Shown one piece after another: positions 1 to 64,000 of a stretch of 64,000 nt of DNA (position 1 is the stretch's first letter; each line of letters opens with the position of its first letter). The notes below the pieces were generated by a model. That model was given only the letters and a program-made list of their open reading frames with translations, was not told where the DNA came from and did not search any database. Source of the DNA: Candidatus Sysuiplasma jiujiangense (GTDB lineage: Archaea > Thermoplasmatota > Thermoplasmata > Sysuiplasmatales > Sysuiplasmataceae); NCBI GenBank assembly GCA_019721075.1, contig JAHEAD010000011.1, positions 1 to 64,000 on the forward strand, read 5' to 3'. Position numbers and translations under genes: made by a program.

Positions 1-237
1 CATGCGATCCAATGCGGAAACTGTAATGTCCATGCTGAAGAGGAGACTCCCGGCAAAGATAAGGAAGAAGCTGCCGGAGAGAAAGAAGACGGAAGAGTTC
101 CTGAAGGCGGATGTGCACAATGTAAGGCAGTGCTGCTACCTCACATACACACATCCGGAAATGCTGAAAGGGACCGAACAGTAATTTTGTCCCAAAGCGA
201 GACCACTAGAAGCCTTTTTATAGAAGTGCTTACTTAA
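1..237 (+). CDS. C-terminal part of an unidentified Cys-pair (zinc-ribbon-like) protein
   Basis: The frame open from base 1 to the TAA at 235-237 reads two CxxC pairs (CGNC and CAQC) separated by a Glu/Lys-rich linker, then a basic and hydrophobic tail. Codons in this frame mostly begin with G, the usual coding bias, whereas the overlapping frame that begins ATG at base 2 lacks it, so I prefer this one. The gene starts outside the window. Two CxxC pairs suggest metal binding, but I do not recognise the family. The thermosome TATA box lies inside the last codons. Confidence 0.4.
   Translation, partial: HAIQCGNCNVHAEEETPGKDKEEAAGEKEDGRVPEGGCAQCKAVLLPHIHTSGNAERDRTVILSQSETTRSLFIEVLT
213..222 (+). 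promoter_or_regulatory. TATA box of the thermosome gene
   Basis: CTTTTTATAG lies about 100 bases before the thermosome ATG. With the usual archaeal spacing, transcription would begin near 244-248 and leave an untranslated leader of about 70 bases with a ribosome-binding site. Most promoters in this window look leaderless, so a leader this long is unusual here. Confidence 0.5.
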
Positions 238-317
238 CAATTCGCAACAAACAGTACGGTCTGCCGTCCGGATGGCGGGGCAGGCCTGCACAAGATCTGA
301 ACGAAGGGGTAAAAACT

Positions 318-1961
318 ATGATAGGACAAGCAGGAAATACACCAATACTGGTTCTGAAAGAAGGAACAAGAAGAGAAAAGGGAAAAGGTGCTCAGTTCGA
401 GAACATTGCAGCCGCAAAGGCTATTGCGGATGCAGTAAGAACAACGCTCGGACCGAGGGGAATGGACAAAATGCTGGTCGGGGGCCTTGGTGATGTCACA
501 ATCACAAATGACGGCGTGACAATACTCAAGGAACTCGAAGTCGAACATCCGGCGGCAAAAATGATCATTGAGGTTGCAAAGACTCAGGATGAGGAGGCCG
601 GCGACGGCACAACGACTTCGGTGGTTCTTGCAGGCGAATACCTGAAGAAGGCTGAATCGCTCATAGAGCAGAACGTCCACCCGACGGTCATCATCAAGGG
701 CTACAGAATGGCCGAAGCAAAGGCAATCGAAGTCCTTGAGAAGATATCTCTTCCCGTTTCAGTTAAGGACAAGGATGTCCTTGTGGACATTGCAAAGACG
801 GCCATGTACAGCAAGAGTGCCAGCAGCTCAATGGACGTGCTCGCGAAGGTTGCTGTTGACGCTGTTACCTCTGTTGTGGAGGAGAGGGACGGAAAATACC
901 TGGTCGACGACGACAACATTCAGTTCGTGAAGAAGCATGGCGCAAGCATAGACGAAACAGAGCTCATTTCCGGTATCATAGTCGACAAGGAGGCCGCGCA
1001 CACGGCAATGCCGAAACAGGTCGAAAAGGCAAAAATAGCACTGCTCGATGCGGCACTCGAAATCAAGAAGACGGAGATTGACGCAAAGATAGAGATAACC
1101 GACCCTTCGAAATTGCAGCTCTTCCTCACCGAAGAGGAAAACATGATAAAGAGGATGGTTGAGAAGGTGAACGAAAGCGGTGCAAATGTCGTGTTCTGCC
1201 AGAAGGGCATCGATGACCTGGCCGCACACTACCTTTCAAAGAACAAGGTCTATGCTGTCAAAAGGGTAAAGAAGTCCGATATGGAGAAACTGGCCAAGGC
1301 CACCGGCGCCAATATAGTCAGCAGAATAGACGATCTGACACCCTCGGACCTCGGAAACGCACAGCTCGTCGAAGAGAAAAAGGTGCTCGATGACAGAATG
1401 ACATTTGTCACCGGATGCAAGAATCCGAAGGCTGTTTCAGTTCTGATACGCGGCGGGACAGAGCATGTTGTCGACGAGATTGAGCGTTCACTTGTCGACG
1501 CCACCAGCGTGGTCTCTGTTGCAATCGAAGACGGAAGAATGACATACGGCGGAGGCGCGACAGCCACAGAGCTGGCGCTTAAACTTAGGGACTATGCAAC
1601 ATCCATCGGCGGAAGGGAACAGATTGCGATTGAGGCATACGCAGAGGCGATGGAGGTCATTCCGACAACACTGGCCGAAAATGCGGGTCTCGACCCGATT
1701 GACATACTGATTGACATCCGGAAGGCACACAAGAACGGACAGGTATCAGCCGGCGTCAATGTTGTCACGGGCAAAGTTGGTGACATGAAGAGGGAGAAGG
1801 TCATTGAACCGATACGCGTCGGAAAGCAGGCAATACACTCCGCAACGGACGCGGCCGTTATGATACTGAAGATAGACGACGTAATAGCATCAAAGGCCAA
1901 GGATCTCACGCCTCCGAGGGGCGGGCCCGGCGCAGGCGGAATGGGCGGAGACGAATACTGA
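318..1961 (+). CDS. ths: Thermosome (group II chaperonin) subunit
   Basis: This 547-aa protein is a subunit of the archaeal CCT-like chaperonin, which folds cytosolic proteins in a closed double-ring chamber using ATP. It has full family length. Visible signatures are the equatorial GPRGMDKML, the [10 protein letters not shown] stretch, the nucleotide-binding GDGTTT near residue 95, and a Gly/Met-rich tail ending GGMGGDEY, typical of thermosomes. A ribosome-binding site (AAGGGGT) lies eight bases before the ATG. It is transcribed alone behind its own TATA box. Subunit type (alpha or beta) cannot be assigned without comparison. Confidence 0.97.
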
Positions 1962-2087
1962 AGCCGCCGGCTCAGGGACACTGCATCGCAGACAGTTCAA
2001 ACCATTTACATTTTTTCATTTATGTTTTTTTCACGGCAAAAGAGCGAAAGCATTAAATTTCAATCCAATGTTAGATGCGTGGTTGTT

Positions 2088-2300
2088 ATGGTAATGCCTC
2101 TCGCACTCCTCGAGAAATCGCTGAACAAACGCGTAACGCTGATACTGAAGGACAGCAGGGTCCTGGAAGGCAGACTTATCGGATATGATGAATTCATGAA
2201 CGTCGTTCTCGAAGACACCGAGGAAAGGACGGCAGACCAGACAAGGAAAATAGGCTCCGTCATACTGAGAGGGAACAACGTAGTTTGCATTTCGGCGTGA
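2088..2300 (+). CDS. Sm-like archaeal RNA-binding protein (LSm/SmAP)
   Basis: A 70-aa LSm protein: small ring-forming RNA-binding protein of the Sm fold. The Sm1 motif is seen in RVTLILKDSRVLEGRLIGYDEFMNVVLEDTEE, here cited by its key features: the conserved G of 'LEGRLIGYDEFMN' and the acidic loop. The Sm2 motif is IGSVILRGNNVVCI. The ATG at 2088 fits a leaderless transcript from the TATA-like GCATTAAATTT near 2050-2060. A longer in-frame start at 2022 would add a non-conserved extension and lie upstream of that promoter. Confidence 0.93.
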   Translation: MVMPLALLEKSLNKRVTLILKDSRVLEGRLIGYDEFMNVVLEDTEERTADQTRKIGSVILRGNNVVCISA

Positions 2301-2338
2301 GTTCAATGGCCTGCACCCTGAAAATGGTGTGATGCCTG

Positions 2339-3319
2339 TTGGTCAGTGCAGTCATTCTTGCGGGAGGACTCGGTACAAGACTGAGACCGCTGACCAATCA
2401 CATACCGAAGCCGCTGGTAAACATGGCGGGCACCCCGCTCATCAGGAGAATTGTTGATTCAATTCCTCAGGAGGTGGACAATGTATACATTGCCGCAGGA
2501 TACAGATCGGATGATTTGCGCGCCTACTTTACCAGCGCGGAGAATGTGCGACCCGGAATTGAGGTCGTGCCCGAAGAGAAGCCGCTGGGAACTGCCGGTG
2601 CGCTATGGAATCTGAGAAACAGACTCGGCGACGAATTTATCGTTTTCAACGGAGACGTGGTTAATTCACTCAGGATTGGCGATATGCTCTCCTTTCACAG
2701 ATCCATGGGGTCTACTGCAACAATATCTCTTTGGGAAGTGGATGAACCCGAACATTTCGGCATCGTGAGACTTGAGAAGGACTTCACAATCACTGAATTC
2801 ATGGAGAAGCCCAGGCGGGAGGAGGCCTTCAGCCGCCTCATCAATGCCGGAACATATATCATGGACAGCACCATATTCGACTCGATGGACGGCAGATCGT
2901 TCTCGCTGGAAAAGGATGTGTTTCCCGGACTCGCAGGATCCAGGCTGTATGGTTATCAGTTCAGCGGTTACTGGGTGGACTGCGGCTCCCTCCGTTCCTA
3001 CCTGACAGCGCAGAGGATATTGCTCACGATTGAAGGGCTGGGCATAGAGAAGGGTGCAAAAGTCGACGGCTGCGCAATAAGCAGGCCGGTGGCCGTCGAG
3101 CGCGGCGCCGCCGTGAAGGGTTCAAGGATAGGCCCCAACGTTTATATCGAGTCCGGTGCAGGCATTTCTGAAGGATGCGCAATAGAGAACAGCGTCATAA
3201 TGAGGGGGGCCGAGGCAGGAAGGGAGTGCACAATCAGCGGCTCGATTGTCGGTCCGTCTGTGCGCCTGCCGGACGGGCTGGAGAGCCACAATCAAATATT
3301 AGTGAGTTCATCGCAGTAG
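2339..3319 (+). CDS. Sugar-phosphate nucleotidyltransferase with left-handed beta-helix tail
   Basis: A 326-aa enzyme that activates a sugar 1-phosphate to an NDP-sugar for glycan synthesis. The N-terminal nucleotidyltransferase domain starts with the signature GGLGTRLRPLT and contains a NGDVVNS-type metal site and EKPRREEAF. The C-terminal ~90 residues have hexapeptide-like repeats (isoleucine/valine periodicity) of the left-handed beta helix. The start is TTG: upstream in-frame ATG 2324 meets TGA at once, and GGTG at 2326-2329 is well placed. Substrate (glucose-, mannose- or GlcNAc-1-phosphate) cannot be told. It is followed two bases later by the helicase. Confidence 0.88.
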   Translation: MVSAVILAGGLGTRLRPLTNHIPKPLVNMAGTPLIRRIVDSIPQEVDNVYIAAGYRSDDLRAYFTSAENVRPGIEVVPEEKPLGTAGALWNLRNRLGDEFIVFNGDVVNSLRIGDMLSFHRSMGSTATISLWEVDEPEHFGIVRLEKDFTITEFMEKPRREEAFSRLINAGTYIMDSTIFDSMDGRSFSLEKDVFPGLAGSRLYGYQFSGYWVDCGSLRSYLTAQRILLTIEGLGIEKGAKVDGCAISRPVAVERGAAVKGSRIGPNVYIESGAGISEGCAIENSVIMRGAEAGRECTISGSIVGPSVRLPDGLESHNQILVSSSQ

Positions 3320-3321
3320 GC

Positions 3322-4908
3322 GTGCAGAATTCCCAGTCGACACTTTTTGATTTCATCACAATAGACACTAAAAGGGGAATAGAAAGGGACGGGGAGTTTG
3401 TTTACCACCCGTTCCTGGCGGAGAAGGTTGTACAGTACAGGGAATTCCAGGTCGAACTGGCCAGGATTGCAGTTGACAGCAACCTGCTTGTTGTCCTGCC
3501 GACAGGTCTTGGGAAAACGCTGATTGCGATGCTGGCAGCAGCGGAGGTGCTGAGGAAGGGAGGGAAGAAGATACTTTTTCTTGCACCTACACGCCCGCTG
3601 GTGATGCAGCATCTAGAGAGTTTCAACAGAATGTTCTCCCTGAAATCGTTTGCGCTCTTCACCGGATCGATTCCGGCCTCTGACAGAAGAGAACTGTGGG
3701 TTTCAAAGCGAATAATTTTTTCCACACCGCAGTCAATAGACAATGATCTGAAAGAGAAGCTGTATGACCTCTCCGATGTTTCGCTCTGTGTGTTCGATGA
3801 GGCTCACAGGGCTGTAGGAAACTACTCCTACGTTGAGGTCGCAAAGCAGTGCACCGAAATGGGGGTGCGCATCCTCGGCCTCACGGCTTCTCCTGGAGCA
3901 AAGAGGGACAAGATAGAGGACATACTCGCAGCACTGAACATAGACAGGGTGGAAATCAGGGAAAGGGAGGACATCGATGTAAACTCCTACATCAAGGATG
4001 TGAAGGAGGATATCGTGAGGGTGAGGCTCACCGATGAGATGGACAAGCTGCTGAGGCCCATGGATGATCTGCTGCATGAGAAGATTGTCAGGCTGCAGAG
4101 AATGGGATTCCTGCGTTACAAGAAGGCTGACATGGTTTCCAGGAAGGATCTTCTCTCCGTGAGAGCGGCGATAATGGCAAGGAAAAAAAGAAGCGGCTAC
4201 CTGTTCGGCGCCATGCACAACAGCATTGTTGCAATCCATGCGTATCACTGCTCGGAGCTTCTGGAGACGCAGGGAATAGAGCCGCTGCGTCTGTATCTTG
4301 AAAGACTGTCAAATTCTGAAAAGCCCAGCAGGATAGAGAAGGGGTTTCTCAACGACAGCCGGGTGAAGGAGGTCGTCGGAATGCTCAAAACCGCCGGCAG
4401 TCTTTCCCATCCGAAAATTGTACGCCTGAAGGAAATACTGGAAGAGCAGATGGCACGGAAACCGGGCAGCCTCATAATGGTCTTCACGCAGTACCGCGAT
4501 ACGATAGAGAGTATTGCACCCGTACTGGAGGAAAGGGGCATCAGGTTCGAGAGATTCATAGGGCAGGCGGATCGCGGGAAGAACAGGGGGATGACCCAGA
4601 AGGAGCAGAAGAAGACGATTGGCGATTTCGCGGCCGGCAGGTTCAATGTTCTGCTTGCAAGCAGCATAGGGGAGGAGGGGATTGATGTCCCGGATGTGGA
4701 CCTGGTCGTTTTCTATGAGCCCATTCCCAGCGAAATAAGGTACATACAGAGAAAGGGGAGGACGGGAAGGAGCTCTGTCGGAAGGGTTGTAATCATGGTC
4801 GCGGAGAATACGCGTGATGAGGCTTTTCTGCGTGCAAGCTCGAAGAGGGAAAAGAAGATGAAGAGAATCGTCCGCTCTATGAAGGAGCGGGAGCGGGATG
4901 CCGGCTGA
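3322..4908 (+). CDS. Hef/FANCM-type superfamily 2 DNA helicase without nuclease domain
   Basis: This 528-aa protein matches the helicase half of archaeal Hef, which remodels stalled forks and branched DNA. Motif I is PTGLGKT, motif II is DEAH (FDEAHRAVGN), and motif VI is QRKGRTGR near residue 470. The insert between the RecA lobes is the helical region typical of Hef/FANCM. The protein ends in a basic tail right after the helicase, so the XPF-type nuclease and HhH part of full Hef is absent. The likely start is GTG 3322, two bases after the preceding stop; earlier in-frame starts overlap the upstream gene extensively. Confidence 0.9.
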   Translation: MQNSQSTLFDFITIDTKRGIERDGEFVYHPFLAEKVVQYREFQVELARIAVDSNLLVVLPTGLGKTLIAMLAAAEVLRKGGKKILFLAPTRPLVMQHLESFNRMFSLKSFALFTGSIPASDRRELWVSKRIIFSTPQSIDNDLKEKLYDLSDVSLCVFDEAHRAVGNYSYVEVAKQCTEMGVRILGLTASPGAKRDKIEDILAALNIDRVEIREREDIDVNSYIKDVKEDIVRVRLTDEMDKLLRPMDDLLHEKIVRLQRMGFLRYKKADMVSRKDLLSVRAAIMARKKRSGYLFGAMHNSIVAIHAYHCSELLETQGIEPLRLYLERLSNSEKPSRIEKGFLNDSRVKEVVGMLKTAGSLSHPKIVRLKEILEEQMARKPGSLIMVFTQYRDTIESIAPVLEERGIRFERFIGQADRGKNRGMTQKEQKKTIGDFAAGRFNVLLASSIGEEGIDVPDVDLVVFYEPIPSEIRYIQRKGRTGRSSVGRVVIMVAENTRDEAFLRASSKREKKMKRIVRSMKERERDAG

Positions 4909-4925
4909 TCCTGGTGCCGGTGCAC

Positions 4926-5684
4926 TCATTCCCGGACAGAAGGGTTCAGTGCGAGCTTTGTAGTGAGCATCTTCAGAAATGATTCGAGATGCTCAGCAAG
5001 TGATTCATTGTCGGTGAAACCGCACGCATTAAGATCCGGGGCCGCAATAAGAGCCTTCTTTCCGTCGCACACTATATCTGTGGCGAGCAGTTCCGTAACA
5101 CGGAAACTGTCGGTGTGCTCCGGCAGTTTGACGGAAGGGGCGGTTATGACGGTAATATGCACTCCCCGCTTCTTTGCATCGGCGAACTTCTTTCCGATCT
5201 TCTTGCGGATATCCCTGATGGCGGGCGTTGAGATTATAAGTCTGGAAGTCGCGGAATCGACGAGCTCGGCAATCTTCTCCATCACCTTTTCGTTTCCGAC
5301 AATTGTATAGATGAGCTGCGGAACGCCTTTCTCGCTCAGCATGCCGCTGACGAGTGAAAGTTTTCTGAATGCATCCCTTATCTGCTCGGCAACCTCATCC
5401 CCTTTCGTAATGGGGTCTTCCGGATGAAATACCTTCGGCTTGCCGGCAGACGAACTTGCGTACCCCCTCTTTTCCAGCAGCGTCAGAGCCTTGTATGCGG
5501 AAGTCCGCGGTATCTGGGCAACCTCTGCGACCCGCTGGGGCGTCCCGAAACTCAGCACAACAAGAGCCATGTACGAACGTGCTTCATATTCGGAGAGTCC
5601 GCAGTTTTTCAGCACTGCTATGACACTTTCATACTCCTGGCGGAGCTCATCGAGATTTTCCCCCAGAAGCTTAATGAGATTCAT
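4926..5684 (-). CDS. TrmB-like transcriptional regulator
   Basis: About 252 aa. The N-terminal winged helix (GLSEYEARSYMALVVLSFGTPQRVAEVAQIPRTSAYKALTLLEKRG region) is the TrmB DNA-binding domain, here preceded by a short leucine-rich helix. The rest resembles the TrmB effector part with a phospholipase-D-like fold (SRLIISTPAIRDIRKKI). TrmB proteins usually control sugar or central metabolism genes in archaea; the target here is unknown. Start ATG 5684 is chosen because a TATA box at 5711-5720 on this strand predicts initiation near 5690, giving a leaderless message. It is divergent from the ferredoxin gene and convergent with the helicase. Confidence 0.85.
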   Translation of the reverse strand: MNLIKLLGENLDELRQEYESVIAVLKNCGLSEYEARSYMALVVLSFGTPQRVAEVAQIPRTSAYKALTLLEKRGYASSSAGKPKVFHPEDPITKGDEVAEQIRDAFRKLSLVSGMLSEKGVPQLIYTIVGNEKVMEKIAELVDSATSRLIISTPAIRDIRKKIGKKFADAKKRGVHITVITAPSVKLPEHTDSFRVTELLATDIVCDGKKALIAAPDLNACGFTDNESLAEHLESFLKMLTTKLALNPSVRE

Positions 5685-5710
5685 GTATTTGTAGCACTTA
5701 TGACTACAAT

Positions 5711-5827
5711 ACATTTAAACTTATTCAGTGAAATCAGTGGACTGGACCGGAAGGCAGAGAGACGCCGGACGGTTGTCCCGTCCACGGCGCTTTCAGTCGG
5801 AATAAACTGCTGAATAGGGTTTAATAG
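5711..5827. promoter_or_regulatory. Divergent promoter region, regulator and ferredoxin
   Basis: Two TATA boxes face away from each other. GTTTAAATGT (reverse strand, 5711-5720) serves the TrmB-like gene, and GGGTTTAATAG (5817-5827) serves the ferredoxin. No obvious palindrome lies between them, so autoregulation is possible but not shown by sequence. Confidence 0.5.
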
Positions 5828-5858
5828 TAGTTGGAAGTTTGTTCGCGGAGGTATCGGA

Positions 5859-6053
5859 TTGATAGAACTAAACGATGACAGGTGCATGCATTGCGGCGCA
5901 TGCGTAGGTGCCTGCCCTGCAAATGCGATATACCTTAATGAGGTCATACTGGACTTCAATGACGACTGCACGGACTGCGGCCTTTGCGTAAAGGCATGCC
6001 CGGTGGGCGCCCTGAGTCTTATAAGGACGCGCGGTCTCAGGGTTCCCGCCTGA
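5859..6053 (+). CDS. 2[4Fe-4S] ferredoxin
   Basis: A 64-aa low-potential electron carrier. Two complete cluster motifs are visible: CMHCGACVGACP near residue 9 and CTDCGLCVKACP near residue 36. Translation starts at TTG 5859, seven bases after a strong GGAGGT. It sits 84 bases before geranylgeranyl reductase on the same strand. In Methanosarcina an adjacent ferredoxin supplies electrons for full reduction of lipid chains by that enzyme, so the same role is inferred here. Confidence 0.92.
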   Translation: MIELNDDRCMHCGACVGACPANAIYLNEVILDFNDDCTDCGLCVKACPVGALSLIRTRGLRVPA

Positions 6054-6137
6054 ACGAAGGATAAGGTTTTAAGCACGCCTTTCAATCGAGTACAAACAGT
6101 GATTTGAGACAAATCACTCCCATTGTCCGGTGCAGCT

Positions 6138-7331
6138 ATGTTCTTCAAAGACGAATACGATGTTGTTGTTGTCGGTGCCGGCCCCTCGGGCAGCACCGCA
6201 GCCAGATATGCGGCAATGAACGGCGCAGACGTCCTGCTGGTCGAAAAGAGACAGGAAATAGGGTCGCCGGTCAGATGCGGCGAGGGTGTCTCCATGGAAA
6301 TATTCAAACATGTGGACATTCAGCCGGATCCGCGCTGGTTCGTCAATCAGGTCACCGGCGCCCGTATTTTCGGCCCTTCGGGAAGGCATCTGCTGATCGA
6401 TGCCAAAAACGCCGGCGATGAGGTTGGTGCCGTCATCGAAAGGGACGAGTTCGACAAACATCTCGCGATGCTTGCTGCCAGGGCCGGAGCGGAAATTTCG
6501 ACAAAGACGGCTGTCATTTCGCTCCTGCATGACGACGGAAAAATCTCGGGAGTCACGCTAAGGCGCATGGGAGAAACCCGGGATGTCAGGGCAAAGCTGA
6601 TCATAGGAGCGGACGGTTTCGAATCGCAGGTTGCCAGGTGGGCCGGAATGAACACGAACCTCAAGACGCGCGACACCACCTCCAACCTGCAGTACCGTAT
6701 GACAGGTCTTGACCTGGACCCCAGATTCACTGACTTCTATATCGGATCTGTGGCTCCAGGTGGGTATGTATGGATATTTCCCAAGAGCAGGCAAGTCGCC
6801 AATGTCGGCATTGGTCTTCTGCTTTCGAAAATAAAGGGTGCCAGCGAGGCCAAGGACTATCTGGATGCATTCATAGAGAAGGACAGCCGCTTCAGGAATG
6901 CGGACATACTCGAAACTGTCAGCGGGGGTGTTTCCGTTAGCGCACCGCTTGACAGGACTGTCTCCGACGGCATAATGCTTGTCGGAGATGCTGCGAGGAT
7001 GATAGACCCTCTTACAGGCGGAGGAATAAGCAACGGCGTGATCGCCGGCAGCGTGTGCGGACGCATTGCAGCAGAGGCTGTGAAGGCCGGGGACGTATCG
7101 TCGGAATACCTCCAGCGTTACGAGGAAGGCTGGAGGGCGCTTCTCGAGGAAAAATTATACAGAGATTACATGGCAAAGGAGAAGCTGATATCACTTGACG
7201 ATGAAACGCTTGACAAGCTCATTGATGCGCTCTCGTCCGTTCCGATGGAAAACCTGTCGACGAAGGAGATACTCAGGGCCGTCAGGGAAAAATATCCCGA
7301 ACTCGTCAGGGAGTTCGAAGACCTGATCTGA
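6138..7331 (+). CDS. Digeranylgeranylglycerophospholipid reductase (geranylgeranyl reductase family)
   Basis: A 397-aa FAD enzyme that saturates the isoprenoid chains of archaeal membrane lipids. The N-terminal dinucleotide fold is YDVVVVGAGPSGSTAA, followed by the family CGEGVS motif near residue 53 and the FAD-binding GDAARMIDPLTGGGISNG near residue 280. ATG 6138 is preferred: GGTG at 6129-6132 is a good ribosome-binding site, and the upstream in-frame TTG adds only five residues. The TATA-like AAGGTTTTAAGC near 6063-6074 gives it a promoter of its own in addition to possible read-through from the ferredoxin. Confidence 0.92.
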   Translation: MFFKDEYDVVVVGAGPSGSTAARYAAMNGADVLLVEKRQEIGSPVRCGEGVSMEIFKHVDIQPDPRWFVNQVTGARIFGPSGRHLLIDAKNAGDEVGAVIERDEFDKHLAMLAARAGAEISTKTAVISLLHDDGKISGVTLRRMGETRDVRAKLIIGADGFESQVARWAGMNTNLKTRDTTSNLQYRMTGLDLDPRFTDFYIGSVAPGGYVWIFPKSRQVANVGIGLLLSKIKGASEAKDYLDAFIEKDSRFRNADILETVSGGVSVSAPLDRTVSDGIMLVGDAARMIDPLTGGGISNGVIAGSVCGRIAAEAVKAGDVSSEYLQRYEEGWRALLEEKLYRDYMAKEKLISLDDETLDKLIDALSSVPMENLSTKEILRAVREKYPELVREFEDLI

Positions 7332-7356
7332 GAACATCCGCCATGCAGGCTGATGA

Positions 7357-10032
7357 TCAATGCGCTTCATCGATCAGGAAGGGTGAAACGGAGCCGACCA
7401 CCGCCTCGAACATCCTGCCTTCCCTTTTTGAGAATGCCCAGGGTGATTTCCTCCAGAGCACCACCGAACCCCATGGAGATCCGCCGTCCGTTATCCTGCA
7501 TACGAGAGCGGATCCGACCGACTGACCGAAGAGCGAGGGAATACGCGTGTTGTTTCTGGTAAGGCAATTTCCCTCATCCGGGTGCGAAGAATCGTAAACA
7601 TCAGAGAGGGATATCAGTGCGTGACTGCCTGGACTTTCCTTTTCCCTGAGTGTGAATTTCCTTCTCGCAAAACCGTCTCCCGTGTCGGCAAGCAATTCCA
7701 GATCATCATGCGGAATGATTCCGTAAAGGGCCTTTGAAAGCGTCTCTGCCCTCGGGCGATCCCGGAAGTGCGCGTTGAAACTGGCGATTGCGGTTGCGAG
7801 CGATTTGTAGAACAGCTCACTGTCAGACATGTCCGCCATCTTCCGCCTCTGACGTTCAGAACGGGACACAATAGCCGACAGGACTTCAGCAAATTCGATA
7901 TCGTCGAAGCTGAAACTTACCCCCTCCGGTGCCATGACAGAGACGACCCTGTCCACACCTCCGGCGGAACCGGCGGGAATGAGCAGCAGTTCGCGGACCG
8001 CTTCGGTGCCCACAGCTGACCTGCCGTCAGTCTTCACTTCCGCCTTCAGGCAGTCAAGGGATGCGGCGCATGCGCTTATCTCGGACTGAAGCTGCTTTGA
8101 AATTGTTTCGGCGGCCATCATGTTTTTAGCCATTCGCAGGTTGTCGGCGCCGGCGTAAACACCGTCCTTCAGCGAGAAGATCGCAGTTTCATCCGGGCGG
8201 AAGGATTCGCGGACACATCTGAGGATTTCGTCCAGTCTCCGCTCGTCGGATATATACGACATCGATGTTTCGGCCAACATATTCAGGAGCCTCGCTCTCA
8301 TTGAGCTCCTTTCCTGTCTTTCTATCTCCCTCACGGACGATATGATGAAATTGATATGGCCGACGGCCATACGTGCGGCGTAAAACCCGGCGGATTCAGC
8401 ATCGATCTTCTCCCTGCATGCCACCGCGGTGAATCCGTACAGGCCAGGTGAGGCATGCCTGACGATTACGACATCCACTTCCGCGTCGACCTGAAGCGCC
8501 TCACGGAGCGATTTCTGCTCCTTTCCGAGAATCCAGACGTCCGATTTAATGGCCTGACCGTCAAATGTTTCGCCGGAAACGGCTGACTTGCCCTTGCCCT
8601 CCGGCTTGGCTCCGTCCGCCGCAACCATTGTGTAGTCCGTTCCGTCTCCGGTCCTGAAAAATGTGAACGAGGCGTATCCGCTAAACAGATAGCGCAGTTC
8701 CCTGGAGAGTGACTGGTAGAGCTGAGACGATCTGAACGACTTTTCAAGCTTCCTTACAATATCCCAGAGAGTGCTGTGTACCTGCAATTCGAGCCTGATT
8801 CCCTGAATCCTGCGGAACACCGTCAGTTTTCTGGCAGCTATCCCGGAGAGCACTGTGAGATAAGAATGGTCGTCCTCCTCAGCCGGCCCTCGGTCCATAT
8901 AGAGCATGAATATTGCGCCTACGGATCTTCCATCGTAAACAAGCGGAATGGAGACGAGCCTTTCAAACGGAGTGTAGAGATATCTGAGAGCGGTCTGGTA
9001 CTGGCTGTCCTCGGTCACAACTGTCTCTTCTCCGCTCCGCATCAGTTCGCTTTCGAATATGTTTCCCCCCTCACACGAAAGCAGTCTCCTTGAAATACCG
9101 ACGGGACACGCCGTTTCGCCTATCACCTTTGCCATGCCTTCGGCTTCTTCGAATATTATCACAGCGCCGGCGTCATATGCATCTGCAATGCCCTGCGCCA
9201 TCTTGCTGAAGTAGCCGTCCTTTTCCAGAAACTGCTCTGTCTCGCTCAGCAGGTGCAGCAGTTTCACAGCCTCATCATCGATGCCGGCGCTTGATGCTGA
9301 CGCCTGGTACTTCCTGTGTGTGCGGCCGATGAGGAAATAATATCTTCCCTTCTTTCCACCGTCATACTGCGTCACAGTAAATTTAACCGCATCCCGGCCG
9401 GAGGAAAAACTTCCGCCTGAGAATTCCAGCGGCCTGGAAATCTGTCCTGTGCCTGCGCTGCATTGCTTCAGCATATCGGCGAACAGCGGGCGGCTGGCGA
9501 TCTCAAGGATGCCGGAAAAGGGTGCACCGGCTGTAAAATCAACATTTCTGTCGTGCAGCAGTTTGGACGCCTCGCGGTTCCACGATACACCGTTGCCTTC
9601 GGCATCTACGACAAAAAGCGGAAACGGAACAGCCTCTATCATACCGGAAAGGCCGAGACCTGCATCCCCCCGGTTCTGACCGGAGGGGTGCAGTGTGCAG
9701 TATACAAAATCCTTTCCGTCCCTGGTGACCACGGGCACGAATGTCGCTATGTAACCGGAATTCGCGGCAGTGAACGTAAATTCGAAGCTCTTTCCCGTCG
9801 AGATGAAAAGCAGTACATCCGATTTGTAGCTCTGCCATTCGCTTCCTACGGAAAGTTCGCTTCCCCTTTCGATGCCGCCCAGTACATTCAGCACTGCATG
9901 ATTGAATTCGACAACAGTGAGTTTCCTGTCCGTGATTACGACAGCTTCAGGCAGCAGCTCTATGAATGCGCCCAGGTTGTAATTACCTGTTTCCTCTCCG
10001 ATCGGCTCCGACTTCAATGGCAACCTCTCCAT
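7357..10032 (-). CDS. Large multi-domain PAS/GAF sensor-like protein, no output domain seen
   Basis: This 891-aa protein is predicted to be cytosolic. Residues ~20-115 and ~130-235 look like two PAS domains (LPEAVVITDRKLTVVEFNHAVLNVLGG; MIEAVPFPLFVVDAEGNGVSWNREA parts). They are followed by four GAF-like regions separated by helical linkers, recognisable by segments such as LVSIPLVYDGRSVGAIFML near residue 370. I see no histidine kinase H-box, GGDEF, or DNA-binding domain, so how a signal leaves the protein is unknown. It lies downstream of hutI on the same strand, separated by 112 bases. ATG 10032 is the first good start; no strong ribosome-binding site was seen. Confidence 0.75.
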   Translation of the reverse strand: MERLPLKSEPIGEETGNYNLGAFIELLPEAVVITDRKLTVVEFNHAVLNVLGGIERGSELSVGSEWQSYKSDVLLFISTGKSFEFTFTAANSGYIATFVPVVTRDGKDFVYCTLHPSGQNRGDAGLGLSGMIEAVPFPLFVVDAEGNGVSWNREASKLLHDRNVDFTAGAPFSGILEIASRPLFADMLKQCSAGTGQISRPLEFSGGSFSSGRDAVKFTVTQYDGGKKGRYYFLIGRTHRKYQASASSAGIDDEAVKLLHLLSETEQFLEKDGYFSKMAQGIADAYDAGAVIIFEEAEGMAKVIGETACPVGISRRLLSCEGGNIFESELMRSGEETVVTEDSQYQTALRYLYTPFERLVSIPLVYDGRSVGAIFMLYMDRGPAEEDDHSYLTVLSGIAARKLTVFRRIQGIRLELQVHSTLWDIVRKLEKSFRSSQLYQSLSRELRYLFSGYASFTFFRTGDGTDYTMVAADGAKPEGKGKSAVSGETFDGQAIKSDVWILGKEQKSLREALQVDAEVDVVIVRHASPGLYGFTAVACREKIDAESAGFYAARMAVGHINFIISSVREIERQERSSMRARLLNMLAETSMSYISDERRLDEILRCVRESFRPDETAIFSLKDGVYAGADNLRMAKNMMAAETISKQLQSEISACAASLDCLKAEVKTDGRSAVGTEAVRELLLIPAGSAGGVDRVVSVMAPEGVSFSFDDIEFAEVLSAIVSRSERQRRKMADMSDSELFYKSLATAIASFNAHFRDRPRAETLSKALYGIIPHDDLELLADTGDGFARRKFTLREKESPGSHALISLSDVYDSSHPDEGNCLTRNNTRIPSLFGQSVGSALVCRITDGGSPWGSVVLWRKSPWAFSKREGRMFEAVVGSVSPFLIDEAH

Positions 10033-10144
10033 GCACGAAATGACTCCCGGGATGCCGGAAGCTGCCGAAATGAGCCATGATTCGTTAGATAAAATTATGC
10101 AGCAAAATATCCAGAGAAAAAGTCAGTGATACCGGACACCGCTC

Positions 10145-11377
10145 CTATTGCCTTCTGTATACTTCATGTCCTGCAGAGTATACAGACAATATCAGAGAGT
10201 CCGAATGGCTGTAAAACAGGCGTCCGAAGCTCGCAATGTCGAGACATATGAAATCCGCCCTTTTGCCCGCCTCGATGCTGCCGCACTCACTGCCCGTACC
10301 TGCCGCGCAGGCGGCATTCAGGGTTGCTGCCGTGAGAGCTTCCTCCTGCGTAAGGCCGCATCTGTATACTGAAAGAAGTGCGGAGAGCATCATGCTCTCG
10401 TTCCAGGAGTTGGGACTCAGGTCTGTCCCGAGGGCAACCGCCATGCCCTCCGAAATCATCCTTGAGGCTTTCGGATACTCCGAGCTCAGGGAAAACAGCG
10501 GCGTGGAGGGCAGTATGATGCCTATTGTACCGTTTTCAGCAAGAACGGAGAAACTGTCGGAGGAGGTATGTGCAAGATGAGAGAGGCTTGCCGCTCCCAT
10601 TCGTGAGAGTATTTCGGATGCGCCGGTGCTTGAGAATTCATCCACATGCGCAGTCAGCCTGAAACCGAGTTTGGAGGCGGCGGCAAATATCCTGACCGCG
10701 TCTTCCGTCGTGAAAGCGCCCTCCTCAACAAATATGTCGCAGATTGAGGACAGGCCGCTCCTGATGACGGCCGGAAGCTGCCTGTCTATTATATTATCGA
10801 CGTAAGTCCTCCTGTCCGATTCGGGCGGGACAGCATGCGCTCCCAGGTAGGTTGGGACGGTAAGCTGTCTTTCGGAGCCTAATCTCCCGATAGCACGAAG
10901 CATCCTGAGTTCCTGCTCCAGGTTCAGCCCGTATCCGCTCTTCACCTCCACACAGGTAATGCCGTTCCTGAGCATGCTGTCAAGCCTTTTACGTGTTTCC
11001 GACATGAGCTGCCGTACGCTTGCCCGCCTGGTTGAAGCGACCGTCCTCAATATGCCGCCCCCTTCCTTCAGTATCTGCATATAGGGCACGCCGCGCAGCT
11101 TCTTTTGCAGCTCGTCCTCCCTGCTCCCTGCGAAAAGCGCGTGCGAGTGGCAGTCGACAAAGGACGGTATGATCAGCCTGTCACCCAGCTCGATCTTCCT
11201 GCCTGTGAAGTCTCTTTCGATCCTCTTCCGTTTTCCGCATGCGGCGAATCTCCCGCCGGCTATTGCCATTGCTGCATCATCCGTCAGCGAAACCGAATTC
11301 ATCCCGTCGCCTGAAAGCTGACCGCTTCCTTTCGGGGTTGCAATCTGGCCGCACTCAACTATCACGTCTGCCTTCAA
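10145..11377 (-). CDS. hutI: Imidazolonepropionase
   Basis: A 410-aa amidohydrolase that opens 4-imidazolone-5-propanoate to N-formimino-L-glutamate in histidine degradation. The metal-binding VDCHSHALFAGSREDE near residue 74 and the EGGGILRTVASTR stretch are diagnostic of HutI, as are KSGYGL and the later His and Asp ligands (TAHVDEF, LGTDLSP). It starts at TTG 11377 with AGGAGG upstream, overlapping the end of the mevalonate kinase gene by 23 bases, so the two are likely cotranscribed. No other histidine-degradation gene is in the window. Confidence 0.94.
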   Translation of the reverse strand: MKADVIVECGQIATPKGSGQLSGDGMNSVSLTDDAAMAIAGGRFAACGKRKRIERDFTGRKIELGDRLIIPSFVDCHSHALFAGSREDELQKKLRGVPYMQILKEGGGILRTVASTRRASVRQLMSETRKRLDSMLRNGITCVEVKSGYGLNLEQELRMLRAIGRLGSERQLTVPTYLGAHAVPPESDRRTYVDNIIDRQLPAVIRSGLSSICDIFVEEGAFTTEDAVRIFAAASKLGFRLTAHVDEFSSTGASEILSRMGAASLSHLAHTSSDSFSVLAENGTIGIILPSTPLFSLSSEYPKASRMISEGMAVALGTDLSPNSWNESMMLSALLSVYRCGLTQEEALTAATLNAACAAGTGSECGSIEAGKRADFICLDIASFGRLFYSHSDSLILSVYSAGHEVYRRQ

Positions 11378-12293
11378 CCGGCTCCCTCCTGAGTCCCTCT
11401 TCTCCGGTCACGCATATATAGGGTATTCCACCCCTTGCGGCAATGGCGTCCGACGCCCTGGACGGTTTGTCGGTGAGCGCTATGATGCTGCCCCCTCCGC
11501 CGGCGCCGGTAAGCTTTGCTCCGTAAGAATAGGGCAGAACCGCGCTGATCAGGCTCTCGAGTTCACGCGTGCTCACGCCGATGACCGAAAGCAGTACCTG
11601 ATTCCTGTTCATCAGATCCCCTATTTTCACAATATCACCGTTTCTCAGGGCGGACCTGGCTTCCATGGCAACGGCACCAATCTCCGCAACTGCGTCCCTG
11701 GCCGTGGCGAAGCGCTCGTACAGGTTTCTGACCTTTTCGACCATCGGACCCGTCGCGGCTCCCTGCCCGGTAAAACCGACGACCACGCCGAGTTTTCCGA
11801 TGTCGAGTCTGCCCACATGCCACTGGACTGCAGCCCCCCTGACAAGCCATATCTCATCGGGAACGGTCCTGCTGCTTATGAAGATTGCATTGCCATGAAC
11901 AGCCGTCGATGTGTCGATGGGGCTTGCCCGTCCCTGTGCATGGAATTCGACGTCGTATGCAGTCTGGGCAATCTCATGGCGTTCCGCGCCCGGAAGGAGG
12001 GAGGCAACAAGGGATGCTGAAAGGGCCGCCGAAGAGCCGAGACCGCCGCCGGACGGTATGTCCGATTTTACGGTTATCGATTTTCCGCGGTTTCCGGTGA
12101 GCCTCAGTGCATGAAAGGCATAGGGGGCAGCTTCCCTGGTTACCGGAAAACCGTTGAGCCTGGTGTCATCCGAGTCTGCGACCGTAACGTTGCTGCGAAG
12201 ATTGATGGCCGTTGATATTGCCGGCTCGCCGAACACAACAGCATGCTCTCCGAAGAGTATTATTTTTCCCGGCGCTGAAAATGTATGAGGCAT
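11355..12293 (-). CDS. mvk: Mevalonate kinase
   Basis: A 312-aa GHMP kinase that phosphorylates mevalonate in isoprenoid lipid synthesis. Visible motifs are SAPGKIILFGEHAVVFGEPA at the N-terminus, the ATP-binding IPSGGGLGSSAA near residue 93, the QGRASPIDT segment with the catalytic-type Asp, and GAKLTGAGGGGS near the C-terminus. These match archaeal mevalonate kinase rather than the mevalonate 3-kinase described in Thermoplasma. Start ATG 12293 fits a leaderless transcript from the TATA-like sequence at 12318-12330; longer in-frame starts would run into the preceding gene. Confidence 0.9.
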   Translation of the reverse strand: MPHTFSAPGKIILFGEHAVVFGEPAISTAINLRSNVTVADSDDTRLNGFPVTREAAPYAFHALRLTGNRGKSITVKSDIPSGGGLGSSAALSASLVASLLPGAERHEIAQTAYDVEFHAQGRASPIDTSTAVHGNAIFISSRTVPDEIWLVRGAAVQWHVGRLDIGKLGVVVGFTGQGAATGPMVEKVRNLYERFATARDAVAEIGAVAMEARSALRNGDIVKIGDLMNRNQVLLSVIGVSTRELESLISAVLPYSYGAKLTGAGGGGSIIALTDKPSRASDAIAARGGIPYICVTGEEGLRREPVEGRRDS

Positions 12294-12318
12294 TGTGCAG
12301 AAGGGAAAGTGTCTTGGG

Positions 12319-12924
12319 TTATATTTTTTGCATCCGGTCCGGGGCATCCCCGCGCCATGCATTTTTCCGTGACGGAAACAGGGCATTTACGTCCTTCTGG
12401 TAAGCGGCATATGCCGCACCAGTCTTCGAACGCCAGTAAGCGTCTATGACATGCACCGACCTGACCACCACGGGTATTACGACAACGATGGCAACCACCG
12501 TTCCGGCAGGGCTCAGCTGTTCGATCGCAAGACCGAACGAACAGAGTATGAGACCGAAATACATAGGATGCCTGCAGAACCTGTAAAAGCCGGCGGGTGA
12601 AAGCGCCGGACCCTCCTCCCCCTCTGTTGCAATTATGCGTGAAAGCGGCGACTTTGCGCCAAAGAAAAACACGGCGCCTGCCAGAAACAGTGACATTCCG
12701 GCAAGGGCAACCGCATAGGAAAACAGGTCGTCTCTCCTGAAACTGAACAGGATGGATATGAACAGCAGAAGCACTCCGGACGCGTACCGCAGAAGGGAGT
12801 AGCGGTTGAACGGTATCCAGTATGTTGGATCACCGGGCTGTCTTCTGACTGTTGATGCGAACATGGACACAGCGGTAATCGCTATTACGAAATCCAGGAT
12901 GCCGAAATAACCGTCGTAGAACAT
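12319..12924 (-). CDS. Membrane methyltransferase of the isoprenylcysteine/phospholipid methyltransferase family
   Basis: A 201-aa protein with about five membrane segments. The C-terminal half has the family signature GFYRFCRHPMYFGLILCSFG followed by a last membrane helix and the conserved region ending AYAAYQKDVNALFPS, which forms the SAM-binding end in ICMT/PEMT-type enzymes. The substrate (lipid, prenyl-cysteine or other) is not indicated. A GGAG lies shortly before ATG 12924, and a TATA-like AACTATAATTG sits near 12957-12968. The mevalonate kinase gene follows 25 bases downstream. Confidence 0.8.
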   Translation of the reverse strand: MFYDGYFGILDFVIAITAVSMFASTVRRQPGDPTYWIPFNRYSLLRYASGVLLLFISILFSFRRDDLFSYAVALAGMSLFLAGAVFFFGAKSPLSRIIATEGEEGPALSPAGFYRFCRHPMYFGLILCSFGLAIEQLSPAGTVVAIVVVIPVVVRSVHVIDAYWRSKTGAAYAAYQKDVNALFPSRKNAWRGDAPDRMQKI

Positions 12925-13077
12925 GGATTGCTCCGCAACGGCTCACAATACCTTCAATTATAGTTTACTGTTGCCCATGGTGGCAAAAAGACATATCTCC
13001 CTCCAGTCAGCCGATACCACCGGAAAAACCTCTCATTTTAATACAGGCAGAACAGATCCGGATGGCCGATACGCAAC

Positions 13078-13899
13078 ATGAAATCACTGGAATTCGGCCG
13101 CAGGGAAAAGGTGAGGATGCCTGACATCGGCCTCGGAACATGGAAGATGGGCGGAAGCTCGAAGCCGGACAACTCAAACGATCGGCGAGAAATGGATGCA
13201 ATCAGGAACGCACTTGAAATTGGCTACAGTTTCATTGATACGGCTGAAATGTACGGGGGAGGCCATACCGAGGAGCTTGTGGGAGAGGCGGCAGAAGGCA
13301 GGGAGGTGTTCATTGCGACAAAGGTCTGGCAGACGAACCTCCATTACGACGATGTCATCAGGGCCGCGGAAGCGAGCCTGAAGCGTCTCAGGAGGAAGCA
13401 AATCGACCTCTACCAGATACACTGGCCAAGCGATGACATACCCCTGCGCGAAACGATGAAGGCGATGGAAAAGCTCGTTGATGACGGCAGGGTGAGGTAC
13501 ATTGGCGTGAGCAACTTCGGCCCGGAGCTCATACATGATGCCAGGAGCCATATGTCTAGGTACGACATAATCTCTGACCAGGTTTCGTACAGCCTTGCCG
13601 ACAGGAATCCGGAAAACGGCCTGACGGATTACTGCAGGAAGGAGGGCATAGGCATCATCGCCTACGAACCACTGTCGAGGGGAAAGGTATTCAGCGGCAG
13701 AACCGGCAGAATACTCGCCGAAGCGGCAAGCATGGTTTCCAGGACGAAGGCCCAGGTCGCACTCAACTGGCTCATTTCCAAGGGAGCACTCCCGATACCG
13801 AAGTCGAGCAGCGCCGATCATCTTCATGAGAATTTCGGTGCAGCCGGCTGGAGGCTTCCTGAAAAGGTACTGAAATTCATCGACGACGGCATTCGCTGA
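13078..13899 (+). CDS. Aldo/keto reductase
   Basis: A 273-aa NAD(P)H-dependent oxidoreductase of the (alpha/beta)8 AKR family. The catalytic tetrad is visible: Asp and Tyr in FIDTAEMYGGG near residue 52-57, Lys in ATKVWQ near residue 81, and His in QIHWPS near residue 111. IGVSNF and the C-terminal IPKSSS cofactor-binding segment follow. Length is normal for the smaller AKRs. A TATA box (CATTTTAATAC, about 13034-13044) predicts a very short leader. Substrate unknown. A second, longer AKR is at 30020. Confidence 0.92.
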   Translation: MKSLEFGRREKVRMPDIGLGTWKMGGSSKPDNSNDRREMDAIRNALEIGYSFIDTAEMYGGGHTEELVGEAAEGREVFIATKVWQTNLHYDDVIRAAEASLKRLRRKQIDLYQIHWPSDDIPLRETMKAMEKLVDDGRVRYIGVSNFGPELIHDARSHMSRYDIISDQVSYSLADRNPENGLTDYCRKEGIGIIAYEPLSRGKVFSGRTGRILAEAASMVSRTKAQVALNWLISKGALPIPKSSSADHLHENFGAAGWRLPEKVLKFIDDGIR

Positions 13900-14028
13900 A
13901 AGCACCGATGCTGAAATACAGTAACACCTGTCCGCCGCCAGGCCTTTTCCGTAAAGTTTTATAGGCACTTCAGGTTGAATGAACGGCATATCGGCCGAAG
14001 CCTGACGGCCGGAGGCAGTGATGAGGCA

Positions 14029-14940
14029 GTGGCGGAAACTGTCATTGAAGTGGAAGGACTGGTGAAGAGTTACGGCAGCCTGAAGGCTGTAGACCATCTC
14101 AATCTCAGCATAAAGAGGGGTGAGGTATACAGTCTGCTCGGTCCCAACGGCGCCGGGAAGACCACAACAATAGAGATAATGGAAGGACTGAGAAAAGGCG
14201 ATTCGGGAAGCGTGTCCATTCTTTCGACAGACCCATGGAAAAATTCCCGGGCGCTCAGGAAACGCGTCGGCATAATACCGCAGGACTTCAATTTCATCGG
14301 AAAGATAACGCCGGCAGAGGCCATCAGGCACTACTGCAGACTGTTCGGCATACCGGACAGATCCGGCGAGCTTCTCAGGCTGGTGGATCTCCTGGACATG
14401 GAGAACACATATTTTGAAAGACTTTCCGGCGGGCAGAAACAGAAACTCGGACTTTGCCTTGCCCTCGTAAACAATCCGGAGGTAATATTTCTTGATGAAC
14501 CCACGACGGGACTGGATCCGCAGGCACGCAGAAACATGTGGGATGTCATAAGAAAACTGAAATCGGAGGGAAGGACAATCATGCTCACAACGCACTACCT
14601 TGAGGAAGCCGAAATACTGGCAGACAGGGTGGGTATAGTAAACCACGGCAGAATGATGATCGAGGGAACGCCGGACGACATCATACGAAGCAGCGGCGGT
14701 GCAAGGATTCTGAGAATCAACGGTGACGCCTCGCTGCTTGAGGATATCAGGGCAGGGACAGGGCTGGAGTGCACCCTTGCAGGCAGCGTTGTCGATATAC
14801 GCATCAGGGAAAACAAGCAGATACTTGATGCGCTGAGGATTGCCGGAATGAGCGGCAGGCCTCTCGAAAGGATAGAACTCAGGCAGGAAGGTCTCGAGGA
14901 TGTATTCGTGAAAATGGTGGGGAAGGTGGAGGAAGAGTGA
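14029..14940 (+). CDS. ABC transporter ATP-binding subunit (ABC-2 type exporter)
   Basis: About 303 aa. Walker A is GPNGAGKTT, the ABC signature is LSGGQKQKL near residue 137, Walker B is VIFLDEPTTGLDPQ, and the switch His is in TTHYLEEAE. The C-terminal extension is typical of NatA/DrrA-type exporters. GTG 14029 is preferred: the TATA box GTTTTATAGG (13956-13965) predicts initiation near 13985, and GGAGG lies at 14011-14015. The in-frame TTG 13975 would lie upstream of that start point. It overlaps the permease gene by one base. Confidence 0.92.
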   Translation: MAETVIEVEGLVKSYGSLKAVDHLNLSIKRGEVYSLLGPNGAGKTTTIEIMEGLRKGDSGSVSILSTDPWKNSRALRKRVGIIPQDFNFIGKITPAEAIRHYCRLFGIPDRSGELLRLVDLLDMENTYFERLSGGQKQKLGLCLALVNNPEVIFLDEPTTGLDPQARRNMWDVIRKLKSEGRTIMLTTHYLEEAEILADRVGIVNHGRMMIEGTPDDIIRSSGGARILRINGDASLLEDIRAGTGLECTLAGSVVDIRIRENKQILDALRIAGMSGRPLERIELRQEGLEDVFVKMVGKVEEE

Positions 14941-16034
14941 TGAAAATTTCAAGGGTGCTGAGCGATCTTGCGGTATACACGAAAAATTTCAGCAGGAGCA
15001 GGGAAGGTATATTCTTCACATTCATATTTCCTGTCATACTGGTGGCCGTATTCGGCGCAATCTTTTCAGGCGGGAGCAGCGGGGCCGTGCCGCTCTACGT
15101 CCAGAATCTCAGCGGACCGGCGCCCGCCGCGCAGCAGTTCATGGAGGCGCTGAACAGCACACATCTCGTCAAGCTGCATTTCATACCTCCCGCAGCGAAT
15201 CTGCACACCTACATTACACAGAATTCCATAACCGCCGCGCTGCTGATACCGTCGAATTTTCCTCAGATGGTGTCATCGGGCACCGCCGTCAACCTCTCTT
15301 TCTACTACAATCCAACGCAGTCCTCCTCACAGATTGCTGCACAGGCAATAAACATAGTGGTGGAAAACTTCAACCTGCATCTGAGCGGGGCTCACAGTGT
15401 CGTAGGCGTCAGCGAGCACACGAACTCCGTTGTTGCCACGAGCTACATAGATTTCCTCGTGCCGGGGCTTATAGGCTTCACAATCCTCACATCTCCGATG
15501 TTCTCGATGACATACGTCGTCAGCTCCTACAAAAAGGAGAAGATATTCAGGCAGTTTTCACTTACGCCGCTGACCAGGGGGGAGTGGATCCTTTCCAAAT
15601 TCATCTTCTTCACTTTTATTGCACTTGCATCTGCCGCCGAAATGATAGCCATCGGGTACTTCCTTTTCAACGCGCATGTGACGGTTACGCCGCTTGTGAT
15701 CCCATTCCTGCTGGCCGGCGTCATCCTGTTCGTCTCTCTCGGTACGTTTGCAGGCTCCATCTCGAGGACGGAGGAGGGCGCCTCGGTCATCGGCAACATA
15801 ATCACATTCCCGATGATGTTCCTTGCAGGCACATTTTTCCCCGTTTCCATCATGCCGGGATGGCTGCAGGCAGTGGCGCATGTGCTTCCGCTCTACTACA
15901 TCATCGACGGCCTTAATGCTGTCATGGTCTATTCCAATTTCAGCGGTGCGATGGTCGATCTTGCCGTGAGTGCCGTCCTTGCAGTGGTATTTTTCATACT
16001 CGCAATGTCAGTTTTCAGCTGGAAGGAGGCCTGA
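14940..16034 (+). CDS. ABC-2 type transporter permease
   Basis: A 364-aa membrane subunit that pairs with the ATPase just upstream. One N-terminal membrane helix (FFTFIFPVILVAVFGAIFSGG) is followed by a large extracytoplasmic loop of about 140 residues and five more helices. The LPLYYIIDGLNAVM motif near the end is typical of ABC-2 exporters. The ATG at 14940 shares its A with the TGA of the ATPase gene, and GGAGG lies just upstream. Substrate (drug, lipid or polysaccharide) cannot be inferred. Confidence 0.9.
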   Translation: MKISRVLSDLAVYTKNFSRSREGIFFTFIFPVILVAVFGAIFSGGSSGAVPLYVQNLSGPAPAAQQFMEALNSTHLVKLHFIPPAANLHTYITQNSITAALLIPSNFPQMVSSGTAVNLSFYYNPTQSSSQIAAQAINIVVENFNLHLSGAHSVVGVSEHTNSVVATSYIDFLVPGLIGFTILTSPMFSMTYVVSSYKKEKIFRQFSLTPLTRGEWILSKFIFFTFIALASAAEMIAIGYFLFNAHVTVTPLVIPFLLAGVILFVSLGTFAGSISRTEEGASVIGNIITFPMMFLAGTFFPVSIMPGWLQAVAHVLPLYYIIDGLNAVMVYSNFSGAMVDLAVSAVLAVVFFILAMSVFSWKEA

Positions 16035-16165
16035 GAAACCGCCCTCTACGTCGTGCGGATTCATTCATCTGCCTGACTCTTCGGAAAGTGTGACCGCCTG
16101 CCGGCGAGGGACACGGGCATGGGGCTTGCGAAGATTGATATATTGACTGCCGGGATATTTGAATC

Positions 16166-16894
16166 GTGATTACACTAGTCGGAGTAGGTCATGTATTCAA
16201 CATAGGGGACGCTGTCAGGTCCGTGATATTCCAGGAGAGGCCGGCAGCCGTCTGTCTTGAGCTTGACGAGGAGAGGCTGGCAGGGCTCCTTGCAAATGTC
16301 AGGCGGCAGGCGGGAGACGGACAGAGCAGGGTTTACAGATCACTCGGCGACTTCCAGGCGAAGGTTGCAAGCAGTTACGGCACCACTGTCGGGTCAGAAA
16401 TGCTTGCAGCCAACGAGGCGGCCTCGCTCCTTGGCGTCCCCGTCCACTGCATCGACATGAAGGCGTCCGAGTTCTTCGACAGGGCATTCAAATCCATGTC
16501 ACTGAAGGAGAAGATATACCTCGTTCTGAACTCAGTTGCGGCGAAATTTGCGGGGCGGAAGAGGATCGAGGGGGAGCTTGAACAGTATCAGGAAAATGAT
16601 ACGGCATACATAGATCAGTTTGGGAAGAAATTCCCGTCGCTTAAGAGAGTCCTGATAGACGAAAGGAATGAATACATGGCATCGGGGATACGCAAACTTG
16701 CCGGAGACAGCAGCAATGTTGTTGCGGTGATAGGGGACGGACATGTCGAGGGGGTAAGCAGACTGCTCTCGGGTTATCCGGTTAAACTTATTAGACTGAA
16801 GGAGTTGCGAGCAATGCAGGAGAGCCTCACGGATACGGGGCTCTCGAGAAACAGGGGAAACAGCGGGGTTTCATTCTCATTCAGCTACAGATGA
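16166..16894 (+). CDS. TraB/PrgY-like family protein
   Basis: A 242-aa protein with the TraB-family hallmarks: N-terminal ITLVGVGHVF (the GxGH motif), CLELDEERL near residue 30, and later LIDERNEYMA and VAVIGDGHVEGV, which form a repeated Gly-His motif. Unlike many archaeal TraB proteins, it lacks the C-terminal membrane helices. The family includes PrgY, which limits peptide pheromone activity in enterococci; its biochemical role in archaea is unsettled. GTG 16166 is supported by a TATA box at about 16136-16145, giving a leaderless message. Confidence 0.82.
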   Translation: MITLVGVGHVFNIGDAVRSVIFQERPAAVCLELDEERLAGLLANVRRQAGDGQSRVYRSLGDFQAKVASSYGTTVGSEMLAANEAASLLGVPVHCIDMKASEFFDRAFKSMSLKEKIYLVLNSVAAKFAGRKRIEGELEQYQENDTAYIDQFGKKFPSLKRVLIDERNEYMASGIRKLAGDSSNVVAVIGDGHVEGVSRLLSGYPVKLIRLKELRAMQESLTDTGLSRNRGNSGVSFSFSYR

Positions 16895-16934
16895 GAGGCG
16901 CCTTCCCTCTGCACATGTCCGGACAGACGATACC

Positions 16935-17855
16935 ATGCCGAATGCAATCGAAGCGTCAAGGCTTGAAAAAACATACCATACCAGAAGGAGGAGTGTTACT
17001 GCTCTCCAGGGAATAGACATAGAAGTGGGAAAAGGCACACTTTTCTCATTTCTCGGCAGGAACGGGGCCGGCAAGACTACATTCGTCAAGATAGCGTCGA
17101 CGCTCCTGGTGCCGACATCGGGCAGCGTGAGCGTACTCGGCCATGACGTCATGCTTGAAACGGCACAGGTCAGGGAGAACATTGCGCTTGTGCCGCAGGA
17201 TGTAAGGCCGTATTTCCACCTTACGCCGCGTGAGCATTCTTACAACTACCTGAGGATAAGGGGTTTCGGGAGGGAGGAGGCGAAGAGCAGGACTGAATGG
17301 GTCATGGAGGAGATGGGACTGTCCGGCTTCGCTGATGTGCCTGCACTTCAGCTTTCCGGCGGTTTGCAGCAGAGGACGATGGTCGCTACGGTCCTAGCAA
17401 CGATGGCGCCGGTGATATTCCTCGACGAGCCGACACTGGGTATGGATCCGGTGGCAAGAAGGGAAGTGTGGAAGCTCATTGAGGAGATAAGGCAGAAGGG
17501 GTCGACAATCCTTCTAACCACCCATTACCTTGACGAGGCTGAGAGGCTGTCCGAAAAGCTTGCTGTGATCAGCAGAGGCAGGGTCCGTTTTACGGGCAGC
17601 GTGCCAGAGCTCAAGGTGGTTGTCGGCTCCGACTACAGGGCGATCATGAGTATCAGGGCACCGAGGGAGCTGCTTGACGGATATGGAAAAATTGTGGAGG
17701 ACGGAAACAGGCTGCTCGTCCTGACCGACAGGAAGGGGGCAATGGAGCTTGCGGAAAGGGCGAGTCGTGCGAACACCGAAATATCTGTCGGTCCCGTGAC
17801 GCTTGAAGAGGCATTCATACAGCTGGTCGGGAGCGCGGAGGAAGATGAAACTTAG
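16935..17855 (+). CDS. ABC transporter ATP-binding subunit (second ABC-2 system)
   Basis: A 306-aa ATPase. Walker A is GRNGAGKTT, the signature motif reads LSGGLQQRT near residue 140, Walker B is VIFLDEPTLGMDP, and the switch is TTHYLDEAE. The C-terminal ~85 residues form the usual DrrA-like extension. Its coding end overlaps the permease start by 11 bases, so the two are translationally coupled. It is not especially close in sequence to the ATPase at 14029, which argues against a recent tandem duplication. Confidence 0.92.
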   Translation: MPNAIEASRLEKTYHTRRRSVTALQGIDIEVGKGTLFSFLGRNGAGKTTFVKIASTLLVPTSGSVSVLGHDVMLETAQVRENIALVPQDVRPYFHLTPREHSYNYLRIRGFGREEAKSRTEWVMEEMGLSGFADVPALQLSGGLQQRTMVATVLATMAPVIFLDEPTLGMDPVARREVWKLIEEIRQKGSTILLTTHYLDEAERLSEKLAVISRGRVRFTGSVPELKVVVGSDYRAIMSIRAPRELLDGYGKIVEDGNRLLVLTDRKGAMELAERASRANTEISVGPVTLEEAFIQLVGSAEEDET

Positions 17856-18591
17856 GCTCCAGCTCCGGGCAATGGCCATACTGCTCGTGCTCAACGGTCT
17901 CATCGCTCTGAGAAGGCAGACGACGATACTGATATCCATATCGCTCTCGCCCTTTACGTTCATCTACTTTCTTTACCTCGTCAGCCCAAGGGCGGAGCTC
18001 CCTTACGGCATTGTCGGCGCAATAGTGTTCACGACGGTCTTCACCGGAAACATGATGCTCAATGATGCAGCATATGCACGCCTGGAGCGGCATCTGCAGG
18101 CGCTATATGTTGCGTCGCCGGTACGTGCATTCTCATACGCCACGGGGATAGCGATATCGGAGCTCGTGTTCATTGTTCCTCCTCTTGCGGTACTGTTTGC
18201 TGTGCTATCCCTGGTCGTGCACCTGACTGCATCTGTTTTCCTTTCCCTGCTCGGCATAATATTCATGACATGGGTGATGTCGTCGAGCCTCGGTTTCATG
18301 ATATCTTCGTTCTTCAGGCAGCTCAGGGAGATATGGCCGATTGCGAGCCTGGTGTTTTCCGTGATATCGATAATACCGCCGATATTCTATCCCATAACAG
18401 CCATACCGGCAGGCGTGCGGTGGATTGCCTACATTGCACCGACAACCTATTCTGCCCTGCTGGCCGACAGTGTGGTGGGGATAACAAGGGTGTCCACGCA
18501 GACACAGTTCTTCTATGTCGCCGGACTACTCGTTGCAACGCTCATTTTCATGGGAATCGCGGCTGCCTTCACCAGGTGGAGGGAAAAGTAG
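17845..18591 (+). CDS. ABC-2 type transporter permease (second system)
   Basis: A 248-aa protein with six membrane segments and no large external loop. The IPPIFYPITAIPAGVRWIAYIAP segment near residue 180 is the conserved ABC-2 permease region (P-loop-like turn before the fifth helix). ATG 17845 is chosen because GGAGG at 17837-17841 precedes it; an in-frame start 42 bases earlier lacks this. It is the partner of the ATPase at 16935. Substrate unknown. Confidence 0.9.
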   Translation: MKLRLQLRAMAILLVLNGLIALRRQTTILISISLSPFTFIYFLYLVSPRAELPYGIVGAIVFTTVFTGNMMLNDAAYARLERHLQALYVASPVRAFSYATGIAISELVFIVPPLAVLFAVLSLVVHLTASVFLSLLGIIFMTWVMSSSLGFMISSFFRQLREIWPIASLVFSVISIIPPIFYPITAIPAGVRWIAYIAPTTYSALLADSVVGITRVSTQTQFFYVAGLLVATLIFMGIAAAFTRWREK

Positions 18592-18742
18592 CGCTGTTCC
18601 GCAGCGGTGGGGCACGCAAACACGCATTCCCCATGTGCATTCCTCTGCGCCGGCGCATGCTGTTAGATGAGGGGGCAATGAGCTGCTTCGACATGTTTAA
18701 ATATGAACGCATTTGTGCGACTCACCTACAGCAGTGGATATA

Positions 18743-18934
18743 ATGGGCAATATCAGACCTACGTACATAAAAAGGGTGGCGGTCGAGCTGGTCAGCAGAT
18801 ACCCCACGCTCTTCACGGCAGACTATGAGCACAATAAGCAGATCGTTGCCAAACTTACAGATGTCAAGTCCATCATGATGAGAAACAAGATAGCAGGCTA
18901 CGCGACGACATTCAGGAAGAGGCCCAGGCTCTGA
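18743..18934 (+). CDS. rps17e: 30S ribosomal protein S17e
   Basis: A 63-aa ribosomal protein found only in archaea and eukaryotes. [20 protein letters not shown] and the [19 protein letters not shown] region match the conserved S17e core. The TATA box in CATGTTTAAATATG (about 18692-18702) predicts initiation near 18727, just before ATG 18743. The gene is monocistronic here and convergent with the MFS transporter. Confidence 0.95.
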
Positions 18935-18938
18935 TTTT

Positions 18939-20138
18939 TCATCCTGCCATATCCGGCAGGAGCAGGTAGAATGGCAGGAAGGCGACAGAGATTATTACCA
19001 TCGAAAGCCAGGCGTATTCGAAACCGTAGCTGAATGCAATTGCACTGTAAACGAACGGAACCCAGAAACCGCCGATGACCTGGATTCCGTTCACCAGACT
19101 GACCGCCAGCGGTATGTTTTTCAGGCCGATAGATGGCATATGCGCAGGAAGTGCGTATGTTATGGACACGCCGGCAGTGAAGAGTATGCCTGTGAGTATG
19201 CTGCCTGCAACGGCACCGATCACAGAGCCGGACAGGAAGAAGAGCATCGAGAGGGTGAATGCGATCACGCTCACCACCAGAAGCTTGCGCGCATTCTTCA
19301 TGTTTCTGTGCAGCGGACCGCTCAGCACACCTCCGATCAGGCCGATGAACAGTATGAGCGAGGAAAGGATGCTCGCGCCGAAGGTGTCGATTTTCAGGTA
19401 GTCCACCGAATAGATATAGAGATATGAGCTTGTCGCGGTGTATGCACCCCATACACCGACAAATCCGAGCGCAATGAACCAGACATTCCTGTTCTTCAGC
19501 ACAGCGGCGATTTCCGCGGGCGTGACACCGGCGGAAACGTTCTCAATGGCATCCTCCATACGTATTGTGTACATGCTGGCAAAATAGGTCGCAAGTGCAA
19601 TCGCGCCGCCGGCGATGACGCCTATCTGCCAGTCCGTGAACTTGATTATGTACGGCCAGAAGAGTATGGCAACGCCGGCGCCGAGATCAAATGCAGCATT
19701 GTAGTAGCCTATGACATGTGTCCGCCTCTCCCTGCTGAAGAAGGATGAAAGTATGCCGACCGCGGGAGAAAAGAACAGGGCCGCTCCAGCACCTGCAATG
19801 AACCGGAACAGCAGAAGGATGAGGTAGCTGGGCGCAAACGGGGTGGCGATGCTGAAGACAGAGAGCACAAGCAGGCCGTTCATGGCAGTCTGCTTCGCGC
19901 CAAACCTCGAGGAAAGGACGCCGGCAGGAATCTGGAATATGCCCACCGCCAGCAGAAACGATGAAGTTATCAGCCCCGACAGCGTCGATGAAACGCCGTA
20001 CGCCAGCGCAATGGTGACCAGTGCCGGGGCTGTAGTGTACCAGTTCAGGGCGTAGGCAATCCTTGAAGAGAGAATGGAGGTGAGAACCGCATTGCTCCTC
20101 GTTCCGGTATTCGGCTGACTGTTCCCGCCGGTGGACAT
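18939..20138 (-). CDS. Major facilitator superfamily transporter
   Basis: A 399-aa protein with twelve predicted membrane segments in two six-helix halves. The loop between helices 2 and 3 reads GVLSSRFGAKQT, the MFS motif A (GxxxDRxGxR-like), and RFIAGAGAALFFSPA resembles motif B/C. No feature fixes the substrate. It is convergent with rps17e, four bases apart. Confidence 0.88.
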   Translation of the reverse strand: MSTGGNSQPNTGTRSNAVLTSILSSRIAYALNWYTTAPALVTIALAYGVSSTLSGLITSSFLLAVGIFQIPAGVLSSRFGAKQTAMNGLLVLSVFSIATPFAPSYLILLLFRFIAGAGAALFFSPAVGILSSFFSRERRTHVIGYYNAAFDLGAGVAILFWPYIIKFTDWQIGVIAGGAIALATYFASMYTIRMEDAIENVSAGVTPAEIAAVLKNRNVWFIALGFVGVWGAYTATSSYLYIYSVDYLKIDTFGASILSSLILFIGLIGGVLSGPLHRNMKNARKLLVVSVIAFTLSMLFFLSGSVIGAVAGSILTGILFTAGVSITYALPAHMPSIGLKNIPLAVSLVNGIQVIGGFWVPFVYSAIAFSYGFEYAWLSMVIISVAFLPFYLLLPDMAG

Positions 20139-20246
20139 CCGGTAGTCCTTATAAAGCTGAAATAAGTAGTTTTACATGGGCGGGCAGGCACATGCAATGG
20201 ATAAGAATAAGAACAGCATCGCAATGTTTTTTATTGCGGCGCACAG

Positions 20247-20320
20247 GCCCGAGTGGGGTAGCCAGGACATCCTTGAAGATTGCGGATCTTCGGACCCGGA
20301 TTCGAATTCCGGCTCGGGCG
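20247..20320 (+). tRNA. tRNA-Arg (anticodon GCG)
   Basis: Acceptor GCCCGAG (20247-20253) pairs with CTCGGGC (20313-20319), with G as discriminator. The anticodon stem GAAGA/TCTTC encloses the loop TTGCGGA, so the anticodon is GCG. The T arm CCGGA-TTCGAAT-TCCGG is perfect, and the variable loop is four bases. There is no intron, and CCA is not encoded. Confidence 0.95.
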
Positions 20321-20420
20321 CGCCCTTCCTGTACGGGAATGCAGCCACGGCTTCGGCCTGGTCCAATACAGGGATTAGCCTAATATTCCCGTAATCCGAT
20401 CTGCCGCCTGATGAGTCCGC

Positions 20421-20792
20421 ATGCCGTTAAAAATAAAGAGAATATATGATGTGCCGGAAAGTTCGGATGGATACAGGCTGCTTGTCGACAGGCTCTGGCC
20501 CAGGGGGCTCTCAAAGGAGAAAGCGTCCATCGATGAATGGCTGAGGGACATAGCGCCGTCCGACGAACTCAGAAAATGGTTTTCGCACGACAGGGAGCGG
20601 TGGAATGAATTCAGGGCAAAATACTGGAAGGAGCTGGAGGGGAAAAATACGCTTGTCGAAGCCATCAGGGAGAGAGCGGCAAGGGGAATGGTCACGCTGC
20701 TCTATTCAACCAGGGAGACCGTTGCCAACAACGCCGCCGCACTTAAAGAGTTCATAGAGCGGACCGATGTCAGGGGAAGGAAGAAAAAATGA
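20421..20792 (+). CDS. DUF488 (YeaO-like) family protein
   Basis: A 123-aa protein. The N-terminal IKRIYDVPESSDGYRLLVDRLWPRGLSKEKA and the central WFSHDRERWNEFRAKYWKEL region are the conserved blocks of DUF488, a widespread small family with no settled function; it is often linked to stress or metal genes. It ends six bases from the convergent scpB. A role cannot be inferred from context. Confidence 0.88.
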   Translation: MPLKIKRIYDVPESSDGYRLLVDRLWPRGLSKEKASIDEWLRDIAPSDELRKWFSHDRERWNEFRAKYWKELEGKNTLVEAIRERAARGMVTLLYSTRETVANNAAALKEFIERTDVRGRKKK

Positions 20793-20798
20793 TGCGGT

Positions 20799-21311
20799 TC
20801 ACCGCTTCTCGGACAGAAGCTTTTCAAAATACTGCCTGACCTCGGAGCTGTTCCTCGCCTCTATGCCGAAGAATTCAGCAAACCTGGAACTTGTTGTCAG
20901 TTCAAGAGAATGGGCCTTCGACCTAACACTGACGAGGCCGAGGTCGCGCAGTTTTGCGACGCTCTCATATATCCTGGGGCCGATTTTCCGGGCGAGTTCG
21001 CTCTGCAGCACAGGCTGGTAGTATGCAATCACCGATATCGTGTTGAGCAGATCCTTCGAAAGGCCCGTCGGCGCAACCGTCCTGGCGCTCACCTGGAATT
21101 CCTTCCTGAGCTGCATGGAGTACTTTTCACCTATGCGCAGTATCTCGACGGAAGTGCTCCTGCCGTCATAAATGCGCTTAAGTTTTCTAAGCGCCTTCCT
21201 GACCTCGGCTACCTCGATGCCGGAACTCGCGGATATCTCCCCGGGATGCAGCGGCCTGCCGGATGAAAAGAGCATTGCTTCGATGACGAGCAGCTTTTCC
21301 TCCAAATTCAT
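20799..21311 (-). CDS. scpB: Segregation and condensation protein ScpB
   Basis: A 170-aa protein of two winged helices. EKLLVIEAMLFSSGRPLHPGEISASSGI and LLNTISVIAYYQPVLQSELARKIG are the typical ScpB signatures. It binds ScpA in the SMC-ScpAB complex, which organises the chromosome. ATG 21311 has GGAGG just upstream and lies 14 bases after the scpA stop. It is the last gene of the operon. Confidence 0.92.
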   Translation of the reverse strand: MNLEEKLLVIEAMLFSSGRPLHPGEISASSGIEVAEVRKALRKLKRIYDGRSTSVEILRIGEKYSMQLRKEFQVSARTVAPTGLSKDLLNTISVIAYYQPVLQSELARKIGPRIYESVAKLRDLGLVSVRSKAHSLELTTSSRFAEFFGIEARNSSEVRQYFEKLLSEKR

Positions 21312-21325
21312 TCCTCCGGCCTGTA

Positions 21326-22198
21326 TCAGAGACCAGGCTCCTGCTGGGCTTCTCCGCTGAACTCAACCGTCACATACTGCTGCTGGCCGGTGGGCTCAAG
21401 ATAAATCTCCCGGCTGCCTTCGTCCTCCTGCCATATCCGTATCTTTCCGAGCCTGGCGAGGAAGAGCATTGCCAGGAAGACGGTAACGACCTCATCCCTT
21501 GTCGACGCCATGTCCGAAAAGGCAACGGGTCCCGGTCCGAGCGAATAGAGTTTTTCCAGGACAAAGTTAATTTCCTTTTCAGGGTCCTCCCTGTGGGCAT
21601 TGTCGCTGAACTTCCTTTCCGGCATGACAGCGGCAGACGAGGCGCGCGTCAGGTGCTCCTCGATCTCCTTCTGCGCCTCCGTGAAGGCGTCGAGCAGATC
21701 CATGATGCTGACCTCCCTCGAGAAATTGGACCTTATGGCAGGCTGAAGCTCGAATTCATCATCGAAGCTTACAGGATCGTCGTCGAATATGTAGAAGAAG
21801 TTGGGGTTTACATCAGCACGCTCCTCCTTCTCCTTCACTATTCTGCTCAGCATCATGTCGCTCTCAAGCCTCAGCACGCTCCACGCCATGAATATGATGC
21901 GGCCGGAAACGACAAAATTGACGGCGTTCTCCTCCCTGACCTTCTGCAGGTACAGACGGGAGAAATTCACGATGTCTATTGATCTCGGATCCATGTTATT
22001 GCTAATGACAAGTTCGAATACGATGGCAATGCTCCTGTCGAAAGGATCCCTGATGGCATGATGGTCGGCCTCTGGCAGCGATTTTGCGATCTCCATATAC
22101 CTGTCAAGGCGGGTGTATTTCTTTGCATCCTCCACCAGCAGCGATTTCTGGAACAGAAGCTCGTTGAATATCGCCCTGAAATCGGACTCCTCCGTCAT
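21326..22198 (-). CDS. scpA: Segregation and condensation protein ScpA (kleisin)
   Basis: A 290-aa kleisin that bridges the SMC heads. The N-terminal NELLFQKSLLVEDAKKYTRL and the DIVNFSRLYLQKVREENAVNFVVSGRIIFMAWSVLRLES region correspond to the ScpA core. A long acidic middle leads to a C-terminal winged-helix region (VVTVFLAMLFLARLGKIRIWQE). Its ATG directly follows the smc stop, with GGAGGAAT as ribosome-binding site inside smc, so expression is tightly coupled. Confidence 0.9.
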   Translation of the reverse strand: MTEESDFRAIFNELLFQKSLLVEDAKKYTRLDRYMEIAKSLPEADHHAIRDPFDRSIAIVFELVISNNMDPRSIDIVNFSRLYLQKVREENAVNFVVSGRIIFMAWSVLRLESDMMLSRIVKEKEERADVNPNFFYIFDDDPVSFDDEFELQPAIRSNFSREVSIMDLLDAFTEAQKEIEEHLTRASSAAVMPERKFSDNAHREDPEKEINFVLEKLYSLGPGPVAFSDMASTRDEVVTVFLAMLFLARLGKIRIWQEDEGSREIYLEPTGQQQYVTVEFSGEAQQEPGL

Positions 22199-25100
22199 CT
22201 ATTCCTCCGCCCCCTGCATTTCGGCCTGCTGCATATCGCTATCCTCCGGCATCTCCCTCAGGAACACCTCGGACACGCCTGAAAGCTGCTTTGTCACGCC
22301 TATGAGCCTGTCGGCGCTGTTCAGCGTCACTTTTCTGAGCGAAATCTGCAGGAACTGGGCAGTGTTGGACAGTCCCCTGACCATCTTCGACACAGCCTCC
22401 GTGTTTATGCCGTCGAGGAACATGTCTACCTCATCCAGGACGTAGACGGGGGAAGGGTCGTACTGCTGTATGGCGAATATAAAGGCAAGCGCGGCAAGAC
22501 TCTTTTCACCGCCGCTCAGAGCCTCGATTCTGAGCGTCTTCTTCTCCTTCTGCTTTACGCGTATCAGCAGCCCGCCCTGCAGCGGGTCGTCGGAATTTTC
22601 CAGGACGAGCTCGCCTTCGTTGCCGCCAGAGAGCTGCGAATAGATTTGGGAGAAATTGCCGTTTATGGAAGTGAAAACAGTGATCAGGCCGGATCTCTTC
22701 TTCTTGTTTATCTCCTCGACAAGGTGTAAAAGCGACTTCTTCTTTTCTAGGAATGCGGATATTTCGGAATCGAGGTCCTCGCACCTCGACCTTGTGTGAT
22801 CGTAACTTTCGATTGCAAGCATGTTGACACCGCCGATCGAACCAATTGTCTTTTCGGCCTCTGCAATCGCCTCCTTCAGCTTCTCCATCGTCAGGTTCTC
22901 CTCAAGTTTAACAGCACCGGCTTCGCCGAGCACCCTGATTTCCTCTTCAATCTCCCTCCTGCGTCCTTCGATTTCCACTATGCTGGTCTTGAGCCTGATC
23001 TTCAGGTCATTGAGCGTGTCGGCACGCTCCGATGATTTCGACAGCCCGGCTTCAAGTGATATCTTCGCCTGAAGCAGGGCGTCGCGCTGCGCCCTCAGGG
23101 ATGACTGCGATCTGTAAAGCTCGTCTTCCATCTTCTGGAGGGCAGCAACCTCTATGCCGGACTTCGCTGCCTGTTCATCATACTCCGAGATCCTGGAGTC
23201 GAGGGAGGCAATGGCCTCCTTTGCCTCCGAAATGCTGCTCTCCAGCCCGGAGACCTCTTTCTCTATGAACTGCAGTTCCGTCCTGCCCGTGCCCAGACCC
23301 AGTCTGATGTTCTGAATCTGTTCATAGAGTGAGTGTACCTCCTCCCTGAGCGTGCTGATGCGGCTGCTGATTTCCCTGGGCTTGTCGGCCAGGAGTTCTT
23401 CTGATTTTGAGTTGAGCCTTTTGCCGAGTTCCTCTTCCTTCCTCTTGGCCTCGTCAAGCTGTGCCTTGACAGCCGCCTGTTTTTTCTCGCTCTCCGAAAG
23501 GAAGTCCCTGAGCTTCTTTATCTCAAATGTGAATGTGTTCAGTTCCTTCTCGATCAGCGACTTCTGGGAGTTGAGTGCGTCCAGGCTTACCGTTCCCTCT
23601 CCCATGTTCGACCTTATCGAGCGTATCCTCTCCTCCAGCACCTGAAGCTCTGAACGGACGGAGGAGAGTTCGGCCGATTTCTCCTCCGATTCGGCAACGA
23701 GACCCCGCAGCCTTGAGCCGAGCTCCTCCACCTTTCCCTTTTCGGTAAGCGCCTTTCCCGCTGTGCGGTCCAGCGAACCGCCAATCATGGCACCGCTTGC
23801 CTCGGCTATGTCGCCTTCAAGCGTCACCAGCCTTATGCCGCCCATCAGTTTTCGCAATTCGTCAATGCCGCCGACAACAAGCGTGTCCCCGAATACGTAC
23901 CACATCGCCGGCCTGAATTTCTCGTCGAACGACATGTGGTCTATCATGAAACCGAGTGTCTGGGGCTGCATCATCACCGCTTTTCCCCTGGGTCTTCCCT
24001 CTATCATCTTGTTGAGCGGCAGAAATGTCAGTCTGCCGAGACCCGCCCTCTTGATAAGGCCTATGCATGCGGCCGCCACGCCATCATCCTCGACGATGAC
24101 CGCCTGCATCCTGCTCCCTGATGCAGAGAATACTGCATCAGTGAATTTGTCCTCGATCCTGCAGAGTTCGGAAACTGTTCCGTATACGCCCTTTATCTCC
24201 CCCCTGTCCCTTGCCTCAAGGACGGCTCTGAGAGCCCCGCCGTTTCCGAGCCTTGCATCCGCCCTGGCATCGTTCTGAGCCCTTGCCCTTTCATATTCCC
24301 TGGTTACCTGCTTTAACTCCTTCTCCAGTTCCTGTACCGCGGAGGAGAGCGCCTCCTCACGCTTCTTCTTTATATTGAACGAATCCTGGCATACCTTAAG
24401 CTCGTCCTCCTTCTCCCTGCTGCTCTTCCCCGTCTCCTTGAGTTTCCACACGATGTCCTTGAACTCGAAATCCTTTGAACTCTTCTTTTCCTCCAGCAGT
24501 GCCAGTTCCTTCGCCTGCCTGTCGATGGCGTCGGCCAGCCTGTCGGATTCAAGCTGCATCTCCCTGATCCTGCCCTGCAGTTCGGTGACGCTCACAACGA
24601 GCTGATTCCTCTCCTTCTGGATCTTCTGCGACCTGTCGTCTCCCTCCACGAGCTTCTTTTCCAGCTCCTGGAGCTCATTCTTTTTTGAGTCATGCTCATT
24701 CTGAAGAGAGGAGAGACTTTCCTGCATTACGCCCAGCGATTTCTTCTGGCGTTCCAGCACCTTCTGCCTCTCTGCGAGCGTTTTCTTCATTCCTGAAAGT
24801 TCAGCCTTCTTTTCCTCAAGCTCTGTCCGGGATGTTGCGGATGCGTCCGTGTTCCTGGCCCTGGCAATTTTTGCAGCATCGAGCCTGTCCCTCAGTTCCT
24901 TTGCTTCCTGCCCGCCCGAATTGTTGAGTTCCTCGTCCTTCTTCCTGAGATCCTCCTGAAGCCTCACGGATTCCTCCTTCCCTTTTTCAATTTCCTCCCT
25001 CAGCTTCAGTATCTGCGATTCGTAGTTTTCAATCTGCCCGGTTACCGATTTAATCTCTTCTTCCGTTGTCGCCAGCCTTTTCATTGCCAGCGTCAGGCGT

Positions 25101-25789
25101 GAATCATCGAGCCTCTTCTTTTCTGCAATGTACCGTTCGGCGGCCTTCTTTTCCGATTCCAGCCTCCTGAGTTCAGACCTGAGTTCGTTGAGCACCGATT
25201 CAGCCGTGAGCAGATTCGTTTCAACCTGAGCCTTTTCCTTCTCCGCATTCTCAATCTCGGCATCAAAGGCGGTTATGCCTGCTATGTCGTCAAGAATCTT
25301 CCTTCTCTCGGTGTTGCCCATCTCGATTATCCTTGTTATATCCCCCTGCTGGACGAAATTATAGCCGTCCGCACTGAGCTTCGCATCGCGGAGGAGCGCG
25401 TCGAATTCGCTAAGGGAGGAGCGCCGCTCGTTGACGTAGAAGTAGGAGGTGTAGTCGTCACCATCCGATGCACGCTTCACCGTTCTGGTGAACACCACTT
25501 CGTCATTGTCTATTGGTATAGTCCGGTCGCTGTTGTCAAACACGACGGACACCGTGACAAACGAGGCTGCATTCCTGGACTTTCCGCCATTGTAAATCAG
25601 ATCGGTCAGCTTCCCTGCCCTGATGACCTTGGAACTTTTAGGTCCCAGTACGAAGAGTATTGCATCCGATATGTTCGACTTGCCGGACCCGTTCGGCCCG
25701 GTTATCACCGTATAACCGGGGTGCAGCGGAACCCTTACCTTTTTTGCGAATGACTTGAAATTTTCAAGCGTTATCTCCTTCAGATACAT
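22199..25789 (-). CDS. smc: Chromosome segregation ATPase SMC
   Basis: A full-length 1196-aa SMC. Walker A is GPNGSGKSN near residue 32, two long coiled coils flank a hinge around residues 520-660 (GVYGTVSELCRIEDKFTDAV through GGSLDRTAGKAL), the signature motif is LSGGEKSLAALAFIFAI, and Walker B is VYVLDEVDMFLD near residue 1120. It folds back into a rod and forms the ring with ScpA and ScpB. A TATA-like ATATTATAAAG on this strand lies at about 25881-25891. Confidence 0.97.
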   Translation of the reverse strand: MYLKEITLENFKSFAKKVRVPLHPGYTVITGPNGSGKSNISDAILFVLGPKSSKVIRAGKLTDLIYNGGKSRNAASFVTVSVVFDNSDRTIPIDNDEVVFTRTVKRASDGDDYTSYFYVNERRSSLSEFDALLRDAKLSADGYNFVQQGDITRIIEMGNTERRKILDDIAGITAFDAEIENAEKEKAQVETNLLTAESVLNELRSELRRLESEKKAAERYIAEKKRLDDSRLTLAMKRLATTEEEIKSVTGQIENYESQILKLREEIEKGKEESVRLQEDLRKKDEELNNSGGQEAKELRDRLDAAKIARARNTDASATSRTELEEKKAELSGMKKTLAERQKVLERQKKSLGVMQESLSSLQNEHDSKKNELQELEKKLVEGDDRSQKIQKERNQLVVSVTELQGRIREMQLESDRLADAIDRQAKELALLEEKKSSKDFEFKDIVWKLKETGKSSREKEDELKVCQDSFNIKKKREEALSSAVQELEKELKQVTREYERARAQNDARADARLGNGGALRAVLEARDRGEIKGVYGTVSELCRIEDKFTDAVFSASGSRMQAVIVEDDGVAAACIGLIKRAGLGRLTFLPLNKMIEGRPRGKAVMMQPQTLGFMIDHMSFDEKFRPAMWYVFGDTLVVGGIDELRKLMGGIRLVTLEGDIAEASGAMIGGSLDRTAGKALTEKGKVEELGSRLRGLVAESEEKSAELSSVRSELQVLEERIRSIRSNMGEGTVSLDALNSQKSLIEKELNTFTFEIKKLRDFLSESEKKQAAVKAQLDEAKRKEEELGKRLNSKSEELLADKPREISSRISTLREEVHSLYEQIQNIRLGLGTGRTELQFIEKEVSGLESSISEAKEAIASLDSRISEYDEQAAKSGIEVAALQKMEDELYRSQSSLRAQRDALLQAKISLEAGLSKSSERADTLNDLKIRLKTSIVEIEGRRREIEEEIRVLGEAGAVKLEENLTMEKLKEAIAEAEKTIGSIGGVNMLAIESYDHTRSRCEDLDSEISAFLEKKKSLLHLVEEINKKKRSGLITVFTSINGNFSQIYSQLSGGNEGELVLENSDDPLQGGLLIRVKQKEKKTLRIEALSGGEKSLAALAFIFAIQQYDPSPVYVLDEVDMFLDGINTEAVSKMVRGLSNTAQFLQISLRKVTLNSADRLIGVTKQLSGVSEVFLREMPEDSDMQQAEMQGAEE

Positions 25790-26076
25790 TCAGATCTCAC
25801 CTGCCAGAATGAGAAAAAGTGTCAACTCATATTCCGACTTCAACGTGCATCCCGCTCTGCACGGATAATGCTAGAGGTTCTTTATAATATATGCGACGGG
25901 GAGAAGACGGAAAGACCGCCACCTGATAAAGATGTCATGGGGAAATCGGCATCTTCTCCTGCGCTGGAATCCCAGGGCGTGAATCAGAATGCGTGACTGT
26001 GAGATGGTCGCACTGCATGACGAAGGCCGGTTGGTGGCTGGACAAAGCATAAGGTCACGATGGCTATTTCCTGCAT
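25790..26076. other. Intergenic region with divergent promoter and possible structured RNA
   Basis: The A+T core TTTATAATAT (25881-25890) can act as a TATA box on either strand; on the minus strand it suits smc. To its right the DNA is G+C-rich without a long reading frame and can fold: GGAGAAGA at 25900-25907 pairs perfectly with TCTTCTCC at 25952-25959, enclosing smaller hairpins. No known RNA family is recognised. Confidence 0.3.
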
Positions 26077-26439
26077 ATGGAAGAGGGTAAATCCCATGTG
26101 ACGGATCACATGGCCAATGTGCGGACATACCTCGCATGGATTCGCACAGGCATAACCGTTATTGCGCTGGGCTTCGTCGTTGCAAAATTCGGCATCATAA
26201 TCAAGGAACTGGTTCCGTCCGCGCCGACAACAACATACCACCTTTCATCAGCAATAGGGATAGCACTCGTTGTTGCCGGGGGTTTCATGCAGATAATGGC
26301 GCTCAGAACATTCCTTGTCAACAAAAGGAGCATCGAGGCAGGGGATTATTCACCTTCGTCGCTTGGAGAGATAGCGACAGGCATCATTTCCTTCTTTATC
26401 GCGGTCGTGCTGATAGTTTATCTCATACTGACGCTATGA
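26077..26439 (+). CDS. DUF202 (YidH-like) membrane protein
   Basis: A 120-aa protein with three membrane segments. The N-terminal signature VRTYLAWIRTGITVIALGFVVAKFG is diagnostic of DUF202. Function of the family is unknown. It lies 30 bases before the membrane glycosyltransferase on the same strand and may be cotranscribed with it. Confidence 0.88.
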   Translation: MEEGKSHVTDHMANVRTYLAWIRTGITVIALGFVVAKFGIIIKELVPSAPTTTYHLSSAIGIALVVAGGFMQIMALRTFLVNKRSIEAGDYSPSSLGEIATGIISFFIAVVLIVYLILTL

Positions 26440-26469
26440 GGACGGGAACAGAGCTTCCCCGCCCTGGGC

Positions 26470-27765
26470 ATGGCATTGTTCCCTGTCTCTCCACGAAAAC
26501 GGTTTGAGGTCCATTTTCATGGGACTGTCCGGCACGTGCGGCTGGCGGTCTGCGGACTCATTCTGGCAGAATTGGTAAATATGAAATTCGTATTCCCCTC
26601 AGCAATGCATTCATTCTCCCTTGCTGTCTCTATTGCTGCAGCCCTCCTCGTCCTGCTCTATTTTCCCATTGCGATAATGCAGGACTGGCTGCTCATCAGG
26701 AACAGAAAGACATTCAGAATAGAATGCGACCATTCAGCCAGCGCGGAACAGGGAAGACGTGTACTGTGTGTTGTCACGACAAGCGGGCAGAATCCCATGG
26801 TCGTCGAGCACATACTCTCAGTGTTACGCTCCTACAACCTTAGCATAGAGCTCTTCGTGATTAAGGAGGAAAAGGACAGATTCACCTATTCAGCGACCGA
26901 AATCACAGTTCCGGGTGCCTATGAAACAGGCAACAGGACAAAACACAAAATGAGGGCCCTGCAGTACGGCATAGAGCATCTGCATTACCTCGGATACGAC
27001 AGGGAGACCTACATATGCCACCTTGATGACGACTCCCTCGTCACGGAAGAGTATCTTGAGCACATCTTCAGGATGAAGGAGGAGGCGGGACAGGGTTTCC
27101 TGCGGCTCAGAAAGACCGGCGTGCATATGCTCTCGACGCTCGCCGACATGGTCAGAGTGTCAAATTGCGATTCATTCTGTCATTTCTTCAATGCAGGTGG
27201 CCACCCCAAATCCGTTCATGGAGAGGGGCTGGTGATAAGAGCTGATGTGGAATATCAGCTCGGATGGGATTACGGAACGTATGGTGCGGATGACCTCATC
27301 ATGGGGCAGCTCATAGTAAAGCAGGGGTACTCGTTCGGCTTCATCCCCCATCCCATATTCATTGCACCGCCAGTGTCCGCCAGGGACTTCTACAAGCAGA
27401 GAAGGCGCTGGATCATGTCGATCCTCTGGTCGAGCAGGAGAATCAGGGAAATAGATGCGGTGACGATGGACTGGTTTCTATACAGGTACGCAGTGGGGTG
27501 GACTGGCGTGCTCGGCATCGTCGTTTTCGCCTTCGGATTACTGGAAGGGTTTATGCTCCCTCTCCCGGTGGAGGCCATGCTTGTATTCAACCTGCTCAGC
27601 TATTTCCTCTTTTATCAGTATGGTTCAGCGAGAACTTCAAAGAAGTACATGATCCCCATGGCGCTGCTCCAGTTTCCGGTTGCGCTCTATGAGGGCGGAA
27701 CACTGATCTATTCGCTCCTGTTTCCACCGGCCAGGGACTCGTTCGACGTCATAACAAAGGTCTGA
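26470..27765 (+). CDS. Membrane-bound family 2 glycosyltransferase
   Basis: A 431-aa protein with two N-terminal and about three C-terminal membrane helices around a cytosolic GT2 domain. The catalytic motifs are CHLDDDS near residue 180, a second acidic site in YGADDLIMGQL near residue 275, and QRRRW near residue 315. This is the D,D,D,QxxRW set of processive or egghead-like enzymes. It probably adds sugars to a lipid or surface glycan on the cytosolic face. The acceptor is not known. Confidence 0.88.
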   Translation: MALFPVSPRKRFEVHFHGTVRHVRLAVCGLILAELVNMKFVFPSAMHSFSLAVSIAAALLVLLYFPIAIMQDWLLIRNRKTFRIECDHSASAEQGRRVLCVVTTSGQNPMVVEHILSVLRSYNLSIELFVIKEEKDRFTYSATEITVPGAYETGNRTKHKMRALQYGIEHLHYLGYDRETYICHLDDDSLVTEEYLEHIFRMKEEAGQGFLRLRKTGVHMLSTLADMVRVSNCDSFCHFFNAGGHPKSVHGEGLVIRADVEYQLGWDYGTYGADDLIMGQLIVKQGYSFGFIPHPIFIAPPVSARDFYKQRRRWIMSILWSSRRIREIDAVTMDWFLYRYAVGWTGVLGIVVFAFGLLEGFMLPLPVEAMLVFNLLSYFLFYQYGSARTSKKYMIPMALLQFPVALYEGGTLIYSLLFPPARDSFDVITKV

Positions 27766-27927
27766 ATTCAAAACAAGCGATGCCTGCATACGGAAAAACC
27801 GGTGCTGGAATTGCTGTTTAGCTTAACTAAAATAATTAAACCAAAATCATTGTAAATTACGAGATTCAGTAAAAACTTTTAAATGCATTACCACTATAAA
27901 AGGGATTACAAAAGGGGGCTTTTGAAA

Positions 27928-29889
27928 TTGGTCTCTAGTACTGGAACAACAGCAACAATTGAATCGGACAAGAAACTGAGGAGAGAACTGTCCTTCCGTG
28001 ACCTTCTGATGCTTTCCCTCGGAGGCATCATAGGTTCGGGATGGCTTTTTGCAGTTCTTGCCGCAAGTGCCGATGCCGGTCCTGCAGTCATTGTCAGCTG
28101 GATCGTTGGGGGAATACTGGTACTGTTCATAGCACTGAACTACGCGGAGGTCTCGGGCATGATACCGAGAAGCGGAGCGATTGTGCGATATCCGCACCTG
28201 TCGCACGGAAGCTATACCGGTTACATACTGGGGTGGACATACATGCTTTCGGCAGTCACTGTCCCGACGATAGAGGCCGAGGCAGTGGTCGGATATGCAG
28301 CAACCTATGTTCCGAGCCTGACGTACAGCACCAGCACGCTGCTCGGCACGGTAACAATACTCAGCGGCACCGGAATCGCCCTTGCATTTGTGCTCCTTGT
28401 TTTCTTCTTCTTCCTGAACTACTTTGGAATAAGATTCCTTGGAAAGTTCAACCAGTACGTGACATGGTGGAAATTCATAATACCGGCGCTCACCTTTATA
28501 CTGCTCTTCAGTGTCTTCAGGGCAAGCAACTTCAGTGCCTATGGCGGCTTTACACCGTTCGGCTGGGGACCCGTGTTCCTTGCCATACCCACAGCGGGCA
28601 TTGTCTTCTCGTACCTCGGCTTCAGGCAGGCGCTTGAATACGGCGGCGAGGCAAAAAATCCACAGAGGGATGTACCCAAGGCGACCATCGTATCTGTGCT
28701 GATAGGCATCGTTCTCTACACGCTGCTCCAAGTAGCGTTTACCGGGGCGATAAACTGGGCCAACATAGACATAGTGAATTCAGCAGGCAAGGTTGTAGGG
28801 CCGATAGCTGCCGGGAACTGGGCGGCGCTGAAGTCCACAACCTGGGCTTCCGGGCCTTTCTACAACGCACTCAAATCTTCGGGGCTTGCACTTCTGGGAG
28901 CCTTTGCCGTATTCCTGCTGATAGATGCCTGGATTTCACCGTCGGGAACAGGCTGGGTCTACATGGGCACGGGAACGAGGACATTCTACGGTCTCGGTGC
29001 CGACGGCTACCTGCCGAAGGCGTTCACCCAGCTCTCGAGCTACAAAATACCATGGCTCTCCCTGATCGCAGCTCTGATTGTCGGCCTGATATTCCTTCTC
29101 CCGTTCCCGAGCTGGTACCTGCTTGTCGGTTTCATCTCAAGCGCAACGGTCTTCACATATGTGATGGGAGGCGTTGCACTTCAGGTCTTCAGGAAGACTG
29201 CACCGTCGATGAAAAGACCGTTCAGGCTGCCCGGAGCGCTCATACTCGCGCCTATAGGGTTTGTTTCCGCGGCGATGATCGTCTACTGGTCCGGAATAAC
29301 ACTTGTCATCATACTCGTATATGCGATACTCGCAGGTCTGCCGCTCTACATAATACTCTACGGCCCCAATAAGCTCGGAATTAACCGCGGCGTGGCTGCA
29401 GTGCTGGGCATTGTCTTCTGGATCCTGCTTGGCGTTTTCTTCTTCTACGGATACAACAGCATCATAACACCGGGCGTCACCGAGGCCACCGGCGGAGTGC
29501 CGAGTTCCATAGGCAACGGTATGACCGCAGCAATACTCAACACGAGATTCTTCATATTCTTCGGCGTGACTGCGTTGCTGTCACTCGGAACAACGGCAAT
29601 CATACACGTGCTTACGGACAAGGAAAAGAAGAGGGAGATCGCCTCGGGGTACTGGCTTGTGCTGTTTGCGCTTGCAATACTCTTGCTTTCCTACTTCGGA
29701 GCATTCGGCTTTGACACCGTTATCGCGTTCCCGTGGGACAATGTCGCGGCGATAGTGCTTGCGATTGTGTTCTACATTGCTGCGGTACTCAGCGGCTACA
29801 AGACAGATGACATTACAGACATACTCGGTTCAGAGGGGGTTCCTGCGCCCGTTGTTGGAGCATCGGAAGCTGCAGAAGAAAAGAGCTGA
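27928..29889 (+). CDS. APC-family amino acid permease
   Basis: About 653 aa with 12-14 membrane helices. The LSLGGIIGSGWLFAVLAASADAGPA start of helix 1 and EYGGEAKNPQRDVPKA are the classic APC motifs. The C-terminal extension with two or more extra helices is longer than usual. The start is uncertain: TATA box CTTTTAAATG (27876-27885) places transcription near 27908, ruling out the ATG at 27883. GGGGG at 27914-27918 then precedes in-frame TTG codons at 27922 and 27928, and the latter has better spacing. Substrate not determined. Confidence 0.9.
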   Translation: MVSSTGTTATIESDKKLRRELSFRDLLMLSLGGIIGSGWLFAVLAASADAGPAVIVSWIVGGILVLFIALNYAEVSGMIPRSGAIVRYPHLSHGSYTGYILGWTYMLSAVTVPTIEAEAVVGYAATYVPSLTYSTSTLLGTVTILSGTGIALAFVLLVFFFFLNYFGIRFLGKFNQYVTWWKFIIPALTFILLFSVFRASNFSAYGGFTPFGWGPVFLAIPTAGIVFSYLGFRQALEYGGEAKNPQRDVPKATIVSVLIGIVLYTLLQVAFTGAINWANIDIVNSAGKVVGPIAAGNWAALKSTTWASGPFYNALKSSGLALLGAFAVFLLIDAWISPSGTGWVYMGTGTRTFYGLGADGYLPKAFTQLSSYKIPWLSLIAALIVGLIFLLPFPSWYLLVGFISSATVFTYVMGGVALQVFRKTAPSMKRPFRLPGALILAPIGFVSAAMIVYWSGITLVIILVYAILAGLPLYIILYGPNKLGINRGVAAVLGIVFWILLGVFFFYGYNSIITPGVTEATGGVPSSIGNGMTAAILNTRFFIFFGVTALLSLGTTAIIHVLTDKEKKREIASGYWLVLFALAILLLSYFGAFGFDTVIAFPWDNVAAIVLAIVFYIAAVLSGYKTDDITDILGSEGVPAPVVGASEAAEEKS

Positions 29890-30019
29890 AACTGCAGCGA
29901 CAGGTACCATTCAAACCATTTAATAAACACTTTCCTTCATTCTTGTGAGCACCCCTTTCCATGGGCAGGGACTGTTTTTTGCTTATTTTATTAATCGTGA
30001 ATATGCATGCGGCAGCCAT

Positions 30020-31054
30020 ATGAATACGAAATACCTGGGCAGGACGGGAGTCAGAATAAGCGAGCTGTGCCTCGGCACAATGACATTCGGCTGGAGGGCG
30101 GATGAACGAATCAGCCATGCCATACTCGATGCTTTCAGGGATGAGGGCGGAAATTTCATTGACACGGCCGATGTCTATGCGGGAGGGAAATCGGAACAGA
30201 TCGCCGGAGAGTGGCTGAAGAGGAACGGGAGGGATGATTTTGTTGTCGCCACCAAGATCCGTTTTCAGACATCGGGGAAGGCAAACGACATCGGCCTTTC
30301 AAGGAGGCACATACTCAGCGGTGTGAGGAGCAGCCTGAAACGGCTGCAGACAGACTACATCGACCTTTACCAGATTCATGCCTGGGATCCGGCAACGCCG
30401 GTGGAGGAAACGCTGCGTGCACTCCAAACACTCGTCGATGATGGGGTTGTCAGGTACATCGGTGCAAGCAACCTCAGGGCATGGCAGCTGCAGCTTGCCC
30501 TGGACAGCGCAAGGGAAAACGGTCTGAGCGGTTTCGTATCACTGCAGCCGCAGTATAGCCTGCTCTGCCGCGCAACCGAATTTGAACTCATTCCTGCTTG
30601 CAGGCACAATGGTCTTGCCGTAAACCCATGGAGTCCTCTGGGCCGGGGCCTGCTGACCGGAAAGTACAGCAGGGAAATGAAGAGCCCGCCCGAAAACACA
30701 AGGATTGGCGCATCCTACAGGGAAGGCAGGAAGGACATCTGGGACAGGCAGAATAACGACCTGACATGGCGTATTGTCGAAACGGTCGGCAGGATTGCGG
30801 CAGAAACGGGAAAGACGCATTCCCAGATCGCACTCAACTGGCTGCTCGGCAGGGAGGGAGTGACCTCGCCGACACTCGGCGTTTCAAGCGTCGAACAGCT
30901 GAGAGACAATGCCGGTGCTGCCGGATGGAGACTGGAAAAGGGTCACTCCGATGAACTCGACAGGGTGAGCGCACCACAGGTCTCATACCCCTACGACCAG
31001 GCGGCCGAGGAGCAGCAGAAGAGGGGCAGGGAGGATTTTCAGGCACAGGAATGA
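30020..31054 (+). CDS. Aldo/keto reductase (AKR, longer subfamily)
   Basis: A 344-aa protein like YajO/Tas-type AKRs. It begins MNTKYLGRTGVRISELCLGTMTFGW. The tetrad is visible as FIDTADVYAGG (Asp, Tyr), ATKIRF (Lys) and QIHAWDP (His). The C-terminal LGVSSVEQLRDN binds cofactor. ATG 30020 fits a TATA box in GCTTATTTTATTAAT (about 29981-29995); earlier starts extend into promoter sequence. Substrate unknown. Confidence 0.92.
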   Translation: MNTKYLGRTGVRISELCLGTMTFGWRADERISHAILDAFRDEGGNFIDTADVYAGGKSEQIAGEWLKRNGRDDFVVATKIRFQTSGKANDIGLSRRHILSGVRSSLKRLQTDYIDLYQIHAWDPATPVEETLRALQTLVDDGVVRYIGASNLRAWQLQLALDSARENGLSGFVSLQPQYSLLCRATEFELIPACRHNGLAVNPWSPLGRGLLTGKYSREMKSPPENTRIGASYREGRKDIWDRQNNDLTWRIVETVGRIAAETGKTHSQIALNWLLGREGVTSPTLGVSSVEQLRDNAGAAGWRLEKGHSDELDRVSAPQVSYPYDQAAEEQQKRGREDFQAQE

Positions 31055-31102
31055 AAAGAAGGACCATTTCAGATATAGCCGGCCGGACAGCATGATTATT
31101 GC

Positions 31103-32287
31103 TTATCGGACAGCGGCAATCCGCACCGGCACCTTTCTGAATTCCATCCTGTAGAAGATCACAGCTGCAAGAGCCGTTACTGCACTCGCCATGTACATTA
31201 CTGCGATATAGCCGTTGAAAAGGCTGAAACCTAAACTCACAGCAGAGGTTGCGAGTACGCCCCCTGCGAGCGGACCGCCTATGCCGGACAGGGCCATAAG
31301 CGATGCGAGCATCCCTGCGGAAGCACCTCTTTCGGATGAGCGCTCGACCACATACCGCAGTCCGCCGACATACATGAATGCCCATGCCACACCGAGGAGT
31401 ACCTGGGTCGCTGCCAGCTCGTCAAAATTCCTGGCAAATGCGAAGGAAACAAATGTCACGGATGAGAGCGCAATGCCAAGCTGCACGAGGTATCTCGGCT
31501 GCATGCCGCGCGTCAGGAATCGCATGGAAAGCACCTGTACGACCGAATTGAGGACGTATATGAACGAAACGAGTGCAAGCCTTACGCTGTAGGGGTAGTA
31601 GGACGGTGTGAGCTCAAGGCTGAAAATCGGAAAAATTGCCCAAATAGCAGTCGCACCGAAATGCCTGAGCGACAGAGAGATATACGCCGCCCTTCCCTTT
31701 CTGAAAACACCACGCGGAAAGAAGTGCATTCTTCCCCTCCGTCTCCTGAGTTCTGGCGCTCCGAGCGAGACGAAGAATGTTGCAAACAGCAGGATGGCTG
31801 AAAGGGCAAAAACAGGAGAAAGAAGTTCCCGCCCGATCGATTTGCCCGCAAACAGGTATATCACGATGCCTGCAAATCCCTGGCCTATCGCGGAGCCGAG
31901 TGATGCAAAGGAACTGAAGCTGCCAAGATCCCTCTTGAGATCTATTGCGTAGGCGATGAGTGAACTGCTTGAACCGGCGGAAAGCCCAAGAAGGAAGCGT
32001 ACTGCCAGGAGCTCTGCAGGGCTGTCGGCGAGCAGCTGCAAAAAAGCCATGAGAGAGGCAAACAGAAGGCTGATCATCAGCACCGGCCTTCTGCCATAGA
32101 TATCCGATAGGCGGCCTAGCGTGTAGTTGCTTACCAGGAGAGCAACGCTGTAGGAGGCGACAATTGCACCGATTTCGGCGCTTGAAGCGCCTATCTCCGA
32201 AGCATAGACAGGAATGAAGAGCGTCGAGGATGTGTACGCTATGTTTGTCAGCAGCTGCATATGCAGGTCGCTGTTCCGGAAATTCAT
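31103..32287 (-). CDS. Major facilitator superfamily transporter
   Basis: A 394-aa protein with twelve predicted membrane segments. Motif A is seen as LGRLSDIYGRRPV near residue 57, and RFLLGLSAGSSSSLIAYAID follows. The second half repeats a weaker version. It is unrelated by eye to the MFS protein at 18939. Substrate unknown. Confidence 0.88.
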   Translation of the reverse strand: MNFRNSDLHMQLLTNIAYTSSTLFIPVYASEIGASSAEIGAIVASYSVALLVSNYTLGRLSDIYGRRPVLMISLLFASLMAFLQLLADSPAELLAVRFLLGLSAGSSSSLIAYAIDLKRDLGSFSSFASLGSAIGQGFAGIVIYLFAGKSIGRELLSPVFALSAILLFATFFVSLGAPELRRRRGRMHFFPRGVFRKGRAAYISLSLRHFGATAIWAIFPIFSLELTPSYYPYSVRLALVSFIYVLNSVVQVLSMRFLTRGMQPRYLVQLGIALSSVTFVSFAFARNFDELAATQVLLGVAWAFMYVGGLRYVVERSSERGASAGMLASLMALSGIGGPLAGGVLATSAVSLGFSLFNGYIAVMYMASAVTALAAVIFYRMEFRKVPVRIAAVR

Positions 32288-32495
32288 TGCAGAATCTTCC
32301 CATGCGATCTGTTATTAAAATGCTTGACAAAATCCGTGTTTCGGCATGAAGCAGGACATGACTGGCAGGACCCGAACATGACACCTGGCAGGTCCGGCAG
32401 GCAGGGCATGTGTTGCGGCAGCCGGGAAGAGAAATCCGAAATCATTCTTTTCACTGTTTTTCATGGGATTCGAAGAGGTTTTCCGGCACCTTTTC

Positions 32496-33173
32496 CTATT
32501 GCGCGATATCTGCTGCATGCAGCCCGTAGTGGGACACAAAATGGACTATCAGCAGAAAGACAATGAATAACGGAACCAGCAGCAGGTCGGTGAAGCTCAC
32601 CACCGTTTCCGCGTACCAGAATGCAGAGAATGTGAGGAGCAGGGCTGAAACAAGCATCTTCATGTTTGCCTGCTTTACCTTCCTGACCTGTGAATGCAGG
32701 GCTGCCGCGGCAATGACAACCACCGCCACACCGAAAAACAGGCCGAGAAGCGTGGAACTGTAGCTGTTTGGATAGAGGGCTACGAGGACGATGGCAGCCT
32801 CGAACGCTTCGACAGCACCAACTGAGAAACCTGTGGCCAGTAATCCCTTCTCCTCCTCATCGTGGTGGCCGCCCTTCCACTTGTTCAGACCTAGCGATGT
32901 TCTTACCGCCCTCCTGGCACTCCTTGTCAGTCTCAGCCCGAAGTAAAGGAGGAGGGTTGCGGAGATTAGCCTGACGTAAACAAGCGGAAGAAGAGAAATA
33001 TAATTTCCGATGATTGCGGTCGGTATGAATATGACGAGCGCGCCTGCCGCAACGGCCAGAAAGGCAGATGAATCCCGTGTCTGCGCATACAGCGCGATGC
33101 CGACAGCCGCGGCTTCAGCCATCTCCAGGAGGGTTATACCTGCAGCCGCCAGGAAAATGCCAACATCAAGCAT
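32496..33173 (-). CDS. Membrane protein with duplicated acidic transmembrane motif
   Basis: A 225-aa protein with about six membrane helices in two repeats separated by a His/Glu-rich cytosolic loop (KWKGGHHDEEEKG). Each repeat begins with a helix bearing paired glutamates: TLLEMAEAAAVGIALYAQT and GAVEAFEAAIVLVALYPNS. This resembles an uncharacterised archaeal membrane family (COG4280-like, from memory). Duplicated E-x-x-E helices are found in some cation transporters, so cation transport is possible but not shown. Confidence 0.7.
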   Translation of the reverse strand: MLDVGIFLAAAGITLLEMAEAAAVGIALYAQTRDSSAFLAVAAGALVIFIPTAIIGNYISLLPLVYVRLISATLLLYFGLRLTRSARRAVRTSLGLNKWKGGHHDEEEKGLLATGFSVGAVEAFEAAIVLVALYPNSYSSTLLGLFFGVAVVVIAAAALHSQVRKVKQANMKMLVSALLLTFSAFWYAETVVSFTDLLLVPLFIVFLLIVHFVSHYGLHAADIAQ

Positions 33174-33700
33174 TATCTGGCAATAACCGGTGCTATTACT
33201 TAAAATATAAGCGGAGACAGCAAACGGATTGCTCTACGACCCCGACGATTCTCATCCTCCCCGCAGGGTAGAGTCTGGCTTCTTTGCCCCCCGTTTCTGT
33301 CGGTATCATGAAGTCAGTAATGCCGCCATCCCCACGACATGCCGGGACATGTTTTTTATCACCCGCGTGAATTTCATACCGCATTTTCGCAGGTATCAAC
33401 TGAAATCATCCGGTTCAATGACTTCAAACTGTAACCCTTTGTTTCCCCTGAAACGCGACATCGCACCAGCCGGCAATTCACGAAAACCGCAGCATGGCCG
33501 AGGACAGGGCCTTTGCTGCATGCTTAATTCTCTGTCCGTATGACCGTTCATATGCACTCCAGTCTCTTCAGGCGTGCCCAGGTCTGGAGTACTGTTCCCT
33601 TTACTTCTTGACAATGAAATCGAACGCATTGTGAAATCTGTCAAACAGCTATTTAGTCAGTACAGGCAGTAGCATTTCTGTGCATTGTACATATATCAAT
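33174..33700. other. Intergenic region, no supported gene
   Basis: About 530 bases with no convincing gene. Short frames exist on both strands but lack coding bias and promoters. The TATA box GTACATATAT (33687-33696) at the right end serves the DUF2080 gene. Confidence 0.5.
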
Positions 33701-33883
33701 ATGCCAGTCGTTATGAGAACAGTTGAGGTCGTTGACGGCAATCTGCAACTGTCAGACGAGGTTGTTGCAGTCATAGAGAAGGAAGTGACAAAATTCGGTA
33801 CAGGGGCAAAGGTTGACTGCCCCAGGAAGTTCCTGGGGAAAAGGGTCTATCTTGTGATATGCGAGAAGGGAAGAGAAAAATGA
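33701..33883 (+). CDS. DUF2080-like small protein
   Basis: A 60-aa protein. Its C-terminal half, GAKVDCPRKFLGKRVYLVICE, resembles the archaeal DUF2080 family (pattern 'x-VPKEYIGKRVxVVI'), small proteins often encoded next to transposases. No transposase is adjacent here. ATG 33713 is an alternative start that would fit a leaderless transcript from the TATA box at 33687-33696. The fold suggests a small beta-rich, AbrB-like DNA-binding protein; this is inference. Confidence 0.6.
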   Translation: MPVVMRTVEVVDGNLQLSDEVVAVIEKEVTKFGTGAKVDCPRKFLGKRVYLVICEKGREK

Positions 33884-34150
33884 CGTATGTCGCACTATCA
33901 TCCGTGCCAAATATCATATATCCACCTTCAGCAAAATCCTACAGTACTGCAGACTATGTCCAGTGTCTGTTCTGTGAAGCGCGGTACTGTGGACGCAGAA
34001 AAATGTCATGGCCATGCACCGCAAAGTGGGGGCACGGAAGCAACTACAGACGGATAAATGAGGGGGAAGGCAGGAAAGATATTGGTCGGGCAAGGCGGCC
34101 AGGGGTCGCCGCCGCCGGTGCCTGAAAACAGTCGTGGTGAAGCAAATAAA

Positions 34151-35989
34151 ATGACAAAACACAGGCGGAAGTATCTGATGGCTGCACTGGTCGTATTGCT
34201 GTTTTTATCAGCCACCACAGCATATGGTGGCCAGCATCTGACTGTAAAGCCGAATGCAATGCAGAATGTGGTGAGCAGCGGTTCCGCAGTTAACACGCAA
34301 GATAAGCAGCTGGGCATTACCATGGACGCCGTCCCTGGTGCCGATGGTGGCGGTCCGTCGATTCCCCAGCCATCCGGTGCTATAGTCATTTGTTCCGGTC
34401 TATAATGCATTCGTGTCGCACAGTACCACATCCGTGGTGGTGAACAATTCTGTAGTTTTCCCGACAGGGTCATTTTCAAGGATCACAGTTACGTTCTTCT
34501 GCACATACGTGAGCAATCCGTTCGATACGAGCTTTATTGTCGAGGTCGATAATGTACAGATTATTGCGGGAAACACGCTTGAGCTTGAGAACACATCCGT
34601 TACCCAGAATGTAACCGATTATTATTCCATACTGCAGGGTACTGCAAGTGTTTTGGTAACATGCCCGCAATTTAATCCAGGATATTCATCCTATCTGTCG
34701 GCCTGGTTCACATTCTACGGCGGCACGAAAGCCCCGCAACCGAATGTTGTCCTGCCTGCCTTTACTTCCGCCGCATTTCCCACGCCGGGAAATGCATTCC
34801 CGGTAAACGTGCCCATTCCGTTCAATGTGTCCAGATATGCCAATGTGACGTTTCCGTCAGACATCACCAATGCTTACATCAATTTTTATGAGCAGCAGAA
34901 TGGAAACGATGAATTCTGGTACACATTGCAGCCGCCGTTCAGGGAGTTCAGAATATTTATCAACGGCACGCTTGTCGACACCACACAACCATATCCGAAC
35001 ATACAGGCAGGCGGGGGCGACCTGTTCCTGTGGCACCCGATACTTGCAATAGGTGCAGAGTTGTATCCGCCGCATGTGATACAGCTTGCTCCATATCTAT
35101 CGCTTCTTCATGGAAAGCAGATGATCCAGGTAGAGGTCCTTCAGGACGAAAACCTCTGGATCAGGGTTGCGCTGAATTTCATGATAACAACGGGTAGCCC
35201 TACAAAGGCTTCAGTGCCTGCCACATCGTTCCAGTTCCTGAACGGTATACGCAATCTCCAGCCACCAATGCAACGACGGAGAGCATACCGCCTACTGCCA
35301 CATATCTGAACGATTCCGAATCCGTCAGTGAGACATTTACCGCACATGGTTCTCAGAAATCTGCGTTATGGAGCAATGCCAGCATATTCAAGAAAACAGT
35401 ATCGTTCAACGCAAATTCGACTATATTTGATCCAAATTTCAACATCACCGGATCCACGCAATACGGCACAGGTGTCGTATACAATCAGAATTTCGCCATG
35501 TATGAGTACATCAACACAACATACCAGACGGACAGCACTTACCACGCTTCGATGCGAGGACATGCACTACAGGTAATAACGACAACGCAGAAAAGCGAGT
35601 ACATCCAGGTCAACGGGACGGACGTTTTTGATTTCATATTATCCTCGCCGTTTTCCATTCTAATCGGCTTCAATGTTACGCAGATACGCAACATCAGTAC
35701 GACGGTGACAGTATCAACTATTACCGGGTCAGGTTATTTCACAACATCGCGGACAGATGTGAACAGCACAATAGTCAATGGCACAGAGGCGTTTCTCGGT
35801 GAAATCAATTCGGAATTCGAGATCACGGCATTGCTTGCCAATCATGCCTACACCCAGAAGACGGTGAATTCAATATCAACGGTCAACGGTCAGGTTACTG
35901 CATCCTTTGATTTGAAGGAAATAGCTGTCAATGATTCCCTCGTAAACAGAAATGGGACGCTGATTTACTATCAGGTTTCATCGACCTGA
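34151..35989 (+). pseudogene. Secreted PNGase A-like glycoamidase, interrupted by two frameshifts
   Basis: A signal peptide (MTKHRRKYLMAALVVLLFL) begins at 34151. The frame breaks at the TTT run at 34389-34391, and sequence continues one frame over as VPVYNAFVSHSTTS. This frame holds the PNGase A-family core: GNDEFWYTLQPPFREFRIFINGTLV, then FLWHPILAIGAE and the LWIRVALNFMI strand. Near 35235-35260 it shifts back to the original frame (TQSPATNATTES) and runs to a stop at 35987. The repaired product would be about 612 aa with many N-glycosylation sequons. PNGase A enzymes remove N-glycans from glycoproteins, and an acidophile example is known in Sulfolobus. Either real decay or assembly error. 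Confidence 0.75.
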
Positions 35990-36484
35990 CTTCTGTGTTC
36001 GTTCCATACCCTGCTGTTTCAAACCATTTTCCCTTTTTTTAATTTCCAGGCTGAAAAGCATCGCAGGCCGCCATGCAATTGCCTGCTATCTGCCCTCCTT
36101 TCCCTTTCTGCGGATCAAACTGTCCGTCGGTTGTTCCGAACCGCACCATGTCATCATGGATGCGGTTGGAATCTATCCCTTGGAAGTCAGGGTTTATGGA
36201 AGGAAGATCGTGCGATGCCGTGGAATCGGAAACGGCAGTGGACGCGCCCCGGAAAGACACCAGCGAGAACCTCATGTTGCGAGTTCTGTGGAATGCTGAC
36301 TCAGACCGATGGACACTTAGCCAACCTTCCATGAAACCTGCCAGTCTATCCCTGAGAATGTGGCATTCGTTTACTGAAACAAAGACTGCCACAAAAACTG
36401 AATATTCAACATAGACGGATGCCATAAGGGATACCGCTGGTTTCAGGAAACATGGCAGAGACCGGAATTCAAGTCGTATATCTA
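35990..36484. other. Intergenic region with a diverged repeat, no supported gene
   Basis: Overlapping short frames on both strands lack family resemblance. The only structure noted is the 58-base repeat copy at 36327-36384, matched beyond the ATPase gene. Confidence 0.45.
36327..36384 (+). repeat. Diverged direct repeat, copy 1 (flanks ATPase gene)
   Basis: This 58-base stretch aligns without gaps to 37903-37960, with 43 of 58 bases identical by my count. In the same relative frame both copies read SMK...WHSF followed by Ser/Thr/Lys residues. The two copies bracket the ATPase gene in direct orientation. They may be remnants of a mobile sequence. Confidence 0.5.
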
Positions 36485-37735
36485 CTAAATACCTGGATAA
36501 TTGGGTCCTAAACTTGTGCTGTCTTGCTCAAGAAACCACTTCCACACAGGCTTTATCGCTATCTTCCTTTCCGAGAACTCCATCTCATCCTCCTGATTGC
36601 AGGTCAGCAGCAGACCCTCTTTAAGCCCGAATGTCTCCATCGCTTCAACCAGACCTTTGATTTCACGATCCCTGTTATCGTCATCAATATCATAGCACAC
36701 CTGAATGGCCCTGACTATACTGTTTCCTTCCCTGACAACGAAATCACATTCTCTCTTTCCCTTATAATAATAAACCTGCCGGCCATGTCTGCGCATATTC
36801 AGGAAAACCTGATTTTCCAGAATTCTGCCCTTGTTTGGTGTAAACGAAATAGAATTTGCTCTGTATAATCCCGAATCTATAGAATAAACCTTTTTCGGAC
36901 TGATTGCCTGTTTTTTCATTGAATAATCAAATCTTGAAACTGTAAAGAGCAGGTAGCTGTCCTCCAGGTATGAGACATACGCAATCGCACTATTAGTAGA
37001 GCCAAGATTGAACATCTTTGCCAGCTTGTTGTACGAAAACTCGCCCCCCGTGTTGGACAGCAGGTACAGAGCCATTTCCTTCACTGTTTGCGGGTTTCTC
37101 AGCTTCTGTCTTACAACTATATCTCTTGCCAGTATATCATTCAACAGTTCCTGGAGTATCTCGTTTCTGCCATACCTGATGTATTCCGGGAAACCTCCCA
37201 TGCGGGTATATTCACCGAAGGAATCCGGTCCGGCAGCTGAAGATGTGAATTTCAGGAATTCGCCGTACGAGAAGGGAAAGAGTTCGTGCCTCAGATGCCG
37301 CCCCGTCAGTTTTGTTCCCAGTTCCCGGCTCAGGAGCGAGGCGTTCGAACCTGTGATAACAAAATGTTTTTTCCGATCAAGCATCGAGCGAACGAATGTT
37401 TCCCATCCATTGATGTTCTGGATCTCGTCAAGCAGATAAATATCGAACTTTCCGTATGCCTCGGTGAGTGCACTGTCGAGCTTCAGCAGGTCTCCGCTTT
37501 CCATCCCGGCTGTTCTTGGATCTTCAAAATTGAAGTAAGCAAAACACCGGGCATTCCTCATGACCTGACGAAGGAGTGTACTCTTTCCGCAACGTCTTAT
37601 TCCTGAGATCATAATTGCAAACGGCAGATTTACATCTATTCTGGACAGTTCATCACGGACAACACCTGTGTCCATAGTTGGAAGCTGCTCTTTCTGAGAG
37701 TTTACAACACCCTGCAGAGTCTCCTTTAGAATCAC
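36485..37735 (-). CDS. AAA-family ATPase with DUF4143 domain
   Basis: A 416-aa protein. The N-terminal AAA_14 ATPase has Walker A GIRRCGKST near residue 45 and Walker B YLLDEIQN near residue 100, with the sensor-type TGSNASLLS. The C-terminal part from about residue 200 is the DUF4143 region, with the nuclease-like KGKRECDFVVREG segment (D-E-x-D/K pattern) near residue 345. Such genes are very common in archaeal accessory DNA and spread between genomes; their function is not established. A tandem-repeat operator overlaps the promoter. Confidence 0.88.
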   Translation of the reverse strand: MILKETLQGVVNSQKEQLPTMDTGVVRDELSRIDVNLPFAIMISGIRRCGKSTLLRQVMRNARCFAYFNFEDPRTAGMESGDLLKLDSALTEAYGKFDIYLLDEIQNINGWETFVRSMLDRKKHFVITGSNASLLSRELGTKLTGRHLRHELFPFSYGEFLKFTSSAAGPDSFGEYTRMGGFPEYIRYGRNEILQELLNDILARDIVVRQKLRNPQTVKEMALYLLSNTGGEFSYNKLAKMFNLGSTNSAIAYVSYLEDSYLLFTVSRFDYSMKKQAISPKKVYSIDSGLYRANSISFTPNKGRILENQVFLNMRRHGRQVYYYKGKRECDFVVREGNSIVRAIQVCYDIDDDNRDREIKGLVEAMETFGLKEGLLLTCNQEDEMEFSERKIAIKPVWKWFLEQDSTSLGPNYPGI

Positions 37736-37745
37736 TGGATAATGT

Positions 37746-37781
37746 ATGCATCAGTACTATACAATATTATGCATTTGTACT
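37746..37781 (-). promoter_or_regulatory. Promoter with two direct-repeat operator half-sites
   Basis: ATGCATCAGTACT (37746-37758) and ATGCATTTGTACT (37769-37781) match at 11 of 13 positions and start 23 bases apart, about two helical turns. The A+T-rich stretch between them (ACTATACAATAT) contains the TATA box of the ATPase gene on the minus strand. A protein bound to both copies would cover the promoter. Confidence 0.5.
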
Positions 37782-38235
37782 GAACATGACTCGTTAGCCA
37801 TAGAGAAATAGTGGAATTTACCATCCTGACCGATGGCGCAATTTCTACATGCAGGTTTACTTATGATTACATCCATTGCCAGTTCTGTGGCAGACTGTTC
37901 CGTTCCATGAAACTTGACCGTTTATGCTTCGGGATATGGCATTCATTTTCTAAATCACAGGGGACACTGAGCACGGCCGTGTACCATACCGTCTTGTATT
38001 CAAGCTGTTTCCTTTACTAGACAAACGGCGTGTCTGAAATGGCAGCGGCAGGATGACGGTTCTTCACCATGCCGCCTGCATTCAGGTCTTCGACATCAAT
38101 AACCGGCTCGGCATTCAGTTTCCCATAATAGCGATGAACATCCCTGCCTCCCGCCAGATTACTGTGCTTCGACAATACTGTCTTGAAATAAAGAAACAGC
38201 GTGTGTATAGGTTAGTATTTGCCGATTATGTTCAG
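37782..38235. other. Intergenic region with repeat copy 2, no supported gene
   Basis: No gene is supported between the ATPase promoter and tRNA-Arg. Positions 37903-37960 are the second copy of the 58-base repeat found at 36327-36384. Confidence 0.45.
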
Positions 38236-38328
38236 CGGGCCCGCCGGGATTCGAACCCGGGACATCTGGCTCGCATCCGTTTCGTGCGTTAGAAGGCCAG
38301 TGCTATATCCGAACTAAGCTACGGGCCC
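38236..38328 (-). tRNA. tRNA-Arg (anticodon UCU) with 18-nt intron
   Basis: On the minus strand the acceptor GGGCCCG pairs with CGGGCCC and the T arm CCGGG-TTCGAAT-CCCGG is perfect. The anticodon stem CTGGC/GCCAG closes the loop CTTCTAA once an 18-base intron (38272-38289 on the plus strand) is removed after position 37, the canonical archaeal site. The anticodon is UCU. Discriminator is G; CCA is not encoded. Confidence 0.93.
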
Positions 38329-38440
38329 GCATTAAGCGTATAGTCTGCATTATTAAAAATGTGTGTCGCAATGGTAAATATGCCGTTTACTCATGGATCT
38401 AAATAGATAACAAAAAAATACTGCGAGTGTATGAACAGCT

Positions 38441-39226
38441 ATGCTGCTGTTAACAAACGATGACGGCGTCTACAGCCCGGGTCTGATTTCACTTTCAAAA
38501 GCACTGTCACCGATATCGAAACTGAGAGTTGTCGCTCCGAGGGGGGCGCAGAGCAGCACGGGAATGAGCATCACGTTCCACCGCCCCGTCAGGCTCGGGA
38601 AGGTGAAGTCGAAGAATTATGAGGCACTTGCCGTCGGCGGAACCCCTGCAGATTGTGTATTCCTCTCCGTTCACAGGCTCCTGAAGGGCAGGAAAATAGA
38701 CATGATTGTTTCAGGCATCAACATAGGAGGCAACCTGAGCATGCAGTCATTCTTCTCATCCGGAACGGTTTCCGCTGCAATGTCCGGAGCCATAATCGGA
38801 ATAAAATCCGTAGCCTTCTCCAAGGAGATAGAATCGGAGGATGAGCGTCTCAGTGAGGCTGAATTCAGGGATGCGTCATGGTGGGCGGCAAAAATAGTCA
38901 GCTTCCTCCTCAAAAAGGGTTTTCCGGAAACAGTGGATCTGCTGAATGTGAACTTCCCCGTCAGGACAAGGAAGGGCACCGGTGTAAGGATAACGCACAT
39001 GGCCAGGGAAATGTTCGACGATTATGTGGTGGAAAGGGAGGATCCGCGCGGAAACAAATACTACTGGCTCGCAGGAACGAAAAAGAAGAAATTCGAAAGG
39101 GACACCGACCTGAACGCAGTGCTTGGCAAATCAGAAATCAGTATTACACCGATAAGCGTCAGGTCGATACAGCATCCGGACAGGAAATCGATTGCGGCAC
39201 ATTTCTCGCCGCTCAATGCGGAATGA
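38441..39226 (+). CDS. surE: 5'/3'-nucleotidase SurE
   Basis: A 261-aa metal-dependent phosphatase acting on nucleoside monophosphates. The N-terminal LLTNDDGVYSPG carries the double-Asp metal site. QSSTGMSITFHRP, VGGTPADCVFLS, SGINIGGNL (Asn ligand) and GTVSAAMSGAIIGI follow in the family order. Start ATG 38441 gives exactly this N-terminus. It is transcribed away from the tRNA and convergent with the antiporter. Confidence 0.96.
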   Translation: MLLLTNDDGVYSPGLISLSKALSPISKLRVVAPRGAQSSTGMSITFHRPVRLGKVKSKNYEALAVGGTPADCVFLSVHRLLKGRKIDMIVSGINIGGNLSMQSFFSSGTVSAAMSGAIIGIKSVAFSKEIESEDERLSEAEFRDASWWAAKIVSFLLKKGFPETVDLLNVNFPVRTRKGTGVRITHMAREMFDDYVVEREDPRGNKYYWLAGTKKKKFERDTDLNAVLGKSEISITPISVRSIQHPDRKSIAAHFSPLNAE

Positions 39227-39257
39227 CGCGAAGCCCTGGCAGAACACGGAAGGCACA

Positions 39258-40841
39258 TCACTTCAGCCCGGATGCTTCTGTTCCCTCCCTCTTTCCCGAC
39301 GCGCCGGAGGGTCCAGCGCCAGCTACAGCCGATATGATTGTGAATGCGAATGTGGATATTATTATTGAAACCAGCGCGAGTACATATATGGTGCTCCCGA
39401 ATTCTATGCCCGATTGCAGAATCAGCACGGATATTGCCGCAACGGTGACCCCCTTCGGCATCGTTGCCGCAACAAGGCCGTAATCCTTCCTGATGCTGTC
39501 TGTCGAATATCTGCTGAAGAATGCAATCGGAAGGCCGAACGAACCGCTGATGTAACGTAGCACAAGGAAAAGTGGGCCCATGGCCAGAATCAGTATCACT
39601 GCTCCCGTAAGTTCTCCCGAAGGAATGGCCTGAACGCCCTTCGGGGGAGCGAAAAGCATCATCCCCAGCTCAACGCCGATGCTGAAGTAGAATACAATCC
39701 TGACGAGGAGCTCGAACTCCTCGTGGAAGAGCATCATGCCGGTGAATGTCCTCTTGCCCGTTGCGTCTGCGTCCCTGTCGAGTACGAGTTTTTCACCGCC
39801 GGGAAAGAGGTAGCCTATGAAGAAACCAAGATAGAGCAGGCCTATGAGCGCGAAAAGCACGTTTGCGAAACCGGCGAAGGATGTAAGGTTCAGTATTTCC
39901 TCAAAAACAAGAAGGGCTATGCCCAGGACAATGCCGTAGAGAATCATCCCCATTCTGAGCTGCTTTTCATTCATCTCACTGCCGTCCGAAGCTGATTCGG
40001 TAACTATGTCATTCATGGAGAAAACAGCATACGCCTTGAGCCTTGTCCTGCCCCTGTCCACCAGCCGCCTCTTGACAAAAAACACTATTATCTTCGAACC
40101 GGCAAAAACAAGAACCGGGATTCCTGCAAGCACAAAGATCAGCACGATTGAGTGGTACTGTATTACACCCGCGAGGGAACTGTATGTTGTGGCAAGAAAA
40201 CTGGCGAATGTGGGGTTGTAATTGCGTATATAAATCTGGTTATAAAATATGGCGACAAAGAGCAGCAGCACCACGCTGTTTACCGTCGATTCAAGCTTAA
40301 GCACACTGGTGAGTTTTGTAACATGGTCGCTGCGCCTTCCTCTCTCCGAAGACAGGTCCACAAGATGGTTCAGATAGGGAACAACCACGGCGGCAGAGGT
40401 CTCACCCAGAAGAGAGCCAAGCAGCGCTCCCAGTATCCACGGCCAGCCTAGCAGCCATTGACAGACATACCCGAAAAGTATTGCAGACGGTATGATATCG
40501 GCGAATGCCATTACCACGCCCGCAACCGCAACTCTCAGTCCGGAACCTCTGAGTTCTTTCACATCAGCTCCCAGTTTGAGACCCATGCCTGAATAAATCA
40601 GGACAAGAACGAGGTCTGTCACAAGCGGAATGGAAAAATTATTCAGGAACGAAACGAAGGAGTGCGGAAGCACGAGTATGCGATGAACTATGAAAAAGGC
40701 GAAGAGGAGACCGCCAAGAATCAGCACTATCACCTGGAAGGCTACACCTGAATTGAATTCATAGATGGCAAACGCAAGTATGGAACCCATCAGTATGAGA
40801 TAGGTCGCGAACAGAAGGACCAGATCTGCGGACGGATACAC
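39258..40841 (-). CDS. Cation/proton antiporter (CPA family)
   Basis: A 527-aa membrane protein with about 13 helices. Features include LVLIYSGMGLKLGADVKELR and LGSLLGETSAAVVVP (a Kef/NhaP-like acidic helix), and VAATMPKGVTVAAISVLIL near the C-terminus, a typical CPA region. There is no C-terminal nucleotide-binding domain. A central cytosolic loop of about 60 residues separates two membrane blocks. It probably exchanges Na+ or K+ for H+, relevant in an acidophile; the ion is not determined. Confidence 0.85.
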   Translation of the reverse strand: MYPSADLVLLFATYLILMGSILAFAIYEFNSGVAFQVIVLILGGLLFAFFIVHRILVLPHSFVSFLNNFSIPLVTDLVLVLIYSGMGLKLGADVKELRGSGLRVAVAGVVMAFADIIPSAILFGYVCQWLLGWPWILGALLGSLLGETSAAVVVPYLNHLVDLSSERGRRSDHVTKLTSVLKLESTVNSVVLLLFVAIFYNQIYIRNYNPTFASFLATTYSSLAGVIQYHSIVLIFVLAGIPVLVFAGSKIIVFFVKRRLVDRGRTRLKAYAVFSMNDIVTESASDGSEMNEKQLRMGMILYGIVLGIALLVFEEILNLTSFAGFANVLFALIGLLYLGFFIGYLFPGGEKLVLDRDADATGKRTFTGMMLFHEEFELLVRIVFYFSIGVELGMMLFAPPKGVQAIPSGELTGAVILILAMGPLFLVLRYISGSFGLPIAFFSRYSTDSIRKDYGLVAATMPKGVTVAAISVLILQSGIEFGSTIYVLALVSIIISTFAFTIISAVAGAGPSGASGKREGTEASGLK

Positions 40842-41025
40842 TGTGGCCGTTTGATATTCCTCCTATTCCTGACGTCGGCTAATGGTTAATAAAGATATTT
40901 CAGCAAAACTCGGCAGCATCGAAGGAGAAATCTGTGAACATATTAAAAGGATACAAGTGGGGGCGGCGTATTTGCGGCACAAAATACAGACAGTTATATG
41001 TTTTAATTCCGATTCCGCAGCCGGT

Positions 41026-42042
41026 ATGAAGACATGCGTAATCGGCAACAGGAATAATGTCGACATTGTAGAGACGGAGACACCGCACATATCAGAGGGA
41101 GATATGCTCATAGAGATGAGGGCATGCGGAATTTGCGGTACTGACATTGAGAAGGTCAGGGGAAATTACAGCTCGAGGATCCTGGGGCATGAAGCTGTCG
41201 GCATCGTGGCGAAAACAGGAGCAAAAGTCAAGGGTTTTCAGGTCGGAGACCGTGTTTTCCCGCACCATCATGTCCCGTGCTATCAGTGTCACTACTGCAG
41301 GAGAGGAAGCGAGACGATGTGCCCGCATTTTTCCAGGTCCAACCTGGATCCTGGCGGACTGTCCGAATATTTTCGCGTGCCTGAGTGGAATGTTGAAAGA
41401 AATGCGGTATTCAGAATACCAGACACCATGAACTTCAGGACAGCAGCATTGATTGAGCCATTTGCCTGCGTTGTAAGGAGTCTTGGAAAGACTGTTCTGA
41501 ACGACGGTGATACGGCGGCGGTTGTCGGCGTAGGCCCGGTCGGATTGATGCACGTCGCTGCACTGAAACTGTACGGCAGATGCAGGATCGCTGCAGTCGA
41601 TGTTTCGAAGAGCAGACTTGGTTTCGCCGGCGAAATCGGAGCAGGATTTACATTCGGTCCGGCCGAGAGCGTGGAGGGCGTGCTATCGATTACGGATGGC
41701 ATCGGCGCGGACACAGTCTTTGTCGCGACCGGGAACAGGGACGCGATTGCTGCAGCACTGGCAATGGTCAGGAAAGGTGGAAGAGTAATACAGTTCGGTC
41801 TTCCGCCTCCAGGGCTTGCACTTCCGGCGGACTATTCGGAAATATTCAAGAGGGAAATCTCAATAGTAAGCACCTATTCTGCGGTTGAGAAGGATGTCGA
41901 GAAGGCAATTCGCATCATTGCAGGGGACACCGCGAATTTTGAGAAACTCATATCGCACACGTTCAGGCTGGAAAACGCCAGGGAGGCGTTCGATCTGGCA
42001 GAGAAGGCGGATGACGCGAGGAAAATAGTCATAGAAGGATGA
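41026..42042 (+). CDS. Zinc-dependent medium-chain alcohol/polyol dehydrogenase
   Basis: A 338-aa MDR enzyme. The catalytic zinc site is CGICGTD with GHEAVG near residue 55; the structural zinc motif is CYQCHYCRRGSETMC near residues 85-100. The NAD(P) fold reads VVGVGPVGLMHVAAL. The pattern resembles sorbitol or threonine dehydrogenases; the exact substrate is unknown. ATG 41026 follows a TATA-like GTTATATGTTTTAA near 40992-41005, which excludes the longer frame beginning at 40882. Confidence 0.92.
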   Translation: MKTCVIGNRNNVDIVETETPHISEGDMLIEMRACGICGTDIEKVRGNYSSRILGHEAVGIVAKTGAKVKGFQVGDRVFPHHHVPCYQCHYCRRGSETMCPHFSRSNLDPGGLSEYFRVPEWNVERNAVFRIPDTMNFRTAALIEPFACVVRSLGKTVLNDGDTAAVVGVGPVGLMHVAALKLYGRCRIAAVDVSKSRLGFAGEIGAGFTFGPAESVEGVLSITDGIGADTVFVATGNRDAIAAALAMVRKGGRVIQFGLPPPGLALPADYSEIFKREISIVSTYSAVEKDVEKAIRIIAGDTANFEKLISHTFRLENAREAFDLAEKADDARKIVIEG

Positions 42043-42105
42043 AGGCGGGAGGAGGCGGAGACGCCGGAGATGCAGAGCTGAGCTGCAACAACAGGCGCTG
42101 TGCGG

Positions 42106-42807
42106 TCAGTCATCCTTAAGAGTGAAATAGATGCGCCTGTTTGATTTCCCCTTGTTTTCGAATCTGACAGGAATTATGCCTTTCAGTTCACCGAGTCTTT
42201 TCACATGGACACCGCCGTCCGCCTGAATGTCCAGCCCGGCAATTTCGACGATCCTGAATTTTTCAACCTGCGGGGGCGCAGTACCGGCAAGTTTTATCAT
42301 TGACGGTATCTTCATCGCCTCGTCCCTGGGCATGAAATACGATCTTACCTCCGGATTCCTCTTTATTTCGCTGTTTACAATATCTATGTAGTGATTCATG
42401 AGATCCCTGTCGAGCGTTTCAATGCTGAAATCTATCCTTGACTCCTGCGGTTCTATTTTGTTGCCTGTAATGAGAGCGCCGCTCTCCCTGTTGAATACGG
42501 CGCTGAGCGCATGAGCTGCGGTGTGCATCCTCATTATCCTGTATCTTCTCTCCCAGTCGAGCACACCCTCTATCTCCATTCCGGGGGAGAAAACCGAAGC
42601 ATCCTCCACAACATGCTGTATGGTTTCAGAATCCTTCAGTGTATCGGTGACTCTCACGCCGGACAGCATGCCGGTATCGCCCACAAGTCCGCCGCCCCTC
42701 GGATTGAAAGCGGTCCTGTCGAGTATGACCCTGCCGCCGTTCACCTCCATTACCCTTGCCGTGAACTTCGAAATGTACGCATCGTCCCAGAATATCTTGT
42801 CAGTCAT
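42106..42807 (-). CDS. alaX: Alanyl-tRNA editing protein AlaX
   Basis: A 233-aa free-standing trans-editing factor that hydrolyses mischarged Ser- or Gly-tRNA(Ala). The N-terminal FNPRGGGLVGDTG corresponds to the glycine-rich motif, and RMHTAAHALSAVF carries the HxxxH zinc ligands. The second zinc motif reads DIQADGGVHV, so the usual Cys of CGGTHV is replaced (Asp-Gly-Gly-Val-His); only the His remains. It is convergent with the dehydrogenase. Confidence 0.9.
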   Translation of the reverse strand: MTDKIFWDDAYISKFTARVMEVNGGRVILDRTAFNPRGGGLVGDTGMLSGVRVTDTLKDSETIQHVVEDASVFSPGMEIEGVLDWERRYRIMRMHTAAHALSAVFNRESGALITGNKIEPQESRIDFSIETLDRDLMNHYIDIVNSEIKRNPEVRSYFMPRDEAMKIPSMIKLAGTAPPQVEKFRIVEIAGLDIQADGGVHVKRLGELKGIIPVRFENKGKSNRRIYFTLKDD

Positions 42808-42820
42808 TCAATCCTCACAC

Positions 42821-43711
42821 TCACCGGCCTGCCCAGCAGGCGTTCCTGGATTTGTCATACCACGCATTTACATATTCTCCGGTTGATATTTTGTTGCAGA
42901 CGAAATGAGCATCGCAGTAATCACATATTTCCTCATTCCCTATGACCCAACCGGTGCCCGGATCCATATCCGTCTTGAGCTCGACCATTTCTTCAGACAG
43001 GCCCATTGTCAGCGTATCGAATGCGTCCGCAGTGCACTGATTGCATCCGGAAGAACATGGGTAGGGTTCAACCGTGTAGAACGGACCGTTGACACCATCA
43101 ACAGTGTCATGATAGTCGCAGAAATACGCGCACGAACTCTCGTTGGAAAGAGTAACGGTTACTCCCGGAGGCAGAAAGATGTTATATGCACCTCTTCTTC
43201 CCACATCTGTTATACTTCCTGACGAAATCCATGAGGCAAGCTTTTCCTTAATCTGTGAATTGGTCACAACCGAAGGAGGATCTTCAGGAACGGTGAAGCT
43301 TTTAGCCAGTCTCCCGATGCCGACGTTGTACTGACGCAGGCCGCCGGAATAGCCCGGGCTCGTTTCAATATCGGAAGTCGCTCTGTCCACCCTTGCAATC
43401 CATGCGCTGTTCTCCGGAGCGGCAAAGAATTTTCCCCAGTAGACGTTTATCCAGGAGTAACCGGTGCCCCAGAGCGGACCGCCGTTGTACACAATATCCG
43501 GAGAGGCCGCCTGGACAAGAATTCTGTGATCACAGGGCTGGGCGTAATGCCTTATTCCTGACGGATTGCTTGATATCGTTAGCCTGTAATCTATCAGCGG
43601 AACATTGAAGGCTGTTTCGTTTCCTCTTACGCCGATATGTGAAAAGGAAGTGATCTGCGAACCGCAGACAGGGCATGTGGAAATATCTGCGCATGACTTG
43701 CATCTCTTCAT
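42821..43711 (-). CDS. EXORDIUM/PHI-1-like protein with N-terminal zinc ribbon and altered metal site
   Basis: About 296 aa. It begins with a short Cys4 element (CKSCADISTCPVC). The body resembles the EXORDIUM-like family: GGPLWGTGYSWINVYWGKF, YFCDYHDT, VEPYPCSSGCNQCTADAFDTLT, then GLSEEMVELKTDMDPGTGW and EEICDYCD. In relatives I recall, the last region reads SHE..E..TDP..GW, so the expected His is Glu here. ATG 43711 is chosen because TATA box AAGTTAAAAT (43737-43746, minus strand) predicts initiation near 43715. It lacks a signal peptide from that start. Function unknown. Confidence 0.65.
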   Translation of the reverse strand: MKRCKSCADISTCPVCGSQITSFSHIGVRGNETAFNVPLIDYRLTISSNPSGIRHYAQPCDHRILVQAASPDIVYNGGPLWGTGYSWINVYWGKFFAAPENSAWIARVDRATSDIETSPGYSGGLRQYNVGIGRLAKSFTVPEDPPSVVTNSQIKEKLASWISSGSITDVGRRGAYNIFLPPGVTVTLSNESSCAYFCDYHDTVDGVNGPFYTVEPYPCSSGCNQCTADAFDTLTMGLSEEMVELKTDMDPGTGWVIGNEEICDYCDAHFVCNKISTGEYVNAWYDKSRNACWAGR

Positions 43712-43913
43712 CACAGAGACAGAAGACTGCATCGTTATTTTAACTTTCATAATCCGCGCGTGCTGCCGACTGGAAGAGCAAGGGGAGGAATGAAACGCCA
43801 TCACTGCACGCGGACCGTTTATCAGGCAGTGCTTCATCCTATCAGCGCACGCGGAAAGCAGAAAGGTTATTAATCCACAGAAATATGCAACAGCACCATC
43901 GAAGGGAGATCAA

Positions 43914-44738
43914 ATGGACTGGGGAATGAATAACCGAATCTCGAGAATGATCAAGCCCTCCACCGGACGCTCTGTCATGCTGGCCTGCGACCATGGATAC
44001 TTTATGGGGCCGACGCACAAACTGGAGAATCCACGCAGGACGATAGAGCCGCTCCTGCCCTATGCCGATGCGCTCGGCGTCACCAGGGGTGTGCTGCGCA
44101 CTTCTGTTGATCCGAGGTCGGACATACCTATTCTTTTGAGGGTTTCAGGCGGATCCAGCATCCTCAAGGAGGATTTGAGCGATGAGGAGATCACTACTTC
44201 GATAAAAGATGCACTCAGACTGAACGTATCAGCTGTGGCACTTTCCATTTTCGTCGGGAGCAGCCATGAGAAGCAGTCGCTCGTCAACCTCTCAAAACTG
44301 GTAGATGAGGGGGAGGAGTACGGGATGCCGGTCATGGCTATCACCGCAGTTGGCAAGGAACTCGAAAAACGCGACGCAAAATATCTTGCTCTCGCATGCA
44401 GACTTGCGGCTGAAATCGGAGTGCAGATGGTAAAGACATATTACTGTGAAGACTTCGCCAGGGTGGTTGACGGCTCTCCGGTGCCCCTTGTGGTTGCCGG
44501 CGGACCCAAACTCAATTCAGTGGAAGATGTGTTCAATCTGGTTCACAATGCGCTTGAGGATGGAGCGGTGGGAGTGGACATGGGCAGGAACATATGGCAG
44601 AATGAAAACCCTGTCGGCGTGATCAAGGCCATAAGAGCCATAACACACGAAAACGTAAATGCAAGGGAAGCTCTTCAGATGTTTGACGCCGAGAAGAGTG
44701 ACAAAACTAAACGAGTGGCTAACCCGGCCCGTCTATAA
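43914..44738 (+). CDS. Class I aldolase/thiolase of the LsrF/DeoC-like family
   Basis: A 274-aa TIM-barrel protein. DWGMNNRISRMIKP, VMLACDHGYFMGPT and VGVDMGRNIWQ are close to bacterial LsrF, which cleaves the phosphorylated product of autoinducer-2. The Schiff-base Lys is in QMVKTYYCEDF near residue 180. Archaeal relatives include class I fructose-bisphosphate aldolase and ADH synthase, so the substrate is open. A GGGAG precedes ATG 43914, and TATA-like GGTTATTAATCC lies near 43866-43877. Confidence 0.85.
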   Translation: MDWGMNNRISRMIKPSTGRSVMLACDHGYFMGPTHKLENPRRTIEPLLPYADALGVTRGVLRTSVDPRSDIPILLRVSGGSSILKEDLSDEEITTSIKDALRLNVSAVALSIFVGSSHEKQSLVNLSKLVDEGEEYGMPVMAITAVGKELEKRDAKYLALACRLAAEIGVQMVKTYYCEDFARVVDGSPVPLVVAGGPKLNSVEDVFNLVHNALEDGAVGVDMGRNIWQNENPVGVIKAIRAITHENVNAREALQMFDAEKSDKTKRVANPARL

Positions 44739-45016
44739 CCCCAATAATGTTTCGCGGCTGATTCGGTCCATATACGCACCGCATTGACGATCGGTTTCTG
44801 TGTATTCACCGGTCCGGAACATACCGCCCGCCGGTGCCCATGTAGCCAGAAGACGGATAAGAATCTCACCCATACCTGCCGTTGAAAATTGTGAATTGCG
44901 AAATCAAAGGAGCGGAAACCACTAGTTGTGCATCTCAACAGAAAAGCGATCGGCTGAAGCGGCTTCGGAGGAAGTTTTAAGCCGAAGTCATTATACCAGT
45001 CCGGATACGCAACAGG

Positions 45017-45089
45017 GCTCCCGTAGTGTAGCGGCCAATCATCTAAGCCTCTCGAGCTTGGGACTCGGGTTCAAATCCCGACGGGAGCA
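45017..45089 (+). tRNA. tRNA-Glu (anticodon CTC)
   Basis: Acceptor GCTCCCG (45017-45023) pairs with CGGGAGC (45082-45088); the discriminator is A. The anticodon stem TAAGC/GCTTG closes the loop CTCTCGA, giving anticodon CTC. The T arm TCGGG-TTCAAAT-CCCGA is perfect. A TATA-like AAGTTTTAAGCC lies at about 44971-44982. Its 3' end is duplicated at 47811-47834. Confidence 0.94.
45059..45082 (+). repeat. att-like direct repeat, left copy (inside tRNA-Glu)
   Basis: This 24-base stretch covers the variable loop, the T arm and the first acceptor base of tRNA-Glu. It is identical to 47811-47834. Confidence 0.75.
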
Positions 45090-45592
45090 AATTAAATTTT
45101 CGAACACAAACCCGGGTTCGATTTCATAGCCAGGGAAAAGAAACTGGCAACTATCCAGCATTTTGACACAACCATTTGTGGAATCCTTCCAATGAACCAG
45201 TCGCTGACGAATGACCTGAGCACGAGTTCTGTGAAATTGTTCCACGTCTTCGGCAATGTCCAGCATGCGGAGAGAATGTGTTCAAGCGAAGTCTCTCCAT
45301 CCCACGCCCTCCTGCCGCCACTGACAGTGCGGCGCAGCACACAACGGTGCCATAGGATTGAACGACAGTACAACTGCCGTGGTTCACATGTAGAGCACGG
45401 CCCTGCATATATATTTTTAATAAGGACTAGATAAAATTCTGTTGAACAGGCACACGATTCACGCTCATTTGCCAAAAAGATGAACAGTCACAAGAATCTC
45501 ATTGAAGATGCCACTCCGGCGAATTGCAGTTTTCAACAGTAACTGGAGATATTGTTAATATCTTGAACGTGCATAATACAATTGTGGAAAGG
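45090..45592. other. Gap inside the element, possible degraded coding remnants
   Basis: Three overlapping minus-strand frames contain short plausible stretches, as expected from a decayed gene, but none reads through and no family is recognised. A TATA box near 45551-45562 (ATTGTTAATATC) serves hicB. Confidence 0.4.
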
Positions 45593-45793
45593 ATGAAGTA
45601 CAGGGTAATGATAGAACGCGACGAGGATGGCACGTACGTAGCCAGGGTGCCAGACTTGCCTGGCTGCGCCACGGAAGGCAAGACACGCAACGAGCTTATG
45701 AAGAACGTCAAGGAGGCTATTCAGGCATACCTGGAAGCACTCAAGAAACACGGCGACCCTGTGCCTGTTGAGATGGTGCAGGTAAGTGTCTAG
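45593..45793 (+). CDS. hicB: HicB-type antitoxin
   Basis: A 66-aa protein with the HicB fold: MKYRVMIERDEDGTYVARVPDLPGCATEG, then a helix (NELMKNVKEAIQAYLEALKKHG). It would bind and neutralise HicA. This short form lacks a C-terminal DNA-binding domain. ATG 45593 is preceded by GGAAAGG and follows TATA-like ATTGTTAATATC by the expected distance; an earlier in-frame start at 45524 lies upstream of the promoter. It overlaps hicA by eight bases. Confidence 0.9.
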   Translation: MKYRVMIERDEDGTYVARVPDLPGCATEGKTRNELMKNVKEAIQAYLEALKKHGDPVPVEMVQVSV

Positions 45794-46046
45794 GCTTTTA
45801 CCGGAGAATTACGATAAGGTAATCAAAGCCCTCACCAAGCTAGGCTACGTAGCCATACACCAGAAAGGCAGCCACATTGTAATGCATCTTGCCGACAGGG
45901 AAAAATATGCAGCCATTTTTGGAGAGAGAAAGCCCGAAAGCATGATAGTGGTTCCAGCTCACATGCCCATAGGCAAGGGTATGATAAGAACCATAATATG
46001 AGAAGCGGACATAAGCGTTGATGAATTCAACAGGCTGGTTGATTAA
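45786..46046 (+). pseudogene. hicA: HicA-type mRNA interferase, truncated by an in-frame TGA
   Basis: HicA cleaves mRNA when not bound by HicB. The double-stranded-RNA-binding-like core is intact: LTKLGYVAIHQKGSHIVMHL with the catalytic-type His in KGSHIV, and VVPAHMPIGKGMIRTI. Reading then meets TGA at 45999-46001 after 71 codons. In the same frame the expected C-terminal helix continues (EADISVDEFNRLVD) to TAA at 46044-46046. One base change (CGA Arg to TGA) would explain this. GTG 45786 overlaps the hicB end. The truncated protein may be inactive or weakened. Confidence 0.8.
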
Positions 46047-46060
46047 AGTATTTGACCTGA

Positions 46061-46073
46061 CAGTAGTCCCGCA
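46061..46073 (+). repeat. IS left terminal inverted repeat
   Basis: CAGTAGTCCCGCA, exact inverse of 47441-47453; flanked outside by CCTGA. Confidence 0.85.
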
Positions 46074-46255
46074 CATTAGGTGCCGCGACGGGCCGGAGCA
46101 TGATGATGCCCGTGACTTCGCAGATTTCAGAACATGTTTCAGCATGAGCAATGTGAAGCATGGGCTGAAGAGTTGCGTCATGCAACGGAGTTCAGCCGTC
46201 TGATTCCTGCATTATGCGGTCATGGACCGTTTCACGTATCATTGTGAATGGCATA

Positions 46256-47374
46256 TCAGGAAGAGACGTATGCCGTGAATACCTCCTTCTTCAGCTCTTC
46301 GGCGAATTCGTATGCCCTCATTCCACTCATGCCCTTCTCTGTCTGCACCGCCTTCAGCAGCGTCCATATGTTCCTGAGTATGACGGAGAGGAGGAGATAG
46401 AAGATGCGGATGGCATCGCTGTGCGATGTTGTCATGCCTGTGAACTCATGATCGTCTATCCTGTAGCCCGTCTCTATCCCCCAGCGTGCGTCGTAGTAAC
46501 GGCATATGCCGGCTATGTTGCCGTCTGTCACCGGCATGTTCGTTACATAGAGCCAGAATACCTGTTCCGATCCCGGTTTGCTCTTTTTTGGCACCACCTC
46601 ACTGCTGTCGATGATGATGAGCGTCGTTGTGTCTGTTATGCGCCTGTATGCCGTCGTCCATTCGATATGCCTGAAACGCAGGCCGTGTGCCGCCTTCACC
46701 TCCCGCTCTATTCTGTCATCTGTTTTTATGGGCATCAGGTAGCTGACGCCCATGCCTGTCAGCATGTGCCTGATTTCGACTGATGAAAAGCCTCTGTCCA
46801 TGAGCAGGTGCCTTATGCGCACATATTTCGACGATTCATCCAGCAGCCTCATCACTACCTTCGGCAGGTTAGAGAATGCATTGTACTCTGTTGCCGCAAT
46901 CTCGAACCTCATCCCATTCTCCACAACACAGAGTGTTGCAATCCTGTAGAACCAGGATGTACCGTTCTTGTGTTTGCCGCCGACGACAAGCTTTGAAGTT
47001 CTCTTACCGTAGTACTCTCTGTCGTTGCAGTCGATGGCGCATGTCACGGAATGCGTGAACATGCGCATCCTCACTGCCTTTGAGAGAACATCACTGTTTA
47101 TTTCCAGCAGCTGCCTTTTCACATCGCGTGCCGGCATCCTGTTCAGTTTGCGCCTGATCGTGTCGCCGGAGGGAACGGGGAGGAGCCATGTCCTCCTCAT
47201 CGTTTCCGCGAATCCGTCGACGAACCTGTGTGCCATGGCAGTCAGAACAAGCACTGCCAGATAGGCTCCCTCCGGATAGTCCGAATTGCCTGCAGGCAGC
47301 TGAAAATGGCGTTCAAACCGCTTGAGCACAAAATCCTTAACCCTTCTTTCGTTTACATTCTCTGTGGAGTGCAT
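46256..47374 (-). CDS. DDE transposase (IS4-like)
   Basis: A 372-aa transposase, apparently intact. The acidic triad is visible: Asp in TCAIDCNDREYYGK near residue 110, Asp in HLLMDRGFSS near residue 190, and Glu in RWGIETGYRIDDHEF near residue 305, with the Y-(2)-R-(3)-E-type context of IS4-like enzymes. ATG 47374 follows GGTGA closely; an in-frame TTG twelve bases earlier is an alternative. About 195 non-coding bases separate its stop from the left end of the IS. Confidence 0.88.
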   Translation of the reverse strand: MHSTENVNERRVKDFVLKRFERHFQLPAGNSDYPEGAYLAVLVLTAMAHRFVDGFAETMRRTWLLPVPSGDTIRRKLNRMPARDVKRQLLEINSDVLSKAVRMRMFTHSVTCAIDCNDREYYGKRTSKLVVGGKHKNGTSWFYRIATLCVVENGMRFEIAATEYNAFSNLPKVVMRLLDESSKYVRIRHLLMDRGFSSVEIRHMLTGMGVSYLMPIKTDDRIEREVKAAHGLRFRHIEWTTAYRRITDTTTLIIIDSSEVVPKKSKPGSEQVFWLYVTNMPVTDGNIAGICRYYDARWGIETGYRIDDHEFTGMTTSHSDAIRIFYLLLSVILRNIWTLLKAVQTEKGMSGMRAYEFAEELKKEVFTAYVSS

Positions 47375-47440
47375 CCCTTCACCCAAACAACGGAATGCAC
47401 TCTCACATCAAAAAACAGTGCCAGTGCAGTAATTTCCCTA

Positions 47441-47453
47441 TGCGGGACTACTG
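47441..47453 (-). repeat. IS right terminal inverted repeat
   Basis: Reverse complement of CAGTAGTCCCGCA at 46061-46073; followed by CCTGA. Confidence 0.85.
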
Positions 47454-47458
47454 CCTGA

Positions 47459-47810
47459 GGATTACGGGTTTTTCCTAAGGCACAATGTCAATCATCTTGT
47501 CAAAAAGATTCTGGCTGCGTGTATTTGCAAACAGCAATTGAGGAATGAAAACCCTGTAATGCCGGCAAAATTTTTCTTCTCGCAAGGGATTTTGCCAGCC
47601 CCGCGGTTAGCGCCGATCAGGATGGAACACGAACGTGAGAAAGTAACGTTGATACACAGCTGAAGAAATATCGATTCAAGAGCTTTGTCAAATGCTGCTG
47701 TTCAGTAAACCGGGAATTGTTTATGCCTGTTTTGATTTTCCAAGTTGTTATATATAATGAAGCTAGAAAAAGACGAAAAACCCGACCATGGATTTAGGAC
47801 ATTCAACCCA
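47459..47810. other. Gap right of the IS, one inverted repeat, no gene
   Basis: No coding sequence is supported. GGCAAAAT (47564-47571) and ATTTTGCC (47589-47596) form an 8-bp inverted repeat around a T/C-rich loop. A TATA-like GTTATATATAATG lies near 47745-47757 without a downstream gene. Confidence 0.4.
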
Positions 47811-47834
47811 TGGGACTCGGGTTCAAATCCCGAC
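47811..47834 (+). repeat. att-like direct repeat, right copy
   Basis: Identical over 24 bases to the 3' region of tRNA-Glu at 45059-45082. The surrounding sequence does not complete a tRNA. Confidence 0.75.
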
Positions 47835-48034
47835 TGGAGTTGACCGGCTTGGATCCTCGTGTTCAAACGCGATTGAAAATGATTCGAAGACCGTCTCATA
47901 CATCCATTTGAACTCAATTCAGGACAGACTTTCAGGTGAGCATTACAGTTCATGAACTACACACGTCACCGCTCGTTACAGAATATGCTCATTCATCGTT
48001 GGCAGGCTGCAGTCGAAGTCCTGTTTTCCCAATT

Positions 48035-48535
48035 TCAATGGCTTCGACTGTTTTCAGACACCTTCAGGGCTGCATATTTGCCCGCAAGTATGGAGAAAGG
48101 ATAAAGCAGAAGCTCCTCAAGGAAGATATGGTGCTGAAGCCCCTCGATGATGGAGACGGCTTCTGCGTATCCGGCATTTCTAGCGATTCCCAGCAGGTTT
48201 TCCGCTTTCCCCTCAATGTCTGAATGTTCTTTGAGAAACTCATTGTAGGTTTCCGTGAGCTTGTTTCCCAGCAGAGACAGCTGCAACAATTCTTTTTTAC
48301 CGGCGTTCCCTTCTATAAGACCTCTTATCGAAGACAGCAGTGTAATGACCGTTTTCTCCTCTTCCGCCACATGCGGCACGAGCGCCTTCAACAGGTTCCC
48401 TGCCGATTCGCCCATACTGCCGTCAATCGTGGAGAGAGATTTTAACGACTTCAGCAGTTCACTGTGTTCCTGATCAAGATGCTTCTTTATGTCGTACTTG
48501 AACTGAAGATGCAGATTCCCTTTACCTGAAATCAT
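48035..48535 (-). CDS. Hemerythrin-like HHE-domain protein
   Basis: A 166-aa all-helical protein. Iron-ligand positions are visible in four helices: HLDQEHSELL near residue 19-24, PHVAEEEKTV near residue 54-58, LKEHSDIE near residue 102, and QHHIFLEELLLYP near residue 133-137. Such proteins bind a di-iron site and oxygen or nitric oxide, or sense them. It lies last in a minus-strand row with the HTH_10 regulator and NnrS-like genes. A TTAGGG-containing half-site lies upstream near 48580. Confidence 0.85.
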   Translation of the reverse strand: MISGKGNLHLQFKYDIKKHLDQEHSELLKSLKSLSTIDGSMGESAGNLLKALVPHVAEEEKTVITLLSSIRGLIEGNAGKKELLQLSLLGNKLTETYNEFLKEHSDIEGKAENLLGIARNAGYAEAVSIIEGLQHHIFLEELLLYPFSILAGKYAALKVSENSRSH

Positions 48536-48612
48536 ATTAAGGACCTGCAGCGATCCAGAGCATCCGCCGGCATATAGGTTTACCCTAAAACGTCAGGAAC
48601 GCTGGCATAGGA

Positions 48613-49248
48613 TTAATTCCACCTGGTCTGAAAATAGAAGGCGAGCACATTCTTTTCCACCCGCCTGAGGATCTCGGAAAGGGTGGGAGGAGCTATGTGC
48701 AGGCGTTCTGATAGGCTGACGAGAGTGATCTTTTTGGGAAAGTCGAAGTAGCCGAGTTCAAACGCTATTTTGGCTATTTCATGCTGGCGGGCCGTCAGCT
48801 CCCTTTTTGATTTGAGATTCCTGACCGAGACCACCCTGTAATTCAGTTTACCCTCATTCATCTTTTCAGAGAGCAGGTTGAGCGTTTCAGATCCGCTGAT
48901 AAGCAGGTTCCACTCCATCTTTCCTTCCCCCCTGCTTTCTGCCGAAATGACGGAACAGTTCGGCCCGGCGAATATGGAACAGACGGGGCACTTGTCCGTG
49001 GTTATGGCACCCATTATCCTGTTTGGCTCTATCTGAACGAGATCCACTCCGCTTATTCCATCCATGCGGGAGAACACATCAAAAAGCTCTCTGATGCGGG
49101 CTGTAGTGGTGATTTCGACGAAGTCCTGGATTTGCCGGTCCTTGCTCGTCCCCCTTAAGTCCATTATCCTGATTTTGGATGAATGCTCGGTGCTGATATT
49201 CTTCACCCAGTTGTCTGGAAGATCCACCTCTATGCGAACTTCGATCAT
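48613..49248 (-). CDS. HTH_10 (bacterio-opsin activator-like) transcriptional regulator
   Basis: About 211 aa. The C-terminal ~55 residues (LTARQHEIAKIAFELGYFDFPKKITLVSLSERLHIAPPTLSEILRRVEKNVL region) are the HTH_10 DNA-binding domain. The N-terminal sensor part includes TDKCPVCSIFAGPNC, a CxxC plus Cys arrangement that could bind a metal or react with NO. ATG 49248 is preferred over in-frame 49308 because a TATA-like ATTATGTATG at about 49262-49271 lies between them; this choice is tentative. Adjacent NnrS-like genes suggest it controls the cluster. Confidence 0.85.
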   Translation of the reverse strand: MIEVRIEVDLPDNWVKNISTEHSSKIRIMDLRGTSKDRQIQDFVEITTTARIRELFDVFSRMDGISGVDLVQIEPNRIMGAITTDKCPVCSIFAGPNCSVISAESRGEGKMEWNLLISGSETLNLLSEKMNEGKLNYRVVSVRNLKSKRELTARQHEIAKIAFELGYFDFPKKITLVSLSERLHIAPPTLSEILRRVEKNVLAFYFQTRWN

Positions 49249-49327
49249 CTTCTGACCGAGCATACATAATTCGAACGGCTTCTTATCTGTGTCCCTGACC
49301 TGCCGCATTGCTGAACGGCCGATCGCC

Positions 49328-50551
49328 TTAAGGTTGGATGTCTGCCTGACCCTTCGCTGTGTCCTTCGTCCCGTTCCTCACACTCTTTTCCGACCTCATC
49401 ATGACTTCGAGCAAGAAAATTATAAGTGCGGCAAATACCGGCCATCCGGAAAGGCCGACAAGAATGCCGTTTATGGGAATGCTGGCAAACAGCTGCACTA
49501 TCCCGCCTCCGACCCTGACGGCATTTCCAGCGGTAAGCAGCAGCAACGGAACAGGCGAAAATCTGTCTGTTTTCAATCTCCTTCCCGCAACGGTGGGCAT
49601 TATTATCGGGCCATGTGCGAGAATCATGGTGAGTACAAAGCCCACTGCAATCGAATGTATGAAAACGTCATGCGTGTCTACGCTGCCGAAACTCAGAAGG
49701 TAAATCAGCGAGAGAATGAGGCCCAGAAAGAGCCAGGCATATGCTATCCTTGTATGCATCGAGACATATCTCTGCAGCGGCATCGCGGATCTGGACAGAA
49801 TGTTAAGGTTTCTCCGTTCGGTGCCATAGACAGACGCTGTGCCGATTGCCATCAGTATGATGCCTGCAGCAACAAGCATGTATCTGTATTCCACCACAGA
49901 GAAGGGCAGCGACAGCATGAACAGCGCAGCGGACATGGCATAGAGCGCCAGGGATGTTTTGAACCGATTTTCGGAATAGCCCTGTGAAATGAATCGGGTG
50001 AGTTCTATCCTCTCACCTATGATGAATATTACAGGAAATGAGAGCAGCAGCATGTCATAGCCAACCGGATAGGTAACTCCGAATACAGGGGAAAGGAGTT
50101 CAGATGCCCACAGATCGATGCCGGACAGTATCATGAATCTGAACGATGTCTTCATGTTGGAGAGACCGGAAAGCAGTTTCAGTGTTGCGATGAACAGAGT
50201 GCTGCCAAGCAGGAGAAATAACACGCCGGAATAGGAAAGGAGAACAGAACTGAGGGAAATTCCGGTAGTTACAAGCAGGGTTCCCAGAACCGTGAAAGGG
50301 ACCATCAGGGAAAGCATGGATCTGCGCCTTGCCGAAATGGATTCAAGTGTAGTGAAACTTGCTACCCGTTCGGTCATTATTATGACAGCAATGAAGCCGA
50401 ATACGACAAGCAGCGGATGGAATCCGTAGATTCCGGTGAAGACAGATGTCCTTATGTTCTCCCTTGCCATCAGCCTGAAAACGCCGTCCAGAAGGCCAAC
50501 TATCATAAAGAGTATTGAGAATGCCAGGAAAATCCTAACCTGCTTTTTCAA
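49328..50551 (-). CDS. NnrS-like membrane protein
   Basis: A 407-aa protein with about twelve membrane helices. GFHPLLVVFGFIA near the N-terminus and HDVFIHSIAVGFVLTMILAHGPIIMP near residue 295 carry the conserved intramembrane histidines of the NnrS family, which bind heme/copper and help bacteria withstand nitric oxide. It ends 19 bases before the regulator's longest frame and is likely cotranscribed with it. A second NnrS-like protein lies at 51462. Confidence 0.78.
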   Translation of the reverse strand: MKKQVRIFLAFSILFMIVGLLDGVFRLMARENIRTSVFTGIYGFHPLLVVFGFIAVIIMTERVASFTTLESISARRRSMLSLMVPFTVLGTLLVTTGISLSSVLLSYSGVLFLLLGSTLFIATLKLLSGLSNMKTSFRFMILSGIDLWASELLSPVFGVTYPVGYDMLLLSFPVIFIIGERIELTRFISQGYSENRFKTSLALYAMSAALFMLSLPFSVVEYRYMLVAAGIILMAIGTASVYGTERRNLNILSRSAMPLQRYVSMHTRIAYAWLFLGLILSLIYLLSFGSVDTHDVFIHSIAVGFVLTMILAHGPIIMPTVAGRRLKTDRFSPVPLLLLTAGNAVRVGGGIVQLFASIPINGILVGLSGWPVFAALIIFLLEVMMRSEKSVRNGTKDTAKGQADIQP

Positions 50552-50629
50552 ACAGACCCGCCTTCGTAATGATCATTCATTGCCCATATGGGATGAAACG
50601 GCTCACTGTCAAGTTCTTTTGTACTTCGG

Positions 50630-50649
50630 CCGGTCGCTGCTTCGACCGG
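50630..50649. repeat. Perfect hairpin between the DUF2249-cupin and NnrS-like genes
   Basis: CCGGTCG (50630-50636) and CGACCGG (50643-50649) form a perfect 7-bp inverted repeat with a six-base loop. It lies in the 177-base gap after the DUF2249-cupin gene, without a T tract. It could be an RNA processing site or an operator. Confidence 0.5.
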
Positions 50650-50728
50650 TCTGAGAAGTGGGTTTATCACAGGAATAACCGCGCCTGCCGGATGCCAGCC
50701 TGCCCGATGATTGAGAGCATTGAGCACG

Positions 50729-51388
50729 TTACTGCTCGAAGAGTCCCTTTTCAATCATTTCTGAAATCCTGTCATGGTCGCTTTCGCCCGGAGGAGGTAC
50801 AACAATGTGAAGGATCTGCATGTCCGTTGCAGCCTTTATACCGCGCTTACTGCCGCCTTTGACAACAACCATATCGCCCTGTCTTACGCTGAACCTGGAA
50901 GAGGATGCAACAACTTCACCTTCGCCCTTATAGACAAAAATCATCACATCGTTTGCCGGAGTATGTACGGGAATGAACTGTCCTGCCCTGAAGTATGCCA
51001 TTATGACGCGGTATCCCTCAGCTGAAAAAACAGGCACAGGAGAGAAGGAGTGCTCATCATATGTTCTCTCCTTTTCTATATTGGCAAATACAAAATCCCG
51101 TTCGTTTCCCTTCGCTTCAGAATCGCTGGCCGATTTTTTCCTGAAGACGGCAACCCACTCCGAATCATTCTTTTTGTACGCACTGTATGCCGATGAGTCG
51201 AAATCTTTCCGCTCATGTTTCATGAATTGAACGAGATGCACTGGTTCATGGTCGTTGACGACGAGCATTTCCCCGCCTGGCTCGAGTCCGTCGAAAATTC
51301 TTTCGATGTGGTTATGCCTCGCCGCGGGAGGCATGCTCCTCACATCAACAACAGTAGGCTCCGGATGTTTCTTTTCCTGATATGACAT
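50729..51388 (-). CDS. DUF2249-cupin fusion protein
   Basis: A 219-aa cytosolic protein. Residues ~12-85 are DUF2249, a TusA-like fold (VVDVRSMPPAARHNHIERIFDGLEPGGEMLVVNDHEP). Residues ~120-200 are a cupin (PVHTPANDVMIFVYKGEGEVV then VRQGDMVVVKGG) with a His for metal binding. DUF2249 proteins often neighbour NO or nitrogen-oxide genes. ATG 51388 fits a leaderless transcript from TATA box CTATTTAATT (51411-51420), which has a perfect palindrome just upstream. Confidence 0.85.
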   Translation of the reverse strand: MSYQEKKHPEPTVVDVRSMPPAARHNHIERIFDGLEPGGEMLVVNDHEPVHLVQFMKHERKDFDSSAYSAYKKNDSEWVAVFRKKSASDSEAKGNERDFVFANIEKERTYDEHSFSPVPVFSAEGYRVIMAYFRAGQFIPVHTPANDVMIFVYKGEGEVVASSSRFSVRQGDMVVVKGGSKRGIKAATDMQILHIVVPPPGESDHDRISEMIEKGLFEQ

Positions 51389-51410
51389 GGAGATTAAATG
51401 ACGGCGTATG

Positions 51411-51442
51411 AATTAAATAGATGTGCCCTAACGCATTAGGGC
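51411..51442 (-). promoter_or_regulatory. TATA box with adjacent 7-4-7 palindrome
   Basis: The minus-strand TATA box is at 51411-51420. GCCCTAA-CGCA-TTAGGGC (51425-51442), a perfect inverted repeat, lies four bases upstream of it, over the BRE position. It looks like an operator for the cluster's regulator. Confidence 0.6.
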
Positions 51443-51461
51443 AAGCCCACGTCAGTGAATT

Positions 51462-52724
51462 TTATCTCATTCTGAAAAGCATGACGATGAACATGGCAAA
51501 ACCTGTTGCCGAAAGAATTACAGAATAGGGTGCGGACGCCGACAGGTAATTCAACCCTGCCGCATTGAGCACATCAACTGATATCCGCCATGCGTTTCCA
51601 AGCGTGTATATCAGGATGGGGATGCTGCTCAGTCCCCTGTAAGGTGCCCTTCTTGCCAGGACCGAGACCAGAAGCGTTGGAGTGAATGACATGATACTGA
51701 CCGGCAGGAAGCCAACGCCGAGGGCGTGTATGAACGCATCCCGGATCCACGGCGCATCAGTGGAATGCAATGAAACCATCGACACGTACAGAGGCGCGAA
51801 AAGCAGGCCGGCAATGAGCCATGCGCCTGCCACCGATGAAGCGTTCCTGAAGTAGAAATATCTGCTTCTGTCACGCTCATTCATGCGGTTCATGACTTCT
51901 GGCTGCACATAATAATGAAAAATTCTGATTCCGTAGAGGAAAAGCAGGGCGCTGAGGCTCCAGAGTATTGTTACCGCAGCAATAAGAGGATAATTGCCGT
52001 CCTGCGGCAGAAACATCGAGAGAGCTGTCAGTAATATCGAGATAGATGCCGCCAGGTATGAAAGCATCAGCGACCGTTTGTTCAGTTTCACAAACCTGAA
52101 ATGTATAGTTCTTGTCTCAACGCCGAAAACCATCATTGCCGGAAATCCGAAAAGTGTGATTTCCAGAAATGGAAAGGAACTCCAGCCTGCCCTGTGCAGG
52201 AACACGTTGAAATAAAGTTTCATAAATCCGGCAACTATCAGTGAAATAAGCGAAAGCCAGAAGAATGGCTCTGCAACTGCAAGCGGTCCTTTTGGCTTAC
52301 CAAGAACGGGTGCGAGCAGCGCGAGGGATGTTACAGAGGCCAGTATAAAGAGAATGTCGCCCGATGCCTGCAATGTTGGGTTCTGGTATATCCATAATGA
52401 GTTTGCCGCTATCAGGAGGATAATTGACAGTGCGGCAGCGCCTCTTTGACCGAGTTCCGCGTTCTTGAATCTGGGAAGAACGGCGTATGATACCCCGAGA
52501 ATAAACAGCGTAAGGAAGCCAAACACTTCCATTACCGGATGGACGTAAAACAGACCGGCGGATGAATTCTGTCCGGCAAAATAATCAAATGAATACACAG
52601 AGCCAATAAATGCAGCCAGAAGAGCTAGGAATATTCCCGAAGACACGGCAGCAAAGGTCAGATAGTGCGATTTTATGATTCTTCCCCGGCTGCCGGCCGT
52701 ACCTTTCTCCGCCTCAATTTTCAT
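51462..52724 (-). CDS. NnrS-like membrane protein
   Basis: A 420-aa protein with about twelve membrane helices. It carries FYVHPVMEVFGFLTLFILGVSYAVLPRF near residue 60 and DAFIHALGVGFLPVSIMSFTPTLL near residue 335, the two His-containing helices of the NnrS family. It is a diverged paralog of the protein at 49328. A TATA-like AAGGTTTATC (about 52759-52768, minus strand) lies upstream. Likely role: handling nitric oxide or related stress, by family knowledge. Confidence 0.8.
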   Translation of the reverse strand: MKIEAEKGTAGSRGRIIKSHYLTFAAVSSGIFLALLAAFIGSVYSFDYFAGQNSSAGLFYVHPVMEVFGFLTLFILGVSYAVLPRFKNAELGQRGAAALSIILLIAANSLWIYQNPTLQASGDILFILASVTSLALLAPVLGKPKGPLAVAEPFFWLSLISLIVAGFMKLYFNVFLHRAGWSSFPFLEITLFGFPAMMVFGVETRTIHFRFVKLNKRSLMLSYLAASISILLTALSMFLPQDGNYPLIAAVTILWSLSALLFLYGIRIFHYYVQPEVMNRMNERDRSRYFYFRNASSVAGAWLIAGLLFAPLYVSMVSLHSTDAPWIRDAFIHALGVGFLPVSIMSFTPTLLVSVLARRAPYRGLSSIPILIYTLGNAWRISVDVLNAAGLNYLSASAPYSVILSATGFAMFIVMLFRMR

Positions 52725-52825
52725 AACCGTGTTGATACGACAAGAAAATCACGTGCACGATAAACCTTTTGTGCCGACCTTTCAGGCTCTGCACGCAATC
52801 ACCGCGTTCACCCTCTCAAGCATGG

Positions 52826-52857
52826 TCCCGAATATTTGGGATTAATTAATTATATAC
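52826..52857 (+). promoter_or_regulatory. Zinc-ferredoxin promoter with near-palindrome
   Basis: TCCCGAATATTTGGGA (52826-52841), a palindrome with one mismatched pair, directly precedes the TATA box AATTATATAC (52848-52857). Confidence 0.45.
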
Positions 52858-52894
52858 GACATGCAGAAGATATCGCTGTAAGGAGTGTTTCAGG

Positions 52895-53335
52895 ATGGTT
52901 GAACTCGATACTCTGGACTATAAGCCCAAACCGATTGATCAGAATTTTCTGAACGACGAGCAGAATTACCCTGTAACGGGTGAGCATTTCGAGCATTCGA
53001 TAAGGGCAGAAGGAATTCAGAGACTTGATGCCGAAGGCAAGCCGTATCCGACAAAACTGGGCATACATGGAACAGCCGTTGCGGTTGACTGGGAAACATG
53101 CATTGCTGATGGAGCCTGTATGGACGTCTGCCCTGTGACACTTTACGAATGGGCGCTGAATCTTGGCCAGATGGGGACAGGAAACGACAGGAAGATTGCG
53201 GACGACAAGGAACTGTGGAACAAGTACAGGACAGACAAGTGCGATCCAGTCCGCGAAAAAGACTGTGTGTACTGCATGGCCTGCGTTCCGGTTTGCCCGA
53301 CAAACGCCATAAAAATCACTGAAGGCGTAATTTAG
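52895..53335 (+). CDS. Zinc-containing ferredoxin
   Basis: A 146-aa long-chain ferredoxin like those of Thermoplasma and Sulfolobus. The N-terminal extension contains the zinc-binding histidines (GEHFEHS and LGIHGTAVAV). Cluster motifs are CIADGACMDVCP near residue 69 and CVYCMACVPVCP near residue 122. In CIADGACMDVC the second Cys is Asp, the usual sign of a 3Fe-4S or convertible cluster. It probably accepts electrons from 2-oxoacid oxidoreductases. AGGAGTG (52881-52887) precedes the ATG. Confidence 0.95.
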   Translation: MVELDTLDYKPKPIDQNFLNDEQNYPVTGEHFEHSIRAEGIQRLDAEGKPYPTKLGIHGTAVAVDWETCIADGACMDVCPVTLYEWALNLGQMGTGNDRKIADDKELWNKYRTDKCDPVREKDCVYCMACVPVCPTNAIKITEGVI

Positions 53336-53747
53336 CGGCGGAGCAAAAACACAAAACTCCCTGAGTGGGCTGCCGTAGCGGAAAATAGCCAGAAGGGTTC
53401 GTGGGACAGCTTCGGCGTGAGAAATTCGGTGGCAGAACTGATTATGTTTCCCGCCAGTTTGATGAATATTGCCGATCTTCCACGAACCGGGTGCGCGGCA
53501 AGGTCTGATGAACGGATGAACATGAATGTGCGCTCCAGAAACAGCACCCGGCTGGTTTCAGCATACAGAACTTCGGATGTGGCAATGTCGAACCGGAATC
53601 CTGCGGTATATGCAGCAGCGACTGCACGGCTACCGAATGTTCCAGCATCATGCAGACTAAATTGTCTTCGCCCTCTTGTAAGCAGTTACATTTCTATTTT
53701 AATATCAGTGTGCATTTTCAACGTTGCTGCCCGCAGCTCGTCTCCGA
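53336..53747. other. Gap with an uninterrupted but unassigned minus-strand frame
   Basis: A minus-strand frame stays open from about 53690 to a stop at 53332 (roughly 117 codons), reading segments such as VLYAETSRVLFLERTFMFIRS. It has no good start codon near its beginning; its first ATG is at 53547. I recognise no family, and it overlaps the end of the ferredoxin gene slightly. It may be a truncated gene remnant or chance. Confidence 0.25.
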
Positions 53748-54299
53748 TCAGCTCGTCATTGCATCTACCTCGGACTGTATCAACGACTTCATAGTTGAGG
53801 CCGATATGTAGCTGGACACAAGCGAAGAATGCTGACTGTATATTACCGCGAAGATGTAGTCGCCCAGCTTTCCGTACGCGAAGCCCGAATGGCCGAGAAT
53901 GTCGAGCACCACGATGCTCGCACCCCTGTATGTCATGTTCTGCATACTCCCGCCGGAAATCTTGAGAAGAGGGCTGAACAGCGTGGTGAGGTTGAGAAAT
54001 TCTTTGTTTGAGAAACTTGTGCTCTTGAATTGTATGATGCCGAACTGCAGACTGCCCGCCGTGTTATTGAAGTACCTGCTTTCCGCCTTCACTCCGCCCG
54101 GAGGAGAGCCGGCACTGGAGGCGGGGGTGCTGATTACGCTTGATGCGGTGTAGTTGCTGTCTCCAGTGGCACTGTCCACCTGTGATGTCGATGGAAATCC
54201 TAAATGAGGCGCTGCGAACAAAGGCATAACAAAGATGAAAACGACCGCTGCCACAACTATCAGTGCGATGATGCCTCCAAGGACATGAGTGACCTTCAT
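53748..54299 (-). CDS. Membrane-anchored secreted protein of unknown function
   Basis: A 183-aa protein. One N-terminal membrane helix (VLGGIIALIVVAAVVFIFVM) is followed by a Ser/Thr/Gly-rich linker and an external domain of about 110 residues with three N-glycosylation sequons and a YGKLGDYIFAVIYSQ segment. No family is recognised. TATA-like CAATATAAAC (about 54322-54331, minus strand) gives a leaderless message at ATG 54299. Confidence 0.65.
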   Translation of the reverse strand: MKVTHVLGGIIALIVVAAVVFIFVMPLFAAPHLGFPSTSQVDSATGDSNYTASSVISTPASSAGSPPGGVKAESRYFNNTAGSLQFGIIQFKSTSFSNKEFLNLTTLFSPLLKISGGSMQNMTYRGASIVVLDILGHSGFAYGKLGDYIFAVIYSQHSSLVSSYISASTMKSLIQSEVDAMTS

Positions 54300-54785
54300 G
54301 GCCCGTCCTCAGTGGGTTACGGTTTATATTGCTTTCAGTCAGTTTATCACTTCCGCAGATTTGTCCCTCGGCTATTCGGCGTTATAATGGCCTGCCGCAC
54401 TGACATTTCAATTCAATTTCAGTCAGTGAGACATCCGCCGGAGCTCCGCAGGATTTGGCAATCACTGCTGAAGATGCCAATATACAGATCCTGACATGCG
54501 AGACCGACGCCTTAACAAGTGCCAGTGCACAGTTAACAAGCTCGATCCTCACTGCAACCGCACAGCGAGCTGTTTTCGGATATGAATTCCTGTTTCTGCA
54601 ATGGTTTATTTTTAAGTAAAAAATCCGTTGCAGCCATCGTACTGATATCTGTTAATCCAGCATCCATTCTGTTTCACCGGAAACGAATACATCCATGGCA
54701 GTGAGCATACAGAGGCTCCAGGTATCGGATGCTCACACTTCAATGAGACAGGAAAAATTGTGAGAGAATCGACAGGATGCGGCAA
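54300..54785. other. Intergenic region, no gene seen
   Basis: About 490 bases. Apart from the promoter of the gene to the left, I see only A+T-rich patches (for example GGTTTATTTTTAAG near 54603) with no matching gene. Confidence 0.5.
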
Positions 54786-55484
54786 CTACACAGAGAGTAT
54801 CGCCCAGCGCAGCCCGACATCGGATCCGCATTCAATGTGTGCGAAGGTTGTAAACAGCTTACCCCATTCAGCATCTGTTATCTGACTGACGCCCTCAACT
54901 GAAATTCGCGATACCCTGATGTATGCCGATCCTCCGGGCCTGAGTATCCTACCGATTTCACGGACCACCAAATCCCTTCTGTTCGTGCAGCAGAGCACAT
55001 TGTTGCAGAGCACAAAATCGACAGTTCCCGATTCAATGAAACTGAGGTCATGCGCGGCAGATGTGTGCATCCTGACTCTTTTCCTGGATGCCTCACCGAG
55101 ATTTGCCAGTGTCTTTCCTGTCATTTCCGGATTCAAATCCGTTGCATAAACCATACCGCCGGTGCCCACAAGCTCCGACAAAAGTGAGGTGTAGTTGCCG
55201 TTCCCGCATCCGATATCGGCTACCGTGTAACCTTCATGGACATGCGCTCGTATGACTTTCTCTGTTTCGGATGAGATGCGACGCTGATAACCGTCAGCGC
55301 AATCGGAACAGCAGAAATAATGATCCATTCCTTCGATGCGGCTGATGAATGCATCCTTCCCTTTGAATCTGCATCCGCATCCGTCTTCGCATTCGAAATC
55401 ATTCTCCGGCCTGAAGGCATTGTTCGATAAGCTGTCATCACCTGAGAACGGTTTCCTGAGCTTTTCCACATCAATCACCTGCAA
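54786..55484 (-). CDS. SAM-dependent methyltransferase with N-terminal TRASH-like metal-binding domain
   Basis: A 232-aa protein. Residues ~30-70 have CEDGCGC and, about 20 residues later, YFCCSDCADGY, the TRASH-type metal-binding pattern. Residues ~75-230 are a class I methyltransferase: VADIGCGNGNYTSLL (motif I), YATDLNPEM, VDFVLCNNVLCC and RILRPGGSAYIRV. The substrate is unknown; the fused metal sensor and Cys-rich NVLCCTNR suggest a metal or metalloid link, which is inference. Confidence 0.82.
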   Translation of the reverse strand: MQVIDVEKLRKPFSGDDSLSNNAFRPENDFECEDGCGCRFKGKDAFISRIEGMDHYFCCSDCADGYQRRISSETEKVIRAHVHEGYTVADIGCGNGNYTSLLSELVGTGGMVYATDLNPEMTGKTLANLGEASRKRVRMHTSAAHDLSFIESGTVDFVLCNNVLCCTNRRDLVVREIGRILRPGGSAYIRVSRISVEGVSQITDAEWGKLFTTFAHIECGSDVGLRWAILSV

Positions 55485-55684
55485 GGCTCCTGATTGTTTC
55501 CGGGAGAGAAATTCAGGAACGTACTCAATTCAACTCATTGGACTATTTATATTTCGTTTTGGCAGGAGGACAGCCCAAGATTGGTCCGATGCGCAAAATC
55601 TGTCAGATATGTTATAAAGAGGAATTCGCATTTCGGGTTCTGTGACGAATGTCAGTATGACGCGTAACGGAAGCGGTGACTGAA

Positions 55685-56212
55685 TTGAAACTGAAAGACA
55701 TAATGAGTACAGAGCTGATAACAATAGAGGAAGATGAATCTGTTTTCGCAGCCGTAAAGAAGATGCTGGACAACAAGATTTTCGGGCTCGTTGTGATAAA
55801 CAGCGAAGGTATTCCGAGCGGCCTGCTCAGCGAAAGGAGTCTAGTCAAGCGTTTCATTCTCAGGAACAGGAAACCCGAGGAGGTGCCGGTAAAAGCCGTG
55901 ATGAGAAGGCCGGTGCCATCGGTGCCGATTTCGCTTCCTCTAAGCAAGGTTGCGGAGTATCTCGTCCAGAACGGACTGGAGAGAACGACAGTCACTGACG
56001 GCGGCAAAATAGTCGGGTATGTCACGCTGACCGACATGTCGAGGTATCTTTCAAGGCAGAAAATATGGGATGTGCTGAAGTCGCACAGGACTTCCGACTT
56101 TATTTATTTCTGCCCGAAATGCGGGACAGGACACCTTAACCCTGTTTACGGGGAACATGGTGACATAAAAGTGTTTTCATGCGACAATGTGCAATGCAAT
56201 TACCAGGAATAA
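55685..56212 (+). CDS. CBS-domain pair protein with C-terminal zinc ribbon
   Basis: About 175 aa. Two CBS motifs span residues ~3-125 (MSTELITIEEDESVFAAVKKM; VMRRPVPSVPISLPLSKVAEYL). The C-terminal ~40 residues form a zinc ribbon (FCPKCGTG ... FSCDNVQCNY). CBS pairs usually bind adenine nucleotides or SAM and regulate a partner. TTG 55685 has GGTG six bases upstream; GTG 55676 is an alternative. TATA-like GTTATAAAG lies near 55611-55619. Confidence 0.88.
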   Translation: MKLKDIMSTELITIEEDESVFAAVKKMLDNKIFGLVVINSEGIPSGLLSERSLVKRFILRNRKPEEVPVKAVMRRPVPSVPISLPLSKVAEYLVQNGLERTTVTDGGKIVGYVTLTDMSRYLSRQKIWDVLKSHRTSDFIYFCPKCGTGHLNPVYGEHGDIKVFSCDNVQCNYQE

Positions 56213-56371
56213 GCGCGCGATTCGATAGCGGACAGCAGAATACCGATTCGTCTTGACTGGACTCTGTTTCCTGTCTGAAACGGAGATGGCACAGTAGAAG
56301 GCGTCTGTTGCCCGTATACCCCCCCTGAATTTGCATAAAGGGAATCAAGTCTGAACCTCTATGCCGTCAAG

Positions 56372-57172
56372 TCAATTCCGTTTTAGCGACACGCCTGTCG
56401 TTGCAGATTCTATATAAGTCCTGAAATCCGGCTGCTCTTTGTGGAATTTCCGCCATGCCATGTTCCTGTCGATGTCGTCAGAAATCAGGATACCGGAGGG
56501 TTTCAGATGCCTGGAAGCCCAACGGTATTCGTTCAGCATATGCGCTTCGGCGTGCCAGGAATCGTGTATGAATATGTCCGGTGTTTCGTTTATTTCCTCA
56601 AGCATTTTAATTGAATCTCCAGTGATTACCTTCCAGTTGTCCCTCAATTCATACGGGACAAGCCAGCCTGGAGCGAGCTTCGAACCGCAAACATCCACTT
56701 CATCAGCGATTTCGACACTTATCAGCTTACCGCCGGAATTAAGCCTCAGCGCCTCGAGTATAATCCGTGCGGAATAACCATGTGCGATTCCTGTCTCCAC
56801 AATCAGGTGAGGTTTGAATTTACGTACGAGCATGAATGTAATGCCGTGTGTTCCCTGCAAATTCCACAGATCCGGCACCCATTTCCTGCATTTTTCTTCA
56901 AGTTTGGAATATATCTCCACACCTACGGAGTGCAGAGCTGAAAGGTCGTCCCTTGAATAACACTCTTTCCGGTGGGACCAGTAATAATAGCTTATCATCA
57001 TCCAGGCTGCGCCGATTGGCAGCGATTCGAAGTGCGAACCGTCCTTGAAACAAATGTCCAATTCGCTAAAGCCGTCTTCTGAAAACTTGCTGAGACTCCG
57101 GATTGTTCTGAGCGGATTTCTCACAGACGATAGTACATATCTGGATTTTTTGAAATTTGCCCGGACGGTCAT
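56372..57172 (-). CDS. Class I SAM methyltransferase (Methyltransf_24-like)
   Basis: A 266-aa protein. The SAM-binding core starts near residue 115: HLIVETGIAHGYSARIILEAL (motif I), then GKLISVEIADEVD, WKVITGDSIKML and PDIFIHDSWHAEAHMLNEYRW with acidic/His residues. It resembles the Methyltransf_24 or cephalosporin-hydroxylase type often found in polysaccharide clusters. It is preceded by TATA-rich ATTTATAAATATAA near 57195-57208 (minus strand). Target unknown. Confidence 0.8.
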   Translation of the reverse strand: MTVRANFKKSRYVLSSVRNPLRTIRSLSKFSEDGFSELDICFKDGSHFESLPIGAAWMMISYYYWSHRKECYSRDDLSALHSVGVEIYSKLEEKCRKWVPDLWNLQGTHGITFMLVRKFKPHLIVETGIAHGYSARIILEALRLNSGGKLISVEIADEVDVCGSKLAPGWLVPYELRDNWKVITGDSIKMLEEINETPDIFIHDSWHAEAHMLNEYRWASRHLKPSGILISDDIDRNMAWRKFHKEQPDFRTYIESATTGVSLKRN

Positions 57173-57212
57173 TTTCGAAGGGATGTGGCGGATTATATTT
57201 ATAAATTAAGTT

Positions 57213-57555
57213 GGCGGTGATTGAATTCATATGCGACAAAATAACTTATCCGGATGCTTTGTTAGGAACAGCATTGAACGCTCCCTTCCGCTGATTTACG
57301 TAATCTGCCCTGCATATTGTTGTTTTTGAGTTCAAGCCGATAGGCATATCCAAATAGCAGATTGACAACAAATGCTATTTTGGCAGCCATGCTATACCAG
57401 TCACTGAAGTGCATGTAGAATGCAGCGAGATAAGACATTCTCAACGGACAGCACCACATCTATACCATGTAACAAACAAATGCCCGGTATCGCTATGCCA
57501 ACCCGCTAAAAGCAGTAGCACAATTAATATAAGATTCACAATTTCCCCATTCAGG
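57213..57555. other. Intergenic region, promoter only
   Basis: A+T-rich, without a supported gene. ACAATTAATATAAG (about 57518-57531) is a TATA box placing the glycosyltransferase start at ATG 57556. Confidence 0.45.
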
Positions 57556-58542
57556 ATGAATACCAAGCGGTCTGAGTTTACTCCCTTTATTACAGTAATA
57601 ATCACTGCGTATAACCGAATGGAATTTGTCATGCGGGCGATTGAGTCCGTATCTGAACAGACCTTAAGCAGAGATTTTTTTGAAATTCTTGTGGCAAGAA
57701 ACTTCAGCGACGATGAGATCGACAGATTCGCAGTCAACAATGGAGCCAGGCTGATCGGTCTTCCTCAATGCTCAATCGGAGAAATGATGCAGCTTGGCTT
57801 AAATGATGCAAGGGGTTCTCTGATATGCTTTCTTGATGATGATGATTTGTTTTCGAAGGATAAATTGAAACGTGTTTACGATACATTTTCTAAATTCCCT
57901 GATGTCGGATTCTACAAGCATCAGTTCGAATATATAGACACCGCCGGGAACAGGCTGCACAGGCTCACGGAAGAGAGACATATCTCAAACTTCAAAGGAG
58001 CTGAATATTTTTTGATCCGCGATTCAGAAAAACTTTCGAAAATCTCTCAATATTCATTGATCGGCCCTGACATGAACATCAGTACCATGTGCATAAGAAA
58101 GGATGTCTTATCGAGCGTCAGAAACTATCTGGAAAGTGTGACCTTTCTTTCCGATACTTTTTTGCTGGCGGCATCTTTGATATCACCCTATTCACTTTTT
58201 TTTGACAGTGCTTCATTGTCTAGCTATCGTGTCCACAGTAAAAGCACATCGAGACAGAGAAGGCCTTATCACTCCAATCCTGATATGGAAATGATATTGG
58301 AGATGATGGCGTCCCGGGGAAAAAGTGAGTTTGCATTCTTCTACAGGCAAAAGGAAGCTGTTGGAAAAATAATCGCGCTGATTGAAATGCAGAAAAGCAA
58401 CAGAGTTGAAATGATTAAATTGCTGTTCAATTTTCTTTCCAGCAAGACTTTGCATGATCCAAAATCTGAGCTGTGGGCAGCAAAATTAGCGATCCTTTAT
58501 CTGTTCAGTCCGAAAGCAGCTCTTCGGATCAAGAACAGATGA
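57556..58542 (+). CDS. Family 2 glycosyltransferase
   Basis: A 328-aa cytosolic GT-A enzyme. It starts ITVIITAYNRMEFVMRAIESVSEQTL, with the metal-binding CFLDDDDLFSKDKL near residue 95 and the subfamily motif ARNFSDDEIDRF near residue 52. The C-terminal half lacks membrane helices. ATG 57556 is leaderless by promoter position; the longer frame upstream is not supported. It is paralogous to the proteins at 58870 and 59930. Confidence 0.87.
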   Translation: MNTKRSEFTPFITVIITAYNRMEFVMRAIESVSEQTLSRDFFEILVARNFSDDEIDRFAVNNGARLIGLPQCSIGEMMQLGLNDARGSLICFLDDDDLFSKDKLKRVYDTFSKFPDVGFYKHQFEYIDTAGNRLHRLTEERHISNFKGAEYFLIRDSEKLSKISQYSLIGPDMNISTMCIRKDVLSSVRNYLESVTFLSDTFLLAASLISPYSLFFDSASLSSYRVHSKSTSRQRRPYHSNPDMEMILEMMASRGKSEFAFFYRQKEAVGKIIALIEMQKSNRVEMIKLLFNFLSSKTLHDPKSELWAAKLAILYLFSPKAALRIKNR

Positions 58543-58869
58543 CAGTGAGAACCGGATGCCGAACATCATGAATACCTTCTAGTGGCCTGGCATATTACCC
58601 TGACATCCAGCACCTGTAAAAGTGGTTTGACATTGTGTGTTACCCTTTAATTATATGAACACAAGCTATCCCTTTTTCGGGAATCAAATGCAGTTCTTGC
58701 ATTCGGCCAGTACCCGCTTCGGCAAGTTGTTCTTTAGCAGTCATAATGACGATAATGGAAGCCGAAGGGGAAACGGCATTCCGACTGGTGCATCCTTAAT
58801 AAGCAGGTAAATGATTTGAAATGGAAATATCTGAAACAGTGAACCCGCAGTAAAGAAGAGGAGACCGCT
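58543..58869. other. Intergenic region, nothing recognised
   Basis: About 330 A+T-rich bases with TTTAATTATATGAAC near 58647-58661 as a possible TATA element but no gene at the expected distance. Confidence 0.4.
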
Positions 58870-59901
58870 TTGATTTCCGTTATCATAACCGCATACAATA
58901 GAGAACGTTTCTTGCTTTCAGCCGTAAAATCAGTTTTGAACCAGAGTACGGACAGAAGTAAATATGAAATAATCGTCGTCAAAAATTTTTCGAACAAGGA
59001 AATCGACAGCTTTCTGGCAGCAAATAACGTGATACAAGGACTTACAGGCGACGTCTCAATAGGGGAGCAGCTATTAACCGGTCTCAACCTGTCAAAGGGA
59101 AGTATAATAAGTTTCCTGGATGACGACGATGTCTTTTCAAAAGACAAGCTGTTGTATATAGAAAGGTACTTTGATGAAGATCCTGAAATCGTCTACTGCC
59201 ATAACAGCTACTATTCAATAGACGATGATTCGAATGCGTTGAGTATGGAGTTGAGTTCTCAGGTCAGGGAAGGATTGTACCTTAAGGTTAGTTCAGACGG
59301 GAGGATAGAACTAAAACCTCGGCCTCAGGTAAGGCTGAAAGAATACGAGTTGCTCTTCAATCTAAGCTGCGTATCTGTGAGGCGTGAGATAATGGAAGAC
59401 GTGAAAGCGTTTCTGCCGCAACTGATTGACGGCACGGATCATTTTGCTTATTATGCGGGCCTGAGATCTCAGGGGAAAATGTTTTTCAGCGAGAAAAAAC
59501 TGACCGGTTACAGAATTCACAGAAGCACATCAAACATGTTTTCTTCAGGGGAATCGCTTGACACGATAAGGGAACTGACAGGCACACTCTTCGGAAACCC
59601 CAACCATTACTCACGGCTGATACTGCGAATGGTCAGGGGAACAGTGCTGGAAAGCAGAATCCGTTGCAAGTTACTGGAAGAAAAGATGGTGATCCGCTCT
59701 CAGCAGAGAGATGATGCGCCAAAGGCGACAATAGAAGATGCTTTTCGCTATGTTTTATGTGGAAGTCGGGAATTCGGCCGGTTTTCGGCGTACGATGCTG
59801 GCAAAAGACTTGTTTTTTCAATGCTGGTCTTCCTGACTGGTAAATACTCAGGCTATTTGTACAACTTTTACAGAAGAGCATCAAGGCTGAAGAGAATTTA
59901 G
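58870..59901 (+). CDS. Family 2 glycosyltransferase
   Basis: A 343-aa protein beginning ISVIITAYNRERFLLSAVKSVLNQST, with SFLDDDDVFSKDKL near residue 75 and VKNFSNKEIDSF near residue 37. These match the protein at 57556 closely and so define a subfamily. The start is TTG 58870 after GAGGAG. The C-terminal ~90 residues are basic and may bind membrane or a lipid carrier. Sugar and acceptor unknown. Confidence 0.87.
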   Translation: MISVIITAYNRERFLLSAVKSVLNQSTDRSKYEIIVVKNFSNKEIDSFLAANNVIQGLTGDVSIGEQLLTGLNLSKGSIISFLDDDDVFSKDKLLYIERYFDEDPEIVYCHNSYYSIDDDSNALSMELSSQVREGLYLKVSSDGRIELKPRPQVRLKEYELLFNLSCVSVRREIMEDVKAFLPQLIDGTDHFAYYAGLRSQGKMFFSEKKLTGYRIHRSTSNMFSSGESLDTIRELTGTLFGNPNHYSRLILRMVRGTVLESRIRCKLLEEKMVIRSQQRDDAPKATIEDAFRYVLCGSREFGRFSAYDAGKRLVFSMLVFLTGKYSGYLYNFYRRASRLKRI

Positions 59902-59929
59902 AGTGTGAAGGTGTTCAAAATAACACAAC

Positions 59930-61018
59930 TCATGAACCTGAGTGCCTGGGGCTGTTTGCTTTTAGGTGTTGAAACTGGAGGTAATAGAGAAACCTGATCT
60001 GCCGGGGAAAAAACAGATAAGCGAGTGACGATAGAGTAAAACTTGCGGCGTTAAACAATTTATCCGGACGCGCCTCATGCGAAATCAGGTACCTGACTGT
60101 TTCTGCCAAATTCTCAGTGACCTCCTTCTTTCTGGGATTTCTGTCGAATATATATCCCCACTGGCGGTACCTGAGCATATCCCAGAGTGCGGCTCCCCTC
60201 AAGTCTCGACATTTCATTATAGATGATATCAGCCTGAAGTCAGTTGACCTTTTCAGAAAAAATTTGCTCCTCTCATACATAAAAAAATGGTAGCCTGCAT
60301 CCGCTGTTTTGCTTAAACTTCCGGAATGGATGGTAACGAATGTCAATTTCCTCTTCTCAAGTATGACAGAATGCATGGAGTCGACTGCACAGAAAATAAT
60401 GAACCAGTCAGGTGTGTTATTATTCATTGACAACTCTGTAAGATACGGGAGCAGTAAATTCCTGCGAACGGCAATCGAGCTTGAGTTGGCATCTGCCATC
60501 AGAACATTGATATGCTCATACACTCTGCTGTGCAGTTCGGTTGTACTTTCGAAAGTGCTTACTCCAGAGGAGTATCCTGAGTCGCCTGAAACCTTGCTGT
60601 TTTCCTCATACACAAAATAATGCCCATTCAGATACAATCCCGCATCGGGATGTTTTTCGAAGGCTACGTATATCTTTTCCAATCGCTCCTTGTCATAGTA
60701 ATCGTCATCCTCAAGAAAGGTGACCACAGTTCCTCTTGCAACTTTAATTCCTTCAGAAAATTTCATGCCCACATTCTGAAATTCTTCGTCACCAAGAATA
60801 ATACTGAAGAGTTTTGATTCCTTTGCCATCTCTTCAATTTCCTGATCTGCATAGTCCTTTACCACAATAATTTCGAACAAATGCCTGCTGAGTGTCTGAA
60901 AATTGAGAGATTTTATCGCGTTCAGGAGAAATTCCTTCCGGGTATGATAGGATACAACAATCACTGAGATAACTGGTTGTTCATTATTGCCATAGCGCAT
61001 TTTTAGCGACCTCATCAT
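59930..61018 (-). CDS. Family 2 glycosyltransferase
   Basis: About 362 aa. ISVIVVSYHTRKEFLLNAIKSLNFQTLSRHLFEIIVVKDYADQEIEEM shows the same subfamily as the two preceding enzymes, with the acidic site TFLEDDDYYDKERL near residue 100 (Glu replaces the first Asp). It is on the opposite strand from its paralogs. ATG 61018 is preferred because TATA-like TTTGATAAATATG (about 61046-61058, minus strand) predicts initiation near 61028; 61039 is the longer alternative. Confidence 0.85.
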   Translation of the reverse strand: MMRSLKMRYGNNEQPVISVIVVSYHTRKEFLLNAIKSLNFQTLSRHLFEIIVVKDYADQEIEEMAKESKLFSIILGDEEFQNVGMKFSEGIKVARGTVVTFLEDDDYYDKERLEKIYVAFEKHPDAGLYLNGHYFVYEENSKVSGDSGYSSGVSTFESTTELHSRVYEHINVLMADANSSSIAVRRNLLLPYLTELSMNNNTPDWFIIFCAVDSMHSVILEKRKLTFVTIHSGSLSKTADAGYHFFMYERSKFFLKRSTDFRLISSIMKCRDLRGAALWDMLRYRQWGYIFDRNPRKKEVTENLAETVRYLISHEARPDKLFNAASFTLSSLAYLFFPRQIRFLYYLQFQHLKANSPRHSGS

Positions 61019-61261
61019 ATTGATACGGTCATTTGCCAATCGCGGAAATCATATTTATCAAAATCCTCTCCGCAATGTGTCAGTTCAGGCATCAGTTTTC
61101 TTAAAACAGCCGGTTCTTAATAAAAGGAACAGCATAAGCGCCGCTTAGCCAGGGCCCGTGCCCGCTAAATGTCCTGTTTGCTGTCACCCTACAAACGCCT
61201 CTAATTTATGTGAATACGCTACACCCCAAAGTTATACCATCCGACTGCAAAGCAAACCAAT

Positions 61262-62092
61262 TCATCTACCGTGTGCGTTCTGCTCGTTCTTAATGAAATC
61301 TATTACAAGTCTGATGCCCTGCTTAATGTCTATGAATTCAGTCAATGCCGGATTCTTTGCAACCAGCTTCCTGGCTGTCTCTATAACATCCGGCTGCAGC
61401 TGTATCTCCAGGCTGCCATCACCAACTTCTTCGCGAATCAGTTCCGCAAGCTCAAGAATGCTTGTCCCCACGCCAGTTCCAACTTCATAGCTACCAGGTT
61501 TGAACCTGCCTGCAACAGAAGAAGAAAGGAACTTTACAACATCCGTCACGTAAACAAAATCTCTTACGTCCTGGCCATCGCCAAGCACGACTATTGGTCC
61601 GCCCTGCAGCGCCATTTTCGAAAACAGGTACACTCCGCCCTTACGGCTTCCGGAGCCATAAATATTGAAAAATGTAAGATCGAAGGCTTTCAATGAATAC
61701 AGCTTGCGGTAGAGATTAATCCATTCGACTGACTGTTTCTTCGAAAGAGAATAGGGATTTGAAGGATTTGAAGCTGAACCCGAAGACGGGAACATGAAAA
61801 CAGAATCCCATTTCCTGGAAAGCTCGAGGAATTTCAGCGTAAGCGAAAGATCGTCCTCGAAATATTCGTGCGGCCTTTCCACAGATTTACGTATGAGGCC
61901 CCGGGCAGCAAGATGTATGACGTAATCGAAAGGCTCTTCCGGAAGTTTGTCACCAATATCATAGCCTGCAACTGTGTAGGATTTAGAGAGTTCAGTGAAG
62001 AGGTGCGAACCTATGAAGCCTTTGTGGCCTGTTATCAATACCTTCAAACTATCGATCACTTGCAATTCAAGCCCTCTAAAATAACTTTGCAC
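61262..62092 (-). CDS. NAD-dependent sugar epimerase/dehydratase
   Basis: An extended short-chain dehydrogenase. VLITGHKGFIGSHLF is the NAD-binding GxxGxxG motif, and the catalytic YSLSKK (Tyr-x3-Lys) is near residue 120 with the Ser in FPSSGS. GDGQDVRDFVYVTDVV and the C-terminal region complete the GalE/RmlB-like fold. Length is slightly short for the family. The start is uncertain: GTG 62092 is the longest, and TTG 62065 or TTG 62047 (which begins right at the Rossmann strand) are possible. It supplies an NDP-sugar for the island. Confidence 0.85.
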   Translation of the reverse strand: MQSYFRGLELQVIDSLKVLITGHKGFIGSHLFTELSKSYTVAGYDIGDKLPEEPFDYVIHLAARGLIRKSVERPHEYFEDDLSLTLKFLELSRKWDSVFMFPSSGSASNPSNPYSLSKKQSVEWINLYRKLYSLKAFDLTFFNIYGSGSRKGGVYLFSKMALQGGPIVVLGDGQDVRDFVYVTDVVKFLSSSVAGRFKPGSYEVGTGVGTSILELAELIREEVGDGSLEIQLQPDVIETARKLVAKNPALTEFIDIKQGIRLVIDFIKNEQNAHGR

Positions 62093-62252
62093 CGCATCTG
62101 CGTTTCGTCTGAATCCAAGGAGCCGCCGAAAATGAGTTTGGGTTCACCTCTGCTGACTCGACCTGTAGCCTCGTTGAATCGTCTTCGCCTGAATCTCGCT
62201 TTGAAAGGCAATCGATACCAATATAGCAAATGTGTGAATTGCCTGATCTCCG

Positions 62253-63113
62253 TTGGCGGAAGAAGAAAACGCAAATACCGGGCGCAAAATGACGATCGGC
62301 GTAGACATAGCAGTGCTGAATGATCCGAAGCTCTTTGACACGTTGAACTCAATGCGTGAACAGTCGTTGAAACCTGAACTCGTTCTGATTGCTGACGGAG
62401 GCTCTCCCTCAGAATATATCGAAAAGATAAGAAATGATTTTTCCGATCTTCCATTGAACATTGCAATACTTCCCGGTTCGCACATAACGACCAAGAACGC
62501 CTCCATCGATCACATTACAACAGACATTGTTGCGTTCCTTGATTCGGACGAGGTTGCTCCGCGGGAATGGCTAGCAACAATCTCAAAGCCGATCGTTGAG
62601 GGAAAGGCAGACTTTACCGGCGGACCGACCAGACCTCCAGGGGAACCCAGGAACAGCATAGAACGCTATTACAATGAACTCGAGAGAAGGATATACGAAG
62701 GAGACGTTGAACAGGACGTTGTCTACATGCCGCTTGGAAATACGGCATGGAAAACTTCTCTCCTGAAACACCTCAGGTTTGACCGGCGGATTGTTTTCAG
62801 GGGAGGTGCGCCGGACTATGACCTGGAAATGCGGGCGGTTGATGCAGGATACAGGGGATTATTCGTCAGAGATGCATGGGTATATCACAACAAGGGCACC
62901 GTGAAGGGTTACCGAGCACTCGTGAAGCACAGGTACAGGTATCTGGTGGGAGCAGCCGTTGTGATGATCAAGAACGGGAGGTTGAGGAAGAGGGCGGGTG
63001 AAAAGCGAACAATGATAAAGATGCCTTTCGCCTATGTGGAGGAACTGATGAAACCGATTGCACTTGTTCATGCGTTTATTTACTGGGAATTTGTTGTGAA
63101 GAGGAAGGAATAG
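62253..63113 (+). CDS. Family 2 glycosyltransferase (different subfamily)
   Basis: A 286-aa protein. TIGVDIAVLNDPKLFDTLNSMREQSLKPELVLIADGGS is followed by the acidic site AFLDSDEVAPREW near residue 95, and GGAPDYDLEMRAVDAGYRGLFVRDAWVYH near residue 190 provides the catalytic acid and acceptor region. It differs from the three paralogs to its left. Starts TTG 62253 or ATG 62289 are possible. Likely cytosolic transfer of a sugar to a growing surface glycan. Confidence 0.85.
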   Translation: MAEEENANTGRKMTIGVDIAVLNDPKLFDTLNSMREQSLKPELVLIADGGSPSEYIEKIRNDFSDLPLNIAILPGSHITTKNASIDHITTDIVAFLDSDEVAPREWLATISKPIVEGKADFTGGPTRPPGEPRNSIERYYNELERRIYEGDVEQDVVYMPLGNTAWKTSLLKHLRFDRRIVFRGGAPDYDLEMRAVDAGYRGLFVRDAWVYHNKGTVKGYRALVKHRYRYLVGAAVVMIKNGRLRKRAGEKRTMIKMPFAYVEELMKPIALVHAFIYWEFVVKRKE

Positions 63114-63225
63114 AATGTGAAGGAGCCACAGAGTGTTTTATTGCGATGTGGAATATCACCTTCAGACCAAGCAACAATTTATAAACATTGAGAGTTTCGT
63201 CAGCAACCACACTCAGGGTTACTGC

Positions 63226-63333
63226 ATGAAGAGAAGTTCACGCGTATGGAAGAAGCGAGGCAAGATGCGCTGGAAGTGGCGAAAGAAGAGGATGAGGAGA
63301 AGGAAGAGAGCCCAGAAGATGAGGAAACGATAA
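63226..63333 (+). CDS. rpl41e: 50S ribosomal protein L41e
   Basis: A 35-aa, extremely basic peptide. Its C-terminal 22 residues, MRWKWRKKRMRRRKRAQKMR and two more basic residues, match the L41e pattern (WRKKRMRRLKRKRRKMR in relatives). TATA-like CAATTTATAAAC (about 63174-63185) precedes it. Translation may start at ATG 63226 or at the internal ATG 63265 (preceded by GAGG), which would give the usual ~22-25 residue protein. Genes this small are often missed. Confidence 0.85.
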   Translation: MKRSSRVWKKRGKMRWKWRKKRMRRRKRAQKMRKR

Positions 63334-63358
63334 ACACCTTAGTTCAATTTCATTACCA

Positions 63359-63533
63359 GGGGGTTTGGGGTAGTCCGGTATCCTTGCGGGCTCCAGTGAA
63401 GTCAAACACCTGATACCTCCTGGCAGCGGATGAATTGTTCCTTTAACTGACGGAAGGATGATGAAATACTGGAGCGATGAGCTGCCTGAAGTGGAGGTAC
63501 CCGCTGATGTGGGTTCAAATCCCACAACCCCCA
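63359..63533 (+). tRNA. tRNA-Trp (anticodon CCA) with 102-nt intron
   Basis: Acceptor GGGGGTT (63359-63365) pairs with AACCCCC (63526-63532), discriminator A. The anticodon stem GCGGG (63386-63390) pairs with CCCGC (63500-63504). The loop is CTCCAG plus A (63499) after removal of bases 63397-63498, giving anticodon CCA and the standard 37/38 intron site. CTCC in the exon pairs with GGAG near 63493-63496 to form the bulge-helix-bulge. The T arm GTGGG-TTCAAAT-CCCAC is perfect. Confidence 0.93.
63397..63498 (+). ncRNA. tRNA-Trp intron, putative C/D box guide RNA for C34
   Basis: Within the intron, ATGATGA (63458-63464) matches box C/C'. Twelve bases of guide follow, containing CTGGAGC (63469-63475), complementary to positions 31-37 of the same tRNA. 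ATGA (63477-63480) could serve as a degenerate D/D' box; the base five upstream of it (63472) pairs exactly with C34. CTGA also occurs at 63447-63450 and 63486-63489. Euryarchaeal tRNA-Trp introns of this length are known to guide 2'-O-methylation of C34. Confidence 0.55.
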
Positions 63534-63606
63534 TGCAGAAAGAAGTATCTACCCTTCATCATATAATCTGCCGCATTCTGGAAATAGAAACCATTGCAGG
63601 AATAAA

Positions 63607-64000
63607 ATGAAGATCGAATGGAAACTTAATGAACTTCAAATGCTTAAAAAAGCCGGAATATGCCATTCGTTCTTCATGGACGCACTTTCCAGAACATATA
63701 GAAAGAACAAATACCGAGAATGGAATGCTCTGGGTATCCGGGAAGCGGAAATACTCGGAATCATGTTCTGCGACGAAACGCCTCCGCAGTCTCTCTTCGA
63801 AATTTTTTTTGTGGCGATATGCGGCTACGAAGATTTTTTACCCGATTAAGGGCGATGTCGTTCTAGATATCGGTGCGGGTTAGGGCGATTCCGCGCTCTG
63901 GTGGTGGAAGAAATTTGGTGCCGCGATCTATTTTTTGAAGCTCTCCCCCTTATTTATAAGATACTCTCTGAAAATACAAAATTGAACAATGCCAGTGTTG
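63607..64000 (+). pseudogene. Decayed FkbM-like methyltransferase, runs off the window edge
   Basis: ATG 63607 opens a frame ending LFEIFFVAICGYEDFLP, then a stop. One frame over, sequence continues FYPIKGDVVLDIGAG (SAM motif I), hits TAG at 63881-63883, and continues GDSALWWWKKFGAA. A further shift yields IYKILSENTKLNNASV, the next conserved FkbM-type block, up to the end of the window. At least two frameshifts and one nonsense codon are needed, so this is probably a pseudogene. TATA-like CATATAATC lies near 63562-63570. Confidence 0.7.

Follow-up and report, generated by a model that had tools for sequence, protein, structure and literature searches.

Enzymes of the PNGase A type cleave the asparagine-GlcNAc bond by hydrolysis. 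The characterised relatives of PNGase A work in acid, and PNGase H+ is most active at pH 2.6 and does not need a metal (PMC4231336). In the acidophile Sulfolobus acidocaldarius the S-layer N-glycans are chitobiose-linked (PMC2948927), and suitable substrates therefore exist in such acid habitats. A literature search found no experimental test of an archaeal member of the family. Zebrafish Ngly2 (PMC12753239) was rejected as a member, being PNGase F-like and from another family.

The locus described here lies in a window of 64,000 nucleotides, the whole stretch of DNA that was analysed, from the acid-dwelling archaeon Candidatus Sysuiplasma jiujiangense (contig JAHEAD010000011.1). It carries a PNGase A-like gene that is interrupted by two frame changes and that we take, with good but not full confidence, to be a young pseudogene, derived from a gene for a secreted glycoamidase of the PNGase A type.

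Three-frame translation of 34000-36060 shows the gene, at 34151-35989 on the forward strand, passing from frame A to frame B and back to frame A (Table 1). The first frame-A part begins MTKHRRKYLMAALVVLLFLSATTAYGG... at ATG 34151 and runs to TAA 34403-34405. Frame B is open from 34386, directly after a TAG at 34383-34385, and stops at 35307-35309, and the second frame-A part ends at TGA 35987-35989. The profile match of frame B to PF12222 scores 57 bits, the curated cut-off being 25.3, and NDEFWY and most other conserved positions are retained in this core. Neither frame-A part (A1 and A2) has a significant match of its own in a Pfam scan; both match the same orthologous proteins as the core. 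An export signal can be recognised by inspection as a hydrophobic N-terminal segment after KHRRK. Judged from the sequence, the three-part layout is not a product of chance, because the parts are collinear and a single open frame elsewhere matches each of them at 44-85% identity. The initial annotation had placed the signal peptide, PNGase A core, and C-terminal part in frames A, B, and A, had assigned the core to PNGase A, and had pointed to conserved family residues in the middle stretch; the translation, the orthologue matches, and the profile search bear this out.

DNA alignment with two congeneric orthologues locates one extra window base at about 34389-34393 and one missing window base at about 35247-35250, and tblastn switches frame at 34391/34392 and 35243/35246. 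Both agree with the positions first proposed from the letters alone, a TTT run at 34389-34391 and the interval 35235-35260. The conserved VPVYN is already encoded in frame B from 34392, and the first change therefore falls within 34386-34392. The lesions lie near the linker/core and core/C-terminal borders of the orthologue model, and no function is read into this placement. With its two frame changes the window copy does not offer the continuous frame from which the enzyme could be made, and the gene as it stands should yield only a signal-peptide-plus-linker fragment ending at 34403.

Table 1. Features of the PNGase A-like gene and of the insertion that holds it, in window coordinates.
Feature	Coordinates	Strand	Evidence
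Insertion of about 5 kb holding the gene, from the conserved upstream gene (32496-33173) to the tRNA gene	33215..38235		synteny with G001:C24, G003:C11, G002:C6
Dispersed repeat with DUF2080 "transposon-encoded" gene (33680-33883)	33514..33896	+	copies in G000 C13 and C12 and in congeners
N-terminal part, signal peptide and low-complexity linker, frame A	34151..34388	+	translation; orthologue identity; helix and disordered linker in orthologue model
First lesion, one base more than in the orthologues, TTT context	34386..34392	+	DNA alignment; frame B opening; VPVYN
PNGase A (PF12222) core, frame B	34392..35243	+	57 bits to PF12222; orthologue identity; NDEFWY
Second lesion, one base fewer than in the orthologues	35243..35250	+	DNA alignment; tblastn switch from frame B to A
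C-terminal all-beta part including stop codon, frame A	35246..35989	+	orthologue identity; beta strands in orthologue model
AAA_14/DUF4143 ATPase gene, inside the insertion	36485..37735	-	Pfam
tRNA gene, right edge of the insertion	38235..38328	-	ARAGORN; sequence

The same-genus orthologues, G002:C3 (L011/L044) and G003:C65 (L014/L010), have the length and architecture of the window gene, but each occupies one open frame and a different genomic neighbourhood. The core is 83-84% identical to the two proteins and the C-terminal part 67-70%, while part A1 shares 53% identity with L014/L010 and 44% with L011. The intact orthologues score 59.6 and 51.3 bits against PF12222. The frame that is whole in the orthologues is thus the one that is broken in the window copy, as expected of a pseudogene. 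More distant Thermoplasmata relatives are likewise unsplit: L015, L016, L018, L019, L020, and L022 each have a single frame that takes in the core and C-terminal part and reaches further upstream, and in L017 and L021 the two lie in a single frame inside larger proteins. The three parts were looked for as separate genes in relatives, the arrangement that the initial annotation had named as speaking against its reading, and none were found; orthologues and distant relatives are not divided at these places. Among 300 genomes of the class PF12222 is present in just 39, and the window open frame, at 307 aa, is the shortest among the matches there, the others ranging from 485 to 1421 aa.

Other members of this set show variations of their own. 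For example, a PF12222 gene at L006:1507-2961 (G029) is without the N-terminal part, has an in-frame TGA ahead of it, and may be another broken copy. Among further Thermoplasmata PNGase A-like proteins (L056, L057, L059, L061, L062, and L063, from G072, G271, G220, G061, G126, and G196), those of about 920-1220 aa carry C-terminal PKD/BiPBP-like domains, and the G061 protein, at 558 aa, gives a far stronger PF12222 match (236 bits) along with a weak PNGase_A_C match.

The gene sits in an insertion that is missing at the same site in three congeneric genomes. The flanks (30.0-33.2 kb and from 38.2 kb) adjoin in G001:C24, where about 370 bases separate them, and in G003:C11, where about 130 do, and a different 5.5-kb stretch is found at this position in G002:C6. 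The G002 and G003 orthologues are nonsyntenic with the window gene, and the immediate gene surroundings of the G002 locus are not conserved in the genome studied here (G000), G001, or G003. The PNGase A-like gene is therefore accessory and was probably transferred, because the insertion is absent in the three congeners and the orthologues are sited elsewhere. The tRNA gene at the right edge is probably an intron-containing tRNA-Arg(TCT), as read from its sequence. A search on either side of the insertion for direct repeats of the att kind gave short, weak pairs only and no convincing site, and no integrase was recognised within the insertion. The site itself, empty in G001 and G003 and holding other DNA in G002, is a possible integration hot spot. 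The DUF2080 repeat of about 380 bases has full or partial copies, 82-96% identical, in the same genome and in congeners and is perhaps a non-autonomous transposon. The initial annotation had also linked the gene to a surface-glycan island. Sugar-related genes do occur at 56-63 kb (four glycosyltransferase-2 genes, an epimerase, and a methyltransferase), but a link to the gene is unsupported, the two being more than 20 kb apart and the gene lying in a separate insertion.

Codon models suggest that selection on the window copy has been relaxed to a modest degree. These used our own implementation on a fixed tree of the window, G002, and G003 genes, with some distances near saturation. Over the whole gene, dN/dS is 0.17 on the window branch versus 0.087 for the orthologues (2dlnL 7.62, p = 0.006), and for the core alone it is 0.14 versus 0.045 (p = 0.008); the C-terminal part shows no relaxation (0.15 versus 0.115, p = 0.46). 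When four outgroups are included, dN/dS is 0.22 on the window branch and 0.08 on the remaining branches (p = 0.004). At columns that do not vary in the outgroups, the window copy has four replacements of its own, among them D to C, Q to H, and G to E; the G002 orthologue has none of this kind and that of G003 has two. Eight neighbouring genes served as controls under the codon model of the window, G002, and G003, and in seven of them dN/dS does not rise significantly. The result is as expected of a pseudogene but is suggestive and not decisive because the remaining control, gene 42112, rises too (p = 0.026), and because the model is our own, with a fixed tree and near-saturated distances. On the window branch dN/dS nonetheless stays far below 1; simple mixing would make about a tenth of that branch neutral.

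This history of purifying selection, which covers most of the window branch, would also fit a gene that is intact in the organism, with one or both indels being sequencing or assembly errors. The two shifts compensate in phase, and the genome is a draft of 55 contigs. However, 15 conserved neighbour genes, which lie between 18.9 and 44.7 kb and together make up about 18 kb, have no frame break relative to congeneric proteins, and for this reason two breaks in 1.8 kb are unlike the general error rate; by arithmetic, a random error process with two hits over 20 kb would place both in this gene in <1% of cases. Site 1 is no more than a TTT run and site 2 has no homopolymer longer than two, and the mild rise in dN/dS would be left unexplained. 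We regard an error of this kind as unlikely, though it is the strongest of the alternatives.

Programmed recoding, with +1 and then -1 ribosomal frameshifting (or transcript slippage) giving the full protein, would account for the restored net frame and for the fact that all three parts can still be read. Yet the shift at site 1 would be confined to the few bases at the start of frame B, with VPVYN coming before the stop at 34403, and this stretch has neither a stop nor an obvious slippery motif. The sequence at site 2 (CTG AAC GGT ATA) is not a -1 slippery heptamer. Inspection revealed no slippery site or conserved recoding signal at either shift, and the single-frame orthologues have no frame change and no such sites there. 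We know of no archaeon with double recoding of this type. Recoding is accordingly very improbable, and an active gene that is translated across both frameshifts, first +1 and then -1, into a secreted glycoamidase is harder still to credit. Just as little can be said for a natural gene split, in which the frame-B ORF (34413-35309) is made alone as a core-only protein lacking a signal peptide and C-terminal domain: the lesions are close to predicted domain boundaries (strands from residue 77, core end at about 368) and frame B is a nearly clean core, but no relative was found with such a build, the nearest listed start, GTG 34413, cuts off part of the first strand, and relaxation is clearest in the core.

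The initial annotation had left recent lesions, assembly error, and recoding side by side. A real and recent loss is favoured because of the unbroken neighbours, the dN/dS results, the window-only replacements, the missing slippery motif, and the single-frame orthologues; assembly error is less likely, and recoding has found no support. For the young pseudogene, the gene would have reached the genome, probably as accessory DNA beside a tRNA gene, and would have been under selection for most of its history. The reading frame would then have been lost through one single-base insertion and one single-base deletion. Homology and the predicted fold show that the original product was exported and had a PNGase-type double jelly-roll, and the original enzyme would have cleaved the asparagine-GlcNAc bond of N-glycoproteins in acid surroundings. 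Decay is slight, with dN/dS far below 1 and only two lesions, which between them bring the frame back.

Taken alone, the break is ordinary and holds little interest. The locus contributes a broken copy to the little-studied archaeal PNGase A-like proteins and suggests that such genes come, move, and decay in Thermoplasmata. A more useful lead is the intact set, i.e., secreted and presumably acid-stable PNGase A-like proteins, some of them fused to thermopsin. This set shares acid habitats with organisms such as Sulfolobus acidocaldarius, with its chitobiose-linked N-glycans (PMC2948927).

One of the fusions is encoded in the same genome. A search of that genome places the window on G000:C11 and returns a second PF12222 match on C7, intact but distant. 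Apart from this thermopsin fusion, about 29% identical to the window core, no second orthologous copy was found there. In the C7 protein (L048:11516-15415, 1300 aa) and in L021:3547-7584 (1346 aa), thermopsin (PF05317) and PNGase A (PF12222) are fused. The fusions have the PF12222 domain in common with the window gene and, unlike it, carry an N-terminal thermopsin acid protease. The C7 fusion gene adjoins a pro-kumamolisin-type protease gene and a second thermopsin gene is close by, a neighbourhood that suggests extracellular glycoprotein digestion. A literature search returned no paper naming both thermopsin and PNGase.

The relationship to known enzymes is clearest in the predicted structure of the intact G003 orthologue L014. 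An AlphaFold2 model built with 12 aligned sequences has a modest mean pLDDT of 63.5 and a pTM of 0.47. It shows a helix at 8-15, disorder to 76, core strands at 77-368, and an all-beta C-terminal part from 386, in keeping with the double jelly-roll PNGase fold. The best Foldseek match in the PDB is PNGase Bb (E 6.7e-21, 604 alignment columns), which spans most of the model length at about 16% structure-aligned identity. PNGase F entries (1png/1pnf) come next, with E about 4e-9. PNGase F is a separate sequence family, and Pfam scans of the window gene and orthologues are without a PNGase F domain. With the PNGase A family, which includes almond PNGase A, acidobacterial PNGase H+, and PNGase Bb (9vla), the window gene and its orthologues share a PF12222 core above the cut-off, and the window gene also has the NDE.WY-type motif and export in common with it; the window copy differs in that it lacks a single frame.
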